DNA of 64,000 nt, taken from positions 1,426,001 through 1,490,000 of the forward strand of contig NC_019701.1 of assembly GCF_000317065.1 (NCBI RefSeq), read 5' to 3'. Below are positions 1 to 64,000 of the stretch, piece by piece. A model generated the notes under the pieces. The model was not told the origin of the DNA. It saw only the letters and a program-made list of their open reading frames with translations, and ran no database searches. Positions within the stretch are counted from its first letter, which is position 1. Each line of letters begins with the position of its first letter. The position numbers and the translations under genes are program-made. This stretch comes from Pseudanabaena sp. PCC 7367. GTDB taxonomy: Bacteria; Cyanobacteriota; Cyanobacteriia; Pseudanabaenales; Pseudanabaenaceae.

Positions 1-319
1 AAAAGTCTTGATCTATAATTTCCTTTCTCAGCCGCATATTATGCGCATCAACTGCCTCAATATATATATCCCAATGGGAGAGTTCATTGGGTGGGTGCCC
101 AGCATTAATCAGAGCTAAGGTGGTGTTCAGGACTGGGCCATATTTCATCAAGATATAGGTATCAAAAGTGATCGGGGCACCAAGTTTGATCAAAGCAGTT
201 CGATCGCAGAGGTACATTAGCTTCATCAACTTTAAGTAAGTGATGCTGCCATCGGCAAGTTGAATTAGTCTAACAGCCAGTTGGGTGGCTTTGGTTTCGC
301 TAAATTTAGGACGTTTCAT
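1..319 (-). CDS. Panacea (DUF4065/SocA-like) domain protein, 3' end cut by window edge
   Basis: Partial gene: the ATG lies at 319 and about 106 residues are visible before the window edge. The protein starts MKRPKFSETKATQLAVRLIQ and contains YLKLMKLMYLCDR, then ITFDTYILMKYGP and LINAG. This order (KLxYLxDR, then a conserved YGP) is the hallmark of the Panacea/DUF4065 fold. In other bacteria the fold serves as the antitoxin of PanAT pairs and as the SocA proteolytic adaptor. Here I infer an antitoxin-like role. The toxin, if there is one, would have to lie left of the window, because the upstream side is occupied by the prenyltransferase region. The family assignment is fairly secure; the function is not. 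Confidence 0.7.
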   Translation of the reverse strand, partial: MKRPKFSETKATQLAVRLIQLADGSITYLKLMKLMYLCDRTALIKLGAPITFDTYILMKYGPVLNTTLALINAGHPPNELSHWDIYIEAVDAHNMRLRKEIIDQDF

Positions 320-375
320 AGTGTAACTATCGTTTGACCGTTATTATGATTTTATCCTGGCTACATTCAGCCAAG

Positions 376-1374
376 CTACAAATAAGCCAGCATACAGGCG
401 ATCGGGAAAACAATATATTCCAGGTAAAACAGCTTCCAGATAAATTGATAAAAGCTAGCGATCGAGGGGCGATCGCCCAAACGTACCTGCCGACTTCGCC
501 ACCACATTAATGCTCCCAACAAGCTATGGGCAACTAGCATTGCTATTGGACTTACACCAATCTCGATTTTGGTAAAAAATGGTAATAACCCCACGACAGC
601 AAAAGCAAGGTAAAGCCACAGCAAAATCTGGCGCGAGAGATTAAACACTACGCTCTGCCCCAGACTGATCGATAGGGTCATGATATTAAATTTGGCATCC
701 CCTTCAATGTCGGGCATGTCCTTGAAGATGGCGATCACATAGGTGAAAATCAAAATAAACGCGGTCAGGAGCCAGATTGAAAGCGGTATTCGCCAACTCT
801 CGCCCAGAGACAGCCCCAATTTAAGCTGCTGGAAATGCAGAAATAACCCCAGGTTCACGATTACGCCACGCACCGTAAAAATGCACAACGAAGCCCAAAA
901 TGGAAACCGCTTCAATCGAATTGGTGGTAGTGAGTAAACTGTACCAATTAGTAAGCTAATAATTACGGTCAGGGTCAAGAACCAGCCTTGCATCAGCGCG
1001 ATCGCCACTGCCATAATGCCAGTAATCGCTACGATCGCCTTAGCCTGTGGTGGCGAAAAGTCTCCTGCGGCCAATGGCAAATGCGGTTTATTGATTTTGT
1101 CGATCTCAATGTCCAGAATTTGATTTAGACCCACAATATAAACATTGCCGCATAAGCAGGCAAACCATGCCCAGAGCAAATTAGAGATAATGGTTAGGTT
1201 AGTCAAGCCCAGTGCATCAGTAGCTTGTAGATTCAGCAAGTTAGTTAAATCCGCAGCATGGGCGATCGCAAATAGGGCAAACACACTCAGGCTGGTGCCA
1301 ATGATCGTATGGGGGCGGCTGAAGCGACGCAGGGCATCTAGCTTATTGGTAGTGAAGGCGGCAAAATTAGTCAC
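376..1374 (-). CDS. Homogentisate phytyltransferase, UbiA family (tocopherol pathway)
   Basis: This 332-residue polytopic membrane protein has the two Asp-rich motifs of the UbiA superfamily: NQILDIEID at residues 84-92 and KDMPDIEGD at 218-226. They bind the Mg-diphosphate of the prenyl donor. The N-terminal LRRFSRPHTIIGTSLS and the motif spacing match the cyanobacterial and plant VTE2/Slr1736 branch. That branch condenses homogentisate with phytyl diphosphate to 2-methyl-6-phytylbenzoquinol, the committed step of tocopherol synthesis, in the membrane. About eight to nine hydrophobic segments are visible. A chlorophyll or plastoquinone prenyltransferase is the main alternative, but the N-terminal block favours the tocopherol enzyme. 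It is monocistronic: the neighbours on both sides are unrelated. Confidence 0.85.
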   Translation of the reverse strand: MTNFAAFTTNKLDALRRFSRPHTIIGTSLSVFALFAIAHAADLTNLLNLQATDALGLTNLTIISNLLWAWFACLCGNVYIVGLNQILDIEIDKINKPHLPLAAGDFSPPQAKAIVAITGIMAVAIALMQGWFLTLTVIISLLIGTVYSLPPIRLKRFPFWASLCIFTVRGVIVNLGLFLHFQQLKLGLSLGESWRIPLSIWLLTAFILIFTYVIAIFKDMPDIEGDAKFNIMTLSISLGQSVVFNLSRQILLWLYLAFAVVGLLPFFTKIEIGVSPIAMLVAHSLLGALMWWRSRQVRLGDRPSIASFYQFIWKLFYLEYIVFPIACMLAYL

Positions 1375-1641
1375 GGTTGAAGCTGTAGGTAAAAACTAGA
1401 ATTTTGAATTGATGATTGATTAATAATCTAATTATCGCTAATCAAATTAGCTCCTAATCGATCGTTGAGCTGGCTCTGGCTGAGGCTCTCTATTATTGGG
1501 GGGATTGAATTATGCTATTGGCGATCGCTGGCTTAACCACCCGCCATATTCAACCGGATCATGCTTGAAAGTGTTTGTATATTGCTCATTAGTAGGCTGC
1601 TTAGAAAATTTAAGTTAATCCTAATCGCTATTGAGGCTAAA

Positions 1642-2496
1642 TTATGAGGGGGCTTCAGCATCACTACTAGTTGGGGTAGTCTCTAAATCAGGGTTTTGCG
1701 CTGGTTGATTTGTACTCTCCTGGTCGATCGGCTGTTTAGGATCATCAAGGTTGATATTACCAATGCCTAAATAAAGTTCGGCAATCTTGGGATCATTGAG
1801 TAAATCAGTGCCTTTGCCCTCAAACCGATCGCGGCCAGAGTCTAGTACATACCCCCGATCGGCGATCGCCAGCGCCTTGCGGGCATTCTGCTCCACCAGA
1901 ATAATCGCCGTGCCAGTGGCATTAATCCGTTGCACCAGGTCAAAGATATCCTGCACCAGAATTGGTGAAAGTGCCGCCGAAGGCTCATCCAGGATCAATA
2001 ATTTGGGCGATAGCATCAGGGCTCGACCCATTGCCAACATCTGCCTTTCGCCGCCCGATAGGGTGCCGGCCCATTGATTCCGCCGTTGCGCTAAGACCGG
2101 GAAAGACTCATAGATATTTTGTTTGAGCGTTTTGAGATCGCCTTCAGCCAGGTATGCACCCATATCCAGGTTCTCAGACACAGTCAGCGAAGGGAATACA
2201 TTAGACACCTGGGGCACATAACCCATACCCCGACAGACCACCTGATCTGGCTTGAGGCCAACAATGTTCTGGCGATCGAAAATCACCTGCCCCGATCGCA
2301 CTGGCACCAGGCCAAAAATTGTCTTCGCCAGGGTCGATTTGCCGGCTCCATTTGCGCCGATCACCGTAATCAACTCGCCTGGTCGCAACACCAGATTAAT
2401 ACCTTGCAAGATATCCACCCCTTCGACATATCCGGCATGGACTTGCTTAACTTCGAGAATTGGTTCTGGCTGTGATGATGTTTGAGTAGCTGGCAT
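1642..2496 (-). CDS. Branched-chain/neutral amino-acid ABC transporter ATP-binding protein (LivF/NatE type)
   Basis: This 284-residue cytoplasmic ATPase has Walker A GANGAGKST at 47-55, a Q-loop Gln at 96, signature LSGGE at 146-150 and Walker B LLILDE at 166-171. Where most ABC ATPases carry the switch His it has LVEQNA, which is typical of LivF. The GYVEGVDILQG start and the PSLTVSENL block also fit LivF, called NatE in cyanobacterial neutral amino-acid permeases. About 40 Gln/Pro/Asp-rich residues after position 245 are an extra tail. The permeases, the binding protein and the LivG partner are not in the window, so the subunit must work with genes elsewhere. The substrate is inferred only from the family. 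Confidence 0.85.
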   Translation of the reverse strand: MPATQTSSQPEPILEVKQVHAGYVEGVDILQGINLVLRPGELITVIGANGAGKSTLAKTIFGLVPVRSGQVIFDRQNIVGLKPDQVVCRGMGYVPQVSNVFPSLTVSENLDMGAYLAEGDLKTLKQNIYESFPVLAQRRNQWAGTLSGGERQMLAMGRALMLSPKLLILDEPSAALSPILVQDIFDLVQRINATGTAIILVEQNARKALAIADRGYVLDSGRDRFEGKGTDLLNDPKIAELYLGIGNINLDDPKQPIDQESTNQPAQNPDLETTPTSSDAEAPS

Positions 2497-2597
2497 AGGG
2501 CTTCTTTGGGCAAATGTTTCTTGTCAATTAATTTTAGCTTGACGAGCAGTACAGTTATTTCATACAGACAAAACCAAACTAGGGGGATCAGGCTGGA

Positions 2598-3716
2598 CTA
2601 TCTATCGCCTTGATTTTGCCCTTGCTCCTGATTAAGATATTCCCAGGTTTTGAGCTCGATTTTGTGGTTAGAGGAAATATGGTTTACTGCCAGACCGATA
2701 CTATGTCGCATCAGCAATCTGAAGGGATGGTATTTTTGGCTGATCCAAATCATGAATTGGAGCAAGGTATTGCTAATTAGACGCTTCTCATCCAAGCTAA
2801 GCTGATTAATATATCCAGCTTGGTCAAGTTGACAACTATAAACTAACTTAACTGCCAACTTCCACAGCGCGATCGCCAGTTTTTTACTCTTGGCTCGAAA
2901 GAACAAAGCATATTCACCATAGCGATCGATCAGGTCTTCCCCATCATTGATCCTCTGCTCGATGCACTGACGGCTAAAATCAGTCAGACATACTTGTAAC
3001 AATAGTTTTTCCAATCTCACCGTTACGCCATCTGGAAAAACATTGCGGATATACAAAAATTCTTTAACGATCGCAAATTTGGTGATCATGGCCATTCGTA
3101 ACCACAGGTCATAGTCCTGGCCATATTTAAATAAATTACGATAGCCACCAACCGATTGATAAACGTTGCGCCGAAACATTACTTCACCATGAGTAAAAGG
3201 GTTGTGACCTGCTCTTAAGCCATCTATTCCTCTTGACTCATCCCCCATCAGCAAAACTGTGTGACTCTGATTTGCCTCATTTAGATTGTTCTGGCAAAGA
3301 TACATATTTTTGATGTAACAGCCAACAAAACCAATTTCCGAGTTTTTCTGGAGCAAATTAAGCTGACGGTCGATTCGCTGCGGCAACGAAATATCACCAG
3401 AACCATGAATAGCAATAAATTTGCCCGTAGTTAGACTAATCGCATATTTGATCGCCCTCACAAACCCTTGATTCGCCGTAGAAATCACTTTCAAACGTGG
3501 ATCTTTAATCTGACAAAGCCTTTCATAGGTGCGATCGCTAGAGCCGTCATCAATTACGACAATTTCTAGATTTGGATAGGTTTGATTTAATAAGCTCTGA
3601 ATCGACTCATCAACGCAATCCTGCCGATTGTAGTAAACAGAGACAATCGATACCAGTGGTAGTAGTGGTAATTGGGGCGATCCTAGTGCCCCTGATCGCA
3701 AAGAATTGGCATCCAC
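2598..3716 (-). CDS. Family 2 glycosyltransferase
   Basis: A 372-residue protein with a GT-A fold core. PLVSIVSVYYNRQDCVDESI at 20-39 and VVIDDGSSD at 53-61 form the nucleotide-sugar binding half, and GQDYDLWLR is the usual acceptor-side motif. The metal-binding DxD position reads GSGD (105-108) instead of D-x-D-D, a variant seen in some GT2 enzymes. The start codon is GTG. The C-terminal third is helical and unassigned. There is no membrane anchor. The next gene downstream of the cluster is a flippase, so a role in assembling a lipid-linked surface polysaccharide is likely. The sugar and linkage cannot be read from the sequence. Confidence 0.85.
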   Translation of the reverse strand: MDANSLRSGALGSPQLPLLPLVSIVSVYYNRQDCVDESIQSLLNQTYPNLEIVVIDDGSSDRTYERLCQIKDPRLKVISTANQGFVRAIKYAISLTTGKFIAIHGSGDISLPQRIDRQLNLLQKNSEIGFVGCYIKNMYLCQNNLNEANQSHTVLLMGDESRGIDGLRAGHNPFTHGEVMFRRNVYQSVGGYRNLFKYGQDYDLWLRMAMITKFAIVKEFLYIRNVFPDGVTVRLEKLLLQVCLTDFSRQCIEQRINDGEDLIDRYGEYALFFRAKSKKLAIALWKLAVKLVYSCQLDQAGYINQLSLDEKRLISNTLLQFMIWISQKYHPFRLLMRHSIGLAVNHISSNHKIELKTWEYLNQEQGQNQGDR

Positions 3717-3818
3717 TATGTCTAAAATCTACTATGAGTGTTGAAACCGTAAATACAAATGAATATGGATAAAAATATGATGGAATCGTAGCTCAAATAC
3801 ACCAAAATACTAAATGGC

Positions 3819-5201
3819 TTATTTTAGTTTGTTTTTTAGTTTGTTTTTTAGTTTGATTGCTAGCTCACTGAGCAAAGAAAAGTCACTTCTTTGATACTTC
3901 AGCAATTGCCAAATTGTAATTTGATTGATCTTGGCATAGGCAAACATAAAAACGATCGCTGAAATGGCATAGCTAACCGTCGAGGCGATCGCGGCACCAT
4001 TAGCACCATAGCGCGGAATCCAAACCCAATTGAGGCCAATGTTCAAAACTGCCGCCGGCGCAAAAATGGCCAGGGACACCTCTGGTCTCCCCTTTCCCGC
4101 CAGATCCATATTTAGCACTTTGAAAATAGTCAGAATCACCACGCCGGGCATCAACAGTTGCAATACCCTCACGCTGGGTCTGAAGGCTTCGCCATATAGG
4201 AAGGGAATTAAAAAAGGAGCGATCGCGGCCAGCACAATGGCCACACCGATCGATACTGCCAAGGTGATCCGTAACAATTGGGCGATTTTATGGGTAAAAG
4301 CACGGCGATCGGCCTTATTGTTGTCCACATTAGCACTGCGGGAAAACACCACTACCCCCAGGGCAGCCGGTAGTTGCCAAATTAGCTCTGTAATTACCAC
4401 GCCAGTGTTATATTGGCCAATCTCGGTGGCAGAACTGAGCCGTTCCAGCAGCACCACATCGATCTTGTAATTAATATTGATCATAAATAGCGCCAAGGCA
4501 TAAACCACCCCCAGGCTCAGCATCTCCCTGGCAATTTGAGCATTAAACCTAATCCGCAAAGGCACATGCCGCGATGCCAGCCACAATGTATAGACAAAAT
4601 TGACAGCTAAGGAAAGAATCAAAGCGGCGATCGCCCCCACCACATAGGCCTGGGCTAGCCACACTAGCAAGACTAAAAAAATTAGCCTCAGAAAAATTCG
4701 CAAGCATTGCACCTGATTAAACTGGGCGATCGATTCCTTGCCCAGCAAAATCCCAGAAGAGTAGGAAACTGTTAAAAACAGAGGAATATATAGCAACCCC
4801 AACCCGATCATTGGCAGGGTGAAATTGGGATTGTCCAAACGCCAATACAGCAAAGCGCAAAGGACTACGCCAAGACCACTAAAACAGAGCAGAAAATAAT
4901 AAGCCATACCCGCAATATCAACATCCGCATATTGCTTTTGGCCAAGGTGATGCACAGTGGCCTGGCGAATCCCCATCTCGGCCAAACTCACAAACAGGGT
5001 CGGGAAAACCAAAAGCGCCACTAAAATCCCTTTGCCCTCTGGCCCCAATTGGCGCGAGATAATCACCGTGCTCAAAAAACCGATCGCCACGATGAAAAAC
5101 CTGCCCCCCATCAGGGTCAGAACTTCCTGGGCAAAGCTACGTTGCGGTTTTGAGATTGAGGGGTCTGGAACTGGCGGTTCGGTGGGCGGTTTTGTTTTCA
5201 T
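3819..5201 (-). CDS. Polysaccharide flippase, Wzx/MOP superfamily
   Basis: A 460-residue integral membrane protein with about 12-14 hydrophobic segments. The N-terminal signature VLTLMGGRFFIVAIGFLSTV followed by SRQLGPEGKG is characteristic of the polysaccharide_synt/Wzx branch of the MOP exporters, which flip undecaprenyl-linked oligosaccharides across the inner membrane. The last residues are KLKNKLKNKLK. They are encoded by a 12 bp tandem repeat at 3821-3855, so the tail length may vary between strains. The gene lies 102 bases upstream of the GT2 gene on the same strand and probably belongs to the same export pathway. Confidence 0.85.
   Translation of the reverse strand: MKTKPPTEPPVPDPSISKPQRSFAQEVLTLMGGRFFIVAIGFLSTVIISRQLGPEGKGILVALLVFPTLFVSLAEMGIRQATVHHLGQKQYADVDIAGMAYYFLLCFSGLGVVLCALLYWRLDNPNFTLPMIGLGLLYIPLFLTVSYSSGILLGKESIAQFNQVQCLRIFLRLIFLVLLVWLAQAYVVGAIAALILSLAVNFVYTLWLASRHVPLRIRFNAQIAREMLSLGVVYALALFMININYKIDVVLLERLSSATEIGQYNTGVVITELIWQLPAALGVVVFSRSANVDNNKADRRAFTHKIAQLLRITLAVSIGVAIVLAAIAPFLIPFLYGEAFRPSVRVLQLLMPGVVILTIFKVLNMDLAGKGRPEVSLAIFAPAAVLNIGLNWVWIPRYGANGAAIASTVSYAISAIVFMFAYAKINQITIWQLLKYQRSDFSLLSELAIKLKNKLKNKLK
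3821..3855. repeat. 12 bp tandem repeat in the 3' end of the flippase gene
   Basis: Two exact copies of TTTTTTAGTTTG (3832-3843 and 3844-3855) follow a partial copy at 3821-3831. On the coding strand the repeat gives the KLKN tail. The unit is a multiple of three, so changes in copy number keep the frame. Confidence 0.85.
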
Positions 5202-5398
5202 TAACTACTAGACTGTTTGCATAAATGCTCAATTGTGACTGAAATGTTAGCGCTGAGGTTTAATCTTAAAATTGCAATCTAAACGATCGCCAAAATTTAA
5301 TGGATAAAATCAAATCAGCATTGAGCATTATGGTGAATCATACGGCCAAGCCACAAGCTGAATATTTCTGGTTTGCCGGAATTGAGTTAAGTTGGTGA

Positions 5399-6448
5399 TT
5401 AATTTGTAATTAAGTCTTGGGGCAAAAATCTCACTTCGCGCTCTAGCTGAACATCAAAGCGATCGGCTACCACCTGTTGTACATGGGCAATCAAGTTTTT
5501 AATATCCTGCGCCGTTGCCGTGCCATCATTCTCAATCCAATTGGCATGTTTGGCGCTAATTGAGGCTCCACCAATTTGATATCCCTTGAGGCCAGCTTGA
5601 TCGATGTACCATCCCGCTGGTTTATTGTTTTCATTACTGGTTGGTTGCTTGAAGGTGCTACCACTGGTGCGCTGGTTGAGTGGCTGCTTGGCAACTCGCT
5701 TTTGTAAGATTGCGCGATGTTGAGCCAGAATATCCGCGCGACTGGCTGTTTGTGGGGAATAAAAACGGGCGCTGAGAATCCATTGGTGCCTTTGGTTCAG
5801 ATTAGAATGACGATAACTCAAATCCAGTTCACTGGCCGGAATAGTGACGATCGCCCGATCGCAAAATTCAGTCAGACTAATTTGAGCGGCCTGGTTTGAT
5901 CCGTTTCGCTCAGTTGCCGAGGAACGTAACAGATCGGGATTAAGTACAGTTACATCTAGCAGAATACTTTTAATACAGGCATTGCTATCTCTGCCTCCCA
6001 CCCCCGCATTGATGGCGATCGCCCCGCCTACTGTCCCAGGAATACAAATTAAAAACTCAAACCCTGCCATCTCGGATCTGGCCGCAGCTAGTGCTAGTTT
6101 GGCCAAATGGCAACCAGCCTCGGCGGTAAAAATACTACTTTGTTGATCTTGCCAAAACCGCGCCATCGAGTTTTTCATGCAAACTACCACACCATTGATG
6201 CCCTGATCATCAACCAGAATATTAGACCCCTTGCCAATCACTACAAAAGGGAGCTGGTGTTGCCAAGCCCAGTGATAGGCGGCGACCAATTCAAGTGGTG
6301 TGGCTGGTTCGAGGAAAAAAGCTGCAGCCCCACCCACCCCCCAGGTAGTATAGGGAGCAAGCACAATCTGCCGCTGAAATTGTGAGTAAATGTCAATCTC
6401 GGCGATCGTTTGCAGGTCTAAACTGATACTGGCAGGAGTGCTATTCAT
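5399..6448 (-). CDS. murB: UDP-N-acetylenolpyruvoylglucosamine reductase MurB
   Basis: MurB reduces UDP-GlcNAc-enolpyruvate to UDP-MurNAc with NADPH and FAD in the cytoplasm. The 349-residue protein contains the FAD-binding blocks YTTWGVGGAA, VIGKGSNILV and IPGTVGGAIAINAGVGG, the active-site GSTFKQP with the proton-donor Ser at 264, and the C-terminal EREVRFLP carrying the conserved Glu. I chose the ATG at 6448 because the frame further upstream would run into the acyltransferase gene that ends at 6456. No strong ribosome binding site decides this. The usual partner murC is not adjacent. Instead the gene follows an acyltransferase and a MurA homologue inside a surface-glycan block. Confidence 0.9.
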   Translation of the reverse strand: MNSTPASISLDLQTIAEIDIYSQFQRQIVLAPYTTWGVGGAAAFFLEPATPLELVAAYHWAWQHQLPFVVIGKGSNILVDDQGINGVVVCMKNSMARFWQDQQSSIFTAEAGCHLAKLALAAARSEMAGFEFLICIPGTVGGAIAINAGVGGRDSNACIKSILLDVTVLNPDLLRSSATERNGSNQAAQISLTEFCDRAIVTIPASELDLSYRHSNLNQRHQWILSARFYSPQTASRADILAQHRAILQKRVAKQPLNQRTSGSTFKQPTSNENNKPAGWYIDQAGLKGYQIGGASISAKHANWIENDGTATAQDIKNLIAHVQQVVADRFDVQLEREVRFLPQDLITN

Positions 6449-6455
6449 GGTTGAA

Positions 6456-7079
6456 TCAGGTTGCGGTGGTTTGATTAACTTGATCTGACTCAGACGCGAT
6501 CGCTGCATCAACACAATCTGGATCAGTCATAATCTTGGCAATTCGCGCCGGAATACCAACAGCCACACCATAATCAGGCACATCTTCAAGCACCACAGCG
6601 TTGGCACCCACGACAGCATGTTTACCCACAGTCAGATCGCCAATCACCTGAGCACCAGCATAGAGAATAACTTGATCCATAATTTTGGGATATTGCTTAT
6701 CGAGGCCAGTGCGCCCATGACTGCCGATCGTCACCTGTTGAAAGATTTTGACATGATCACCAATTTTTACGGCTTCACCGATCACAACACAAAACGGATG
6801 AGGAAAATTCACCTGCTTTCCCAAGACGGCTTTAGGATTAACCGAGCTACTAAACATAATTTGCTGGAGATAAAAGAAGAAAATCGATAGGATTGGGTTG
6901 TGATTCTCTCTGAAATAATGCGAAAGCCGATATAACCAAATAAGTTGGAGGCTCGGGGTAAAGAAGATTGCAACCAGAATGCTTGCCAGTTTCCCCTTAC
7001 GGTAGGGGTCAAGATCGCTGCACATTAAACCCAAACATTGCCTTAAGGACATCATTATGTTTTTAATTTCTGTCAACAC
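6456..7079 (-). CDS. Left-handed beta-helix (hexapeptide) acetyltransferase, serine-O-acetyltransferase-like
   Basis: A protein of 207 residues. The N-terminal half is hydrophobic and helical (residues 30-75). The C-terminal half has hexapeptide repeats such as VVIGEAVKIGDHVKI and AVVGANAVVLEDVPDYGVAV ending in GIPARI, which is the CysE/LbH acyltransferase fold. The His of FPHPF (residues 94-98) and the VTIGSHGR loop fit the acetyl-CoA site. CysE enzymes proper are usually longer at the N terminus. Given the flippase, glycosyltransferase and dehydratase nearby, an O-acetyltransferase acting on a surface glycan is at least as likely as cysteine synthesis. The start is GTG at 7079; ATG codons at 7055 and 7052 are alternatives. 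Confidence 0.75.
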   Translation of the reverse strand: MLTEIKNIMMSLRQCLGLMCSDLDPYRKGKLASILVAIFFTPSLQLIWLYRLSHYFRENHNPILSIFFFYLQQIMFSSSVNPKAVLGKQVNFPHPFCVVIGEAVKIGDHVKIFQQVTIGSHGRTGLDKQYPKIMDQVILYAGAQVIGDLTVGKHAVVGANAVVLEDVPDYGVAVGIPARIAKIMTDPDCVDAAIASESDQVNQTTAT

Positions 7080-7125
7080 ATTGGCATATTTTGACCCAAA
7101 AAATTAGCAACACAACTCAAACACA

Positions 7126-8550
7126 TCAATATTCAATATATCGTTGCAATCTAGCACCAAGACTTTGAGCTTTGCTCACAAAATTATCGTAGCCCCGCTC
7201 CACCTGCCATGAATTGCTGACCCTGGTTTCACCTGCTGCCACCAAACCAGCCAAGGTTAGTGCTACTCCTGCCCTGAGGTCTAACGCTTTAACCATCGCG
7301 CCAGCGAGAGCATGACCACCTTGGATTTTCAGCAGATTACCATCGATCGCAAATTGTACTCCCATTTTGGCCAGTTCCTGGGCATAACCATAGCGACCAG
7401 GAAAGCGCAGATCAATGATTTTTGACTCACCCCGGGCGATCGCACCATAGACAGCAAACAGCGGCTGCATATCTGAATTGATGCCAGGATAGGGGCCAGT
7501 GGCGATCTCCACCGGATAGCACCTGCCACCGCGCACAATCAGACTATGGTCACCGCGATAAAACTTTGTACCGCTTTCACGCAGATGAATCAAGGGAATT
7601 TCCAGGTTGCCATAGGGGAAATCTTGAATTTCCAGATCGCCGCCAGTAATCACCGCCCCCACCAGCCAGGTGATCGCCTCCATGTTATCGGCCAAAACGC
7701 GGTAGTTTGTGCCCTTTAGTCCCGCTACGCCAGTGATCTCAATGTGCTCCTGACCAAAAACCTGGATTTTGGCACCCATGCTGCGCAGATAATTAATTAA
7801 ATCCAGGATCTCTGGCCGGATGTGGGGATTCCAAACCCTGGTGATGCCGGTGGCCAGTGATCCACAGATGATTGCATTTTCCGTGGCTCCCGTCGATCGA
7901 ATCGGCAGATGAATATCGCTGCCCTGAAGCTTACCGTGATATTTATCCTTTACTGCGGCACAAAGCTGGTTATTTTCAATCCAGACTTCTGCCCCCATCT
8001 GGCGCAGCAACATTTCATGCAAGTCAAATTTACGATCGCCATTCCCAACCACTGGCTGAGGTCGATCGCGATCATCAACTTGCTCAGACTTACTATTACT
8101 AATATTGCTGCTATTACCAGGATTACCAATTTGGCAACCACCCGGCAAAGGCACACTACCGCTGCCAGTTCTGGCCACCAATGCGCCCAAGATTAGCAGG
8201 GTATTACGAATCGATCGCCCCTGCCAATTGAGCGTAGAAGTAATCGATTCTGGCTCAGCGATCGTAATTTTGTTGGCTGTAATCTGACAATTTTTGCCCA
8301 GCTTTTGCAACATCCCTGCCTGCACCTGAGCATCCAGCAGGCTCGCGGGATAGTTTTCCAAACAGACAGTTTCGCTGGTGAGCAAACTGGCCGCCAGAAG
8401 CCGCAAGACACTATTTTTTGCGCCACTGACACGAACTTGACCAACCAGGCGCGATCGCTGTACCAAATATGATGTATTCGGCGGTTTAGCTTCGACCAGA
8501 TCCAGGTTGTTGGGGTTGCTGGTTAGTTTTTCCATTAATTCCACCGCCAA
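7126..8550 (-). CDS. murA: UDP-N-acetylglucosamine 1-carboxyvinyltransferase (MurA) homologue with a loop insertion
   Basis: MurA transfers enolpyruvate from PEP to UDP-GlcNAc, the first committed step of UDP-MurNAc synthesis. The 474-residue protein keeps SGAKNS (42-47, with Lys45 and Asn46), the catalytic loop PLPGGCQIG with Cys139, GINSDMQ with the conserved Asp, and LRAGVALTLAGL. Two features are unusual. A run of about 30 Asn/Ser/Asp-rich residues (143-172) is inserted directly after GGCQIG. The sequence after it is RKFDLH instead of the usual RPVDLH. The middle, NMEAITWLVGAV, also departs from the common IEAGT pattern. It may be a diverged paralogue serving a surface polymer, or the only MurA of the cell; the window cannot tell. 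Confidence 0.85.
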   Translation of the reverse strand: MAVELMEKLTSNPNNLDLVEAKPPNTSYLVQRSRLVGQVRVSGAKNSVLRLLAASLLTSETVCLENYPASLLDAQVQAGMLQKLGKNCQITANKITIAEPESITSTLNWQGRSIRNTLLILGALVARTGSGSVPLPGGCQIGNPGNSSNISNSKSEQVDDRDRPQPVVGNGDRKFDLHEMLLRQMGAEVWIENNQLCAAVKDKYHGKLQGSDIHLPIRSTGATENAIICGSLATGITRVWNPHIRPEILDLINYLRSMGAKIQVFGQEHIEITGVAGLKGTNYRVLADNMEAITWLVGAVITGGDLEIQDFPYGNLEIPLIHLRESGTKFYRGDHSLIVRGGRCYPVEIATGPYPGINSDMQPLFAVYGAIARGESKIIDLRFPGRYGYAQELAKMGVQFAIDGNLLKIQGGHALAGAMVKALDLRAGVALTLAGLVAAGETRVSNSWQVERGYDNFVSKAQSLGARLQRYIEY

Positions 8551-8627
8551 AGTTAACTTGATGAGCTGGATGCACTGATATATTACTGGTATATTATTGA
8601 TATATTGCTGGCGATTGCAGCGATTGA

Positions 8628-10862
8628 TTATTTTTTGCGATGCTTATGCTGCTGGGGTTGCTGTTTGTGGTTCAAGAACCGATCGTCCAACCAATGTCTA
8701 GGCACACCCAAATGCTGACTGGAGCTACCAGCAGTAATTGCTCCTACCACCATGCCTGCTAAGCGCTGATAGAAGCGATTTTCCAGGGCAGCGGGCTGAG
8801 CTGGTTGAAATTTAGAGATTGCTGCCACCCTGGGCTGGGCTGGACTAGTTGAATTTACTGGGCTGGCTGGATTTAATTGAGTCGATCGCGGCGTAGAGCG
8901 ATTGCTTCCGCTCGATCTCTTGGCGCTGGTCGAATTATTACTATGGGCTAGATTCTTCGCATTGCTCTCATTACTAGGCGCATTACTAGGACAATATTCC
9001 GGCACCAGCTCTTTAACTAATTCCACCATTGGGGTTGGGCAATCGGTTTGGGCATAATTCAAGAGCGTCTGTAACTTCGGTTGCAGCGATCGCCATGCCA
9101 GCCTTGATTCATAGGCACAGAAAATTTTGGCATGTTGAGTAGACTTGGCACTATTTTTGTCTACTAATAATTCCTCATAGAGCTTTTCCCCTGGCCGCAA
9201 ACCACTGATTTTAATTTGAATATCTCGGCCTGGTTCCAAACCACTAAGCTGAATCATCCGGGTCGCCAGGTCATAAATCTTAACCGGCTCGCCCATGTCC
9301 AGCAAAAATACTTCGCCACCCCGCGCCATTGCCCCAGCCTGAATTACTAATCTGGCCGCCTCTGGGATCGACATAAAATAGCGAGTCATTTCTGGATGGG
9401 TAACGGTGATTGGCCCACCAGCCGCGATCTGCTGATGGAACCTGGGCACCACTGAACCACTACTACCCAGCACATTGCCAAACCGCACCATGGTTAAGCA
9501 GGTTGTATGGTTTGACTGAGTAGCCAAAGCCTGCAAGATCAATTCGGCGATCCGCTTGCTGGCTCCCATAATGTTAGTTGGGCGTACCGCTTTGTCGGTG
9601 GAAATGAGCACAAATAAATTTACTTCTGCGGCGATCGCACATTGTACTGCGGTCAGGGTGCCCATCACATTATTAAAAATGCCCTGCTGGGGGTTGGTTT
9701 CCACCAGTGGTACATGCTTATAGGCAGCAGCGTGGTAAATCGTATCCACCTGGCATTCGGTTAAAACTGATTTCAATCGTGCTGCATCGGTGACCGAACC
9801 CAGATAAGCATGTTGTGGTAAATCGGGGTATTTTTCTGCTAGTTCCAGATTGATCGTGTAGAGGGCAAATTCACTCATTTCATAGAGCACCAAGCATTTT
9901 GGTTGCTGCATGGCGATCTGACGGCATAATTCCGCCCCGATCGATCCGCCAGCCCCAGTTACCATCACTGATTTACCAGTAATATTAGTGCGCAGCAGCT
10001 TGGGATCAGGGGTGACCGGATCGCGCCCTAGCAGTTCATCCAGTTCAATCTGACGAATTTCGCCGATCGCCACTTTGCCAGTCAAGATCTCGCGCATCGA
10101 AGGCACGGTTTTAACGGGAATGCGCAGCGATCGCAACTTGTCCAGAATCCGCCGCCGATCTTCCCCTTTCACCGAAGGCATCGCCAGTAAAATTGCATCA
10201 CATGGCCGTTGCTTGATCAGGGCTGGTAGTTGGCTGGCCGCATGTACCCGCACACCGCGCACAATGTGGTCTTGTAGGGCGGGATTATCATCCACAAACC
10301 CGACAATCTTGATACTAGTGCCATTGATTAAGGACTCGGCCAATTGCGATCCAGCCGAACCAGCGCCATAAATAATTACCTGCTCTAGCTTATTGCGATC
10401 GTGCCCAGCCAGGTTAAACCTTTGCACCAGAGCCCGCAACCAGAACCGAGCCACTGAGACAAACAGCAGGCTGAGCAGGGCAGTATTGATCAAGACCGAT
10501 CGGGGCAGGAGCAGGAACTTCAGGAAGTAGGCCAGGGCGATCGAAATGCCAAAGCTGACTAACACAGGCTTAGCCGCGATCGCCATAAATTCCGCCCCCG
10601 TATAGCGCAGAATCGGTCGATATAGACCCATCGCCACAAACACCACCAGATTGATGATTAATAGCAATGCTGCCCGCCAACCATATTCTAGAATCTGCTC
10701 AACTGGGAACAGGTTATTAAATCGCAAGCCCAGCGCTGCATAGGTTGCGGCCAGAAATAATAAAGAATCCATCAGCACTAAGAGCGCCCGCTTTTGGGAT
10801 CGAGGTAGTGCCGCAGCCACCTCAAATTTCCCCATTAATTGGTTAATTCGCCAGCCTTGCAT
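8628..10862 (-). CDS. Membrane-bound nucleoside-diphosphate-sugar 4,6-dehydratase/epimerase (CapD/WbpM/FlaA1 family)
   Basis: This 744-residue protein has four predicted membrane helices in the first ~130 residues, a Rossmann-like domain starting at VIIYGAGSAGSQLA, and an extended SDR domain starting at VMVTGAGGSIGAELC. The SDR active site reads STDKAVRPTNIMGASKR. The usual Tyr of YxxxK is replaced by Met, as in WbpM/PglF UDP-GlcNAc 4,6-dehydratases. The enzyme likely makes UDP-4-keto-6-deoxy-HexNAc for a surface glycan at the inner membrane. A Ser/Asn/Pro-rich tail of about 115 residues follows the catalytic domain and ends in a Gln/His/Lys-rich stretch; its role is unknown. Substrate is inferred from family. 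Confidence 0.88.
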   Translation of the reverse strand: MQGWRINQLMGKFEVAAALPRSQKRALLVLMDSLLFLAATYAALGLRFNNLFPVEQILEYGWRAALLLIINLVVFVAMGLYRPILRYTGAEFMAIAAKPVLVSFGISIALAYFLKFLLLPRSVLINTALLSLLFVSVARFWLRALVQRFNLAGHDRNKLEQVIIYGAGSAGSQLAESLINGTSIKIVGFVDDNPALQDHIVRGVRVHAASQLPALIKQRPCDAILLAMPSVKGEDRRRILDKLRSLRIPVKTVPSMREILTGKVAIGEIRQIELDELLGRDPVTPDPKLLRTNITGKSVMVTGAGGSIGAELCRQIAMQQPKCLVLYEMSEFALYTINLELAEKYPDLPQHAYLGSVTDAARLKSVLTECQVDTIYHAAAYKHVPLVETNPQQGIFNNVMGTLTAVQCAIAAEVNLFVLISTDKAVRPTNIMGASKRIAELILQALATQSNHTTCLTMVRFGNVLGSSGSVVPRFHQQIAAGGPITVTHPEMTRYFMSIPEAARLVIQAGAMARGGEVFLLDMGEPVKIYDLATRMIQLSGLEPGRDIQIKISGLRPGEKLYEELLVDKNSAKSTQHAKIFCAYESRLAWRSLQPKLQTLLNYAQTDCPTPMVELVKELVPEYCPSNAPSNESNAKNLAHSNNSTSAKRSSGSNRSTPRSTQLNPASPVNSTSPAQPRVAAISKFQPAQPAALENRFYQRLAGMVVGAITAGSSSQHLGVPRHWLDDRFLNHKQQPQQHKHRKK

Positions 10863-11857
10863 GACTAAATTCAGCTAGAACAACTATTTTGATGCAGATT
10901 CCCTTAAAAGAATTGAAAGAATTGAATTAAAAAGCTAGATCAATTGGCTTAAATGCATTTGAATGCATAATTGCATCATATTTTTGGGTACTAAAAACCC
11001 TGGGCTAGACCAGTTTCCCCTCAGTCGATCGCCCCTACGTTGAGCCTAATTAAAAGCTCCAGTGATGCATATAAATACAGATATTTACTTGGTATTTACT
11101 TAGTTTGAAGTTGAGATAAATTCATTGAAACCCTTCCTGCCGCAGCTTGATACCACCCCGTATTTAATTCTTAGCCACGATTATTGCAATTAAATTAAGG
11201 CAATAATAAACAGTTAGTTACAGAACTTAGATTTATCAATTAATTGCGATCTTTGAATAATTACTATTGTTCAACTCTTGCCTAACCAATATTTAATCGC
11301 CTTAATGGCTAAGAAATATGGCCAATAAATTCAAGGGTAATTATTAGATATAGCCTAGTTAAACTAACTAAGCAATAAGTCTAATTATAGTTCAGAAGTG
11401 GGGCAAAAAATGATTGTTTGTCGTAACCAGACGGGGAAGTGATAACAGCTTGACAGCATCATCCATAACGATCGCTCTGGGTGATTGACTTAGTAATTGA
11501 CTTATTAGTAATTAAGCTGCGGGTCAATGGCTCAGCAAGGCAAACTAGATTTTTTTGATTTAGATTAATTAGATTAACTAGTCCTGTCACATTGGGTTGG
11601 CATAGCAGGATGTTACCCCCTGGCTACCATAAATTTCGAGCTGGCTGAAACTTGGCGCAATGTTGCCCAACTCGTTACAAAGCATTTTTCAGAGGATTGC
11701 TTCTGCACAGCTTCTAGGTCTTTATTGGTATTTACTTAACCGTAATTAACCTGGCGATCGCAATTGGGGTGATAATATTAAGAAAGTATAAGTATTCGGT
11801 CATAAGTATTCAGAAGTATTAAGTATTCAGAAGTATAAGTATTCAGGCATAACAAGC
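10863..11857. other. Long AT-rich intergenic region between divergent genes
   Basis: About 995 bases without a credible gene on either strand. It must hold the divergent promoters of the dehydratase gene and rpe. I see clustered ATGCAT palindromes around 10960-10980 and, next to rpe, the four AAGTATTC copies listed separately. No tRNA or conserved RNA fold was recognised. Confidence 0.6.
11790..11844. repeat. Four direct AAGTATTC repeats just upstream of rpe
   Basis: Exact copies of AAGTATTC begin at 11790, 11804, 11821 and 11837, so the spacing is 14, 17 and 16 bases. The wider unit is roughly AAGTATTCAGAAGTAT. The array ends 13 bases before the rpe start codon and may act as an operator, as leader RNA, or be the product of slippage. 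Confidence 0.85.
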
Positions 11858-12547
11858 ATGTCCAACAAACCAATAGTTATTGCTCCTTCAATTCTGTCGG
11901 CTGATTTTAGCCGCCTGGGTGATGAAATTCGTGCCGTTGATGAAGCCGGAGCCGATTGGATTCACGTTGATGTTATGGATGGTCGCTTCGTCCCCAACAT
12001 CACGATCGGCCCATTAATCGTTAGCGCGATCCGGCCGGTGACCAAAAAGCCGCTGGATGTCCATTTGATGATCGTAGAGCCAGAAAAATATGTGGCAGAT
12101 TTTGCCAAAGCTGGTGCTGATCATATCTATGTCCATGCGGAGCATAATGCTTCTCCCCACTTGCATCGCACCCTGGGTCAGATCAAAGAAAATGGTGCTA
12201 AGGCTGGTGTGGTATTAAATCCTGGTTCTCCTTTGTCTTTGATTGAATATTGCATCGAGCTTTGTGATCTGGTGTTGATCATGAGTGTCAACCCTGGTTT
12301 TGGTGGCCAGAGCTTTATTCCCACCGTGGTTCCCAAAATTGCTGCCCTGCGCCGGATGTGTGATGAGCGTGGCCTCGATCCTTGGATCGAAGTGGATGGT
12401 GGCTTAAAGGCTAATAACACCTGGCAAGTGCTGGAAGCTGGCGCTAATGCGATCGTGGCTGGTTCGGCGGTGTTCAAGGCTCCTGATTATGCCGAGGCGA
12501 TCAGAGGCATCCGCAATAGCAAGCGTCCTGAATTAGTTACGGCCTAA
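11858..12547 (+). CDS. rpe: Ribulose-phosphate 3-epimerase
   Basis: The enzyme interconverts ribulose 5-phosphate and xylulose 5-phosphate in the Calvin cycle and the pentose phosphate pathway. The 229-residue TIM-barrel protein has the family blocks [31 protein letters not shown] (metal-binding His and catalytic Asp), [18 protein letters not shown] (phosphate loop) and EVDGGL (second catalytic Asp). Length and start are standard. No good Shine-Dalgarno site is visible before the ATG, only the AAGTATTC repeats. The gene stands alone; the next gene starts almost 400 bases downstream. Confidence 0.97.
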
Positions 12548-12933
12548 GGTAGTTTTAGTTCAAGAGTTATTTTTATTTTTAACTCTAGCGATCGATGAGC
12601 GATGCTTAATTAATCGCTGATTAAATAATTGCCATAACAATCAAATATACAAATATAAAATAAGCCAGGGTTTCTAGACTGATTCAACTTAAGGCGGGCA
12701 GTATCTACAATAGTTAGATACGCTACTTTAGTTAATCTAGGAACCCTGATTTTATTTCTGTGGCTGCTAGTAATTGCCAAAACTATTAATAAATATCAAA
12801 CCCATTAAATTCACTAATAGAGCTGCAAATATTTCGCGCTAATGGCATTTGGCATTAATATGTTTGGCGATCGTTTGGTTGACCTGGTGCTTCATTTACC
12901 TGGCTGTCTAGAGTCTATGGAGGTTGATTTGGG
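12548..12933. other. Intergenic region after rpe with structured inverted repeats
   Basis: No gene is seen. An AGAGTTA/TAACTCT inverted repeat with a T-rich loop lies at 12563-12586, close to the rpe stop, and could serve as a weak terminator. The main feature is the element at 12666-12748, listed separately. The region ends with a GGAGG at 12919-12923 that serves the next gene. Confidence 0.6.
12666..12748. other. 83 bp structured inverted-repeat element (terminator, RNA or MITE-like)
   Basis: The outer arms CAGGGTTTCTAGA (12666-12678) and TCTAGGAACCCTG (12736-12748) pair over 13 positions with a single T-G wobble. Between them sits a second perfect hairpin, GTATCTA/TAGATAC (12701-12707 and 12715-12721, loop of 7). 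An A-rich run precedes the left arm and ATTTTATTT follows the right arm, which fits a factor-independent terminator. The nested structure and absence of coding potential would also suit a small RNA or a short non-autonomous element, but I see no target-site duplication. Confidence 0.6.
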
Positions 12934-13389
12934 ATGAGAAGAAGCAAACGCAATCGCCGCCCCCCTAGCCGATCGATCGATTGGGATAAGTTTGAACAAA
13001 ATAGCGATCGCTCTAATCGGGCTGATGCTCAATCAGAGAATGATTCACCTAGCCTCAGCAAAGCCTATAAAAAAGCCTATTTATATGCCTGCCTGATGCC
13101 TGTGTTTGGGTTTGTGCCAGCGGCGATGACCTTTATTGGCAAGCGGGGCGATCGGCAACAACGGGAAGTGAGCAAGGTATCCCTTTCTTTGTTAGTGGCA
13201 TGGCTGCTTGTCTATGCTGGCTCTGGCGCGATTGGTGCTAATCCAGAGGGGGTGCAAGTTACCAGCCAACTAATCCAGGGCAGTCTATCTTCGCTTTATT
13301 TTGGTATCAGCGTTTGGCTAATGTATCGATTGGCCAAGGGTAAGCAGGTGGTATTGCCTGGGCAGGGGCAAGATGAGCCGGACAAATAA
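12934..13389 (+). CDS. Small membrane protein of unknown function
   Basis: The protein has 151 residues. The N terminus is basic, with MRRSKRNRRPPSRS, then a polar Asp/Ser-rich stretch to about 43. Three hydrophobic segments follow at roughly 47-67 (YLYACLMPVFGFVPAAMTF), 80-99 (SLSLLVAWLLVYAGSGAIG) and 116-130. The start ATG is preceded by GGAGG at 12919-12923 with 10 bases of spacing. I recognise no family. It is followed after 11 bases by another small membrane protein, so the two are probably co-transcribed and may work together. It is real by spacing and by its Shine-Dalgarno site, but the function is unknown. Confidence 0.7.
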   Translation: MRRSKRNRRPPSRSIDWDKFEQNSDRSNRADAQSENDSPSLSKAYKKAYLYACLMPVFGFVPAAMTFIGKRGDRQQREVSKVSLSLLVAWLLVYAGSGAIGANPEGVQVTSQLIQGSLSSLYFGISVWLMYRLAKGKQVVLPGQGQDEPDK

Positions 13390-13400
13390 ACCTAGAAAGT

Positions 13401-13673
13401 ATGTCCAAATATCCCCTGGTGCTGATCGCTGCTAGTTTGATCTTTGCCGTTTTACCCCTGCTCTCAGTATTGTTGGCCAATTTGATTGGTAATCTGCTCG
13501 GTTGCCAGGTAAATGAGGGATTTGCCAATTCTTGTCAGGTTGGCTCGTTTGAGCTGGGTGGCATTTTAGCCTGGATGTTTACTGCTGGCTGGTATATATT
13601 CTTCACTTTGCCGATCGGTTTGGTGGGAGTTGGCGGCGGCTCAATTTGGTTAATTATGCTCAACCAAAAATAA
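13401..13673 (+). CDS. Small two-helix membrane protein of unknown function
   Basis: A 90-residue protein with two long hydrophobic stretches: LVLIAASLIFAVLPLLSVLL near the N terminus and LAWMFTAGWYIFFTLPIGLV followed by a Gly-rich GVGGGS near the C terminus. Two Cys (CQVNEGFANSC) lie in the polar loop between them, which would face the periplasm if the N terminus is inside; a disulphide is possible. It starts 11 bases after the preceding membrane protein gene and most likely shares its transcript. No family recognised. Confidence 0.65.
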   Translation: MSKYPLVLIAASLIFAVLPLLSVLLANLIGNLLGCQVNEGFANSCQVGSFELGGILAWMFTAGWYIFFTLPIGLVGVGGGSIWLIMLNQK

Positions 13674-13789
13674 AAAAATAAGTAGAATAACTGGGCACAA
13701 TTGCCACGATTAGGCATTAGTCTAGTTAAGGCAAAATAGAAAAAACCAACAATGAAATATTGAGACTACCTAGTGGTGTGGTTGTGGTG

Positions 13790-14866
13790 ATGGTAGAGCG
13801 ATTAGCTGGCAGGGTAAAAAAAACTAAATCACGTTTTTGGGCTGGCCTCAGGGTAATTCTATCTTTGGGCTTAACCTGCCTAACGATTACTAGCTGCATC
13901 GATCGCCAGGAAAAAGTACCCGTTTTTATTTTTACGCAGGTTGCTCCCGACGGCACCACGATCGATACATTGGTTCCATCTGACCTGGTTGCGGCTCAGG
14001 GTTCTTTGACTGATGTGATCAACTCCCTGCCAGAAGATCGCAGCTTTCAGGTGGTCAAATTTGGTGAATCACGAATGCAATTCCAAGCCGCCGAACTATC
14101 CGGTTCCCAGGTGTTTGGTGAGATTGCTACCTTTCAACTGCCCGCCGCCATTACGCAGGACAATAACCAGGGGAATGACATCTGGCAGGAGCGTAATTTG
14201 TTGATTGTGCCCAGTGGCTTGGTGACGATCGCTGCACCGATCGATCCTGAAACTGAAGTGGCTGCCGATCCAACCAGTCAACCAACAACCTCGCGCCGCT
14301 ACACCTGTCCCAGTGGGGTGCAAAGTCTGGTGCTTGATAACAGCCGAGCGTTGTTTTTAGATCTCGGAGCCAGGGTCGATCACCTGCCAAGGGTAGCAGT
14401 TTCCTCGGTGATGTGTCTGGATATTGACAATAATCAGCAAGCAGAGATTGTGGCTGGACTGCGATTAGACAACATCAATCGACCCAGTAGCTTGGAAATA
14501 GATGCCTGGCAGCGATTCTTGCAGCTACCGATCGATCAACGTTGGGAATATAGCATGTTGGTGATGTTGCGACGGCCAGATGATGCCCCCGATACCTGGC
14601 TAGTGGAAACGATCGCTACCCATAGTCGTGCCTTGGCCTATACGCAGGATAGTGTGGGCAGTTTTGCGCTCTTTAGTGCCCATGATCTCGATGGTGATGA
14701 TTGGCTGGAATTGGCGATCGTGGAAATTGGCCTGGACACAGTAGAGGCGCTAGTATTGACCAGTGGTGCGAATAAATGGCAGTGGCAGAGTTATTATCAA
14801 CCCGATCGGCCCTTGGATGTGGTGCAAAAGCAGGAACCAGAGCCAGTACCACAACAACCACAATAG
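13790..14866 (+). CDS. Predicted lipoprotein of unknown function
   Basis: From the ATG at 13790 the protein has 358 residues. It starts with a basic n-region (MVERLAGRVKKTKSR), a hydrophobic h-region and the lipobox ITSC, with the lipidated Cys at residue 36. Further upstream only a TTG start is possible, and it would put a second hydrophobic stretch before the signal, so I prefer the ATG. The mature part resembles secreted beta-rich proteins. It contains an Asp-rich FSAHDLDGDDWLELAIVEIG segment similar to FG-GAP/VCBS calcium-type loops, and MCLDIDNNQQAEIVAGLRLD shows the same DxDxD-like pattern. I infer an envelope protein, possibly a beta-propeller fragment; the role is unknown. Confidence 0.7.
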   Translation: MVERLAGRVKKTKSRFWAGLRVILSLGLTCLTITSCIDRQEKVPVFIFTQVAPDGTTIDTLVPSDLVAAQGSLTDVINSLPEDRSFQVVKFGESRMQFQAAELSGSQVFGEIATFQLPAAITQDNNQGNDIWQERNLLIVPSGLVTIAAPIDPETEVAADPTSQPTTSRRYTCPSGVQSLVLDNSRALFLDLGARVDHLPRVAVSSVMCLDIDNNQQAEIVAGLRLDNINRPSSLEIDAWQRFLQLPIDQRWEYSMLVMLRRPDDAPDTWLVETIATHSRALAYTQDSVGSFALFSAHDLDGDDWLELAIVEIGLDTVEALVLTSGANKWQWQSYYQPDRPLDVVQKQEPEPVPQQPQ

Positions 14867-15625
14867 CTAATCAAACTCTGGTAAATTTGCTGTCATAGGA
14901 GTGTCATAGCAGTAGGAGAAGCGTGATTAAGGGCGGAGCTAAAATTTATTTAGTCAGTAGTAGCGATCGGCTGGGCTCTATTGCTAGACTATGGAACAAA
15001 CGTTAGGGTAGTTATACCTATGACAAATACCAAATACAATCAAATACAATGCGCTTGCGATCCTGATCCTCAAATCTAAACACTCAAATCTAACTAAACC
15101 AACCAGCAAAGCTAATTTAAATTAGGCCAGTGGTAGCAGTTTTGATTAGCTCAATCAATCCGAAAATCAACAATCTAATTGAAGATTATTTGTCAAAGTA
15201 GACAATGGGTCTAGGTAAAAACGCTGAAGTTGAGCATAGGAGCTTGCAGCCAAATACTGATCTTAGTTAAATTCATATTTACAGCTATGGACAGCTATGG
15301 GTGATTAAGTTAAGCACCTAAATTAGTCAATTTAGAACAGCGGAGCAGTGGTTAGGTAAAAAATGCGTCAATCGCATACTAGATAAATATGATTGAATAT
15401 CTACGCTAATCACTGTAATTTTGAGTAAAGCCTTAACGTCTAAGCGTTTTTACATTAAAGTCGGTTGTAGTTATGATAGACATCAGCAATGGTGGCGATC
15501 GCCGTAATAGCCCTCAATCCAGGTTCTACTGAAGAGCTACTAATTTAATCCTTTGATCATCCCGATCATCCCGATCACGCAAACACAATCAGCTTGAGGA
15601 GTCCCCACAAAAGGTAACAGTGACT
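14867..15625. other. Intergenic region rich in short tandem duplications
   Basis: About 760 bases without a gene. Several short tandem duplications occur: an 11 bp pair at 14891-14912 (one mismatch), exact 10 bp pairs at 15031-15050 and 15281-15300, and a 9 bp pair near 15557. An AAGG at 15611-15614 may act as ribosome binding site for the next gene. Confidence 0.6.
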
Positions 15626-16219
15626 ATGGTTAACCAGATCAAACGCGATGATATGTATGACAAGCTAGGTAATATCGATCAGATCCGCGATATTATTTTT
15701 GGCGCTCAGTTGCGTGAATATAACTCCCGCTTTGAAAAGATCGAAGCAGATATTGTGGCGACTCAAGATGAGTTACGCGATCGGGTGAGTGAAATCAAAA
15801 ATGCCCTGACCACAGAAATGCGCGTGGCGATCGAAAGTTTGGAAAAGAAGCTTAAAACTTTGCAAACCTCCTCTGACGAAGAACGCCAGGATCTCCGCCA
15901 GCAAGTCGATCGCACCTATCGCAAGACTACCGCTAACTTTGAAAAACTGAGTGCCGATCTAGACGATAGCACCAGCTCGATTAGAGATGAACTCAACGAG
16001 GCCAAAGAGAAGCTGCAAGAAGATGTGCGCAGCCTCAGAACCTATATCCAAGAAGAACTCGATCGCCGCCTCACTGCCCTGGGTGATATGAAAGTATCCC
16101 GTGATGATATGGCGGAAATTTTGTTCGAGCTGGGGATGCGCTTGAAGGGCACTGAATTTGTGCCAGAGCTAGAAGAAGCCTCCGATCTGATTCTGGTCGA
16201 TCGCATGTCTAATGAGTAG
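15626..16219 (+). CDS. Coiled-coil protein of unknown function
   Basis: The protein has 197 residues from the ATG at 15626; a GTG six bases earlier is possible. The first 35 residues (QIKRDDMYDKLGNIDQIRDI, then IFGAQ) look like a compact conserved head. Residues ~38-150 form a nearly unbroken coiled coil rich in Glu, Lys, Leu and Arg. The last 45 residues (MAEILFELGMRLKGTEFVPE) look globular. There is no signal peptide or membrane segment, so it is cytoplasmic. It resembles no V-ATPase stalk subunit I know, although such a subunit lies 1.5 kb away. I do not recognise the family. Confidence 0.7.
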   Translation: MVNQIKRDDMYDKLGNIDQIRDIIFGAQLREYNSRFEKIEADIVATQDELRDRVSEIKNALTTEMRVAIESLEKKLKTLQTSSDEERQDLRQQVDRTYRKTTANFEKLSADLDDSTSSIRDELNEAKEKLQEDVRSLRTYIQEELDRRLTALGDMKVSRDDMAEILFELGMRLKGTEFVPELEEASDLILVDRMSNE

Positions 16220-16666
16220 ATCAAATTGAAAATTATTAGGGATAACGGCGATTTGAAAAATTACTCGTTATGCTGATGTGGCAAGGAATTGGCTATATTT
16301 TAAAAGCTGGTCTACTTTGGCTGATGTGACGGATTGATCCAGTATGGTCAGGAATTAATTGGTTAGTCGCAAAGATCTAAAAGGTACAGCGATCGACTAT
16401 ATGTTCATAATTCATAGTTAGGTTCCAGATGAGCTTGCTCAACTTAATTGGGATTGGGGCTGATGCCCTTTAGGTTTTTATTTGAGTTCTTGTTTGAATT
16501 ACCAAACCAAATGCCACAAGCCATCTATATCTATGAGTAGTTACATCTGGCCATCCATTAGTATATTTTTTTGACATCAACTTATAAAAAATAAAGCTTT
16601 TAGGTGCACTTGGATCAACTGGATCGACCACAGAGTGCGCTTTAGGCATTTTAGGATTTGATAAGA
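16220..16666. other. Intergenic region, no gene seen
   Basis: About 450 AT-rich bases. A short GGGC-TGAT-GCCC hairpin at 16457-16468 followed by a T-rich stretch may terminate the upstream transcript. AGGA at 16653-16656 lies ten bases before the next start codon. Confidence 0.5.
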
Positions 16667-17374
16667 ATGCAAAACTGGTTTAAATATTCGTCGGGCGCAA
16701 ATTTGTTAGGTTTAAATTTATTAGGTTCAAAGGCTAGACTTTTGGGACAGTCTGCCTCCAATTCTCTGGTTATGGGTCTAGGCTCTAAGCTCCGATCGCT
16801 CTCGATTACGATCGCCCTTGCCCTGATCATGTATGTGACGATTGGCTTAACCCCAGCCGCATCAGCGATCGCTGCACCAATCACCTTCACCCCCCCAATG
16901 CCGATCGCGGTAATCAGCACCACCAAAGTTACGCTGCACGATAATCCCACGGTGCCAGGTGAAGTTAAAGATCGGTTCAGCAAGATCGTTAACACAATGC
17001 AAAAAATGCGGTTTTGCAACCGAGAAAGTTGTTTCTATCGCGGCCTAGAATCAAATATTCAAGCGACCCAGAGTGAGCAGGAGCCCTATGCCGCCACAAT
17101 CCATGCCGAAATCGATCGGCCAGCCTCTTTCTTTGACTACGCCGATTATCACTTTGCCTACGTGGGCGATCGGTGGCGTTTGATGGGTGCAGAAGAATAT
17201 ACCGATGTGGCTGATTATGTATTCAAGGGTGATAAGTACGAGATTTTTAGCGTCCATGCCAGCCGCATTCTCAGAGGCAACATTGAAGATGCCCTCAATC
17301 GCACCAGCAGCCTGAAGTCTGGTTATGTGCCGCTCTATTACAGTGTGCTCAGATATGGGGTTGAGCGCGATTAG
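16667..17374 (+). CDS. Predicted exported protein of unknown function
   Basis: This 235-residue protein has a long N-terminal region and a signal-like segment ITIALALIMYVTIGL, followed by TPAASAIAAP with a probable signal peptidase cleavage at the Ala-rich end (about residue 70). The mature part is about 165 residues, with two Cys close together (FCNRESCFYRG), suited to a periplasmic disulphide. The C-terminal half contains FFDYADYHFAYVGDRWRLMG and ends in YYSVLRYGVERD. I do not recognise a family. The 40-50 residues before the signal are unusual and could mean the true start is further in. The gene ends in a strong bidirectional terminator shared with the opposing V-type subunit gene. Confidence 0.65.
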   Translation: MQNWFKYSSGANLLGLNLLGSKARLLGQSASNSLVMGLGSKLRSLSITIALALIMYVTIGLTPAASAIAAPITFTPPMPIAVISTTKVTLHDNPTVPGEVKDRFSKIVNTMQKMRFCNRESCFYRGLESNIQATQSEQEPYAATIHAEIDRPASFFDYADYHFAYVGDRWRLMGAEEYTDVADYVFKGDKYEIFSVHASRILRGNIEDALNRTSSLKSGYVPLYYSVLRYGVERD

Positions 17375-17541
17375 ACAATGAAAATTTCCAACAACAACCA
17401 ATAAACTAGTTTTTAAATAATGTCAGTTTGATAAAGACGATCGCCGCCTAAACAATTTGGTACTTAGGCAATCTTCTGTAACCATTAGTCAGATGGTTTC
17501 AAATATCTATCGAACTCAGGTTAAACAACTTACTAAACAAT

Positions 17542-17591
17542 AAAAATGACAGATCGCAAGAGTAGTGAGTCTCTATGAATCTGTCGTTTTT
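17542..17591. terminator. Bidirectional factor-independent terminator
   Basis: AAAAATGACAGAT (17542-17554) pairs with ATCTGTCGTTTTT (17579-17591) over 13 positions with one wobble, and AGAG/CTCT can pair inside the loop. The A-tract on one side and T-tract on the other let it work in both directions, which suits its place between two convergent genes. Confidence 0.8.
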
Positions 17592-17673
17592 AAGTTTCTA
17601 GGTTATCTTGATCTGAGATTAGATCTAATATTAGAGTTGCCGATCTAAGCCAATCGTAGCTGAAATAAATTAG

Positions 17674-19071
17674 CTAGCTAGAAGCTACACCCACTTCTTG
17701 ATCTTCAGCCTCAGCAGCGCTATCTGCCATCTCCGACTCATTCATATCCTCGTCAGCAGCAGCATGAACATCCTCAGGATAATATTTCTCCACCAGTTCA
17801 TCTTTCATTAACAACTCTCCTTTGGAAAAACATTCCGCCAGGGTGCGCCAAGAAAGGTCTAGGGCTTCGTCAAGCCGAATATCGACATTAAAGTCCATAA
17901 ACCGTTTTTTGAATAGCTCACCAAACTGCAATAGTTTCTGATCATTATCGGAAAGATCAAAGGCCATCGCCATTTTCTTCTGGGCTTCCTTGGCACCAGC
18001 GTAGAAACGAATCATGGTGTTCATGATCGCACTGTGGTCATCGCGGGTCTTTTTGCCAATCACCAGTTGCTTCAGACGGGACAATGATCCAAATGGATCG
18101 ATTACGCCATCGTGCAAGTAGAATTGCCCTTCGGTAATATAACCAGTGTTATCAGGTACCGGGTGGGTCACATCATCACCGGGCATGGTAGTTACGGTCA
18201 GGATCGTGACTGAACCAGCCCCCTTAAAATCACAGGCACGTTCATAGCGGAAAGCCAACTTGGAGTAGAGATCGCCCATATAGCCGCGATTGGAAGGAAT
18301 TTGATCCATTGCCACGCCGATCTCCTTGAGCGCATCAGCATAGGCGGTCATATCGGTCATCAATACCAACACCCGTTTGTGTTCTTCGACGGCGAAGCGT
18401 TCAGCTACGGCCAAGGCCAAATCGGGCACTAACACCCGCTCTACGATCGAATCGGAGGCCAGGTTAGCAAACATGATCGTGCGGGAGAACACGCCTTCGT
18501 TCTGGAAGGTGGTGGTAAAGAAATGGAAGTCATCAAAGGTTAGCCCCATGCCGCCAAACACAATAATATCGGCATCAGCCTGAATGCCAATCCGGGCTAG
18601 CAGTTGGTTGTAGGGTTCACCGGCCACTGAAAAAATGGGGATTTTTTGGCTTTCCACCAATGTATTGAAAATATCAATCATGGGGATGTTGGTGCGGATC
18701 ATATTATTTGCCAATACCCGCATCGCCGGATTGATCGAAGGGCCGGCCACTTCAACTTCCCGCTCGGTAGCCAGATCGGGGCCACCATCGATCGGATTGC
18801 CTACGCCACTAAAAATACGTCCCACCATGTTGTAGGAATAAACGGTTTGCATCGGCTTGCCTGTGAAGCTAACCGTGGCACCGGTGGATATACCTTTACC
18901 GCCGGAAAATACCTGTAGGGAAACAACATCGTCCTGGAGTCTGATTACCTGCGCTAAGGATTGATCGCCGTCGGGATTAGAGACGATCGCCAATTCTTCA
19001 TAGCCCACATCTTTAGCTCGAACTTTAACAATGTCGCCATTGATTTCAAGAATGCCTGTGTGTTCAATCAT
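17674..19071 (-). CDS. V/A-type ATP synthase subunit B, solitary
   Basis: This 465-residue protein aligns from end to end with the non-catalytic regulatory subunit B of V- and A-type rotary ATPases. It has MVGRIFSGVGNPIDGGP (82-98), SINPAMR, the P-loop-equivalent PIFSVAGEPYNQLLARIGIQ lacking GK[ST], LVLMTDMTAYADALKEI, the NRGYMGDLYSKLAFRYERA block (261-279), TMPGDDVTHPVPDNTGYITE and SLSRLKQLVIGKKTRDDH. The usual B-subunit loop is GSGLPHN; here it is SVAGEPYN. An acidic tail of about 30 residues follows KYYPED. No other rotary ATPase subunit is found within the window. Cyanobacteria normally rely on F-type synthase, so this gene is unexpected and possibly acquired. Confidence 0.85.
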   Translation of the reverse strand: MIEHTGILEINGDIVKVRAKDVGYEELAIVSNPDGDQSLAQVIRLQDDVVSLQVFSGGKGISTGATVSFTGKPMQTVYSYNMVGRIFSGVGNPIDGGPDLATEREVEVAGPSINPAMRVLANNMIRTNIPMIDIFNTLVESQKIPIFSVAGEPYNQLLARIGIQADADIIVFGGMGLTFDDFHFFTTTFQNEGVFSRTIMFANLASDSIVERVLVPDLALAVAERFAVEEHKRVLVLMTDMTAYADALKEIGVAMDQIPSNRGYMGDLYSKLAFRYERACDFKGAGSVTILTVTTMPGDDVTHPVPDNTGYITEGQFYLHDGVIDPFGSLSRLKQLVIGKKTRDDHSAIMNTMIRFYAGAKEAQKKMAMAFDLSDNDQKLLQFGELFKKRFMDFNVDIRLDEALDLSWRTLAECFSKGELLMKDELVEKYYPEDVHAAADEDMNESEMADSAAEAEDQEVGVASS

Positions 19072-19767
19072 GCTTGCCGTTTAGCCTAACTAGCTTAAAT
19101 GTTTAGTTCTGGGGGATAAATTGTGTTTTTTAAGATTTACCTAATTCTACGCCAATTCGATCGAGGCAGATTGCTCTTAGCCAAGGAAATCGTAAATCTG
19201 CGAATATCTGCCACCAAGGATCAAAATCAGTTATGCCTATTAGCTTATCCCTTTACTAGTGCTTAGGCCAGTTGGTTATTTGAACAATTTAGATGCCGTT
19301 TTAGTGACATTAGCTGGCACTAGATCCAAAGATTGAAATGATTAGCTGCGAGCTTATGAATTAAATCAGTTATTTAGCTTGATTAAGCGTATAGAACAAA
19401 TAAATTAATCGCAATTTGTATAACTTAATACCGCCGATCGCAGTGATGGTGAGGATTCCTTGACATATTTCGGCTATTGACTAGCCAGATCATTTAAGCT
19501 AAATTGCTTAAGTTGGGTAAACTAGTATTTAATGCTTAAGGCAAATTACTTAGCAGAGCTACCCAAAATCAGTCAGGCAAACATAATTCTTGGGGGAAAT
19601 CCCTGCCTTGGACTGACACAAGTGAATAGGGTTAATGGCGCAATCGATTTGCGCATGCTGATTCAGAGTTCCTCGCTCGCTCACTTAGACGGAAGTTTAA
19701 ATCTTAAATATTTGTCCTTAAGAAAGGGCTCTAGAACTTTAGCAGCAAGAAAACACGGGCTTAACGA
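19072..19767. other. Intergenic region upstream of the exosortase island
   Basis: About 700 bases. A small open frame (19532-19771) overlaps the next start by ATGA, but it has no recognisable features and I treat it as leader sequence. A perfect inverted repeat, GCGCAA-TCGAT-TTGCGC, lies at 19637-19653. It probably carries promoters for both flanking genes. Confidence 0.5.
19637..19653. promoter_or_regulatory. Palindrome upstream of the PEP-CTERM gene, possible operator
   Basis: GCGCAA and TTGCGC flank a five-base centre. The site lies 114 bases before the start codon of the sorting-signal protein. Location suggests a regulator site or a leader hairpin; the sequence matches no site I can name. 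Confidence 0.35.
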
Positions 19768-20565
19768 ATGAATAGATTGCTTAAAAAACTTATCCCGCTA
19801 ACTACCGTAGCTTTTTTATCGGGCTTATCGGGGGCGATCGCCACGCCAGCGGCCAAAGCTTTTACGATCGATACCTTCGATGATGGTAATGCGGCTTTGC
19901 AAACTACAACTACTGCAAGTGATTTGGATACTGGTTTATCTGGTCCAATAGGAGGTGTTCGGGATTCTAGTCTCACATCCAATAATTTTGTCTTTACCCA
20001 GGCATTTGTAAACAATGATCCACCTGGCCCAGCCGATTTTACGGGTCAACTGGGCTTTGAAGCACTAACTGGTGGCGATGCCACTGTTGATATCCTATAT
20101 GATGCTAATGGCACTGGTTTAGGTGGAGTTGATATAACCGAAGCTGGTGATAATGACAGATTCAGGTTAGCCGTAATTACTGGTAATAACCTACGGACAA
20201 ATAATGGTGGTGGCGTATCATTGACCACTATTCTTCTCACTGTAATTGATGATCAGCTCACACCTGAAACTGCTACAGCTAATGTAAACTTCCCTACTGA
20301 TTCGTTCACGGGTGCATTTGATATTGATTTTGGGCTTTTCACAGCTAATAATGCAAATATTGATTTAACTTCGATCGATTCAATTGAGATTTCAATCAAT
20401 ATCCCTGATAGTGCCCCATCTCAGATTGCACTCGATTCATTCATTGCAACCGTACCTTTCAACTTCCAATCAAGTGCAGGCTTGGCTTTAGCTGGTGGGG
20501 CGTTGGCCGGGTCATATTACTTCAAAAAGAAGAAGAAGGCCGGGAACAAAAAAATCAAAAAGTAG
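19768..20565 (+). CDS. PEP-CTERM-type surface protein, probable cyanoexosortase substrate
   Basis: The protein has 265 residues. It has a cleavable signal peptide (basic MNRLLKKLIP, hydrophobic core, cleavage near ATPAAKA), a beta-rich, Thr/Asn/Asp-rich mature domain, and a C-terminal tripartite sorting signal. That signal is VPFNFQSSAG, then the helix LALAGGALAGSYYF, then a Lys-rich tail of 14 residues. The pattern matches the cyanobacterial PEP-CTERM subclass, whose usual core is PFEFSPxxG. Exosortase is thought to cut at this signal and pass the protein to the cell surface. The exosortase gene follows at once, so this is its obvious substrate. The mature domain is unassigned. Confidence 0.82.
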   Translation: MNRLLKKLIPLTTVAFLSGLSGAIATPAAKAFTIDTFDDGNAALQTTTTASDLDTGLSGPIGGVRDSSLTSNNFVFTQAFVNNDPPGPADFTGQLGFEALTGGDATVDILYDANGTGLGGVDITEAGDNDRFRLAVITGNNLRTNNGGGVSLTTILLTVIDDQLTPETATANVNFPTDSFTGAFDIDFGLFTANNANIDLTSIDSIEISINIPDSAPSQIALDSFIATVPFNFQSSAGLALAGGALAGSYYFKKKKKAGNKKIKK

Positions 20566-20968
20566 TCAGTTAACCGTAAACGGCAAGTTAGATAATCTAG
20601 ATAACTTGGCGATCGATCGTAAAAATCAGCAAGCTTAACTTGAGCCAGGTTAATTCACAAAGACATAAATACCTAGCCATATGGGTATAGTTTTAACAAC
20701 AGCTACTCTAATCATTGTCACTACTAGATCCGACTTGTGATAACTGGCTTAAGATTTTTAGGTAAAGTGTTTTAACTACTTTGGCCGATTGCTAATCATA
20801 CTTGAGGATTAATAATTAGTTAATCTGATGCATTTACAAAATAGGTAATCCAGAATCTGAATACCAAAACTGTGATAATCTATCAGCTTGAATTGGGACT
20901 ATAGTTGTTTTTGAATTTGGGTTAATGCTACTACCGCAGAGCAACGCAATACAATAAGAGCGATAACC
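20566..20968. other. Intergenic region between substrate and exosortase genes
   Basis: About 400 bases without a gene. CAAGTTA/TAACTTG arms at 20584-20590 and 20602-20608 could form a hairpin after the substrate gene, but no T-tract follows directly. The exosortase genes may therefore have their own promoter. Confidence 0.5.
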
Positions 20969-22027
20969 ATGACTATAGAGCCGATCGATTCAGTTGGGTT
21001 AATTAAAGACTATGCCAAGAAAACCGAATTCTGGCTGCTAGCAATCCTGGCAGCCTTAGTTGTTTTACATCTAAATTTGCTGTGGCAATTGACCGGCAAT
21101 GGTGATGCCTTAATCATTCGAGTGGTGTTTTGGGGTGCGATCGCCTATTTAATTTGGAATCGGCGCGATCGGCTGAACTGGCAGAGCGATCCTGTCTCTA
21201 CTGGCATCGGTGGGATTTTAATCTACTGGCTGATGTGGATGAGCATCTCAGCTCATAATCAAGATCCATTGTTTCTGTGGGCCTATCCACCAGTGGCATT
21301 TTTGAGCCTGGGGCTAATTGCTTCTGGCATCAAAGGCTTGTGGCAATATTGGCGGGAATTTATGATTACCCTGATGATTGTGATTCCTGAAGAATGGTAT
21401 ACCTCAACTTTAATGTTTGCCACTGAAAAAGCCCTGAATGTGAATGTGGTGACGGGTAAGATCGCTGCCTTTGCCTTCTGGTATGCCGGCATGGATGTAC
21501 AATCCCAGGGTGCGGTAATTGTGCTTCCCAATGGTGGCGTGCAAGTGGAAACCCATTGTACTGGGTTGGTATTTGTATTTTTGTTGCTGCGCCTGTGTAT
21601 ATTGCTATCGCTGCTGTTTCCTGGCTTTTGGGTGCGTAAAAGCACTCTATTTCTGGGCACGGGCATCCTGGCCTATTTGCTGGGGGCAGTGCGGGTGATG
21701 CTCTTGGCGTTGGTGGTACATAATCAGCCTGTCTTTGACTATTGGCATGGTGATTCGGGCTCGCAGATTTTTTCGACTATCTCGATCCTGATTTTTGGGA
21801 TTATGTGCAAATTTATCTTGCTCGATCGGATCTTTGATGACCATGAATCTAATCCAAGTGAAGAGTTCGATCTTTATTTTGAAGACTATGACTATGAAGA
21901 TCCAGAAGCATCAGAAGCAGAATTTCAAATGGTGGCCGAATCAAGCGAGGCTGATCCCATCGCATCAATAAACCAAAATCAAACTAAAGTTGATCCTGAT
22001 CAGTCTGCTAACCTCCAAAAATCATAG
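20969..22027 (+). CDS. crtA: Cyanoexosortase A, membrane transpeptidase-like enzyme
   Basis: This 352-residue integral membrane protein has about eight hydrophobic segments and the exosortase active site. Cys197 lies in VETHCTGL, Arg242 in GAVRVMLLAL and His260 in YWHGDSGSQIFS. These are the Cys, Arg and His common to exosortases and archaeosortases, which process C-terminal sorting signals at the outer face of the inner membrane. The acidic tail of about 70 residues (FDLYFEDYDYEDPEASEAE) is an addition with no known role. The next gene encodes the protein that always accompanies the cyanoexosortase A subtype, which supports the subtype call. Activity of exosortases is inferred from family knowledge. 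Confidence 0.88.
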   Translation: MTIEPIDSVGLIKDYAKKTEFWLLAILAALVVLHLNLLWQLTGNGDALIIRVVFWGAIAYLIWNRRDRLNWQSDPVSTGIGGILIYWLMWMSISAHNQDPLFLWAYPPVAFLSLGLIASGIKGLWQYWREFMITLMIVIPEEWYTSTLMFATEKALNVNVVTGKIAAFAFWYAGMDVQSQGAVIVLPNGGVQVETHCTGLVFVFLLLRLCILLSLLFPGFWVRKSTLFLGTGILAYLLGAVRVMLLALVVHNQPVFDYWHGDSGSQIFSTISILIFGIMCKFILLDRIFDDHESNPSEEFDLYFEDYDYEDPEASEAEFQMVAESSEADPIASINQNQTKVDPDQSANLQKS

Positions 22028-22075
22028 CCAAAAATCATATAAACATGGCAGCTAGCATAGCTCTTAGATAGCGAC

Positions 22076-22795
22076 ATGAACAAGATTCGACTTCCATTAT
22101 TAGCAGCTATTTGTGGCAGTATAGTCCTAGTATTTGGGGCATCGTTGCTGAACCTGAAAGTGGGCGATCGTGCCTTTAAATTACCTGAACAAGCCCCCCT
22201 CGATGGCTGGCAACTGCAAGACAGCAAGCCAATTAGCACTGAGCCCAAGGCGATCGGTGAAGAAGATGAGCCAGTCGCTGAAACAGTAATTATTGCCAAA
22301 CATTATCAATATAGCCAGGGCGATCGCCGCCTGGATCTAGAAATACGCTACATTGCCAATTCCTATGGCCAAATTCCAGCAATTATTCCCGCCTACACCA
22401 ACATTGCCGATCCAGAATTCCAGGAAATTATTGGTGATAATATGACTAGCCTAAAAAAGTCGATCGATGGGATTGGTTCCTATAATCTATTTAGCTATCA
22501 GAACAAAGCTTATTTGAGCACTTGTATTACACCCTATGGCACCATTATCGCCAATCAGGATGACTTTTTTATTAATCTACGCACCAGTCAAAGCCTGAAA
22601 GCTAATTTGTTACCCTGGGCACTGGGACAAACTCCCTTGCGCGATCGGCGTTGTGTTTGGGCACATTTATATATAAACATTGACCCCAACCAAAATGGAG
22701 CTGAAGCACAGGCATATGAAACCCTAGAAGCCAGCCTGGGTAATTTAAGTCAATGGTGGCGATCGCAACTCCTGCCTGCCAATCAAAATTCCTAG
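22076..22795 (+). CDS. Cyanoexosortase A system-associated protein
   Basis: The protein has 239 residues, with one N-terminal membrane anchor (LPLLAAICGSIVLVFGASLL) and a periplasmic domain of about 210 residues. It contains FKLPEQAPLDGWQL, CITPYGTI, and DRRCVWAHLYINI, in which two Cys could form a disulphide. The layout and the position 48 bases after the exosortase gene match the family found only beside cyanoexosortase A, and distantly the EpsI-like partners of other exosortases. It probably assists processing or links it to polysaccharide export; the mechanism is not known. It is almost certainly in one operon with the exosortase. Confidence 0.8.
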   Translation: MNKIRLPLLAAICGSIVLVFGASLLNLKVGDRAFKLPEQAPLDGWQLQDSKPISTEPKAIGEEDEPVAETVIIAKHYQYSQGDRRLDLEIRYIANSYGQIPAIIPAYTNIADPEFQEIIGDNMTSLKKSIDGIGSYNLFSYQNKAYLSTCITPYGTIIANQDDFFINLRTSQSLKANLLPWALGQTPLRDRRCVWAHLYINIDPNQNGAEAQAYETLEASLGNLSQWWRSQLLPANQNS

Positions 22796-22933
22796 CGATC
22801 GATCAACCTAATTTTCACTTAAATTAGTTAAAGAATTAGGCAAAGTTAGAACTGAATCACCAAAGCGCCTGAGCGCCTGAGCGCCAGATCGCCGGATATA
22901 TCTTTAAAATAGCCATAATAGCCATTCAATCCC

Positions 22934-22965
22934 AGTTAAATAACCGGTTAAATAACCAGTTAAAT
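22934..22965. repeat. 12 bp tandem repeat upstream of the HpsJ-like gene
   Basis: AGTTAAATAACC (22934-22945), GGTTAAATAACC (22946-22957) and AGTTAAAT (22958-22965) follow each other without gap. A second short array with an 8 bp unit (GCGCCTGA) lies just upstream near 22865-22885. Confidence 0.8.
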
Positions 22966-23014
22966 GCCCATTGCAATGATCACAAAGAAGCAAGAGACTA
23001 TCCAAATTTAAGGC

Positions 23015-23743
23015 ATGACTATCAATAAAGCTGTACAAGCAAACCTCCGAAATACTGATGAACCGAATGAGTGGAGCGAACTGAAGTCGATTGGTTTAAT
23101 TCGCATGGTTGGCTATTGCCTCTTGCTGTTAGCCCTAATCGATTTCTTCTACACCCTGCTTCCGCCTCAGTTCATGGAACCACAATGGGAGCTAACCACA
23201 ATCAAAACGATCGTCGAGCGGGTGCCAGTGCCCTTAATCGGTCTGGCTCTGGTGTTCTATCGCGGTGAAACGGCACGCCAGCATCGGGAAGTGATTGTGC
23301 TGAAGGTGCTTTCCTGGTTTTGTATGATTGCGGCGGTAGTATTTTTCCTGCTGGTGCCGCTGACCGTCAGTAATACCCTACGGCTCGATAATCTCAATGC
23401 GGTGGAACTAGAGAATCAACTACTCCAGCAAAAAGCGCAAGTAGATGCCGTACGCGACAAGCTGGAACAAACTAGTGATAGCAATATTGTTCAATTGATT
23501 GAACAACTAGAGGCGCAGGGGCAAAATGAAGATATTGAGACTCCCGATCAGTTCAGGGCTCAGGTTTCCTCTGAGTTGGCCACAGCCGAACAAGCAGGTC
23601 AATCCCTGGCGGATCAGACCTTGACTGCACAGCGCCTGGGGCTGGCTAAAAATGCTGCTAAATGGGTATTAGGGGCATTTATTGCCGGATTATTGTTTGT
23701 GCGAATGTGGCAGATAACTGGCTGGGTGAGGGATTTGGTTTAG
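23015..23743 (+). CDS. HpsJ-like protein, cyanoexosortase A-associated type
   Basis: The protein has 242 residues. Membrane helices lie at about 30-50 (VGYCLLLLALIDFFYTLLP), 70-82, 95-118 (VLKVLSWFCMIAAVVFFLLV) and near the C terminus (KWVLGAFIAGLLFVRMW). A coiled-coil region of about 85 residues sits between helices three and four. This matches the HpsJ family, first described in hormogonium polysaccharide export in Nostoc, of which a subgroup accompanies cyanoexosortases. It probably shares the operon of the exosortase genes, with a gap of 219 bases that holds short repeats. A structural role in the export or sorting complex is inferred. Confidence 0.72.
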   Translation: MTINKAVQANLRNTDEPNEWSELKSIGLIRMVGYCLLLLALIDFFYTLLPPQFMEPQWELTTIKTIVERVPVPLIGLALVFYRGETARQHREVIVLKVLSWFCMIAAVVFFLLVPLTVSNTLRLDNLNAVELENQLLQQKAQVDAVRDKLEQTSDSNIVQLIEQLEAQGQNEDIETPDQFRAQVSSELATAEQAGQSLADQTLTAQRLGLAKNAAKWVLGAFIAGLLFVRMWQITGWVRDLV

Positions 23744-23774
23744 CAACCGATCGAGCGTTTAGATCAATTTGTGT

Positions 23775-25172
23775 TTAGCTCATTTTTAATTTAAATAATA
23801 AAAACTGAGTAACCTGGCGATCGTTAAAATTATCATCACTCACCAGAATCAGACTGTCTGAACCATCGGCAAACTTTGGCCCCAGGGTCATACCCTCCAC
23901 ATTATCAATTCTGATGCCAAGGTCTTGTAAGTCGAATAATAGCCGCTTAGCGATCGGTTGGATGTTTGGCAAATTGCCACTCAAACTATCGATCGAAGAC
24001 ACGTCGTTTGCCCCACCCACCGCAATCTGAAAGATTTTGCCGTTTAAGCGATTCTCAGCAATGTAATAGGCTCGCTCCAGACTGAGGAAATGGCCACCAT
24101 GATCAAGGGCAAGCATCTCCACCAGGCCATTACCACCATCGATCGGCTCTGGCTCCAACACATACATATGCTCAGAGACCAGGAATGGTTTACCAATCCC
24201 CAAGCCAAAATGAACAAATCGGCTATTGAGTCTGGTTTGATTAAATTCTGAATCAGTTGAATTTTGGGCTTCTGATTGCCCTAATTGCTCTAATTGCTCT
24301 AATTGCTCTAATTGCTCTAATTGATCTGCTTGCTCTGGGGGTTGATCCTCAGGGGCGTTTGCCAGAGCAGGTAAGTTTTGATCCTGAAACAGGGCATTTT
24401 CAGTGGCTACAAATACCCGAAATGGATCGGTGCTAGCCTCTTTAACCAGAGTCAAAGATTCAAAGCCAAGATTGTTCTGTACCCCCTGAGCGCCTGGTTG
24501 CTCTGGATCAGTCAAAAAACGCTGCGGCAGGGGCAAATATTGGCGTAGTTGACCAGTAGCCAACTCAAATTCACCCACAAATGGATCAACCCCATCTTTA
24601 CTAACTCCCTCACTGGCAATAAATACGGTATTACGCGGCGAGATCGCCAAACCCTCTGGATCGATCGTGCCAGGGGCATAAAAGTCGCCATGATCATTTT
24701 TGAGAAAAGTCACCCCTGTAACGGCTATATCCTCAAAACCTAACTCTGATGGTTCTTGATCATCGACACCATCCAATCGTTGGGTAGGATCTTGGCCAAG
24801 TCCCTTGAATTGAATTTTCAAGGTATAGAAACGAGCCGGCGCAAAATCGCTTCGATCATCGCTGATTGTATAGAAATAGAACGATCGCGGCTGATCGGCA
24901 GTAGCTGGCACTGAATGATCATCAAGGCCATCTAAATTCGGCTCATAGGCAGGATCATAGGCGATCGCCGACAAGCCACCAATCCTGGTATCCTCAAATT
25001 CATCCTGTTGGAGTTGATACTCATCCACAAACTCCAGCGAAACACGCTCAAACCCCCGCTCTGCAGCAATCGATCGGGACACATTACAAGCACTACAAAA
25101 TAACGATAATAAGAGTACTGGAATTAAAATTAGTTGCCGTGATCGCCAAAATATTTTAAAGGGCATAATCAA
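23775..25172 (-). CDS. Exported phytase-like esterase domain protein
   Basis: This 465-residue protein has a signal sequence ending in CSAC, a lipobox-like site (Cys29), and a long domain matching the 'esterase-like activity of phytase' family. The matching segments are IGGLSAIAYDP, FYTISDDRS, DPEGLAISP, VFIASEGV, LGFESLTLV and VEGMTLGP. These are beta-propeller-like calcium-binding proteins thought to hydrolyse phosphate esters or related substrates outside the cytoplasm. The stretch LEQLEQLEQLEQLGQ is encoded by a 9 bp repeat inside an acidic insert. It is convergent with the HpsJ-like gene with only 31 bases between the stop codons. Substrate unknown. Confidence 0.75.
   Translation of the reverse strand: MIMPFKIFWRSRQLILIPVLLLSLFCSACNVSRSIAAERGFERVSLEFVDEYQLQQDEFEDTRIGGLSAIAYDPAYEPNLDGLDDHSVPATADQPRSFYFYTISDDRSDFAPARFYTLKIQFKGLGQDPTQRLDGVDDQEPSELGFEDIAVTGVTFLKNDHGDFYAPGTIDPEGLAISPRNTVFIASEGVSKDGVDPFVGEFELATGQLRQYLPLPQRFLTDPEQPGAQGVQNNLGFESLTLVKEASTDPFRVFVATENALFQDQNLPALANAPEDQPPEQADQLEQLEQLEQLEQLGQSEAQNSTDSEFNQTRLNSRFVHFGLGIGKPFLVSEHMYVLEPEPIDGGNGLVEMLALDHGGHFLSLERAYYIAENRLNGKIFQIAVGGANDVSSIDSLSGNLPNIQPIAKRLLFDLQDLGIRIDNVEGMTLGPKFADGSDSLILVSDDNFNDRQVTQFLLFKLKMS
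23779..23809. terminator. Hairpin at the convergent gene ends
   Basis: CTCATTTTTA (23779-23788) and TAAAAACTGAG (23799-23809) pair with one bulged base. The hairpin lies over the last codons of the phytase-like gene and just beyond the HpsJ-like gene, so it could stop transcription from either side. Confidence 0.45.
24282..24326. repeat. 9 bp coding microsatellite (LEQ repeat)
   Basis: Four exact TAATTGCTC units and one imperfect unit in tandem. They encode Leu-Glu-Gln repeats on the minus strand. Unit length keeps the frame, so copy number may vary. Confidence 0.9.
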
Positions 25173-25907
25173 TTAGCCTGATTCAGGCATAAACTCAAAA
25201 CTATCTGTTAGTAAATATTATTTGCATTTAACAAATTCATATTTTATTGACAATAATTGGCTGCCAACAAAACAAAAATTTAGTATATCGGCGTAAAGCG
25301 AAGTTTTAAGACGATCGAGGTAGCTTTAAGCACTTATCAGGATTTGCCAAACCTGCTATTGTAATCAAATAAATCCTATCAACTCCTAGCTTCAGTTTAC
25401 TAATTCAATCCAATTGTTTACTTCTTATGTCTTACCAATCAGTTGTATTGGCTAAATTATTAACTAAGGTTGCTTGGTAAATCGGATTATAAATACTTGC
25501 ATACTTGTATATAAATCATTAGAATCCAATCTATTTACATTTCTGCACAAACAACTTAATTAGCTGGCAATCTAGTTCCAGATTAGTTCCCTGGACAGCA
25601 GCAAATATTTTTCTACACAATTTCCCCTAGCAGTAATTATTGATACATAACTTTCAAGTCAAGATTTTGAACCTAGAGATAGTATGATCTAAAACAAACC
25701 TTGAAGCTAAACGGGTCTTGTTTTTAACTTGTTGATTAGGTTCTTAATAGGTCTTGCAACTCTAGACTATATAGCTTAGCAAAAATTGATTAGTACATAT
25801 CTATCTGCAAATTGTTTGCATTCTGGACTTCGTTGCTAATTAGTTTTAATCAGGGTTGATATGGGCTTACTTACAAATAAGTACCGCACGATTGGGGGGA
25901 CTAAAAA
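25173..25907. other. AT-rich intergenic region between divergent genes
   Basis: About 735 bases without a credible gene on either strand. It must hold the promoters of the phytase-like gene and of the glycosyltransferase gene. A GGGGGGA run at 25893-25899 lies eight bases before the TTG start of the latter. Confidence 0.5.
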
Positions 25908-27389
25908 TTGCGAATTCTGATTTATGGCATTAATTATGCGCCTGAAATCACTGGGATTGGTAAATATACCAGTGAGATGTGTGAGTGGCTGCGTCAGCAA
26001 GGTCACGAGATTCGGGTAGTTACTGCACCACCCTATTATCCTAAATGGGAGGTGGCAGAAGGCTATAGGGGCTGGCAGTACAAACAGGAAACGATCGCGG
26101 ATATTAAGCTCTATCGCTGTCCTCTGTGGGTGCCTAGCCAACTCACTGGTGCCAAGCGCCTCTTGCATCTTTTTTCTTTTGCGATTACCAGTTTGCCAGT
26201 AATCCTGTGGCAAGGATTATGGTGGCGGCCCGATCTGGTCTGGTTAGTTGCACCAACCTTGTTTGCTGTACCGGGAGCCTGGCTGGCAGCGGCAATAGGT
26301 GGTGCTAAATCCTGGCTCCACATCCAAGATTTTGAGGTAGATGCTGCGTTTGATCTGGGCATTCTGTCAGGTAAATTCAGGCGATCGCTAGTCTGTGGCC
26401 TGGAGCGATGGCTATTGCGCCGATTCGATCGGGTCTCGTCAATCACGACCAAAATGGTGCAACGGCTCAGGCACAAGCGATTAGACCAGCGGAAACTGTT
26501 GCTTTTCCCCAACTGGGTTGATACCAGTCAAATTTATCCACTCCGATATCCCAGGCACCCCAACCCGCTCAGAAAGCAACTGGGCATTCCCGCTAATAAA
26601 ACAGTAGTGCTTTATTCGGGCAATATGGGGCGTAAGCAGGGTCTAGAAATTGCGATCGAGGCTGCCCACCAATTGCAACAAGAAGCTTTAGCCTCATCCT
26701 CATCCCTGCGATCGATTCAAGCTGAACCTCAACAAACACCATCCGCACAAGGCAAGTTTGAACCGCGATCGGTGCAACTAGAAACACCAATCGAATTACA
26801 CTCAAATTCAACTGCGGATGTTCAGGTTGCAGGCGAAATCATGTTTATACTCTGTGGTGATGGCATGATGAAGGGGCATTTACAACATCGGGCAGAGCAG
26901 TTGGGGCTCAACAATGTCAAGTTCCTACCGTTGCAGCCGATCGAACAACTAAATAATTTACTGAACCTGGCCGATATTCATATTCTGCCGCAGAAAGCTG
27001 ATGTATCTGACCAAGTGATGCCATCGAAGCTGGCGGGGATTTTAGCCTGTGGTGGGGCTGTAGTTGCCACAGCTCATCCAAATACCGAACTGGCGAATGT
27101 GGTGACTGCCGCTGGTGGCCAGGTCTGTCCGCCGGAAAATGTAAATTGTTTTACCAAGGGCATTAAGTATTTGGCAACAAATCGTCAAGCTAGGACAGAA
27201 ATAAAACGCTGCGCTCGCCAATATGCAATCAATCATCTTGATCGGCGCAAAATCCTATCTGATTTTGAACGAGAGCTACAAAAGCTTTGTGCCATGCTTG
27301 GCACTGAAATGCCAGGTCAATCGTCTGATCAACGGCAAGATACCAAGAATAAGCTAACTTCTGCTCAGCCACCCCGAAATTATTATTAA
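25908..27389 (+). CDS. WcaI-type glycosyltransferase (GT4 family)
   Basis: A protein of 493 residues. The N terminus MRILIYGINYAPEITGIGKY and the blocks TAPPYYPKW, LHIQDFEVDAAFDLG and PNWVD are those of the WcaI family of colanic-acid-type exopolysaccharide synthesis. The GT-B donor half has YSGNMGRKQGLE, FILCGDG and DVSDQVMPSKLAGILACGGAV. The start is TTG, supported by homology at the first residue and by a G-rich ribosome binding site. A low-complexity stretch of about 50 residues (259-308) is inserted between two strands of the donor half. Context with the tyrosine kinase downstream suggests exopolysaccharide repeat-unit assembly in the cytoplasm. Confidence 0.87.
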   Translation: MRILIYGINYAPEITGIGKYTSEMCEWLRQQGHEIRVVTAPPYYPKWEVAEGYRGWQYKQETIADIKLYRCPLWVPSQLTGAKRLLHLFSFAITSLPVILWQGLWWRPDLVWLVAPTLFAVPGAWLAAAIGGAKSWLHIQDFEVDAAFDLGILSGKFRRSLVCGLERWLLRRFDRVSSITTKMVQRLRHKRLDQRKLLLFPNWVDTSQIYPLRYPRHPNPLRKQLGIPANKTVVLYSGNMGRKQGLEIAIEAAHQLQQEALASSSSLRSIQAEPQQTPSAQGKFEPRSVQLETPIELHSNSTADVQVAGEIMFILCGDGMMKGHLQHRAEQLGLNNVKFLPLQPIEQLNNLLNLADIHILPQKADVSDQVMPSKLAGILACGGAVVATAHPNTELANVVTAAGGQVCPPENVNCFTKGIKYLATNRQARTEIKRCARQYAINHLDRRKILSDFERELQKLCAMLGTEMPGQSSDQRQDTKNKLTSAQPPRNYY

Positions 27390-28209
27390 TTCCAGCCCAT
27401 TCCAAATCATAATAGTTTTGGCAGTTTATTTTTGGGCAGCAAGAAGGCTAAAATCTAAGATATGTATATGAGTCTGTGAATTACGATCGCAATTAGTCAC
27501 TGTTCAATCCCGATCGCTCAAACTTGTGCAAGGCTAGTTAACTGCCAGTCGGCCTGCAAACTCAGCTCTAGAGTCTTGCTAGGATGTTAATACCAACATG
27601 TTTAGTCGATTAACTGGCTCAGATCGGGTTATTCATGTGGTCGCAAAGTAATTAAAGTACCTTTTTGGGGTGGATTCCCGTTTAACATGTTCTTGGTGGC
27701 TATTGAGTAGATCTAAATTAATCTAAATTATAAATAGTAATTATAATAAATAGTTAAGTAACATAGATTTGCCCTTTATTCCCATATATCTAGCTCACAT
27801 GCATACATATATGCATATGTGTATAAACCTAATCAGTCTAGATATGAATTTCTGACATTAGGTTGCATTATCGTCAGAATTAATTAGTGGCAAGCTGTTT
27901 GAGAATACGATCGAAGCTGATCTCAGGGTGGTAGTAGGGTTTGCAGCTAGGCCAAACATGCCAAATATCAAAGTCATGGGAATAGAGCCAGAATGCAGGA
28001 TGTATGGGTGACAAGTTAGATCTAGTTAGATCGATCTAGGGTGATGAGTGATTTAGCTCTCACTAGAGCACAACTAAGTTACCAGTCATTCAATAAAATT
28101 CCCACTCCAGCGATCATTGCTGACTTTGGTTTCCCTACTAAATTAACTTCATTCCCCGCCAACTCACTTCCTTCAATCATTTCGGCACAAAAATTGACTT
28201 CTCAATCCC
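27390..28209. other. Intergenic region with alternating purine-pyrimidine tract
   Basis: About 820 AT-rich bases between the glycosyltransferase and the tyrosine kinase genes, with no credible gene. It contains a 30-base strictly alternating pyrimidine-purine run at 27796-27825 and a tandem ATCTAAATTA pair near 27714-27733. Confidence 0.55.
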
Positions 28210-30426
28210 ATGAATCAACTACAACAGTATCTATTCATCATTAGACGACGCTGGCCAGTTGCAACGCTGGTTTTTGTCTCGGCTGTCTTGGTGACAACTT
28301 TTCACGCCATTTTTGTAATGAAGCCACGCTATCGAGCTTCTGGTGAAATGCTGGTTACACCTGGTGATCAGGCGATCGCAATTACCAATGTGGGGGTTTC
28401 CAAAACCGTTAACCAACCTCGATCGCTTTCCGGTGGCTATCTGAATACAGAAATGCAAATCATGCGATCGAAGGAGGTGATTCAGCGGGCGCTGGAAATT
28501 GTGGAGCGGCCGATCTCCTATGGTGAATTTTTGGGTAGCTTTGGCGTTAATGTGATTCCGGGTACCGATGTGCTTAGATTCTCTTATACCAGTGGCGATC
28601 CAAAGCTGGCGGTTGAGGCTGCCAATAGCATGATGCAGTCATATGCTGAAAATAATATTGAACGGAATCGAGCTGCAGTACGCGCGGCCAGGTTATTCAT
28701 TGAAGAACAACTGCCCAAGGCAGAACAAGATGTAGAGAATGCCGAACAACAGCTTCGCGCTTTTCGGGAGCAGTACAATTTCGTCAGTGCCTCTGCTGAA
28801 GCGGAAGCCACGATCGATCGATTCAGAAGCACTGAATCTAGGATTGAAGATATGCAAGTATCTCTGGCTAAGATTGATGCCCAATCTGACCAGCTTGGCA
28901 ATCTGGTGGCTGATGAAATCGATTCCGTTGAGCAGGCATTATTAAGGACGGCTTTGAGCCAATCGCCTCACACCGCTGGGGTAATGGGTGAATTGCAGCA
29001 AACCAAACAGGCGATCGCCACCCAGCTAGCTATTTATCGGGAAGATTCGCCCCAAATCGCGGTACTACGTGATCAAGAGAGAAACTTAGAGCAATTACTG
29101 CGTCAGCGCGCAAAACAAGTTGCTGGCATTCCCCCCAGTGAATCGATCGATATTGATGCACTGTTCCAAATTGGTGGGCTCCAAGAGCAATCAGTACAGC
29201 AGTTCTATTCCCTCGATAATGAGCGAGTTGGCTTGCTTGAAGAAATATCAGCCCTCAATGATGTCTACAGCAACTATCGGGAGCGATATCGGGAACTCCC
29301 CAAGCTAGAACAAGAGGAACGTCGCCTAGAACGGAAAGTAACTGTGGCTGAGTCAACCTATGCAGAGCTACTGCAACAGTTACAAGAGGTGCGAATTGCC
29401 GAACAACAGAATATTGGTAATACGCGCATTCTGAGTTTGGCCTCCACACCGATCGATATTGTGACTCCGCGTCGGCCACGTAATGTCTCATTGGGACTGC
29501 TATTGGGCCTATCTGCTGCTGGTGGCGCAGTGTTTTTGCTAGAAGCATTTGACAAGAAAATCAAAAGTACCGCCGCCGCCAGGGAGTTGCTGGGTTTTCC
29601 CTTGCTGGGGGTTATTCCTAACTTTAAAAAGGTGCCCCTTTTCCCCGTGGCCAGTGGCAATCGGATTGGCCGGACTGTGCCAGAATTGGTGGTCAGAGAA
29701 GCACCCAACTCGCCGATTAGTGAAGCATTTCGGATGCTGCAAACCAACCTGAAGTTCTTGAGTTTGAAAAAGCGACTGAAGGTAATTGTGGTTACCAGTT
29801 CAGTACCAAGGGAAGGTAAATCAACGATCGCCGCTAACCTGGCCGCCACGATCGCCGAACTGGGTCAGCGGGTATTACTAGTTGATGCAGATATGCGCCA
29901 CCCAGCCCAACACCGGATCTGGCAGTTGCCCAATGAAAACGGATTAAGTGATTTGCTCACTGGCCAATCGCCCCTATCAGAAGTAGCACACCATGTGATG
30001 CCCACATTGGAAGTGATGCCTGCTGGTAGCAAACCTGCCAATCCAGTCGCCCTGCTCAACTCACAAGCAACCTCAAATCTGATCGACTATGGTTCCAGTA
30101 ACTACGATGTAATGATTGTGGATACGCCACCAATGGCAGTGGCCGCCGATGCTTCGATCCTTGGCAAGATCGCCGATGGGATTGTAATGCTATGCCGTGT
30201 GGGTGTGGCTGATACTAATAACCTGACTTTCTCGAAGGAGCTATTGGAACAATCAGGACAGAATATCTTGGGGATGGTGGTCAATGCCTCGCTCCCAGAG
30301 GATGATCCCTATGGTTACTACTACTCCTACTACTACAACTACAGCTCCAAGCCCGGTCAACGCCAACGCCAGGAGGCAAGTCGTCAGGATCAAGATCAAA
30401 ACCAGCAGGAAACAATTAATCAGTAG
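28210..30426 (+). CDS. Polysaccharide copolymerase with bacterial tyrosine kinase domain (Wzc type)
   Basis: The protein has 738 residues. An N-terminal Wzz domain has a membrane helix at about 15-35 and is followed by a long periplasmic coiled-coil region. A second helix lies near residue 425, before the cytoplasmic BY-kinase domain. That domain has Walker A VPREGKST (about 533-541), Walker A' VLLVDADMRHP (about 555) and Walker B VMIVDTPP (about 633). The C terminus holds a Tyr cluster, DPYGYYYSYYYNY, the usual autophosphorylation tail. Such proteins control chain length and export of exopolysaccharide through phosphorylation cycles. The partner Wza and the polymerase Wzy are not in the window. 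A terminator follows. Confidence 0.93.
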   Translation: MNQLQQYLFIIRRRWPVATLVFVSAVLVTTFHAIFVMKPRYRASGEMLVTPGDQAIAITNVGVSKTVNQPRSLSGGYLNTEMQIMRSKEVIQRALEIVERPISYGEFLGSFGVNVIPGTDVLRFSYTSGDPKLAVEAANSMMQSYAENNIERNRAAVRAARLFIEEQLPKAEQDVENAEQQLRAFREQYNFVSASAEAEATIDRFRSTESRIEDMQVSLAKIDAQSDQLGNLVADEIDSVEQALLRTALSQSPHTAGVMGELQQTKQAIATQLAIYREDSPQIAVLRDQERNLEQLLRQRAKQVAGIPPSESIDIDALFQIGGLQEQSVQQFYSLDNERVGLLEEISALNDVYSNYRERYRELPKLEQEERRLERKVTVAESTYAELLQQLQEVRIAEQQNIGNTRILSLASTPIDIVTPRRPRNVSLGLLLGLSAAGGAVFLLEAFDKKIKSTAAARELLGFPLLGVIPNFKKVPLFPVASGNRIGRTVPELVVREAPNSPISEAFRMLQTNLKFLSLKKRLKVIVVTSSVPREGKSTIAANLAATIAELGQRVLLVDADMRHPAQHRIWQLPNENGLSDLLTGQSPLSEVAHHVMPTLEVMPAGSKPANPVALLNSQATSNLIDYGSSNYDVMIVDTPPMAVAADASILGKIADGIVMLCRVGVADTNNLTFSKELLEQSGQNILGMVVNASLPEDDPYGYYYSYYYNYSSKPGQRQRQEASRQDQDQNQQETINQ

Positions 30427-30456
30427 TTGAGTGGCTTAAGCGATTTTTACTACTTT

Positions 30457-30490
30457 AAAAAGCCCTGCCTTAATGGTGGGGTATTTGTTT
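30457..30490 (+). terminator. Terminator after the tyrosine kinase gene
   Basis: CCCTGCC (30463-30469) and GGTGGGG (30475-30481) form a seven-pair stem with two wobbles and a five-base loop. AAAA precedes it and a T-rich run (TATTTGTTT) follows. Confidence 0.7.
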
Positions 30491-30717
30491 AAAGGTCATT
30501 GCCATAAATTTTGACTGAACTCAGCTTTTTGTCAGTTGTCAATATTCGCACCAGGACATAGCTTATACACATATAAGGATTTTAGATAAAAAGTTTAATC
30601 AACCCAAATAGATAAGAAATCCTATGGCACTGGTATAAGCTGATCAAACCCTGGACTGGCTGAGTAGGGTGATAGACTGCGTGAGATAGACGTTATGTAT
30701 TATTTGATACAAAAAGC

Positions 30718-31356
30718 ATGCAAACCAAAACCGCAAAACGTAGTTCTAACCTAATCCCAGAAATCGCTCGCTATTTGGCAGCAGGTGAAGTAGTTGTGCT
30801 GCCCACCGATACAGTCTATGCCCTGGTTGCTGATGCCTTTAACCCTGATGCAGTGGCTAAGCTAAAGCAACTCAAACAAATAACCCATCTCCAGCCAATG
30901 ACAGTTTTAACCCACCAGGAAAAGGCAGCACAAATTGTGGAGGTGAGTCGATCGGCAGCACAGATGATGTCCCACTTTCCCTATCCCGTTACTATGATTA
31001 TGCCTGCCAAAGCTACTCTGCCAGAGTCGATCACCAATGGCTTTAAGAATGTATTTGTGGTTTGCCCCGATCGCTTTATGTACGATTTAATCGCATATGT
31101 GCCCAACCCAATGGTCTGCGCGGCGGCGGCGGTTTCCTCTGATGTGAAGGTAAAAACATTCGACATGGCAATGCAATTTTTTGACGGTAAAGTACCTTTG
31201 ATCGTTGATGGGGGCAAAAGTTCATACGGACGCAGTGGCACACTGGTAGACTTTTCGTTAGACGTGCCCACAATCATGACCTTCGGACCTGTATCCCTGG
31301 ATGACCTCAGACCACTGGTTCCTGGTATTGTGATTGCTTCTCATCTGATGAAATAG
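30718..31356 (+). CDS. Divergent Sua5/YciO/YrdC family protein
   Basis: This 212-residue protein has the YrdC fold signature VVVLPTDTVYALVADA followed by AVAKLKQLKQ. True threonylcarbamoyl-AMP synthases (TsaC/Sua5), which act in tRNA t6A formation, have KxR with a following KP, and an SANxSG motif. Here these read KQITHLQP and AAAVSSDVKV, so several ligand-binding residues differ. It is more likely a YciO-like paralogue of unknown substrate than the essential enzyme. Length fits the short YrdC/YciO type without the Sua5 C-terminal domain. Neighbours do not suggest a function. Confidence 0.75.
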   Translation: MQTKTAKRSSNLIPEIARYLAAGEVVVLPTDTVYALVADAFNPDAVAKLKQLKQITHLQPMTVLTHQEKAAQIVEVSRSAAQMMSHFPYPVTMIMPAKATLPESITNGFKNVFVVCPDRFMYDLIAYVPNPMVCAAAAVSSDVKVKTFDMAMQFFDGKVPLIVDGGKSSYGRSGTLVDFSLDVPTIMTFGPVSLDDLRPLVPGIVIASHLMK

Positions 31357-31597
31357 TTTGCAGTAGATAAATTTAGGCCTGGGGTATGTATCAGTTAACC
31401 CTGAGCCTTACTTCCTCATTTAGAATTAAACGTCACTTAACTTAAACATCAATTTAATCAGATTCAATGAGAGCGTAATAATTAAGAATAAGGCAATGAT
31501 CAGGATTTCCGGCTATCAACCGTAACCATAAATCTAGGGTTGCGCTCTATCGAACTCAGGCTGCGATCGATGAGGCTAAAAAGTACGTCAGACAGGC

Positions 31598-31617
31598 AAC
31601 TAAGCGTAACTAAGCGT
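31598..31617. repeat. 10 bp tandem duplication
   Basis: AACTAAGCGT occurs twice without gap, then a degenerate third copy. It lies in the about 300-base space between the convergent YrdC-family and murQ genes, which holds no other feature I can support. Confidence 0.85.
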
Positions 31618-31652
31618 AAGTAATCGCCACTAGGTCAGGCAATTATTGAAGA

Positions 31653-32558
31653 TTATTGGTCACGAAAAGCGCTTAAGGCATCAGCAAGATGGCCATCATG
31701 TTGAGCCAAGTATTGTTCACTGACCGCCAGATCTAGGCCAGTCCAATGCATAAACAGGGCGGTTTTAACGCTGAGTTTTGCCTGTTCTAGTAAGTTGGCG
31801 GCGGTGGGCTGATCGAGCGCTGCCAGATCCATCAGAATCCGCGTGGCGCGATCGCGTAGTTTGCTATTTGTGACCGACACATCCACCATCCGATTGCCAT
31901 AGACCTTGCCCAAGCCCACCATCACTGCGGTGGAAATGGTATTTAAAACTAATTTAGTAGCAGTACCAGCCTTAAGCCGGGTTGAACCACACAAAATTTC
32001 CGCACCAACCAATGGCCGAATTTCTAAATCATAGCTAGTTGGGACTTGTGCGGCTGGCACGCAGGCAAAAAAGATCGTTTTTGCGCCCAGAGTTTGAGCC
32101 TGTTTCAATGCCCCATGCACATAGGGGGTGGTGCCGCCGGCAGTGATGCCAAACACTACGTCATGGTTAGTAATGCCGCGATCGCTAATTGCCATTGCGC
32201 CGTCGCTTTCGCGGTCTTCGAGGGCTTCTGAGCTACGCACTAGGGCAGCATTTCCGCCAGCAATGATCCCCTGCACTAATTCTGGATTGGTGCAAAAAGT
32301 AGGTGGACATTCCGCCGCATCCAGCACGCCCAATCTGCCACTGGTGCCAGCACCCACATAAAACAAGCGACCACCATTAGCCATAGATGCGGTAATCATG
32401 GCGATCGCCTCGGCAATATTCTTTCTCTGTGCTGCCACTGCCGCTACCGCTTTAGCATCTTCCTGGTTAAACAAGTCCACGATTTCCAATGGGCTCAATT
32501 GATCCAGATTCTGGCTGAGGGGGTTGGCTTGTTCGGTGAGCAGGTGTCCGCGTGACAT
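31653..32558 (-). CDS. murQ: N-acetylmuramic acid 6-phosphate etherase
   Basis: MurQ cleaves the lactyl ether of MurNAc 6-phosphate to give GlcNAc 6-phosphate and lactate in cell-wall recycling. The 301-residue SIS-domain protein has LLTEQANP, GGRLFYVGAGTSGRLGVLDA, ECPPTF with the catalytic Glu, VFGITAGGTTPYV and a C-terminal segment ending in AQHDGHLADAL; all match the MurQ family. The gene starts 22 bases after the stop codon of a PCP_red-domain gene on the same strand, so the two are probably co-transcribed. The transporter and kinase that usually supply its substrate are not in the window. Confidence 0.95.
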   Translation of the reverse strand: MSRGHLLTEQANPLSQNLDQLSPLEIVDLFNQEDAKAVAAVAAQRKNIAEAIAMITASMANGGRLFYVGAGTSGRLGVLDAAECPPTFCTNPELVQGIIAGGNAALVRSSEALEDRESDGAMAISDRGITNHDVVFGITAGGTTPYVHGALKQAQTLGAKTIFFACVPAAQVPTSYDLEIRPLVGAEILCGSTRLKAGTATKLVLNTISTAVMVGLGKVYGNRMVDVSVTNSKLRDRATRILMDLAALDQPTAANLLEQAKLSVKTALFMHWTGLDLAVSEQYLAQHDGHLADALSAFRDQ

Positions 32559-32580
32559 AGATATTATTTATTATTTGTGG

Positions 32581-32760
32581 CTATTGCCCAAATTCCAGAC
32601 GGGCTTGCTCTACGATCTCCACCGTCACGGTGTCGGTGTTTTGTTCATTGGCGATCTGCTCGATCCGCTGACGTGCCTGAGTGCGCACAAAGTAGGGAAT
32701 ATTTTTGAGCTTGGCCTTCGCCGCCGCCGTCCAAGTGAGGGAGTCTGGAAATTGTGCCAT
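32581..32760 (-). CDS. Small PCP_red-domain protein (protochlorophyllide reductase 57 kDa subunit domain)
   Basis: A 59-residue protein made of a single domain. [17 protein letters not shown] (residues 10-26) is followed by RQRIEQIAN and an [11 protein letters not shown] end. This matches the C-terminal domain of the light-independent protochlorophyllide reductase subunit ChlB, which also occurs as stand-alone small proteins in cyanobacteria. In ChlB the domain contributes to the complex with substrate; the role of the free form is not known. It starts with ATG at 32760 and ends 22 bases before murQ. The link to murQ looks accidental or regulatory. The reading frame is fully open and coding bias agrees with neighbours. 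Confidence 0.8.
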
Positions 32761-32916
32761 GATTAAGCCACCGATAATACAACCTCTAACCTAACGTTTT
32801 TATTGTCTGATCACTCTCATTTATCTGGTTAGCGGGAGACAGCAGAGGCGATCGCAATTATTTCTAATTATTGCCTAGTCACGCCGCTACTTCCCCACCA
32901 CCACTTACTAAACTTA

Positions 32917-33912
32917 CTAGACCTTCTTCATCCAGCTAAACATCGCCCGTAGCTCTTTACCCACCTCTTCGATCGGGTGTTCAGCTTCCTGGCGACGCAT
33001 GGCCGTAAAGCCCGGTTTACCAGATTGGTTTTCCAGCACAAATTCACGGGCAAACTGACCCGATTGAATTTCTGACAAAATCTGCTTCATTTCTGCCTTC
33101 ACCGCATCATTAATTAAGCGAGGACCACGGGTGAAATCGCCATATTCGGCGGTATTAGAAATACTGTGGCGCATTTTTGCCAGACCACCTTCAACCACCA
33201 GATCCACGATTAGCTTCACTTCATGCAAGCATTCAAAATAGGCCAATTCCGGTTGATAGCCAGCCTCGGTGAGGGTTTCAAATCCAGCCTTAATTAATGC
33301 ACTCAGGCCACCACATAACACTGCCTGTTCACCAAACAGGTCGGTTTCGGTTTCTTCGCGGAAAGTGGTTTCCAAAATCCCAGCGCGGGTTGCACCAATG
33401 CCATGAGCATAAGCCATCGCCCGATCGCGGGCTTGTCCAGAAGCATTCTGATAAACCGCAAACAATGCTGGTACACCCTGACCCTGGGTATAAACACGGC
33501 GCACCAGATGACCAGGCCCTTTTGGTGCGATCATCACCACATCCACATTGGCGGGGGGAATCACCTGGGCAAAGTGAATATTAAAGCCGTGGGCAAATGC
33601 CAATACATCGCCTTCCTTGAGGTTGGGCTTGATTTGCTCTAAATAAATCGCCTTTTGGACTTCATCGGGCAGCAAAATCATCACAAAATCTGCCGCCGCC
33701 GTGGCATCCGCCACACTTTTCACGGTCAAGCCTTCTGCTTCGGCCTTGGGCCAGGACGAGCTACCTTCATAGAGCCCCACCATCACCTCTACGCCACTGT
33801 CTTTGAGGTTGAGCGCATGGGCGTGCCCCTGGGAACCATAACCAATAATGGCAACTTTCTTACCGCGCAGAAATTCAAGATTTGCATCGGTGTCGTAATA
33901 CATTCTTGCCAT
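32917..33912 (-). CDS. ilvC: Ketol-acid reductoisomerase
   Basis: IlvC converts acetolactate or acetohydroxybutyrate to the dihydroxy acids of valine, leucine and isoleucine synthesis, using NADPH and Mg. The 331-residue class I protein starts [15 protein letters not shown] and has the nucleotide loop [15 protein letters not shown] (17-31), APKGPGH, and the metal-binding [14 protein letters not shown] followed by the knotted C-terminal helices. I chose the ATG at 33912. A GGAGG (33925-33929, plus-strand coordinates) lies 12 bases upstream, inside a frame extension that would otherwise begin with TTG at 33936. It stands alone, with about 350 noncoding bases upstream that I could not assign. 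Confidence 0.97.
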
Positions 33913-34265
33913 AGTTTTTTGGAACCTCCGGGACAAACAATCGGTTAATTAATAAACAACAAGTAATAAAGAAATCAAGCGCACTAAAATTTAAGGTGTA
34001 GTGGCCGATTGGTAGCAAGGCAAATGTCTATGTTTCCACTCTGCCTTAGCAATCAAATTTTGATTACCCTAACCAAGCGCAATTAAACAGCAATGAAATG
34101 TAGCAAACTTCCAATAGCTAAATCTTTGCAATCTTAATAGTTAGGCGATCGTAGACAAAGTTAGTTGCTATGCCGATTAAAAATCATATCATCTAAAGCT
34201 ATGTCTTTGTGCTGAGATTTGTTTATGTTTAACCAAATGGCGATCGCTTTTGTGAAATGCCAATC
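33913..34265. other. Intergenic region upstream of ilvC
   Basis: About 350 bases with no gene on either strand. Apart from the GGAGG site for ilvC I see no clear operator, attenuator or riboswitch. Confidence 0.5.
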
Positions 34266-34802
34266 CTAATCACTTGTCATCAGAATCGCAAATGCAGCAA
34301 AATACTGATCACAGTCTTGGACGCTATCAAGTTCATTTGTAACTGTCAGCACTCCCTGGATCAGCTCTAGGTTTGTAGGTCTTATGGTCTTCTTCGCAAT
34401 TATGTCTTGAGTTGCAGCCGACATATCGGCAATCTTCATTCTATTTTCTGTGCATTTGAGTTCTAGCTTGTCAAGGGTAGCTGCGTAGGGCGCTACGTTG
34501 CTAGGTGACCTATCAATAATGGCAAGTAACTCCTCAGGTTTTTTATTGCTAATGTCCCGCGTTGAAGGTGAAGTGGAAACGGTTTGACGATTAGGTCGAG
34601 ATTTAGGAAATAAGCTTGCTAAGAAAGAGAGGGCAACAATAACAAGGACTATACTGAGACACCCGTTTGTAACTTTTTTTAAATTAGCCTCATACTCAGC
34701 TTTGGCCTTTTGCGCTGATGTTTGTTTCTCTGCTTGTTTCTCAGATTTGCTAGTACCATCGTGATAGTATTTCTGCCAATCATCATTATTATGTTCCGAC
34801 AT
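34266..34802 (-). CDS. Single-pass membrane protein of unknown function
   Basis: From the ATG at 34802 the protein has 178 residues. A polar, Lys/Glu/Gln-rich N terminus (MSEHNNDDWQKYYHDG, then a helical KAEYEANLKKV) leads to one membrane helix (CLSIVLVIVALSFLASLF) at about residue 48-65. A C-terminal domain of about 110 residues follows with two Cys (LKCTENRM and VQDCDQYF). I recognise no family. A longer frame to 34880 exists but MSEHNND looks like the natural start. Its base composition is lower in G+C and poorer in HIP1 sites than its neighbours, which hints at recent arrival or weak constraint. Confidence 0.6.
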   Translation of the reverse strand: MSEHNNDDWQKYYHDGTSKSEKQAEKQTSAQKAKAEYEANLKKVTNGCLSIVLVIVALSFLASLFPKSRPNRQTVSTSPSTRDISNKKPEELLAIIDRSPSNVAPYAATLDKLELKCTENRMKIADMSAATQDIIAKKTIRPTNLELIQGVLTVTNELDSVQDCDQYFAAFAILMTSD

Positions 34803-34924
34803 GTTTTTTGTCTGAATATCTGTGGATGTCTGTAGTATCAAAATACAGTCACCAACCATGTCATTGCAAGACTTTTTCACCTTTTATTTGATTTGTTTTT
34901 ATTGAAGTTGATGAGGGGAGCAAA

Positions 34925-35353
34925 TTAAGGCTGGGGTTTAATCCCATAATGGCGATAGCGCCAATAATCCTGCAAAATTTGGTCATGATCAAAACAAAGC
35001 TGGGTTGGGAATTGCCAGGGTTCAAATAATTTTAAACTTTTAGCATCATCGGCGGCCTTGGGTTGGCCAGTGGCGATCGCAATAAACACATTCGAGATCG
35101 TGTGCTTACGGCGATCGCGCTCTGGGTCGGAATAGGCATGAAATTGCTCGATTAGCTCCACTGTCAAGCTGGTTTCTTCGAGGGCTTCACGCACCGCCGC
35201 CGTAGCCAATGACTCACCATAATCCACAAACCCGCCAGGGATCGCCCAACCAAAAGGCTCGTGCTTACGCTCAATCAACACGATCGGTCGATCGGGGCGA
35301 TCTTGCATCTCGATAATAATATCCACGGTGGGGATCGGGTTGCGGTAGGTCAT
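34925..35353 (-). CDS. Nudix hydrolase
   Basis: This 142-residue protein has the complete Nudix box: [20 protein letters not shown] then ET (G-x5-E-x7-RE-x2-EE), which binds Mg for hydrolysis of nucleoside diphosphates linked to another group. PGGFVDYGE and the [12 protein letters not shown] loop resemble ADP-ribose pyrophosphatase or NrtR-like Nudix enzymes, but the substrate is not certain. The start ATG overlaps the stop of the EVE-domain gene as ATGA, indicating translational coupling. It is the third gene of an operon with the HHL1-like and EVE proteins. Confidence 0.88.
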
Positions 35354-35760
35354 TCCTGTGCCATCTCCATGATGCGTTGCCAATACTCTTCTGATACAGG
35401 CATCACCGACAAGCGGCTAATCCTAACCAGGTCAAAATCAGCAAAGAAATCACGATCCTGTTTGATTTGTTGTAAAGTCACTGGCTTAGGCAGGGTGCGC
35501 CCCAACTTTACATCCACCACAGTACGTTTAGGATCATCCAACTTTGGATCGACATAGGGTTCACTTACCACCTCGGCCACACCCACAATTCTCCGCTCCT
35601 TGCCTGTGTGGTAGAACAAAGCCAAATCACCGATCGCCATATTCCGCATATGTTTCAACGCCAGATTATTGCCAACCCCATCCCAGATTGTCTGCCCCTC
35701 TTTTTCTAGATCGGCAAAGGAATAATCATTTGGTTCAGTTTTAATTAGCCAGTAAGCCAT
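35350..35760 (-). CDS. EVE domain protein (PUA-like fold)
   Basis: A 136-residue protein matching the EVE family along its length: [56 protein letters not shown] and [14 protein letters not shown] domains are related to YTH and PUA domains and bind modified bases in DNA or RNA; bacterial members are near genes for stress or restriction in many genomes. It lies seven bases after the HHL1-like gene and overlaps the Nudix gene by four bases, so all three are surely translated from one message. The ligand is not known for this protein. Confidence 0.9.
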
Positions 35761-35767
35761 TGTTCAA

Positions 35768-36184
35768 CTATTTAACGATCGCAAAGGCAAACCGATCCTT
35801 AATCCCTTCAATCAATGAAGTTACTGGATTGCTGGAAGGTCTCTCTGCAACCGTAATCGGCTCATCATCAAACTCTTTGAGGCGATAGCCATATTCCAAT
35901 TGGTCTTTATACTTGCCCAAAAATGGATAGGCGCGTACCGAGCTTTTTACTAAGCCAACTTCTTGTTCATAGATCGCCTGGGCAATTTTATTACTGCGAT
36001 TGACCGTGATTTCACCGATCGGCAGCCAGTTTTCCTTGCCCTGAATCCGGATGAATACCTTAAATTCAGGCATTCCTTGGTCTTGCATCTCGTCATACTT
36101 TTCAGCGGCCTGCTTGCGCTCAGCAATGTTGCGCTTGGTCTTCTCGCTTTTTTCCTTTATGGGGCCAAATCCACGTCCTGCCAT
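35768..36184 (-). CDS. HHL1-like protein
   Basis: This 138-residue soluble protein starts MAGRGFGPIKEKSEKTKRNI and contains FKVFIRIQGKENWLPIGEIT, then VNRSNKIAQAIYEQE, AYPFLGKYKDQLEYGYRLKEF. It resembles the conserved core of HHL1 (hypersensitive to high light 1), a chloroplast protein that helps protect and repair photosystem II. Cyanobacterial homologues are soluble and poorly studied. It is the first gene of an operon with EVE and Nudix genes. The assignment rests on my memory of the core motif, so I give it moderate confidence. Confidence 0.6.
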   Translation of the reverse strand: MAGRGFGPIKEKSEKTKRNIAERKQAAEKYDEMQDQGMPEFKVFIRIQGKENWLPIGEITVNRSNKIAQAIYEQEVGLVKSSVRAYPFLGKYKDQLEYGYRLKEFDDEPITVAERPSSNPVTSLIEGIKDRFAFAIVK

Positions 36185-36552
36185 AGTCTTTTATTATTTT
36201 AAATTTAAAATTAATTGGATGAAGTTTTACAAAAATAATGTTTTAAAAATTAGTAGCCACAAACCTAAGCATCCAGATTCGCTAGGTCACAATAGCTTGA
36301 AGCCAGGATTCAGTTAGATCAATTAAATCAATTAGCTCAATAGGCTTGAGCAGTTAAAGCAATTTTTTAAAAACTATGCTTTCTAATATCCCCTAGCATT
36401 GATATATCGATCGCAAATCCAACATAGACCTGCCCGTCAAAAATATAGGCGGCATATATCATGGCTTCACTATATTCATGAAACCATAGGTAGGACGATC
36501 GCCCATCTATCTTGCTAAGGATTTGTGCAGGGTTTAAGGCGATCGCAGTAAG
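36185..36552. other. Intergenic region, no gene seen
   Basis: About 370 AT-rich bases between two minus-strand genes. It should hold the promoter of the HHL1-like operon on its left side. No hairpin with a T-tract was obvious. Confidence 0.5.
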
Positions 36553-38808
36553 CTAGGCCAACGCACTCTCACCCCCAGAATCACCGATAAACAGGCAAGA
36601 GGAATTAGCCAATCCCTGCATCCGTGTCACAAAATCAAAATCAGGGATCGCGGCCAGGCCAATAAAACTAATATCCGCACGGGGAGCTATGGCCATACAT
36701 GCATCCAAATGACCCATCATCATGTAGGTCAGCGATCGATTGGGAATTCGGCAAAGATCTTTGAGGGCATCCACATATGCCTTAGCTGCTTCCATTTGAC
36801 TCGGCTCCGTCACCGTAGAAATCAAATTAAGCTCAGCATCCCAAGCCCGCGCTAACTTAAACGCCAGCAGCACAGACAGATTAATACTGCCCAATCGCAA
36901 CCTCTCCTGCATCGGAATTTCGTCGTCAATCTGCGGCCTGATCCAAAGATTAATCGTGGCTCCTTGACCCATCCGGGTTCCTTTCTGGTGACTAAACAGG
37001 ACTACGCCAATTTTGAGTTTTTGGGCAGTCTCAAACACAGGCAACATATCTTCTTGCTGCTTCAATACATAGGGCAACTGCAAAAACAAAATATTTGGGC
37101 CAAAGAACGTGGTCTTCAATGCCTGCAACACTGCAACCATGCTCCTTACATCGGTTGGTGCATTCAATGCTGCTGAAGTTGTAAATGCCCCTTGTTCACG
37201 CAGAGCCATTCTAGCTGCTTCTAATTTTGGCTCGATCGCGTTGGTGCTGGCTTGATCGGTAAAACCAACTAACTTAATTACGCCCTCCGGTTTGCATAGT
37301 GCGGTCAGCAATTGGTACAAATGTGCTTCGATTACGGAGTTATCTTCGATCGGTAAAAGTACATTTGGTCGCCATGCCCTGAGCGTGGTCATATCCATAT
37401 CCACCACTTTACTAGCAGCCCAGCGGGCGATCGATTCAAATAAACCACTACTAATATTGGCTGGCTGGCGTTTGCCTTGGCGGTTGGCAATCCGAATCGG
37501 AATAAACAGCACCGCCGCGATCGCAATCAAACTGAGCGTGGCGTTAATAATAAACATGGACAGCAAACAACCCACAAACCCAAACAGGGACACAATGCGG
37601 GGAATTCGCAGGGTGGGGCGAAAACTGGTTAAACCCAGGCTACTTTCAATGAATAACACCAGATTCAACGTGGCATAGGTGATCAGAAAGAACATCGTAA
37701 TCAAAGGGGCGATCGCATTGAGGTTCCTGAGCATCAAGGCAGTTAGAGCGATCGTGGCGCTGATCAAGAGGGCATTGCGCGGCTCCCCGCTAGTGCCATT
37801 CGACAATTGCGATACCCATTTTCCCTGCGGCACTACCTCATTTTTAGCCAGTGCCAGCAAAATCCGCGAAGCACCCACCAACGAGGAGATCGCCTGCGAA
37901 AAAGTGGCTCCTAATAACCCAGCCAGAATCGTCCATCCCCATCTAACCCGATCGGTCATGATCGTGTAGTTGCTGACCAATTCATCGGTTGAGCCTGCCC
38001 TGGCAAACCAAAAACAGAGCAATACATAGATAATTGTGCTCAGGACGATCGCACTGAGGGCACCAGCCGGAATACTGCGCCGACTGTCACGCAGTTCACC
38101 GGACATGTTTGCACCCGCCATGATCCCGGTGGTGGCTGGGAAAAATACTGCAAATACACCCCAAAAATTGGTGCCACTAAAATTACTATCCGCTGATCCG
38201 GGGAACTCACCCCAAACCACAAGATCAGTGGCAGGCTGCCAGGTCACATCACTAAATAACACTGCCAGCAATGAAATGCCCATCAAGGCCAGCACCAGAA
38301 ATTGAATCCGAAACATTAACCCAGCGCTGATGTAGGCAATTAATGCCACCAGAGCAAAGGAAATTAAATCGATCGCCAGGGCGTTATGTTCTGGGAAGAG
38401 ATACAACCAACCCTCACGGAAAGCAAATATATACATGCTTACGGCCAGAGTCTGTGACAAAAACAGAGGCAAGCCAATACTGCCGCCTGTCTCTAGCCCC
38501 AGGGCGCGGGAGATGATTGCATAGGGGCCGCCTGCGTCTAGTCTGGTGTTGGTGGCGATCGAAGCCAGGGATAGGCCGGTCGCCAGGGTAATACTACAGG
38601 CCAGCAGGATCACCATAATTGCTCCCAATAGGCCAGCATTACCCACTACCCAACCCAGGCGCAGATACATAATTGCCCCCAGGATCGTTAAAACTGTGGG
38701 GGTAAATACACCCTCAAAAGTGCCATATAAACTGGGCTGAGCTTTTTTTTGGTTAGCCTTGGCTGCCTGGTCACGCGGTTTGGAATTGCGATCGCTGATC
38801 CTGAGCAC
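36553..38808 (-). CDS. SLC12-like cation/chloride or amino-acid permease (APC superfamily)
   Basis: A 751-residue protein. The N-terminal GTFEGVFTPTVLTILGAIMY with RLGWVVGNAGL is the start of TM1 in the Na-K-Cl/K-Cl cotransporter (SLC12) group, and GGPYAIISRALGLE with GGSIG fits TM3. About 12 membrane helices run to residue ~440. The remaining ~300 residues are cytoplasmic and resemble the SLC12 C-terminal domain, with a USP-like fold. The transporter probably moves cations with chloride or amino acids across the inner membrane. The start codon is GTG. The substrate is not determined by sequence. It stands alone. Confidence 0.82.
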   Translation of the reverse strand: MLRISDRNSKPRDQAAKANQKKAQPSLYGTFEGVFTPTVLTILGAIMYLRLGWVVGNAGLLGAIMVILLACSITLATGLSLASIATNTRLDAGGPYAIISRALGLETGGSIGLPLFLSQTLAVSMYIFAFREGWLYLFPEHNALAIDLISFALVALIAYISAGLMFRIQFLVLALMGISLLAVLFSDVTWQPATDLVVWGEFPGSADSNFSGTNFWGVFAVFFPATTGIMAGANMSGELRDSRRSIPAGALSAIVLSTIIYVLLCFWFARAGSTDELVSNYTIMTDRVRWGWTILAGLLGATFSQAISSLVGASRILLALAKNEVVPQGKWVSQLSNGTSGEPRNALLISATIALTALMLRNLNAIAPLITMFFLITYATLNLVLFIESSLGLTSFRPTLRIPRIVSLFGFVGCLLSMFIINATLSLIAIAAVLFIPIRIANRQGKRQPANISSGLFESIARWAASKVVDMDMTTLRAWRPNVLLPIEDNSVIEAHLYQLLTALCKPEGVIKLVGFTDQASTNAIEPKLEAARMALREQGAFTTSAALNAPTDVRSMVAVLQALKTTFFGPNILFLQLPYVLKQQEDMLPVFETAQKLKIGVVLFSHQKGTRMGQGATINLWIRPQIDDEIPMQERLRLGSINLSVLLAFKLARAWDAELNLISTVTEPSQMEAAKAYVDALKDLCRIPNRSLTYMMMGHLDACMAIAPRADISFIGLAAIPDFDFVTRMQGLANSSCLFIGDSGGESALA

Positions 38809-38935
38809 GGGTCAATTTTTCTATTTGCTATGTTTGCTACGCTTTCTCTAGTTTGGCGAATGGAGGTAACGCTATGCAAGTTTTATGGCAGTTGGGCTAA
38901 TTAGCATTTTTTATAGAGGTTATATGGCAGCATCT

Positions 38936-39469
38936 TTAACTAAGCATCCTAGCGATCGTTTTCATTGGCAGGTATAGTCGATAGGGTTGATCGGGAAAAG
39001 CCAAGAAGCCATACTGACCATAAAAAAAAACAGCACGCTCATCCTTCGCATCTACAATTACTGCCATTGATGCAACTTCATTCGCTAAAGCTAATTGCAA
39101 TGCTGCATACAATAATAACCGTCCCCATCCTTTTTTCTGATATTGAGTTGCAATCGCTAATCTACCGATTAAGGTTGCTGGCAAAATTGGATATTTAGGT
39201 AGCTTTTTAGTTATTTCTAGTGGAAAATCTCTGGCATCAACACTGGTCGAGGAGACAGAATAAAAGCCAATTATTTGCTTCTGACCGCTACTATTCAAAA
39301 CAGAGTTATTGACAGCCACAAAAACTGCAGCAACATAGTTTCTAAGATCCTGACTTGCCTGCTGTTGCAAATAGCGATCTAATATTGCCACACCACAGGT
39401 GAATGAATTGCGATCGTGCTGTTTACCTAGCTTTTCGATGTAGAAATCAACTGACTCATGTTTAGCCAC
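38936..39469 (-). CDS. GNAT-family toxin of a TacA/TacT-type toxin-antitoxin system
   Basis: The protein has 177 residues. The N-terminal signature FTCGVAILDRYLQQQASQD is typical of TacT/AtaT toxins. The acetyl-CoA loop follows as LIGRLAIATQYQKKGWGRLL (Q-x2-G-x-G), and the likely catalytic Tyr150 lies in FFYGQYGF. Characterised members acetylate the amino group of aminoacyl-tRNAs and block translation. The start is GTG and overlaps the antitoxin stop by one base (TAGTG), so translation is coupled and the toxin depends on antitoxin synthesis. Motifs are intact, so it is likely active. The tRNA target cannot be predicted. Confidence 0.88.
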   Translation of the reverse strand: MAKHESVDFYIEKLGKQHDRNSFTCGVAILDRYLQQQASQDLRNYVAAVFVAVNNSVLNSSGQKQIIGFYSVSSTSVDARDFPLEITKKLPKYPILPATLIGRLAIATQYQKKGWGRLLLYAALQLALANEVASMAVIVDAKDERAVFFYGQYGFLAFPDQPYRLYLPMKTIARMLS

Positions 39470-39753
39470 TATTTACCCATAATTTTTTTGTACTCTTGCG
39501 CAGCAGCTTTTGCTTTCTCGTTTACTGGGGGAGGATTAAGCAAGGCACTGACAAAGGCTTCACGATCACGTTGACTCAGTTGGATGAGTTGATCTTCATG
39601 AACTATTTTATTTGCAGCTTCAACCAGAATGTTAAGCATAAACACTGTCAAAGTTTCGCCCCGCAGGCTTGCAGCTTTCTGGAGTAGCTCTTTTTGTGGC
39701 TTGGTAACACGAGCTTCTAATCGTTCAGTTTTGGTGAGGATATGTTCAGTCAT
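39469..39753 (-). CDS. DUF1778 antitoxin (TacA type, ribbon-helix-helix)
   Basis: A protein of 94 residues. The N-terminal half, RLEARVTKPQKELLQKAASL then TVFMLNILVEAA, is a ribbon-helix-helix DNA-binding domain of the DUF1778 family. The basic C-terminal region would wrap the GNAT toxin. The ATG at 39753 has AGGAG seven bases upstream, which decides this start against a longer frame. The pair probably represses its own promoter in the 190 bases upstream, as is usual in this family. The gene precedes and overlaps the toxin gene. Confidence 0.88.
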   Translation of the reverse strand: MTEHILTKTERLEARVTKPQKELLQKAASLRGETLTVFMLNILVEAANKIVHEDQLIQLSQRDREAFVSALLNPPPVNEKAKAAAQEYKKIMGK

Positions 39754-39945
39754 GATTAATCTCCTGCTTCTTGGAAGCATAAAGGAAGACTAAAAAATCA
39801 AAGCGATTAGATTAATCTTATATGAATTGTACGACAAATGCACGGCAAATTGCCACACAAACGCATTAAGTTTAAGTAACGATCGCCACAAAATTATATT
39901 AGAGTAGTTATTGCTACAAATTCTCAGTAACTACGTCTAGACATT

Positions 39946-41637
39946 TTGGCCAAACCGATCGATCCACCCCAATTAGCCCGCCGCCGCTGGCAATCCCCTG
40001 GCTCAGTTTTGAAATCTGGGTTGAATAGCTGGACGATTTTTGTGGTGGTGATCGCCCTGCTGATCGCCTCACCAATTCTGTTTGTGCTCAGTAGCGTTTT
40101 TAGCAATGCAAGCGATGTTTGGGAGCATCTGGCCACCACGGTTTTAACTGAATATGTGTTTAATTCACTGTGGTTAATGTTGGGTGTGGCAGCAGGTGTC
40201 TTGAGCATTGGTGTGAGTACGGCCTGGTTGGTAACCATGTGTCGATTTCCCGGCGATCGCCTATTTGAATGGTTGTTACTATTACCAATGGCAGCACCGG
40301 CCTATATTCTGGCCTACACCTACACCGAGTTATTGGAATATTATGGCCCTGTGCAAACTGGTCTACGGGACTTTTTTGGTTGGGGCAGCGCCACTGATTA
40401 CTGGTTTCCAGCGATCCGCTCAATGGGTGGGGCGATCGCCATGCTGGTGCTAGTGCTTTATCCCTATGTTTATTTGCTGGCTAGAGTGGCCTTTTTAGAA
40501 CAATCGGTTTGCACGATCGAAGCCAGTCGGGGTCTGGGTTGTAATCCCTGGCGTAGCTTTCTGGTGGTGGCTTTGCCCCTGGCACGTCCAGCAATCACAG
40601 CAGGTCTGGCTCTGGCGCTGATGGAAACCCTGGGTGATTTTGGCACGGTTGATTATTTTAGTATCAATACTTTTACTACCGGGATCTATCGCACCTGGCT
40701 GAATATGGGCGAGCGACAGGCCGCCTTGCAGCTCTCAGCGGTGTTGATGGTGTTTATTCTGTGGTTGGTATTATTGGAGCGCTGGTCACGCCGTCAGGCT
40801 AAGTATTACCAAGTCTCTAGCCATTACCAACAGCTCCCCCGCTATCAACTGGGAATCGGTCGATCGCTCCTGGCCATAATTGCCTGTACGATCCCAGTTT
40901 TATTGGGTTTTCTGCTGCCATCGGGCTTGTTGTTGCAAATGAGTATTGCCAATTTTGCCGAAACGATCGATCGGGACTTTTGGTCACTGGCAAACCACAG
41001 CTTAGTCCTGGCGATGATCACGGCTTTTTTGGGAATTGCGATCGCGGCGATCATGGCCTATGGACTGCGATTACAATCAAATTTGCTAATGCGCAGTTGT
41101 GTACAGATTGCGGCGATGGGTTACGCCATCCCTGGCACGGTAATCGCGGTGGGCACATTGATCCCGGTTGGGAATTTGGATAATTTTCTCGATCGTTGGT
41201 TTGACACGGGCTTGCTATTTAGCGGCACGATCGTGATGCTGATTTTTGCCTACCTGGTCAGGTTTCTGGCGGTTTCGTTCAGTACAGTTGACTCTAGCCT
41301 GAGCAAAATCAGACCCAGTTTTGATGATGCGGCCAGTAGTTTTGGCTGTAGTCCGTTGGCAACCTTGCTAAAGGTACACATGCCAATTATGATTCCAGGT
41401 TTACTCACTGCGGCGATGCTGGTATTTGTGGATGTAATGAAGGAATTGCCCGCTACCCTGGTAATTCGGCCATTTAACTTTGATACCCTGGCAATCCGAG
41501 TCTATCAATATGCTTCCGATGAGCGCTTGGCAGAAGCTGCTGCGCCAGCATTGGCAATCATTTTAGTTGGCATTGTGCCAGTGTTGCTGTTAAGCCAGCG
41601 GATTGCTCGATCGCGCCGTTCTGAGCAAATATATTAA
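39946..41637 (+). CDS. futB: Iron(III) ABC transporter permease (FutB/FbpB type)
   Basis: This 563-residue inner-membrane protein is built of two homologous permease halves with about 12 helices. Each half has an EAA-like loop: EASRGLGCNPWRSFLVVALP in the first and DDAASSFGCSPLATLLKVHM in the second. ETLGDFGTVDYF and MKELPATLVIRPF are signatures of the Fe(III) permeases SfuB, FbpB and FutB. It would transport ferric iron passed on by the FutA binding protein and be driven by FutC. Neither partner is in the window. The only in-frame start is TTG at 39946, directly after a stop in this frame at 39928. Confidence 0.85.
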   Translation: MAKPIDPPQLARRRWQSPGSVLKSGLNSWTIFVVVIALLIASPILFVLSSVFSNASDVWEHLATTVLTEYVFNSLWLMLGVAAGVLSIGVSTAWLVTMCRFPGDRLFEWLLLLPMAAPAYILAYTYTELLEYYGPVQTGLRDFFGWGSATDYWFPAIRSMGGAIAMLVLVLYPYVYLLARVAFLEQSVCTIEASRGLGCNPWRSFLVVALPLARPAITAGLALALMETLGDFGTVDYFSINTFTTGIYRTWLNMGERQAALQLSAVLMVFILWLVLLERWSRRQAKYYQVSSHYQQLPRYQLGIGRSLLAIIACTIPVLLGFLLPSGLLLQMSIANFAETIDRDFWSLANHSLVLAMITAFLGIAIAAIMAYGLRLQSNLLMRSCVQIAAMGYAIPGTVIAVGTLIPVGNLDNFLDRWFDTGLLFSGTIVMLIFAYLVRFLAVSFSTVDSSLSKIRPSFDDAASSFGCSPLATLLKVHMPIMIPGLLTAAMLVFVDVMKELPATLVIRPFNFDTLAIRVYQYASDERLAEAAAPALAIILVGIVPVLLLSQRIARSRRSEQIY

Positions 41638-41701
41638 TTCACCTTGATTCATTTAATTAATTAATCCTAAGAAACAGGTTTAGGGCAAAATATCAATATT
41701 A

Positions 41702-41721
41702 ATTATTCTGTATTATTCTGT
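41702..41721. repeat. 10 bp tandem duplication
   Basis: ATTATTCTGT occurs twice without gap between the permease and the pentapeptide lipoprotein genes. Confidence 0.85.
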
Positions 41722-41801
41722 TGTTTTAATTTTCTTGCTGACTTTCTTACGAATCAATTGCAATGATCAAATCACCATTAATCAATCTAGTATTTACAAA
41801 G

Positions 41802-42440
41802 ATGACTCAGTCCCAAAGGCCACAACGATCGTACCAAAAACTACGGCAAACCTTTGGCCTGGTTGCGATCGGCCTGTTTTTGAGTCTGGGCTTATGGGGG
41901 TGTGGTGGCCAAGATGCAACTATTCCCGCTGACCCCGCTCAGCCTAATACTAATGATTCAGATTCAAATACTAGTAGCAGTGAGCCCAGTAATCCCGCTG
42001 ATCCGGACGCACAATTAGAGCAACTCAAATCCAGCAAGGAATGTATTGAATGCAATCTCAGCGGGGTTGATCTTAGTGGGCTTGATCTCAGTGCGGCCAC
42101 CTTGAATCGATCGGATCTCAGTGGGGCTAATTTGAGTGAAGCCAATCTCTCTGATGCGTTGATGGATAGCGTAAATTTAAGTGGTGCTAATTTGGATGAC
42201 GCTAATCTTAGTTTTGCGGCGCTAACCGATGCCAACCTGACCGCAGCGAGTTTAGTTGAGGCAGATCTGAATGGAGCATTTTTAAAGGGTGCAGATCTGA
42301 CTGATGCTAATTTTGAGGGAGCAAATCTAGAGGCGGCCAATCTCAGCACCGCCACGATCGAGGGGGCGAATCTGGAGCAGGCTAATCTGACCGGTGCAAC
42401 CATGCCCGATGGGGCGATCGCTGAAGAAGAAGCCAATTGA
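41802..42440 (+). CDS. Pentapeptide-repeat lipoprotein
   Basis: The protein has 212 residues from the ATG at 41802. The signal peptide MTQSQRPQRSYQKLRQTFGL continues into a hydrophobic core ending in the lipobox LWGC. A Ser/Asn/Asp/Pro-rich spacer follows, then about 20 A(D/N)LXX pentapeptide repeats (for example SGANLSEANLSDA) that form a right-handed quadrilateral beta helix. Such proteins are common in cyanobacteria, and their role in the envelope is unknown. An ATG 39 bases upstream is possible but would spoil the signal peptide. It is convergent with the acetyltransferase gene 37 bases away. Confidence 0.85.
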   Translation: MTQSQRPQRSYQKLRQTFGLVAIGLFLSLGLWGCGGQDATIPADPAQPNTNDSDSNTSSSEPSNPADPDAQLEQLKSSKECIECNLSGVDLSGLDLSAATLNRSDLSGANLSEANLSDALMDSVNLSGANLDDANLSFAALTDANLTAASLVEADLNGAFLKGADLTDANFEGANLEAANLSTATIEGANLEQANLTGATMPDGAIAEEEAN

Positions 42441-42477
42441 CGATCAAGCGTAAGCAAATTAGCAATGCTCTATACAT

Positions 42478-43557
<1,080 letters not shown>

Positions 43558-44070
43558 ATGGCGGAAATAGCAACATTTGGCGCAGGATGCTTCTGGGGCG
43601 TAGAAGCCGCTTTTATGCAGCTCAAGGGAGTAACCAAAACTTCAGTGGGCTATATGGGCGGTCATTTCCCAAATCCCTGCTATCTGGATGTTTGCGCCAG
43701 GATTACCGGACATGCCGAAGTAGTACAAATTGAATTTGACCCTCAGCTAATTTCCTATCAACAATTGCTCGATCGATTCTGGCAAATCCATGATCCCACC
43801 GCACTTAATCGCCAGGGGCCCGATCGCGGTGAGCAATATCGATCGGTAATTTTTTACCACAGCCCTGCCCAGGCGGCAGCAGCCCAGGTAGACAAGCAAC
43901 GCTTAGACACATCAGGAGAATTCGATCGGCCGATCGTTACCTTCATTGAACCGGCCTCTGATTATTACCTGGCGGCAGCCGAGCATCAGCATTATTTTGC
44001 CAAGCGCGATCGCCTCAATTACCAAAATACTGGCGGAGGCGATCGAACTAACATTAATTGGTTTGACTAA
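43558..44070 (+). CDS. msrA: Peptide methionine sulfoxide reductase A
   Basis: MsrA reduces the S-epimer of methionine sulfoxide in proteins and depends on thioredoxin. The 170-residue protein has the active-site GAGCFWGVE with Cys11, then GYMGGHFPNP, ITGHAEVVQIEFDP, HDPTALNRQGPDRGEQYRSV and the C-terminal AAAEHQHYFAKR, all typical. No additional resolving Cys lies near the C terminus, but Cys41 and Cys46 (PCYLDVC) could serve. The gene is alone on its strand; a thioredoxin gene lies 18 kb away in the same window. Confidence 0.95.
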   Translation: MAEIATFGAGCFWGVEAAFMQLKGVTKTSVGYMGGHFPNPCYLDVCARITGHAEVVQIEFDPQLISYQQLLDRFWQIHDPTALNRQGPDRGEQYRSVIFYHSPAQAAAAQVDKQRLDTSGEFDRPIVTFIEPASDYYLAAAEHQHYFAKRDRLNYQNTGGGDRTNINWFD

Positions 44071-44090
44071 GCTTTGACTAAGCTTTGACT
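44062..44090. repeat. 11 bp tandem repeat across the msrA stop codon
   Basis: TTTGACTAAGC occurs twice exactly (44062-44072, 44073-44083) with a partial third copy to 44090. The first copy contains the msrA stop codon and the array fills the gap to the convergent FecR-domain gene. Confidence 0.9.
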
Positions 44091-44092
44091 GA

Positions 44093-45619
44093 TTAGCGAT
44101 CCTTGTAGTTCAAAATTTGTTGCGTTACCTCATAGGCGGAGCGATCGTCAGCCCGAATTGCCACCGGCTCCATCCGCTCATAGGGCAGGGCATTGATCGT
44201 CCGCAACAGGCTCGGCGAGAAAACCGGCATAGTTTCAGCAATCAGCGGGAAAGCACCGATCGATAGACTGTTGGGGTAATGGGTATCGTGGTACTGCGAT
44301 CCCCGCGTGGGGCTAGGTAAATTGCCGGGATCATACAAACGCATATTAATATCCTGGGCAGCCACCACATCCAAGAATGTAACTGAGGTATCCAGATAAT
44401 CGCCACTACGCGGATAATTGAGCGAGGTTAAATAATCGTAAATTGTTACACCACTGTCGATCGCCCCACGTTGATCGGCATCAATGCCATAGACAGTGCG
44501 AACAGTGCCACTGGGCTGCCTATCTTCGGGTAGCACAATACTAACGGCAGCATATTCCCGCAATAGATCAAATTCACTGTAGCCAATCAGTTTGGGATCA
44601 TCTTCATCGGCGGTAAACAGCCTGACCGCAATCCGATCGTCTGGGTTGAGGCCGCGAATAAACCCGGCTCTAGTATTGATGGGATAGAGATAGTCACCCA
44701 CATAGCGTTCTTCACGGAAGCCATTACCCCGGCGAGACTTGAGCGAAACCCTGGCAATCACAAAATCCTGGGTCGGCTGATCCTGGCGGATCGACAAACT
44801 AAAGTGACCACGATGCGGCCTGAGTGGTACTCCTTTGAAGGGGAAAACCCTGTCGGGATAAAGATCCTGGTGAATTCGTCTAATTTCTCTGACATCTTCC
44901 AGCTCATCTAAATAATCGACAACTAGATCACCACTGAAAACATCTTCGTATTCTTCGTGAGAAATCTGACGCACCAGCCCATCTCCTTGTCTGGGGTCGA
45001 AGATATAAGCTTCGCCACCCCTAACGGCGATCGCTTCCTCATTGGAATTTTCCGGCGTGACATCTATTCTGCCTTCCCAAACTCTGAATGCTTCCCGACC
45101 GCTATCATCTATAGTCACTGTGTAGGTGGTGCCACGCACAGCACTGGTTACCCGCGATGTACAGGCTGGGGCTGGCCCTTCTACTAACATTTCACCTCGC
45201 TGAAGCTGTGCGCCACAACTGCCGATCGTCAGGGAAGAGTTGCGCCCCAACCGAGCAACAGCCCGATTATTGAATCTTAATTGGGCACGGGATGACCTGG
45301 TGCTGACCTGTTGGCGTTCTCGCGCCACATCGTTAACCCTGGCACGACGATTTTGAATGAACACCTGATTGCCCTCCAGGATTTCAATGATCCTGGCTCT
45401 GGTGACCCTGGTGTTGGTGGTTTGGGCTTTGACTGGGTTGGCACTTAGCATTACTTGACCACTCAGGGCAGTTAATATACCAACTAAAAAATAGAGTGGT
45501 AGCGAATTTGAACGCTTAGCAGCTTGATTGGGCTGATTAACTGTGCGTGATCTAGACGATCTTGGCGATCGCTGTTGCCCCAGATGGTTACTGAGAAAAC
45601 TAAAAGGCATAACTATCAA
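44093..45619 (-). CDS. Exported FecR-domain protein
   Basis: A 508-residue protein with a long basic N-terminal region, a signal segment (LPLYFLVGILTALSGQVML) and cleavage likely after NPVKAQ (about residue 66). A FecR domain follows at about 90-190, with the typical STRSSRAQLRFNNRAVARLG, SSLTIG and SAVRGTTYTV. The remaining 300 residues, rich in Asp and Arg, are unassigned. Classical FecR proteins relay a TonB-receptor signal to an ECF sigma factor. Here no sigma factor or receptor is near, and the protein lacks the cytoplasmic N-terminal helix unit, so it is more likely a structural or adhesive envelope protein. Confidence 0.8.
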   Translation of the reverse strand: MIVMPFSFLSNHLGQQRSPRSSRSRTVNQPNQAAKRSNSLPLYFLVGILTALSGQVMLSANPVKAQTTNTRVTRARIIEILEGNQVFIQNRRARVNDVARERQQVSTRSSRAQLRFNNRAVARLGRNSSLTIGSCGAQLQRGEMLVEGPAPACTSRVTSAVRGTTYTVTIDDSGREAFRVWEGRIDVTPENSNEEAIAVRGGEAYIFDPRQGDGLVRQISHEEYEDVFSGDLVVDYLDELEDVREIRRIHQDLYPDRVFPFKGVPLRPHRGHFSLSIRQDQPTQDFVIARVSLKSRRGNGFREERYVGDYLYPINTRAGFIRGLNPDDRIAVRLFTADEDDPKLIGYSEFDLLREYAAVSIVLPEDRQPSGTVRTVYGIDADQRGAIDSGVTIYDYLTSLNYPRSGDYLDTSVTFLDVVAAQDINMRLYDPGNLPSPTRGSQYHDTHYPNSLSIGAFPLIAETMPVFSPSLLRTINALPYERMEPVAIRADDRSAYEVTQQILNYKDR

Positions 45620-46560
45620 TCCCCGTATGATTTATGTAATTGAGTAATTGATGCAGACTAGCCAGCCCCGATTCAATCGCTTTACAACTGAAATCTAGAG
45701 TCAGCTTGAATTTTAAAGGGAAGCTTGAACTATTTAATTGTGATAAAAATTGTGATCAAGATTTAGTGGGGAAATACTTGGTTCAGTTGATCTGATGATC
45801 TGATTCGTTAAACTTTTGGCATAGAGTGGCAAAGACTGACTAAAGCTGACTAAGATTGTGGTTTTCGGGTTGTGATTTTTAGGTCACAAGCTTAAACGCT
45901 CAGGCAAACTCTATTTCCTGCTGCAAGCGATCGCCATCGCTCAACTTCATCGTCTTGGCTACTAGCTTGCCCTCATAATTTCAGCTAGAGGCCAGAAGCT
46001 TAATTAAACCAAACAGATCTAAATAGCTACCTGCTGAGGGCTGCAACAACTTAGACCAAAACCGATTGACGATCGCTCTTGCCCTAATGCATGGGCGCTC
46101 ATGTTGATAGCCAACCATGAAACGTGCGATCGGTATTGAAATTATGAAAGTGAGTTAATGGCAAGTTGCTCGAATAGCTCAGTTGCTACTGCATTTGCCA
46201 CAGCCAGTCTAAATAAAATCCCTATGCCCGCTAGCCCAATGAGGCAATCTCAACCTGGCCAAGTAACCGTAGCTAATTACTCTAATTACCTGGGGTTTCC
46301 CAATCCCCAAGCGAGCAATTAACTATTGAACTCGATGAGCTCGATCGCCAAATAGCAAATATCCAAACTCTCTAGTTGCACAGTCTCAGCAAAACTGAGG
46401 CTAGAAAGTCTAAATCAGTCTAATTCTAACGAAATTTAGCGATTGAACCTTGCATGTTTATGCCGAAATATTTGGCTGGCTATTTCCCCGAACCGAAAAT
46501 TTAAATGATCAAACGTGTAACTATAGCGAGCTGAGCAAACTAATTTTGTTTATTTTTTGT

Positions 46561-46576
46561 TAAAGTGGCAACTTTA
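46561..46576. promoter_or_regulatory. Inverted repeat upstream of aldolase, possible operator
   Basis: TAAAGT-GGCA-ACTTTA, a perfect 6-4-6 palindrome located 110 bases before the aldolase start codon. It could be a regulator binding site in the promoter; I cannot assign a regulator. Confidence 0.45.
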
Positions 46577-46616
46577 ATATTTAATTTATAAGTAGCCTGT
46601 CGTTGCGATAGGATGT

Positions 46617-46631
46617 CAATGGTGTCCATTG
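46617..46631. promoter_or_regulatory. Second inverted repeat upstream of aldolase
   Basis: CAATGG-TGT-CCATTG, a perfect 6-3-6 palindrome, 54 bases before the start codon. It may be an operator or form a leader hairpin. Confidence 0.45.
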
Positions 46632-46685
46632 GTTCCAACTAATTAAATCTAGATCAAGAAAAAAGTATTGGAGGTACGAATAAGT

Positions 46686-47726
46686 ATGAGTGCTTACTCT
46701 CAAGAACTCAAAGCAACTGCCAAGGCTATGGTAGCCCCAGGAAAGGGTATCTTGGCAATGGATGAAAGCAACGGCACATGCAACAAAAGATTTGCGGCGC
46801 TAGGTATTGACCAAACTGAAGATCGCAGACGCGCATACAGAGAACTAATTCTCGATACTCCTAACCTGTCTGATTATGTCAGCGGTGCGATTCTTTATGA
46901 TGAAACGATCCGTCAATCCAGCTCTGCTGGCAAGCCCCTCACCCAGGTAATGAAGGATAGAGGCATTATCATCGGCATCAAGGTTGATACTGGTGCGAAA
47001 GATCATCCCCTCTGCCCAGGTGAAAAGGTAACCGAAGGTTTGGATGGTTTGCGCGAGCGGATCGCTGAGTATTATCAAATGGGTGCTCGGTTTGCCAAGT
47101 GGCGTGCTGTAATCACGATCGGCGATGGTATCCCCAGCCGTACTTGCATCGAGACCAATGCCCATGGGTTGGCTCGTTATGCTGCCCTCTGCCAGGAAGG
47201 CGGTTTGGTGCCGATCGTAGAACCTGAAGTGTTGATCGATGGTACTCATTCGATCGAGCGCTGCTATGAAGTAACCACCGAGACCCTCAAGACTGTGTTC
47301 AATCAGCTCTACATCCAGAAAGTAGTAATGGATGAGATGATCCTCAAACCCAGCATGGTTATTTCTGCTAAGGGTGCTGCGACCCAAGCAACCCCTGAGC
47401 AAGTAGCTGCTATGACTGTGGATGTGCTGCGTAACTGTGTTCCGGCAACTGTAGCTGGAGTTGCGTTCCTATCTGGTGGTCAAACCCCTGAGCAGTCTGC
47501 CCAACACCTCAACATCATGAACTCCACCCACAAGGATCTCTTGCCTTGGCGGGTTACCTTCTCCTATGCTCGCGCCATTCAACAGCCTGCCCTGGATTAT
47601 TGGAAGGGTAGTGATAGCAATGTGGCTGAAGCTCAAAAGCTATTGCGTCACAGAGCTGCTTGCAACAGTGCCGCCAGCAAGGGTGAATATACACCTGAGA
47701 TGGAAAAGCAAGCTGTTACGGCCTAG
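46686..47726 (+). CDS. fda: Class I fructose-bisphosphate aldolase
   Basis: The enzyme cleaves and forms fructose 1,6-bisphosphate and, in the Calvin cycle, sedoheptulose 1,7-bisphosphate through a Schiff base. The 346-residue protein has GILAMDESNGTC (Asp26), AKWRAVI (Lys138), PIVEPEVL (Glu179 and Glu181) and the Schiff-base Lys221 in ILKPSMV, with GVAFLSGGQTPEQS as the phosphate site. I chose the ATG at 46686: GGAGG at 46670-46674 lies 11 bases upstream, within a longer frame starting at TTG. The C-terminal end is typical of plant-type aldolases. It stands alone with a long upstream region holding two palindromes. Confidence 0.97.
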   Translation: MSAYSQELKATAKAMVAPGKGILAMDESNGTCNKRFAALGIDQTEDRRRAYRELILDTPNLSDYVSGAILYDETIRQSSSAGKPLTQVMKDRGIIIGIKVDTGAKDHPLCPGEKVTEGLDGLRERIAEYYQMGARFAKWRAVITIGDGIPSRTCIETNAHGLARYAALCQEGGLVPIVEPEVLIDGTHSIERCYEVTTETLKTVFNQLYIQKVVMDEMILKPSMVISAKGAATQATPEQVAAMTVDVLRNCVPATVAGVAFLSGGQTPEQSAQHLNIMNSTHKDLLPWRVTFSYARAIQQPALDYWKGSDSNVAEAQKLLRHRAACNSAASKGEYTPEMEKQAVTA

Positions 47727-47985
47727 CGTTTAGTAAGTAAGTGCATCAGGCGGGCTTTAAATCTAAAAGTCTAAATGCCTTCTGTACTACTTACAAATTA
47801 GCCAAATCTCTTCATTTGCCCTGTAGCGATCGCTATGGGGTAAATTTTTGATGTAATTGCAACAATTAGCAACAACCAAGTATTTTTACCTATCAATCTA
47901 TCTATGGGTTATTGTTTGCCTAACCGTGGTTTGCTAGCCTACACCAGAGTTAATTGATATATGAGCTAATCTGTCCCAAGAAACT

Positions 47986-48183
47986 ATGGAAAACGCCCAA
48001 AAGTGCCCGGTTTGTGGTGTCTCGATCGTCAATGACAAAGTTTTCTTTTCCAGCGGTAGCACTGGCACTTTAGCACGCCTCCAGGCTAGAGTTTGTCAGT
48101 TTGCAAAACAACCTGGTTGTATCAATACCGACGAGGACAAGATTGGCGAAGTAACTGCAGTGGATGGTTATCTCAAACCTTAA
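47986..48183 (+). CDS. Small Cys-rich protein, possible zinc binder
   Basis: A 65-residue protein starting MENAQKCPVCG. One CPVC pair (Cys7, Cys10) and two further Cys (RVCQF and PGCIN) could form a zinc site, although the second pair is not a close CxxC. The tail DEDKIGEVTAVDGYLKP is acidic and looks conserved. The same layout occurs in small cyanobacterial proteins of unknown function. It is monocistronic and convergent with the CheA gene. Coding status is supported by the clean frame and plausible start; function is unknown. Confidence 0.65.
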   Translation: MENAQKCPVCGVSIVNDKVFFSSGSTGTLARLQARVCQFAKQPGCINTDEDKIGEVTAVDGYLKP

Positions 48184-48500
48184 GATTATTAAGATTAATA
48201 CCTGTCAAATCAAGATTTAAAGTGTTTGTGCTATCTGAGCTTCTGAGCTGGTTAAAAACAAGATCTGGAACCGGCATAGCGATCGCTTGGGTATATGTAG
48301 TTCTGATTGGCCCAGCCTTCCATAACAATCTTCCACAGTATTAGTTCGCTAGAGCCTGATCGCTAATTTAGCAGTCAGATTTTCATACAATCGCCAATAA
48401 CCATAAGTTAGGATTTAGATTCAAATCCTATAGCTTGATCACGATCCCAATCCATTAATTAAATTAAATTAATAGCAATGCTTACCAAGATCTGAATTAT
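48184..48500. other. Intergenic region between convergent genes
   Basis: About 320 bases without a gene or convincing terminator. It separates the small Cys-rich protein gene from the 3' end of the CheA gene. Confidence 0.5.
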
Positions 48501-51500
48501 TTATTTAGCGCTGGCCAGGGCTTCACCCTTTAGCAATTTCTGGGAAGCACTGAGCAACTCTTCTTCTAGATAGGGCTTGGTGAAGTAACCCTTGGCTCCC
48601 AATTGGACAGCGGTTTGACGGTGGCGATCGGCACCCCGAGAGGTCAGCATTGCCACCGGGATCTTGTTGAGATTGGCATCCTTTTGAATTCGGGAAAGGA
48701 AATCCAAGCCATCCATTCTGGGCATCTCAATGTCGCAGAAAATCAGATCGCAAGGCAGGCCAGCACGTAGCTTTTCCCAGGCATCCTGACCATCTCTAGC
48801 TTGCTCCACCCGGTAGCCAACCTTGGTAAAGGTGAGAGATAGTAGCTCGCGCACCGTAATCGAGTCGTCCACAATAAGTACAGTGGGTTCGGTTTTTTCC
48901 GATTGCTCTGGCTTGATTTCGATCGTTTGCATTTCGCGGCGGGGCTTGAGGCGACCACTGGCAATATCGAACAGCTCTAGCACATTGGCGATCGACATGA
49001 CTCGGCCATCCCCCAACACGGTTGCCCCGGCAACACCCGCTGGCTTGGGAATTGGCCCTTCGAGTTGTTTGATTACAATCTCGCTTTCGCCCAGGAATTG
49101 ATCGACCTGCAAGGCGAGATAATTACCCTCATTACGCAGAATAATAATTGAAATTACATCATCGTCTTGCTTGCCATAAATATTACTACGGCTGATGTGG
49201 CGGGTGTAGCTGAGTAGATTAGCCAAGGGCTGGAAGGGCAGAATCGTATCACGCCAGGGCAAACAGGGCTGACCTTTGCTATTGTTCTGAATTTGGCTCT
49301 GGGGAATTTCAATCATATCTTCAAAGCCATCGACCGGGAAGGCAATCCTGGTGCGATCGCTAATGCAGAACATCGCTTTGGAAATGCTCAATGTTAGGGG
49401 CAGGCGAATCGTAAAGGTAGTGCCCTTGCCCACGATCGATTCAGTGTAAACAGAACCACGAATTTCATCCAGGCTACTCTTGACCACATCCATACCCACA
49501 CCCCGACCTCGGAACTCATCGGCCTGGGAGGCGGTACTAAAACCAGCCTCAAATAGCAAATCATATACCTCATCATCGCTGAGGCGAGTAATCTCCGAGT
49601 TCGATCGCATCCCTTTTTTGACCGCCGCCTTTTTCACCTTGCCCACATCAATACCAGCCCCATCATCACTGACAGAGATGACAGTTTGATTACCCTGGTG
49701 ATAGGCTCTGACGGTGATTTTACCCTTCACTGACTTACCGGATGATTGGCGGGTGGCCGGGTCTTCAAGGCCGTGGTCGATCGCATTGTTAACCAGGTGG
49801 TTCATTGGATCAAACAAATGTTCCAGGATCGCCTTATCAATTAAGGTCTCGCGGCCAATAATTTCAATTTCAGCCTGTTTACCAGTTTTAATGGAGCGAT
49901 CTCTAACCCCACGGGGCAAGCGATCGGCAATTTGGGCAAAGGGCACCATGCGCGATTGCTTGAGATCGTCTTGGATCTGGGTAGTAATCGTGCCTAGCTG
50001 GCGAGAGACCTGCTCAGTCTCATCTACCACATATTCAATATCTGAGGCCGACTCACGCACCCGGACGATCAGCTCGATAATTTCCTGGGACAAGCTGTAG
50101 AACGGACTGCTAAAGCGATCCATTTCTAGGGCATCAAAGTCTTGGCCACCCGTATTAATGCCATCAATATTGGCTTGCTGAATGCTGAAAAGGCGATCCC
50201 GCGAACTTTGGAGCTGGTTACGACTGGCCAGGAGGGAGGTTTCGAGCAACGATCGATCGTAGAGATCGCGCATCCGCTGCGCCACATCACTGAGCTGTTG
50301 CACCTGATGAAGCAAATTACTAATAAACTGCTGCAATCTCTCCTGGTCAGCTTCGAGCAGGTTTCGATTGACCACCAGTTCCCCAACCAGGTTATTTAAA
50401 CTGTCAAGATATTTGACATCAACCCGCATGGTTTTATCCATGATCCTGGATGGGCGGGTACTGGGTGAAAATTTCTTTTTGGCTCGTTGGGTACTTGGGG
50501 CAGCCTCAGGACCATAGGTATCGATCAACAGCGCTTCGAGATCACCAAAGTCATCCTCGATCGGTTTGGCAGATTGGTTGCCATTGGCAGGAGCATCGGT
50601 AGCAGATTCGGCACCACCACCAATTAGCGCTTCCAGCTCATCAAAGCTAGAACCGGACGAGGCAGCATTGCTACTATCGCTGGGCTCAGAAAAATCAGCA
50701 GAGGCCACATCACCTAGCATTGCCTCTAATTCATCAAAGGCATCGCCTGAACTAGCTGAAGAACTATTTGGGCTAGCTGACGGAGTTGATTCGCTGGCAA
50801 ACCCAAAGTTTAGATCCTGGGCTTCGAGATCGAGGGCAGCGATCGTAGCTTCGGGGTCAAATTCGTCATCTACTTCTGATTGGTCTACTTCTGATTGGTC
50901 TTCTGATTGATTACTCAACTCCGCCGAATTGCCATCTCCCGCAAAGAAATCAACCAAATTATCGATCGTACTATCGGGGGAAGGCAATTGAGTTCCAAAT
51001 CCTTGTACCTGAGTGACATCCCCATTTGAAGTATCGTCAGCAGCTAAACCATCAGCAGGCTGTTCGGATGCTGCCAAATCATCTAGATTATCACCAGCAA
51101 ATGCCGCGATCTGGGTCTCAATGTCATCATCTTCATTCCCCTGCTCATCCTGATTATCCTGTTCAGTCAATGTAGATAGCTCAGCCAACTCTGCTTCACT
51201 CGCCGCTGAGCTTACCTGTTGCGCTGGTTCAGGCTGTTCAGCTTGATCAAAGAAATCAGCCAGATCGCCTAAATCGCTTTCTGCTACGGCCAACTGCTCT
51301 GCATCAATCTTATTGGTGTTAGTGTTAGTTGCCTCATCATCACTGACATCACTGACATCACTGATATCACTGATATCACTGGAATTTTCTGAGACAGGCA
51401 CTTCCTCTGTGATTAACTGATCGATGTCATTTAGAGCATCTTGCTCTTGCTCACCTTGATCCGCATCAGCAAAAAAGTTGGCTAACCCTAGATCTTCATC

Positions 51501-53840
51501 TCCAGTTGGCTCGATCGCTGCTAGCTCCAAATCATCGGGTGAAGCGGTTGAAGTTAGCTCAGCATCTTCCGCCTCTGACTGTTGCTCGATTTCATCTGTG
51601 TTATTTGCTTCATTATTTGCTTCTGTGTCAGCGACATCCTGGGTAACATGATCAGCAACTAGCTCTGCTTCTCCATCCGCAGCAAACGGATCGAGTTCAT
51701 TGTCATCAATATCAAAGCCTAAATCTTCTAAAGCCACTTGATCTTCATTAGCTTTAGCAGTTTCAGTGTCTTGAGCGGCAACTAATTCTGGATCATCCCC
51801 TACCGATATACCTGGTGCGTCTGATTTTGGCTCTGATTCTGGTACATCTGCATCTGATGTCAACAAATCCAGATCACCTTCTACCTTGAACGGATCATCA
51901 TTGCCGTCGGCAACATTTTGATCGATTTGAGCGGTTTGAGCGATCGCAGCCTGATCAGTAATGCTCTCGCCATCGGTTAATTCTAATTCCAGATCACGAT
52001 CTAGATCACTGGTTGAGGCACCGATCGGTTCGGGTGATTCTGCACCGGTAACATCAGCTAGATCTGATTGGTCAAAAAGCTCGGCTAAGGCCTCTTCAGA
52101 CTGCTCGGCAGTTTGCTCTAATCCTGCCAGATCGCTTAAATCATCTAAATCAGTAGCTTCAGTAGCTATTGATTCTGGTTGCTCTGGTTCTGGCTGATCG
52201 GGTTGAGCTTCATCGCTCGAGTCGATCGAATCAATTAAATCAGTTAAATCATCATCTATTGTACTGGAATCACTCTCAGGAGTGGCTGGCGTAGCTGGAT
52301 CTAAATCTGGATCTGGATCTAGATCTAGCCCCAATTCAGCGACAAGATCATCACTGCTGTATTCCGGCTCATTATCACCAAACAGCTCGGCGATCGCTGC
52401 ATCGCTGCTACCATTATTTTCACTGGTATTTTCACTGGTGTGCTCACTGGAGTCAGCATTGCTCGATTGGCCATCGCTATCATCACTGAATAGATCGGCA
52501 AAATCTTCCTGCTCATGCAATGCCTGTGATGAAGCATCTGCAAATAGATTTTGATTAGCACTAATATCAGCCCAGGCTGATTCAATATCAACTTCTTCGT
52601 TTTCAAATAGGCTGGCCAAACTGCTCAGCTCATTGGCTCCAACTTCAGGGCCATCAAGTGATAGCAAGTCTTCTTCTGGATTTAAGGCATCTAAATCATC
52701 ACTGCCTCCGTCAGCTTCATCTGCCTTCGGTGGCTCGGTTGCAGCCAGAGCTGCCTCGATCGTTAGCTCCCCATCATCGGCGAACAAATCAGCAACAGCA
52801 GCAGCAGAGCCGGCTTCGTCTGACTGGTTTGAGCTATTGGCAGCGGCTTCGGCTTCCTCGGAGGTAATTTGGGCAAATACTTCTGAGATATCATCGGCTT
52901 GCTCTTGCGCATCAGCAGTACCAGCGGTATCTATCGCATCATCTGAGATATCGGCAATATCAGCTGCTATGGCGATCGCTGGTTCGTCCTCTACCTCTAC
53001 CGCTTCAGGCAATAGCTCCTGCAATCTGGCCGTCACACTAATTTCCGCTTCACGTTGCGCCAATACTAGATCTTGCCCCTGCTTTAATTCTTTGATTACA
53101 ACGGGAGCCAAGACCCGATAGCCATTATCAGGATTAGCGATCGCCTGCTTGGTGGCAGCCAACAAATTACACCAATTAGTAAAACTATATCGATCGCCCA
53201 CCTCTATTAACTGATCGCAGGTCGTTAATAATTGGGAGCGACCCGCCGGCTCGTCTTCATGCTTGAAGCAACGCAACATATCACGCAGATAGCCGGTCAC
53301 GGGCTCTTTGAACGCAGTCGTAAAGTCTGGTTCTGGTTCTGCTTCAGGCTCTGGTTCTGCAGCCGCTGCCGTCGCCTGATCTGCACTCATCGCCACGGGG
53401 ACACCACCCGACTCGATCACCAGCTCATTGAGATAGTCGGTTAGCTGCCGGAAAATTGGTTCGACTTCAGCCAGCGCCGCTTCTGAGCGGTTATCAGAGA
53501 TGCGTAGATTGATTTCTAGATCCTCTAATAGTTCCTGGAGGCGATCGAAGCCAGCCAGCAGTAGGCTTTTCAACTTTTCATCAACTTGAATCGCAGCATT
53601 ATCACGCAGCACTTTGAAATAATCTTCCAGGCGATGGGAAATGTGCTGCACACTACCCACACCCAGCATGGCTGCCCCACCCTTAATCGAATGAGCGGCA
53701 CGGAAGACTTCGTTCACCATCTCCGCATCGTTCAAAGTCTCTTGCAGGTTCAGTACCCCTTGCTCGATCGTATGCAAGTGATCCTTTGCTTCTTCTATGA
53801 AGTAACCAAGTATTCTTTGCTGCTGTTGTTCTGGATTCAT
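48501..53840 (-). CDS. CheA-like hybrid histidine kinase with giant acidic linker (PilL/HmpE type)
   Basis: A 1779-residue protein. An Hpt domain with AAHSIKGGAA (His50) is followed by a helical domain without His (about 175-280) and an acidic, low-complexity linker (281-1120). Then come dimerisation helices (1140-1300), a HATPase domain with N-box NHLVNNAIDHG (1347-1357), G1 DDGAGI (1392) and G2 GRGVGMDVV (1445), a CheW-like domain (1485-1630), and a receiver with Asp1703 in FCDIEMPRMDG and Lys1755. It should phosphorylate the CheY and PatA-type regulators of this locus and steer type IV pilus motility. The linker contains many repeated Leu/Phe-Phe acidic motifs (see findings). A linker of this size is far above that of classical CheA. 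Confidence 0.93.
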   Translation of the reverse strand: MNPEQQQQRILGYFIEEAKDHLHTIEQGVLNLQETLNDAEMVNEVFRAAHSIKGGAAMLGVGSVQHISHRLEDYFKVLRDNAAIQVDEKLKSLLLAGFDRLQELLEDLEINLRISDNRSEAALAEVEPIFRQLTDYLNELVIESGGVPVAMSADQATAAAAEPEPEAEPEPDFTTAFKEPVTGYLRDMLRCFKHEDEPAGRSQLLTTCDQLIEVGDRYSFTNWCNLLAATKQAIANPDNGYRVLAPVVIKELKQGQDLVLAQREAEISVTARLQELLPEAVEVEDEPAIAIAADIADISDDAIDTAGTADAQEQADDISEVFAQITSEEAEAAANSSNQSDEAGSAAAVADLFADDGELTIEAALAATEPPKADEADGGSDDLDALNPEEDLLSLDGPEVGANELSSLASLFENEEVDIESAWADISANQNLFADASSQALHEQEDFADLFSDDSDGQSSNADSSEHTSENTSENNGSSDAAIAELFGDNEPEYSSDDLVAELGLDLDPDPDLDPATPATPESDSSTIDDDLTDLIDSIDSSDEAQPDQPEPEQPESIATEATDLDDLSDLAGLEQTAEQSEEALAELFDQSDLADVTGAESPEPIGASTSDLDRDLELELTDGESITDQAAIAQTAQIDQNVADGNDDPFKVEGDLDLLTSDADVPESEPKSDAPGISVGDDPELVAAQDTETAKANEDQVALEDLGFDIDDNELDPFAADGEAELVADHVTQDVADTEANNEANNTDEIEQQSEAEDAELTSTASPDDLELAAIEPTGDEDLGLANFFADADQGEQEQDALNDIDQLITEEVPVSENSSDISDISDVSDVSDDEATNTNTNKIDAEQLAVAESDLGDLADFFDQAEQPEPAQQVSSAASEAELAELSTLTEQDNQDEQGNEDDDIETQIAAFAGDNLDDLAASEQPADGLAADDTSNGDVTQVQGFGTQLPSPDSTIDNLVDFFAGDGNSAELSNQSEDQSEVDQSEVDDEFDPEATIAALDLEAQDLNFGFASESTPSASPNSSSASSGDAFDELEAMLGDVASADFSEPSDSSNAASSGSSFDELEALIGGGAESATDAPANGNQSAKPIEDDFGDLEALLIDTYGPEAAPSTQRAKKKFSPSTRPSRIMDKTMRVDVKYLDSLNNLVGELVVNRNLLEADQERLQQFISNLLHQVQQLSDVAQRMRDLYDRSLLETSLLASRNQLQSSRDRLFSIQQANIDGINTGGQDFDALEMDRFSSPFYSLSQEIIELIVRVRESASDIEYVVDETEQVSRQLGTITTQIQDDLKQSRMVPFAQIADRLPRGVRDRSIKTGKQAEIEIIGRETLIDKAILEHLFDPMNHLVNNAIDHGLEDPATRQSSGKSVKGKITVRAYHQGNQTVISVSDDGAGIDVGKVKKAAVKKGMRSNSEITRLSDDEVYDLLFEAGFSTASQADEFRGRGVGMDVVKSSLDEIRGSVYTESIVGKGTTFTIRLPLTLSISKAMFCISDRTRIAFPVDGFEDMIEIPQSQIQNNSKGQPCLPWRDTILPFQPLANLLSYTRHISRSNIYGKQDDDVISIIILRNEGNYLALQVDQFLGESEIVIKQLEGPIPKPAGVAGATVLGDGRVMSIANVLELFDIASGRLKPRREMQTIEIKPEQSEKTEPTVLIVDDSITVRELLSLTFTKVGYRVEQARDGQDAWEKLRAGLPCDLIFCDIEMPRMDGLDFLSRIQKDANLNKIPVAMLTSRGADRHRQTAVQLGAKGYFTKPYLEEELLSASQKLLKGEALASAK

Positions 53841-53886
53841 GGTGGGATCTTCTCGAATGAAACAATCTCCAAAAACTGACCAACCG

Positions 53887-53916
53887 GGTGTAATTAGGTG
53901 TAATTAGGTGTAATTA
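53887..53916. repeat. 10 bp tandem repeat upstream of CheA
   Basis: Three exact copies of GGTGTAATTA lie in the 240-base gap between the MCP and CheA genes, about 50 bases before the CheA start codon. It may belong to the CheA leader or an extra promoter. Confidence 0.9.
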
Positions 53917-54082
53917 TTTTAGTGAATAATTAATAAATGTGATTAACTTGGTTAGCTATTTACCCACTAATCATGGTTGGTTCACTGGATTAGATACACT
54001 TCTTAGATACATTGGATATAGAGCTTTGAGCATAGCTTAAGCTTAACCCATAGGGCAGCGAGACGCTCAAGCCGATCGGCTC

Positions 54083-56587
54083 TTAGGCGCGCCCAGCCCC
54101 GGACTTATCTGATTCAACTCGGAAACGTTCCACCGATTCTTGCAAGCCACGGGCAACCCCCACCAGATTTTGGAGTGAGGCCGACACCCGTTGTGATTCT
54201 TGCGATGTTTCTTGGGCGGTCAACTCAACCGATTGCATAACCTGTGCCACAGTACGGGACGTTTCGGTTTGCCGGATCGTATCTTCCGTAATCGATCGCA
54301 CCAGTTCGTCAATCCGCTGCGATACCTGAATAATATCATTTAGCGACTGTCTGGCCTGTTCAGCCCGTTTGGTACCATCGATTACCTGCTGCGTACCCAA
54401 GTCCATTGCTTGCTGCACCGTACCAGTCTCACTCTGGATTTGCAACACAATTTGTTCAATTTCCTTGGATGCTTTGGCGGCACGATCGGCTAGCTGCCGC
54501 ACCTCATCAGCCACGATCGCAAAGCCCCGTCCGGCATCTCCTGCCCTGGCCGCCTCAATACTAGCATTAAGCGCCAGCAAGTTGGTACGGGAGGCAATCT
54601 GGGAAATCAAACCCACAATCTTAGAAATTTCCTGCGATGATTCACCCAGCCGTTTCACCTTACGGGTAGTTTCTGCCACTGTTTCTCGAATGTCCAGAAT
54701 CCCAGCCATCGTCAGTTCCACTGCCTCGCCGCCTTTAAGGGCAGTTTGCGAAGCCAGTTGAGCTACATCCTCAGCTTCACGGGCGCTATCTGCCACCCGC
54801 TGAATCGATTCGGTCATCATTTGCACCGAGTTTAGAGTCACACTCAGTTCTTCTGCTTGTCTGAGCGCATCAGACGACAAACTACGGGCAAAACTTTCAT
54901 TTTCTTTGGCCGCCTCACTCACCTGCTTGGCAGCGGTTTTCACCTGTTGCACAATCTCGCGCAGGTTTTGAATGGTGAGATTAAACGAGTCAGCTACGGC
55001 TCCTAGTACATCAGCGGTCACCTCGGCCTGCACGGTCAAGTCACCTCGCGCCGCACCTTCTACATCATCCAGGAGGCGGATCACCTGGCGTTGGAGGTCT
55101 TCCTTGGCTTGTTCTTGCTCTTCTGCTTTGCGCTGTGCTTCGGTGGTGCTGGCAATGATCGTTTGAATCATTTGGTTAAACGTCGAAGACAGCTTGCCAA
55201 ATTCATCATCGGCATAAACCGCAGCCCTGGGATTCATCTCCCCATGCATCACCGACTCAAACTGGGCTTGCAAGTTATCGCTCGATCGCTTCACCTGACG
55301 GGTAGTCCGCGAGCCTGCAAACAAGGCCATTCCCGCTCCACCAAGAAAGGCCGCCCCTGCCATGGCAACTCCGCCAAGTTGAATACTTTGCTTGGCTTCC
55401 TTCTCAACAGGGATGCGTGCCACTGAAATGTTAAACACAAAAGCTGCAGCGATCGCTGCCACACCACCGGAAACAATTGCTGTAATCACATTTTTCTGGG
55501 GCAGTGACATGTTATCGAAGAACGAAAGCATGCCCTGATCGCTTGCTTCTATGCTGCTGCTGGAGGATTCACTCACCGATGGCTTAGAAGTACCCAGCGG
55601 TGCACCACTACTAAGCCCAAACAACTCAGCTTCTGAATCTGGCAACGATTGGCCAAACCCACCACTCGGATCGCCCTGCCCCATCAATGGCTCCGCCCCC
55701 AGGGAGCCAGACATGCCAAAGTCAACCGCTGAGGCTGAGGTATTAAAACCACTGGACTCACCACCAGTCACCATTTGGGTCGCATCAGATTCATCGAATG
55801 AGCCAGGGAAGGTTGCGGCTAGATCGCCAATTTCGTCAAAGTCATCAAATTCATCAATAAATTCATCACCGCCAATGCCTGTGCCTGGATCAAACATCTC
55901 AGCGGCGTTATTACCAGCCATCTGTGTGTCAGCGGCATAGTCAAAGTTTTCCATATCATCGGCGATATTGATGTCATCAAAGTTGAAATCATCACCATCA
56001 CCAAGTTGGTCAAATTCAGCTACATCATTAAAGTCGCTGGGGGGCGAGGCATTGTCTGGCGGAGCCATGCCACCCGCTTGTAGGTTAGTGCCCCGATTGG
56101 CCTGGAGGTTGGTGGCCACCTGGGGCATTTGCTGGGCATTATCGAAGGCAAACGTATCATCAAAGTCCATGCCGCTGAAGTTGAAGTCATCGCCAGGTGT
56201 GGCAAATGGACTGCTGTACTCCTCGTCTGGTTGGGACTGGTCTTCGCTGGCTAAGTTATATTCGTTGTTGTCGTCACCATAATCAGCATTTACTTCGCCT
56301 GTTGCCGATTGATTGAGCCGCTCGCTGGCTGTGGACATACAAATGCTAGCGTTTTCAACTAGCTGCGTATCTTCAGTTAGATTCAGCACAGCTTGATACT
56401 CTGCGATCGCATCTTGATATTGTTCCAACACCAGATTGACATGGCCATGCAGCAATCGATAGGTGGGCTCATCTGGACATGCGCCGACTAGCTGCTGTGA
56501 CAGATCCATGGCACGCTCATAGTCACCTTGCATATATGCTAGTGAGGCTCGATCGTAGTCCTTCTGTTGTTGAGTGCTAGATGCCAT
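54083..56587 (-). CDS. Methyl-accepting chemotaxis protein (PilJ/HmpD type) with TPR-like N terminus
   Basis: An 834-residue protein. Residues 10-70 form two TPR-like helix pairs ([20 protein letters not shown]). An acidic, Asp/Phe-rich linker extends to about 350. Two membrane helices follow at about 363-385 and 399-424, then a HAMP region. The MCP signalling hairpin has its conserved tip [20 protein letters not shown] in the region 649-699. There is no GAF or phytochrome-type domain, so this is not the PixJ/TaxD photoreceptor. It most resembles the PilJ-like HmpD. AGGAG lies about seven bases before the ATG. The linker contains AELFG, which also occurs in the CheA linker. The sensory input is unknown. 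Confidence 0.9.
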
Positions 56588-56650
56588 TTGTTTCTCCTAA
56601 TCCATAATCTGCTGCCGCGGTTTAGTCCGTGCAAACTACTACTTAACTAG

Positions 56651-57181
56651 CTAAGATGCCCAACGCGCCGATCGTGATATGTTTACATGATCTAAAAGTC
56701 TCAATGACATCTCGTCTGGCTCGATCAGCCACTCACCTTTCAAAAAAGGAGCCATACTGTCAGGACTATTTCTGGAAACTTTTAATTTATCAGGATCTAG
56801 CCAGGCCATTACACCAATCTTTTCAATTGCCAGCCCCAATAGTAGCCCCTGGTCTTCGATCGCAATAATAGAAACTTCTGAGCGATCGGTATTGACTGGT
56901 GCTGATTCACCTAAAAACTGACCGAGATCGCCAACCCAAACCACCCTGCCTCTTATATTAATAGTACCCAATATTAGCGGGGAAACATTGGGCATTGGAT
57001 TTATGCGATCGGGTGGATATTCGATCACCTCTTTGATCCCCGTTGCTGGCAGGGCAAATTCCAGCCCTGAGGCCGTAAAGAACCGTAAGTGCAACTCACC
57101 CTCAGGTGCACCAATTTCCTCTTGGAACTCAGGGTCTTGGCCTGGGCTATTCCCAAGTAAAAAGTCTGGATTTCCGACCAT
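56651..57181 (-). CDS. CheW-type coupling protein (PilI/HmpC)
   Basis: The protein has 176 residues. A CheW SH3-like domain begins near LRFFTASGLEFALPATGIKE and continues through PMPNVSPLILGTINIRGRVV with WVGDLGQFLG, the usual core motifs. It links the MCP to the CheA kinase. The gene lies 63 bases upstream of the MCP gene on the same strand, and these two are likely one transcript. The first 25 residues are polar and unassigned. Confidence 0.9.
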   Translation of the reverse strand: MVGNPDFLLGNSPGQDPEFQEEIGAPEGELHLRFFTASGLEFALPATGIKEVIEYPPDRINPMPNVSPLILGTINIRGRVVWVGDLGQFLGESAPVNTDRSEVSIIAIEDQGLLLGLAIEKIGVMAWLDPDKLKVSRNSPDSMAPFLKGEWLIEPDEMSLRLLDHVNISRSARWAS

Positions 57182-57776
57182 GGCTTAAAACAAACTCATA
57201 AATCATGTAAAAATTCGGGAAAATCAGTTTAATCGCTCTAGAAATCAGTAAGACAGATAGTACAGCTAGTTAAGTCGTTGCAGTAATTGAAGATAGCAGA
57301 AAAGTCAAAATAAAAACTATTTAAATACACCAGTTACTAATTATTACTAATTATTACTAATTAATTACTAATTATTTGATTGCTTAGGCTGCTTTTGTAC
57401 TTTCCTTTCATCTAAATCATCTATATTTATCTATGAAACATGGCTAGATGTTAACGAACAGATGGTAAATAATCAACTCTAATTAGTTTTTGGCTGCAAT
57501 TACTGCAGTTAATTAGCTGTTTGGCCAGATTTAAGTAAATTAGCGAGGTTATTAATCCAGGTTATTAATCTGAATGATTAACTAATCCGATCGCCAAACC
57601 TAAACCAGATAAAATGCGTCCCCCTTCTTTGCCACCGTGATATTTACTTGATTTACTAAACCTTTTTGTTTACTAAAGTCTTTAGCCTACTTGGTTTGTC
57701 AATCACCTAATTCAATATTCAATTAATTCAACTAAGCCAATCGCTTAAAGCGAATTAACTTACCCGTTATTTATTG
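57182..57776. other. Intergenic region upstream of CheW
   Basis: About 600 very AT-rich bases. It includes the TTACTAATTA array listed separately. The length suggests that CheW-MCP-CheA have a promoter distinct from that of the CheY genes. Confidence 0.55.
57335..57375. repeat. 10 bp tandem repeat upstream of CheW
   Basis: TTACTAATTA occurs three times exactly (57335-57364) and once more after a single extra base (57366-57375). The array lies about 155 bases before the CheW start. Confidence 0.9.
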
Positions 57777-58145
57777 CTATTGATTGCGCAAGAGTTGCTT
57801 TACCGTTCCGACCAGTTCTTGGGGTTGAAATGGCTTGGCAATATAAGCATCAGCGCCTTGGCGCATCCCCCAATAGCGATCGAATTCTTCACCCTTGGAA
57901 GAACACATCACCACAGGCACCAGTTGGGTTTCAGGATCTTGTTTGAGTCTGCGGCATACCTCATAACCATTCATGCGTGGCATCACAATATCGAGCACCA
58001 CCAGATCTGGTCGATCGTTGGCTACTTGCGATAATGCTTCAACTCCATCCCCAGCACTGACCACCCTTAAACCGCTATCGCGGAGTAGGTTGGTGATCAT
58101 TTGCCGCTGCGTAATACTATCTTCAACTACCAGAACCATATTCAT
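57777..58145 (-). CDS. CheY-type response regulator (PilH/HmpB), copy 1
   Basis: A 122-residue stand-alone receiver with acidic residues Glu8 and Asp9 (VVEDS), phosphorylated Asp52 in VVLDIVMPRMNG, the Ser/Thr position in MCSSKGEE and Lys104 in AKPFQPQE. AAGGAAAC lies about six bases before the ATG. It shares about 100 of 122 positions with the second copy upstream and is nearly identical from residue 77 onward. The CheA of the locus should phosphorylate it. In type IV pilus systems PilH-type regulators act as output or as phosphate sink. Confidence 0.93.
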   Translation of the reverse strand: MNMVLVVEDSITQRQMITNLLRDSGLRVVSAGDGVEALSQVANDRPDLVVLDIVMPRMNGYEVCRRLKQDPETQLVPVVMCSSKGEEFDRYWGMRQGADAYIAKPFQPQELVGTVKQLLRNQ

Positions 58146-58518
58146 TCCAGTTTCCTTAAGCCTTGTTCATTGTGGCAATTAAGCCTGACTGCAAACGATC
58201 GGAATTTTTAACCACCCTGAACTACTAACATATAACTAACATATGGAAGTCAGCAGGATTGATTTAGCAACTTTAATCGATCGACCCTTGCGATTAAGCT
58301 AAGCCTTAAGCGGCTAATTTAACCAATTAAATCATCGATTTAGAGACTTAATCACAGCTAACTACTTAACTATATATAATCTCACACCTGCCCCTATAGC
58401 TTATATGAATTAGCCCAGCTTATACCCTTGCCAAATTGCCTATTTAACCCCATTTTTTGCAAACTAGAACCCCGACAGGCGATCAACAGGCCTATCTGCA
58501 ACAAAAATTAACAATAAT
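58146..58518. other. Intergenic region between the two CheY genes
   Basis: About 370 bases without a gene. A promoter for copy 1 alone could lie here. No repeat of the flanking genes is seen, so the duplication does not extend into the spacer. Confidence 0.5.
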
Positions 58519-58887
58519 CTAGGTTTTGCGCAGGAGTTGTTTGACCGTGCCCACCAGCTCTTGGGGTTGAAATGGCTTAGCAATATATGCATCAGCACCT
58601 TGGCGCATCCCCCAATAGCGATCGAATTCTTCGCCCTTAGTCGAGCACATTACCACCGGCACTTCCTGGGTCTTGGGATCAGTTTTGAGGCGGCGGCATA
58701 ACTCATAGCCATTCATGCGCGGCATCACAATATCGAGCACTACCAAGTCAGGGCAGCTCCCCGATATTTGCTCTAGGGCTTCAACCCCATCGATCGCTGC
58801 ACTCACACTTAAACCGCTATCTCTAAGTAAAGCCGTTATCATTTCCCGTTGCGGGGGGCTATCCTCAACAACCAAAACTTTATTCAT
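58519..58887 (-). CDS. CheY-type response regulator (PilH/HmpB), copy 2
   Basis: A 122-residue receiver of the same length as copy 1, with Asp52 (VVLDIVMPRMNG) and Lys104 conserved. It differs from copy 1 at about 22 positions, nearly all in the first 76 residues; VEDSPPQRE replaces VEDSITQRQ around the acidic site. The gene lies 53 bases upstream of... the direction of transcription puts it 53 bases after the PatA-type gene, likely in one operon with it. Two regulators may divide output and sink roles. Confidence 0.93.
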   Translation of the reverse strand: MNKVLVVEDSPPQREMITALLRDSGLSVSAAIDGVEALEQISGSCPDLVVLDIVMPRMNGYELCRRLKTDPKTQEVPVVMCSTKGEEFDRYWGMRQGADAYIAKPFQPQELVGTVKQLLRKT

Positions 58888-58941
58888 AGCAAATCCCTTT
58901 AGAACCTCAGCAAGCTGCTCACTACAATTACGATCTAACTC

Positions 58942-60102
58942 CTAGCTACTGCTAATTCCTAGTATGTCCAGGTTGCTCCCATCATTTTCGTGGTAGGACT
59001 CAAAAGCAGCGATCCCCTCTGAATTGATATGGCTATTGGCCAAATATTTTTCCACCATCATCAATAACTCCTTCTCACCAAAGGGCTTAGTTAAATACTC
59101 AGTTGCACCAACCATGCGCGCCTTTACTCGATCGATAAAGCCATCCTTGCCTGTTAGCATAATAATCGGCTTTCGGGCAAAGTAGCTAGACTTTCTAAAC
59201 ATGCCGCATAATTCGTAGCCATCTAAATCGGGCATAGCAATGTCGCAAAGGATTAAATCTGGTTTGAGCTGAAATACTAAGCTAAGCGCCTTAATCGGGT
59301 TGGAGATCGCCGTTACCTGGTAGCCATTGTTATGAAGAATATACTCTACCGCCCGGCAAATTGTGACACTATCATCGATACAAATTATCCGCAATGCTTC
59401 ATGTCTGGGTTTGGTAGTTACTGGCAAAGCGAGAGGAGCCATTGCTACCGCCCCACTTAAGATCCCTGTATACATATTTTTGGCGATCGCAAAGATACTC
59501 TGGTTACCATAACGCGCCAGTTGGCGGAGCGAGGTCTTGCCATTCACCCATTGATTCAGTTTGGGCAAGGCACCATCAATGGCGATCGCTGGGCATTGAT
59601 CGGGCGATTGGATGTAGGGATAGAACCGATACCAAGCCTGTAGCTCGATCGTAATTTGCTTGAGCAGGGGTGAAAGCTTGATGGTGGTGAGCTGTGGCGC
59701 TAAGGAAGCACCGAGTTCAAACACAAAATTACCCTCATGTAAGCTGAGAATATCAAAGAGCACCTCAACAATCATGGCTCGGATAATTGCTTTGGCCTGC
59801 TTGGGGGAAAGCACCTGAGACTCTAGTAAAGCCCAAATCTGGCCATATTCAATCACATTGATGCCCAATTTGGCCGTTAAAACCTGTTCCAGGGCGCTGT
59901 CGAGATTAAGTCCATGCAGGTAATCACGCAGGCGATTTAAGTTACTGGTTGGGTCGGTTGCATAGGTGATTTCGCCATTCACAAAAAACACAAACCACGA
60001 TCGCCCCGTGTTGGATTCGATCAATAATTCACCAGTACGCTGCCCCAGCTCAATTAGCCTGAGAATACTGGTCACATCTATTTCCTTCAGCGTCCCCTGC
60101 AT
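58942..60102 (-). CDS. PatA-type response regulator (PilG/HmpA)
   Basis: The protein has 386 residues. An N-terminal PatA/DUF4388 domain (MQGTLKEIDVTSILRLIELG, then SWFVFFVNGEITYA) leads to a helical middle region. A C-terminal receiver domain begins at LRIICIDDSVTICR, with Asp287 in LILCDIAMPDLDG and Lys339 in YLTKPFGE. This arrangement defines the PatA family of cyanobacteria, which is the first regulator of pil/pix/hmp chemotaxis-like loci. The PatA domain is thought to contact the pilus motor machinery. It is the promoter-proximal gene of the locus. Confidence 0.92.
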   Translation of the reverse strand: MQGTLKEIDVTSILRLIELGQRTGELLIESNTGRSWFVFFVNGEITYATDPTSNLNRLRDYLHGLNLDSALEQVLTAKLGINVIEYGQIWALLESQVLSPKQAKAIIRAMIVEVLFDILSLHEGNFVFELGASLAPQLTTIKLSPLLKQITIELQAWYRFYPYIQSPDQCPAIAIDGALPKLNQWVNGKTSLRQLARYGNQSIFAIAKNMYTGILSGAVAMAPLALPVTTKPRHEALRIICIDDSVTICRAVEYILHNNGYQVTAISNPIKALSLVFQLKPDLILCDIAMPDLDGYELCGMFRKSSYFARKPIIMLTGKDGFIDRVKARMVGATEYLTKPFGEKELLMMVEKYLANSHINSEGIAAFESYHENDGSNLDILGISSS

Positions 60103-60758
60103 ATTAAGTGGTCTTGCTTGCCCCTTAAGCTCTGGTAGTTTTGACTGTCGTTAACTTAAAATATCTCAATATCTGAAATATTAATTATCTCAACATCTCA
60201 ATTATTGGCGATCGAGACTTAACTTTCTTGGCGATCTTAGTAGTAGGTATTGTTCCAGCCTACTTAAATGCGATCAATCCCAATAAATTAGTTACATCAT
60301 AGTTAACTGTGTATGTAGTGTAAGATCTTTGGCGGTAATTTAGGGCTTTTAGCTAACATTTTATTGTTTGATCTGGTTGGATTTAACCCAGTGATGCGAT
60401 CGCGGTGAATTATTTGTCAGGTTTTAGCTCCTTGTCTAAGCTATGTTAAATATGTCTCAAACCTAAACATATTATTAGATATTAGCCATCGTAATCCCGG
60501 TTAATTCTACCTGGCTGATTCCCAATAGCCCAAACCTGCCTATGTAGTGATATTTAGCTATTAAGAGCAAGAATAACTCAAAATCCCTTAAATAGAAATC
60601 TGTACTTCTAAGTAATTCTAAATTACGCCACAAAATAGCAATAGTCCTGGCTGTTAATTCATTATGCCCGTATTTAAATACAAACAACCCAACTCGGCAA
60701 TGGTATAGGTTATTTAGATTAATTTGTCTCAGCAGTTTTTGATGTATCTGATTTCAGG
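60103..60758. other. Intergenic region between divergent genes
   Basis: About 650 bases between the PatA-type gene and rnhB. A 70-codon frame on the minus strand at 60475-60687 has no gene-like features and I reject it. The region should contain the main promoter of the chemotaxis-like locus. Confidence 0.5.
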
Positions 60759-61490
60759 TTGATTTTGAACAAGCCAAATTTTGAACCGTTCTGGCAATTT
60801 GAGTGCGATCGCCATCCTGTTGCCGGTGTAGACGAGGTGGGTCGGGGTGCTTTATTTGGTGCAGTGGTGGCGGCGGCGGTGATTTTACCAGTTGAGCCTG
60901 TCGATCGCCTTGCGCTTGCTGAGCATAATCATACTGGCTGTTATGGGCAGTTAGTATCGGCGGGAGTCAGGGACAGTAAGCAACTTAGCGCTACCCAACG
61001 CGATGAATTGGATTCTTTAATTCGTTCTGTAGCGATCGATTGCCAGATTGGCACTGCCTCGGTGGCGGAAATTGCCGAGCTAAATATTTTGAATGCTAGT
61101 TTGCTGGCAATGGAACGGGCGATCGCCCAACTGCAACCCCGGCCAAACCATTGTTTGATTGATGGCAATCGGCAAATTAAATTTAAAATCATTGCCCCAA
61201 TTGACCAAACCACAGTGGTGAAGGGAGATCAAAAGTCCCTCTCGATCGCCGCAGCCAGCATTATTGCCAAGGTGTGGCGCGATCGCTATGTGATTGATCT
61301 GGCAGAGAAATATCCTGACTATGACTTAGTGAATAACAAAGGCTATGCCACCGCCAAGCACCGCCAGGCAATCAAAGAACTTGGTTTTAGCGATCTACAT
61401 CGCCGTAGTTTTAAGCTCCAGGAGTTGGCAGGTAATGAAAATCTTAGTTCTCAACTGCCTGACCAACAATTAGATTTACTTAATAACTGA
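60759..61490 (+). CDS. rnhB: Ribonuclease HII
   Basis: RNase HII cuts at ribonucleotides embedded in DNA and at RNA of RNA/DNA hybrids. The 243-residue protein has VAGVDEVGRGALFGAVVAAA (Asp25 and Glu26), VRDSKQLS with the third acidic residue, LIDGN with the fourth, and KSLSIAAASIIAKVWRD. The segment between the first and second motif is somewhat longer than in Escherichia coli. The only in-frame starts before the conserved region are TTG (60759 or 60765), with no clear ribosome binding site. It is followed by an 11 bp repeat array. Confidence 0.94.
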   Translation: MILNKPNFEPFWQFECDRHPVAGVDEVGRGALFGAVVAAAVILPVEPVDRLALAEHNHTGCYGQLVSAGVRDSKQLSATQRDELDSLIRSVAIDCQIGTASVAEIAELNILNASLLAMERAIAQLQPRPNHCLIDGNRQIKFKIIAPIDQTTVVKGDQKSLSIAAASIIAKVWRDRYVIDLAEKYPDYDLVNNKGYATAKHRQAIKELGFSDLHRRSFKLQELAGNENLSSQLPDQQLDLLNN

Positions 61491-61523
61491 AACTGAACAA
61501 GGCTAGCTAAATGAATTAAAAGC

Positions 61524-61563
61524 GAGCATTAAACGAACATTATCTGAGCATTAACGGAGCAAT
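61524..61563. repeat. Degenerate 11 bp tandem repeat after rnhB
   Basis: GAGCATTAAAC, GAACATTATCT, GAGCATTAACG and GAGCAAT follow directly on each other. The array sits in the 296-base gap between the convergent rnhB and thioredoxin genes, where no other feature was found. Confidence 0.8.
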
Positions 61564-61786
61564 AGGATTTTTAGGCGATTCCCAACCATAAAAAGCTCAA
61601 GGATCTAAAGGTTATGCCCCTAGATCCCAGCAAAAATAAATATGCTTGTGAACTTACAATGCCAAGACTAAGGCAACTTTATGCGCCGATCGCTCATCAC
61701 TCACAATCGATCGCAGCATTGCCACATAAACTACTTCAGCCGTTAGATTATTAAACTATTAGACTGTTTAAAACACTAAAAAAGCC

Positions 61787-62104
61787 CTAAATATGTGGCT
61801 GCAAACGCTCATATAGCTGATCGGCAGTAACAGCACCCTCAAAGCGATCGACCGGCTTACCATCCTTGAAAATCATCATCGTGGGCAGGCCATGAATGCC
61901 ATATTGCGAGGCCAGCCCTTGGTAAATATCCGTATTGATCTTTACTATTTGCGCCTTATCTTTGACTTGGGGGCTGACCTGTTCTAGAACCCTGGCCATA
62001 ATCTGACAAGGGCCACACCAGGGAGCATAGAAGTCAACTAAAATTGGCAACTCCGAACTTTTCAAAAGATCTTCAAAGCTATCAAACTGCTTCTTTACGG
62101 CCAT
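61787..62104 (-). CDS. trxA: Thioredoxin
   Basis: This 105-residue protein has the active site APWCGPC (Cys30 and Cys33), the catalytic-site Asp in LVDFYAPW, the cis-Pro in GLPTMM and KDGKPVDRFEGA. It reduces disulphides in cytoplasmic enzymes, including MsrA and Calvin-cycle proteins. GGAGG (62114-62118 on the plus strand) lies nine bases before the ATG. The sequence fits m-type-like thioredoxins, although several cyanobacterial classes are close. It is monocistronic. Confidence 0.96.
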   Translation of the reverse strand: MAVKKQFDSFEDLLKSSELPILVDFYAPWCGPCQIMARVLEQVSPQVKDKAQIVKINTDIYQGLASQYGIHGLPTMMIFKDGKPVDRFEGAVTADQLYERLQPHI

Positions 62105-62831
62105 ATTTCATTACCTCCAATTGTGGATATATGATTAAGTTAGCGATCTCACATAGCTGCTTTGAGATCTATGGGCAGCCTAATTAATGATCAAGCTAGC
62201 CCACTCAATTGAGATTAATTTAGGTCATTGAAACTACGGGATGCTGATTTAGACTCTACTAAAACCGAATTAGAACCAAATAACCACAAATAGCTAGGAT
62301 TACATCAATTCTTTTCAATCTATCTACTAGTGTACTTAGTTTTGCTTGGGCTTTGCTTGGGTTTTGCTTGGGCTTTGTTTAACAAAATCAGGCTGATCTA
62401 ACTTGTTTAAGTTAACTTGTTTGAGTAATGCTAACCGTAACTAAAAAAGGAGCATTATCGCCCGATCGAAAGCATTTTTTTAGATCTAAGTAGTTTGCAA
62501 TATCCAACTCTGCCCCAGAAATCACCCATAGAATGATTAAAACCCTGATTCATAATTGAGCTGTAAACAAAATTAATAGAGCAAGAGTTGAGTTAAATCA
62601 CCCGATCGCTGGCAAATTCCACTAAATCCAGCCACATTGCGTAAATAGATCCAGATAATTCGATCGAGAATATGTATTAACTACCAATGTGTTTTTATGT
62701 GCCGCTAGGCGCTCTTGGCACGACATATCATGCAAAAAGTGGGCAACTAACAAACTAAGCGATCGAATATTTAATCATTTAATACCGATTAATTAAGACA
62801 AAGCTTGAGCACCGCGAGGCAAAATCTGGGG
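62105..62831. other. Intergenic region between divergent genes
   Basis: About 730 bases without a gene. I looked for the Yfr1 RNA, which often accompanies thioredoxin genes in cyanobacteria, and did not find its conserved single-stranded core. An 11 bp array lies at 62341-62373. Confidence 0.55.
62341..62373. repeat. 11 bp tandem repeat upstream of thioredoxin
   Basis: Three units of TTTGCTTGGGC (the second ends in T) and a partial fourth. It lies between the divergent thioredoxin and CHASE2 genes. Confidence 0.9.
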
Positions 62832-64000
62832 ATGGACAAACAACCAAGACAATGGCAAAAACTCTGGCGTTGGTTCCTCAAACCAGAAGGAATCGGCTAT
62901 CTGCTAGTGAGCTTTTGGGCGATCGGTGGTGGTCTGGCAACAGCCTATTTACCCGTGGCCAGGTTGATGGAAAAGCAAACCCAATCTACTTTTTTTAGCT
63001 GGCGCGGCGCGATCGAACCACCGGCAGAAATTGTAATTCTGGCGATCGATGAACAATCATTGTCCCAGGGTGAGTTTTATGATCCAGAGCAAAGAGCATT
63101 TTTAGAACCACTCCAATCCTGGCCCTGGCAACGTGCCGCCTATGCCCAGGTAATCGAGCAACTGATGGCAGCAGGCGCAAAGGTGGTGGCGATCGATATT
63201 TTGCTGGATACTCCCAGTATCTATGGGTTTGAGGATGATGATAGGTTACAGGCCACTTTAGACAATTATGGCGATCGGGTGGTGTTGGCCGCTTCCCTCG
63301 ATTTCACCGACACCCAGGAAGCCTTGATTATGCAATTGCTCACCCCCGAAGAGACCTACTTCTTGGACTACAGCAGCATTGGCATGGTGAATTTTGATAA
63401 GGAAATCAATCAAAAAATCCATCGCCTGGGGGATGGCTATGATCTGCCGATCTTTGTGGATGAATCGGCTGAGAGTGAAGATTTAGCTAATAGCCCTGAC
63501 AGTGTGCGCATTCTCTCATTTGCGGAAGCGACCCTCAGCCAGGCTGGGATCGACTATGTTCCTCCTAGCGCGAATAACTACATTTATTTCTTTGGCCCTG
63601 GTAATACATGGTTCGAGGCGGGTCAACAGGTGCCGTTTTTCTATGTGATCGATCCGCAAAATTGGCAAAACGACATTATCCGCAATGGCGAGTTTTTCCG
63701 CGACAAAATTGTGTTAATTGGGGCTACGGCCAGTTCCCTGCAAGATATTCAATTCTCAGCCTATGGGGATATGCCAGGGGTAGAAGTGCATGCCAATGCG
63801 ATCGCTACGCTGATGAGCAATCGAGCAATCGCCGAAGTGGTGCCCAATCGCTTCCAGAAAGGGATCGCGGTTCTATTTCTATTGATGCTGGTGGGGATTG
63901 GCCTGAGCCAACTCAAACGCCCAGTAATTCAATTTTTGGTGGCCCTGGCGATCGCACTTGCCTGGGGAATATTTGGCTTTACCAGCCTGGTCTATGGCAA
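62832..64000 (+). CDS. CHASE2-domain sensor protein, 3' end cut by window edge
   Basis: The ATG at 62832 opens a frame that is still open at the window end (389 residues visible). One membrane helix is at about 20-45. A periplasmic CHASE2 domain follows with AEIVILAIDEQSL, WPWQRAAYAQVIEQL, AKVVAIDILLD, FRDKIVLIGATASS and MPGVEVHANAIATLM. Two further helices begin near residue 338. CHASE2 proteins in cyanobacteria carry an adenylate cyclase, kinase or other output at the C terminus, which lies outside the window. Ligand unknown. Confidence 0.85.
   Translation, partial: MDKQPRQWQKLWRWFLKPEGIGYLLVSFWAIGGGLATAYLPVARLMEKQTQSTFFSWRGAIEPPAEIVILAIDEQSLSQGEFYDPEQRAFLEPLQSWPWQRAAYAQVIEQLMAAGAKVVAIDILLDTPSIYGFEDDDRLQATLDNYGDRVVLAASLDFTDTQEALIMQLLTPEETYFLDYSSIGMVNFDKEINQKIHRLGDGYDLPIFVDESAESEDLANSPDSVRILSFAEATLSQAGIDYVPPSANNYIYFFGPGNTWFEAGQQVPFFYVIDPQNWQNDIIRNGEFFRDKIVLIGATASSLQDIQFSAYGDMPGVEVHANAIATLMSNRAIAEVVPNRFQKGIAVLFLLMLVGIGLSQLKRPVIQFLVALAIALAWGIFGFTSLVYG

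Follow-up and report, generated by a model that had tools for sequence, protein, structure and literature searches.

Four genes lie in line on the plus strand of the window (the whole 64,000-nucleotide stretch of DNA analysed). Open reading frames were assigned by using NCBIfam profiles at curated cut-offs, which all four proteins exceed; the compact four-gene island of the original prediction is thereby confirmed. Its features are as follows:

19768..20565, plus strand: PFE-CTERM substrate, 265 aa (NF050011, 31.3 bits, cut-off 24), consisting of an N-terminal signal peptide, a secreted part of ~195 residues, the PFNFQSS motif, a transmembrane (TM) helix and the tail KKKKKAGNKKIKK
20452..20562, plus strand: C-terminal sorting signal of the substrate, consisting of VPFNFQSS, a hydrophobic helix and a basic 13-residue tail (+9) (HMM match, residues 229-256)
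20969..22027, plus strand: cyanoexosortase A (CrtA), 352 aa (TIGR03763, 175.2 bits, cut-off 150; PF09721, 116 bits)
21824..22024, plus strand: acidic C-terminal extension of CrtA, residues 286-352 (from charge count, predicted topology, pLDDT and orthologue tails)
22076..22795, plus strand: cyanoexosortase A system-associated protein (TIGR04153, 124 bits, cut-off 100)
23015..23743, plus strand: HpsJ-like protein, cyanoexosortase A-associated (NF050013 HpsJ_like_A, 261 bits, cut-off 140)

Judged by these assignments, the island is an ordinary cyanobacterial protein-sorting gene cluster of the cyanoexosortase A/PFE-CTERM type, a known system. As in other cyanoexosortase A loci, CrtA is accompanied by both TIGR04153 and HpsJ-like (NF050013) neighbours in the usual order and has the Cys/Arg/His residues; it differs by its C-terminal extension of about 67 residues. 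The order CrtA-TIGR04153-HpsJ is kept across cyanobacteria, and the HpsJ-like gene is retained downstream of CrtA in many loci. The TIGR04153 protein has a single N-terminal TM segment followed by a predicted periplasmic domain. Because the intergenic gaps measure 403, 48 and 219 nt, transcription of the four genes as a single unit is uncertain. Predicted promoter sites in the island were no more numerous than in shuffled sequence, terminators likewise gave no clear excess, and no Rfam elements were found there. In the collection of papers searched, none dealt with PFE-CTERM and none joined Pseudanabaena with exosortase. Upstream, on the minus strand, this cyanobacterium has a gene for V-type ATP synthase subunit B (17674-19071), with that for subunit A about 1.8 Mb away, at G000:C2:3277749. 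Downstream, also on the minus strand, a phytase-like esterase gene (PF13449; 23775-25172) contains a nine-base tandem repeat (24270-24330) encoding EQLEQLEQL...

The triad Cys197/Arg242/His260 was found at the positions originally given, and is invariant in CrtA alignments of seven and of 15 sequences. Archaeosortase A of Haloferax has Cys/Arg/His residues as well, its active-site Cys being predicted to face the cell exterior (PMC4343526), but is archaeal and has PGF-CTERM substrates. The positive-inside rule predicts that loops 64-75 (NRRDRLNWQSDP) and about 218-229 (PGFWVRKSTLFL) of CrtA are cytoplasmic and that Cys197 and the His260 loop are periplasmic; we infer a topology in which the acidic extension would also lie on the cytoplasmic side. 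In Anabaena, Dolichospermum and one further genome (L186, L188, L189, L106), a single ORF of ~526-543 aa combines CrtA with TIGR04153. These fusions have an extra hydrophobic (TM) helix at the junction, accompanied in Anabaena/Dolichospermum by a basic linker, an arrangement consistent with the CrtA core ending in the cytoplasm. The AlphaFold model of CrtA has a helical core (whole-chain mean pLDDT 76) and is of low confidence past about residue 281. Sequence search found no relatives of CrtA with solved structures, and a fold search with the model, built from 15 sequences only (pTM 0.58), found none either (best E 1.6).

The genome of the window (G000; 4.89 Mb, two contigs) encodes only one intact exosortase. 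A second, frameshifted crtA remnant is located on the minus strand at L022:5698-5917 (G000:C2:about 2187697-2187916); it corresponds to the first 58-73 codons, has 76.6% DNA identity across 192 bp, and is flanked by genes for a metal P-type ATPase and for a small, lipoprotein-like protein that contains cysteine. CrtB was not found in this genome, nor was any protein matching the classic PEP-CTERM signal (TIGR02595). In Nostoc punctiforme, deletion of crtB affects motility and biofilm as well as the extracellular PEP-CTERM proteins (PMC12188702); CrtB is of the same exosortase family, but is a distant paralogue that serves PEP-CTERM and not PFE-CTERM proteins.

PFE-CTERM C-termini were found in 16 proteins encoded on both contigs, 15 above the cut-off and one, with PFQFHAS, narrowly under it at 23.4 bits. 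The description of the island as having one adjacent substrate is therefore correct locally but not genome-wide, and the adjacent protein is one of many presumed clients. It belongs to the family by motif, TM helix and basic tail as well as by score. Like the NF050011 signal it has PFxF; it differs in having N-F-Q-S-S for E-F-S-P-S, a difference common to a paralogue in the genome (PFNFQST, G000:C2:1918808; phmmer, E about 4e-10). PFNFQSS had been regarded as a variant signal; since this genome also has PFNFQST and PFNFSSS, and a relative has PFNMQST, it is an ordinary family member. As to the supposedly unusually long Lys-rich tail, only the charge stands out (+9, the highest of the 16; mean +5.6), whereas the length of 13 residues compares with a genome mean of 14.9 (n=16), and an unusual tail was rejected on that ground. 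In sorting signals of this kind, a basic tail usually serves for stop-transfer.

Related CrtA loci were searched for with a three-sequence alignment, and 31 Pseudanabaenaceae genomes were tested for PFE-CTERM proteins. Three CrtA types were counted as PFE partners: the window/G001 type, a second, non-acidic type and the split gene of G006. PFE-CTERM proteins were present in 19/19 genomes with a PFE-partner CrtA and in 0/12 without (Fisher p 7e-9, uncorrected for genome relatedness and with CrtA types grouped after the tree had been seen). Their presence tracks these types, acidic-tailed or not, in 31/31 genomes. In the tree, CrtA of the window groups with the CrtA proteins of G001, G203 and G101 (support 96/92), and all three of these genomes have PFE-CTERM proteins. 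A separate clade of acidic-tailed Pseudanabaena CrtA comprises L023, L025-L034, L036 and L037; no TIGR04153/HpsJ gene was detected for this clade in flanks of 1.5 kb or less, and PFE-CTERM proteins are missing from genomes in which it is the sole CrtA type. Both types occur together in G036 and G037, where TIGR04153 and HpsJ genes lie beside the acidic-tailed CrtA as well. The split gene (G006:C3:844495-845290, L044) consists of two overlapping reading-frame pieces, one with an internal stop; this could reflect a frameshift, an error in sequencing or recent breakage of the enzyme. Its genome has 11 PFE-CTERM matches.

The extra acidic tail of about 70 residues ascribed to the exosortase is indeed present: residues 286-352 contain 20 D/E and 3 K/R (net -17). 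No other unfused CrtA tail compared is as long or as acidic; nearly all have 2-36 residues past the last helix. Among other cyanobacterial CrtA proteins, tail charge runs from -13 to +8 and is mostly near neutral. The sister CrtA in G001 ends in PADPEDFDPTEDFDPDEEFQES (-11), acidic like the window tail and much shorter, and the separate Pseudanabaena clade has short acidic ends such as TRDDDDEYEEA (-5 to -12); going by these two observations, selection may for some reason favour acidity in Pseudanabaenaceae. Tail length is poorly conserved among CrtA proteins, pLDDT of the extension is low (about 44-67 per block), and third-position G+C is 0.30 in the tail versus 0.53 in the body. Composition, unconserved length and low pLDDT would all fit a functionless extension, that is, a neutral run-on into once-intergenic AT-rich sequence; set against the D/E enrichment (20/67) and the acidic, though much shorter, sister tail, this reading is quite possible without being probable. 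We are equally tentative about a role unconnected with substrates, for example in membrane insertion or topology, in stability, or in interaction with the HpsJ-like partner or with cytoplasmic proteins of polysaccharide synthesis. Speaking for such a role, Pseudanabaenaceae CrtA proteins retain acidic C-termini across differing substrate repertoires, and the window has a gene for a WcaI-type glycosyltransferase (25908-27389), but CrtA elsewhere copes with 2-16 near-neutral residues past the last helix. Overall, the extension is best explained as an enlarged, disordered and lineage-specific form of the short acidic C-terminus of Pseudanabaenaceae CrtA; it is probably a minor feature, one unusual point of the island, and probably not a conserved determinant of substrate recognition.

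It had been proposed that the oppositely charged tails of enzyme and substrate could meet in the cytoplasm. Both tails are predicted to be there, so contact is geometrically possible, but charge pairing finds no support across genomes. Conservation of acidic with basic tails was contradicted by the observation named beforehand as its refutation, equally basic substrates beside neutral-tailed CrtA. Such substrates accompany CrtA tails without strong acidity in G101 and G203 (each +1), G227 (0 and -4), G318 (-2 to -4) and G006 (-1), and CrtA tails of +2 in Pseudanabaena G013, G014 and G018; many neutral CrtA tails (-4 to +3) were found in genomes with equally basic PFE-CTERM substrates (about +5). 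The mean substrate tail per genome is about +2 to +6 whether the CrtA tail is -17, -11, near 0 or +3. Conversely, G008, G015 and G025 have only acidic-tailed CrtA, and PFE-CTERM proteins are absent. Charge pairing as a general rule was rejected, since CrtA and substrate tail charges were not correlated across the 18 genomes compared (Spearman rho -0.33, p 0.19; -0.22, p 0.40 without the window genome). These results make it very improbable that PFE-CTERM substrates dock electrostatically on the extension through their basic cytoplasmic tails, even though, besides the opposite charges and shared compartment, the most acidic CrtA tail found occurs together with the most basic of that genome's own substrate tails (+9), and sister genome G001, with PFE-CTERM substrates, shares the acidic tail. 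A narrower proposal, in which the extension forms a substrate-holding or partner-binding arm on a standard exosortase in the window genome and the G001 MAG lineage only, is also considered very unlikely to be correct.

Very probably, the locus is a typical cyanoexosortase A/PFE-CTERM island in which the basic tail serves mainly for stop-transfer and the extension is lineage-specific and probably not a recognition determinant. This reading draws on the family matches above cut-off, the invariant Cys/Arg/His residues, the single exosortase with 16 PFE-CTERM and no classic PEP-CTERM proteins, the conserved gene order and CrtA-TIGR04153 fusions, the 19/19 versus 0/12 split, the 96/92 clustering, and the poorly conserved length and low pLDDT of the tail. 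By analogy with the family, substrates would cross the inner membrane by Sec and be held by the C-terminal helix and the basic cytoplasmic tail, whose lysines would act mainly as a stop-transfer or orientation signal. CrtA, with Cys197 on the periplasmic face together with Arg242 and His260, would then cut at the PFxF motif and, assisted by the TIGR04153 and HpsJ-like proteins, release the protein or transfer it, with a surface glycan or lipid as the probable acceptor. The expected clients of CrtA are about 16 secreted proteins, whose C-terminal tags it would trim; one of them is encoded next to it. In Pseudanabaenaceae, PFE-CTERM follows one set of CrtA proteins and not the separate acidic-tailed clade, which mostly has no TIGR04153/HpsJ neighbours; this suggests that the two CrtA types serve different clients.

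Follow-up and report, generated by a model that had tools for sequence, protein, structure and literature searches.

The giant CheA-type kinase encoded in the analysed DNA (a stretch of 64,000 nucleotides of Pseudanabaena sp. PCC 7367, hereafter the window) carries an acidic linker in which three conserved, non-random classes of short motifs were distinguished: (i) scattered LxDLF[EG] motifs, (ii) up to five copies of FxDLExLL, located within about 130 residues of the P3 domain, and (iii) a single near-invariant box, GPEVGxAELNSLADLFEGE...W, which includes the motif at residue 410. Judged from its sequence, the linker is, most likely, not filler but a docking strip with multiple sockets. The best explanation, to which we give a probability of about 0.6, is that it would tether the phosphotransfer domain to the kinase core and bear an array of short motifs for docking along its length, acting in the steps proposed below.

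The gene (48501..53840; minus strand, as for all features below unless stated otherwise) encodes a HmpE/Tax3-type CheA kinase of 1779 aa, composed of an Hpt domain, a second helical bundle, the giant acidic linker, the P3-P4-P5 domains and a receiver domain (REC). Close relatives of the window belong to Pseudanabaena. Pfam analysis recognized the Hpt, P3, HATPase, CheW-like and receiver domains: the Hpt (P1) domain (residues 10-106; 53523..53813) matched PF01627 (E=1.3e-15) and, by Foldseek, the fold of CheA P1 structures, while the P3 dimerisation, P4 ATPase and P5 CheW-like domains occupy residues 1136-1625 (48966..50435) and the C-terminal REC residues 1654-1765 (48546..48881). The Hpt, P3, P4 and P5 domains are shared with the canonical five-domain CheA, but P2 is absent: no P2/CheY-binding domain was found by Pfam, and AlphaFold2 (AF2) models the second N-terminal domain as a bundle made of helices only. 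This four-helix bundle (residues 173-275; 53016..53324; pLDDT about 96-98), which is kept in most orthologues, has no Pfam match, no HxxKG phospho-site and a fold other than that of P2. The disordered linker (residues 271-1121; 50478..53030) contains 28% D+E and 2% K+R, has a net charge of -227 and shows low pLDDT at its sampled ends. No known domain was detected in it with Pfam or NCBIfam, Pfam giving weak chance matches only. Long antisense ORFs (52633-53121 and 50566-50910, plus strand) lie opposite this low-complexity region and are probably by-products of its composition.

Upstream of CheA, the same operon encodes an HmpD-like MCP (54083..56587), an HmpC-like CheW (56651..57181; Pfam), two CheY proteins (57777..58145, HmpB-like, and 58519..58887; both Pfam) and an HmpA-like PATAN(DUF4388)-REC response regulator (58942..60102; Pfam). 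The MCP consists of an N-terminal TPR, a disordered segment, a HAMP domain and the MCP signalling domain, and its disordered segment has conserved spots of its own (DEFDxFDD and ELFG) within a fast-changing background. The MCP linker was considered as a second home of LxxLF, and none was present in the four MCP linkers examined. The two CheY proteins are identical at 100 of 122 residues, and since 77 of the 78 orthologous loci with a detected CheY carry a single copy, the second one looks like a duplication in this lineage. No hmpF-like gene adjoins the HmpA-like gene, upstream of which inspection of the locus revealed ribonuclease HII-like and thioredoxin-like ORFs; hmpF may be located elsewhere in the genome.

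A preliminary description, made from the letters of the window, had listed, for CheA residues 281-1120 (exactly positions 53000-50481), nine motifs of the form [DENS][LF]F. All nine are present, starting at residues 351, 410, 431, 449, 485, 587, 788, 862 and 964, and three of the residue numbers originally given (486, 588 and 789) were off by one. Every one of the nine LF/FF dipeptides of the window linker falls within such a motif. The three FDELEAL-like motifs of the same description lie where it had placed them, at 1035, 1066 and 1098, and follow the pattern F[DG][DE]LEA[LM][LI]: FDELEAMLG (1035-1043; 50712..50738), FDELEALIG (1066-1074; 50619..50645) and FGDLEALLI (1098-1106; 50523..50549), the last of which adjoins P3. 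These frequencies are far above those of shuffled linker sequence, the comparison that had been suggested for them: [DENS][LF]F was seen 9 times against 1.28 expected (none of 5000 shuffles reached 9), the extended form [LIVMF]x[DENSAG][LF]F 8 times against 0.36, and F[DEGA][DE]LEx[LM][LIM] 3 times against 0.00. The motifs of the window did not arise by recent duplication of DNA: Tandem Repeats Finder reported micro-repeats only, and tandem duplication was rejected as their source.

The orthologue group was delimited by a score gap (1e-206 or lower for all but one partial carrier, against about 1e-140 for the best paralogues) and yielded 112 full linkers, of which 34 remained as a non-redundant set once close relatives had been removed. 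All gapped residue triplets were enumerated in these 34 linkers and compared with local shuffles. LxxLF ranked first (116 occurrences against 20.6 expected, about 5-fold enrichment, 34/34 linkers) and was closely followed by F.DL, F..L...L and F..L..L; the motif of the preliminary description was thus re-found without being sought, and it can be refined to LxDLF plus a subsequent E or G and acidic residues. After removal of the box, LxxLF was still found 87 times against 20.6 expected, while LF/FF dipeptides by themselves were enriched 1.3-fold. The FxDLExLL motif, with the consensus DEF[DA]DLEALLGD, exceeds shuffles about 190-fold, occurs in 29 of the 34 linkers and is limited to the final 37-131 residues preceding P3 (10-90% range). 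All hydrophobic spots had previously been treated as one motif; the orthologues resolve them into the three classes given above, which have in common a hydrophobic-x-x-[LF]-[LF] core with acidic flanks.

Most LF/FF positions proved to be kept among orthologues, with variable spacing and with linkers ranging from about 290 to 1745 aa. In 22 Pseudanabaena linkers, the F and L of FxDLExLL are conserved at 100% and 96%, and those of LxDLF at 70% and 67%, against a background of 51% for other F, 46% for other L and 34% for other residues. With the window protein as reference, nearly all of these 22 linkers retain the motifs at 351, 410, 485 and 964. These motifs include VADLFADD of the LxDLF class (349-356; 52773..52796; F kept in 21/22), IAELFGDN of the LxxLF class (483-490; 52371..52394; F kept in 22/22) and a conserved TIDxLxDFF element, TIDNLVDFFAGDG (958-970; 50931..50969). 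The motif at 449, FADLFSDD (447-454; 52479..52502), lies just past the box and is conserved as FADLL or FSDLL, i.e., with LL. Two LxDFF copies, LANFFADAD (786-794; 51459..51485) and LADFFDQAE (860-868; 51237..51263), are ambiguous in the alignment. Neither NLFADA (431-436; 52533..52550) nor LAELFDQS (585-592; 52065..52088), a lineage-specific copy, is kept.

The linkers of 21 other CheA proteins of the same genomes were used as a paralogue control. FxDLExLL was not found in any of the 21, and LxxLF occurred 6 times against 4.5 expected when one outlier was left out. The outlier (L187) carries tandem IPLDDLFQSEIDANEPV-like units, which are an independent expansion of LDDLF by tandem duplication of DNA. 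The paralogous linkers show an approximately threefold enrichment of the broader pattern [LIVMF]x[DENS][LF]F, so that other cyanobacterial CheAs have a milder version of the same theme.

The box of the window protein, GPEVGANELSSLASLFENEEVDIESAW (397-423; 52572..52652), was delimited from the orthologue alignments. It is a long element with the look of a specific binding peptide; its residues P, G, E and A are invariant and its W is near-invariant. A strict pattern recovered it in 95 of the 112 orthologues, and several of the others bear a recognizable degenerate form; a loose score designed for such forms was dropped, as 8 of 112 shuffled linkers passed it. A profile search of 194 cyanobacterial genomes found exactly one copy in each of 43, including that of the window, solely in genomes with the orthologous CheA and solely within that protein. 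The orthologous CheA itself is present once per genome in 72 of the 194, and 43 of these 72 have the box. The HetR family (Pfam PF03574), which we take as a proxy for filamentous growth, is encoded by 40 of the 43 box carriers and, among the 29 genomes with the orthologous CheA but no box, by 3, an association that is inflated and confounded by shared ancestry. Two of the three HetR-less box carriers are the window's genome and a genome of the same family, and the box is almost confined to HetR-bearing and Pseudanabaena-type filaments. As a specific sequence marker, it sets apart the CheA orthologues that belong to HetR-bearing genomes of the filament type from most of the others.

Box carriers have a longer CheA reading frame (median 1774 aa) than box-less genomes (median 1159 aa). 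Among 24 box-less orthologues examined, most contain FxDLExLL and few contain more than one LxxLF; most of the short-linker, box-less proteins retain FxDLExLL. The operon is usually intact in box carriers, and many box-less genomes (L197-L216 and L218-L237) have no MCP of this type beside the short-linker orthologous CheA. The TPR of the MCP was rejected as a filament-specific partner of the box, being present also in those box-less genomes that keep the operon. A search for a relative of the box among solved structures gave a chance-level likeness only, to the N-terminus of TRPV4 (E 0.026).

Structure prediction was performed with AF2 for CheA residues 1-475, using 41 orthologues (pTM 0.41), and for residues 1015-1779. 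The N-terminal model contains two confident helical bundles (Hpt and 173-275) and is of low confidence in most of the remainder. The box region is predicted to be helical above this disordered background (helices 402-413 and 419-439, intermediate confidence; pLDDT of the box block about 79). The C-terminal model is poor (mean pLDDT 62.8, pTM 0.35), and in it the third FxDLExLL motif, FGDLEALL, forms a low-confidence helix (1098-1109, pLDDT about 56). No confident docking was seen in these single-chain models, which were built from shallow alignments and without an inter-domain error map; docking of the FDELEAL motifs on CheA's own REC is neither supported nor excluded by the poor C-terminal model.

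Multivalent docking of partners such as CheW, the CheY copies or the MCP, or clustering of the array, had already been suggested in the preliminary description. The excess of motifs over shuffles and their conservation in orthologues lend good support to multivalent docking as such; against it stands that two of the twelve motifs, at 431 and 587, are not conserved. In the mechanism that we propose, the linker would be a long, negatively charged, disordered tether joining the phosphotransfer domain to the kinase core, and each motif would fold into a short amphipathic helix on binding a groove. FxDLExLL and LxDLF might then, with less certainty, recruit receiver partners (the CheY copies, PATAN-REC or CheA's own REC) to the vicinity of Hpt and so replace P2, a role suggested by their resemblance to the EIDALL CheY-binding peptide of FliM/FliY. 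Considering the missing P2, this likeness and the presence of the motifs in unlike cyanobacterial lineages, our best single guess for the partner is a receiver domain or the kinase core. For the box, the best guess is a localisation peptide of filamentous cyanobacteria that would place or hold the array at the septa, by the logic of the CheA-LID of Vibrio (PMC5706961) and in line with the hmp literature on septal rings (PMC12288463). A more specific, two-part form of the proposal, in which an old FxDLExLL/LxDLF array would bind several response regulators simultaneously as a substitute for P2 and the box would tie the chemosensory array to the type IV pilus ring of the septum, is speculative and, in our estimate, unlikely to hold in full. 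If it were true, a new peptide within a chemotaxis kinase would have been part of the way in which filament gliding evolved.

Several other explanations of the motifs were weighed against the docking tether. The one with the best prospects, although we still rate it well below an even chance, is that all classes are variants of a single receiver-binding peptide, raising the local concentration of CheY and PATAN-REC near Hpt in place of P2. The absence of P2 and the hydrophobic-x-x-[LF]-[LF] core with acidic flanks, common to all classes and to EIDALL (PMC9126983), are in agreement with such a role, and the occurrence of LxDLF in some paralogous CheA linkers, including the one with tandem units, is what one would expect if all CheA systems used the same type of partner. 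However, the invariant P, G, E and A and the near-invariant W of the box would be needless in a generic receiver peptide, the box follows HetR-bearing taxa and not the presence of this CheA system, and the AF2 model, albeit of low quality, shows no docking on CheA's own REC. In an intramolecular clamp, the motifs would attach to the Hpt, the second bundle or the kinase core of CheA itself and keep the kinase inactive for as long as they are not displaced; such a clamp appears improbable. It would account for the retention of FxDLExLL close before P3 in most short-linker orthologues and is compatible with the predicted helicity of the box and the segment that follows it, but neither AF2 model contains a confident docking (within the limits of both models given above).

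Another view, in which the LF/FF spots act as hydrophobic stickers without specificity, set in an acidic spacer, and drive self-association or condensation of the array, seems to us quite improbable. Aromatic spots are indeed strung along a low-complexity acidic chain, and some copies (431 and 587) turn over, but the number of motifs is not correlated with the length of the linker (Spearman 0.23 for LxxLF and 0.20 for FxDLExLL, both not significant), and the strong negative charge should resist self-association. The strict positional grammar (D before and E or G after LF; FxDLExLL only near P3), together with the near-invariant box, argues instead for specific binding. Finally, an acidic, disordered chain containing Leu and Phe could yield such motifs by chance, as the weak enrichment of LF/FF dipeptides alone might suggest. 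We consider the likelihood of this to be negligible, given the failure of all 5000 shuffles to reach the observed count, the enrichment of LxxLF and FxDLExLL in orthologues, the paralogue control and the residue conservation; an origin of the motifs by chance or composition is refuted by these data. The docking tether remains our preferred reading. The conserved linker peptides offer short, mutable targets for two questions: how Hmp sets the end at which a filament cell bears its pili, and how response regulators dock without P2.

The window gene is the CheA of a hmp/tax3-type operon and probably steers movement on surfaces, its orthology with HmpE resting on gene order. In Nostoc and Leptolyngbya, hmpA-E encode, in order, PATAN-REC, CheY, CheW, MCP and CheA (PMC10581220), and a review places the hmp systems, together with tax3 of Synechocystis, among the type-1 chemotaxis-like systems that control type IV pili (PMC12288463). 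The window locus shows this hmpA-E order (PMC10581220, PMC12288463), but has two CheY genes instead of one. Septal rings contain the type IV pilus motor proteins of hmp systems, and the dynamic protein HmpF is under the control of Hmp (PMC12288463). We found no description of the linker motifs in the open-access literature. Long unstructured stretches in P2-less CheAs are reported in a survey of CheA architectures (PMC10782961), in which we found no conserved linker motifs described and whose main text does not use the word disorder; compared with the proteins presented there, the window linker is set apart by its length of about 850 aa, by its conserved motif classes and by its position behind a second helical bundle. 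The EIDALL sequence at the N-terminus of FliM/FliY is the binding site of CheY-P (PMC9126983). DLEALL resembles it by eye; no FliM match was obtained with NCBIfam or Pfam. What the two appear to share is a core of [ED]-[IL]-[DE]-A-L-L, a short amphipathic helix of acidic character within a flexible stretch, a likeness that is weak evidence because ELEALL-type acidic helices are common; the window motifs differ in being repeated, in lying inside CheA and in having an invariant F two positions ahead. The CheA-LID of Vibrio, which is bound by ParP, through its CheW-like AIF domain, for polar placement of the array (PMC5706961), is a CheA segment restricted to those lineages that have a particular organisation of the cell or a particular partner system, and the same apparently holds for the box.
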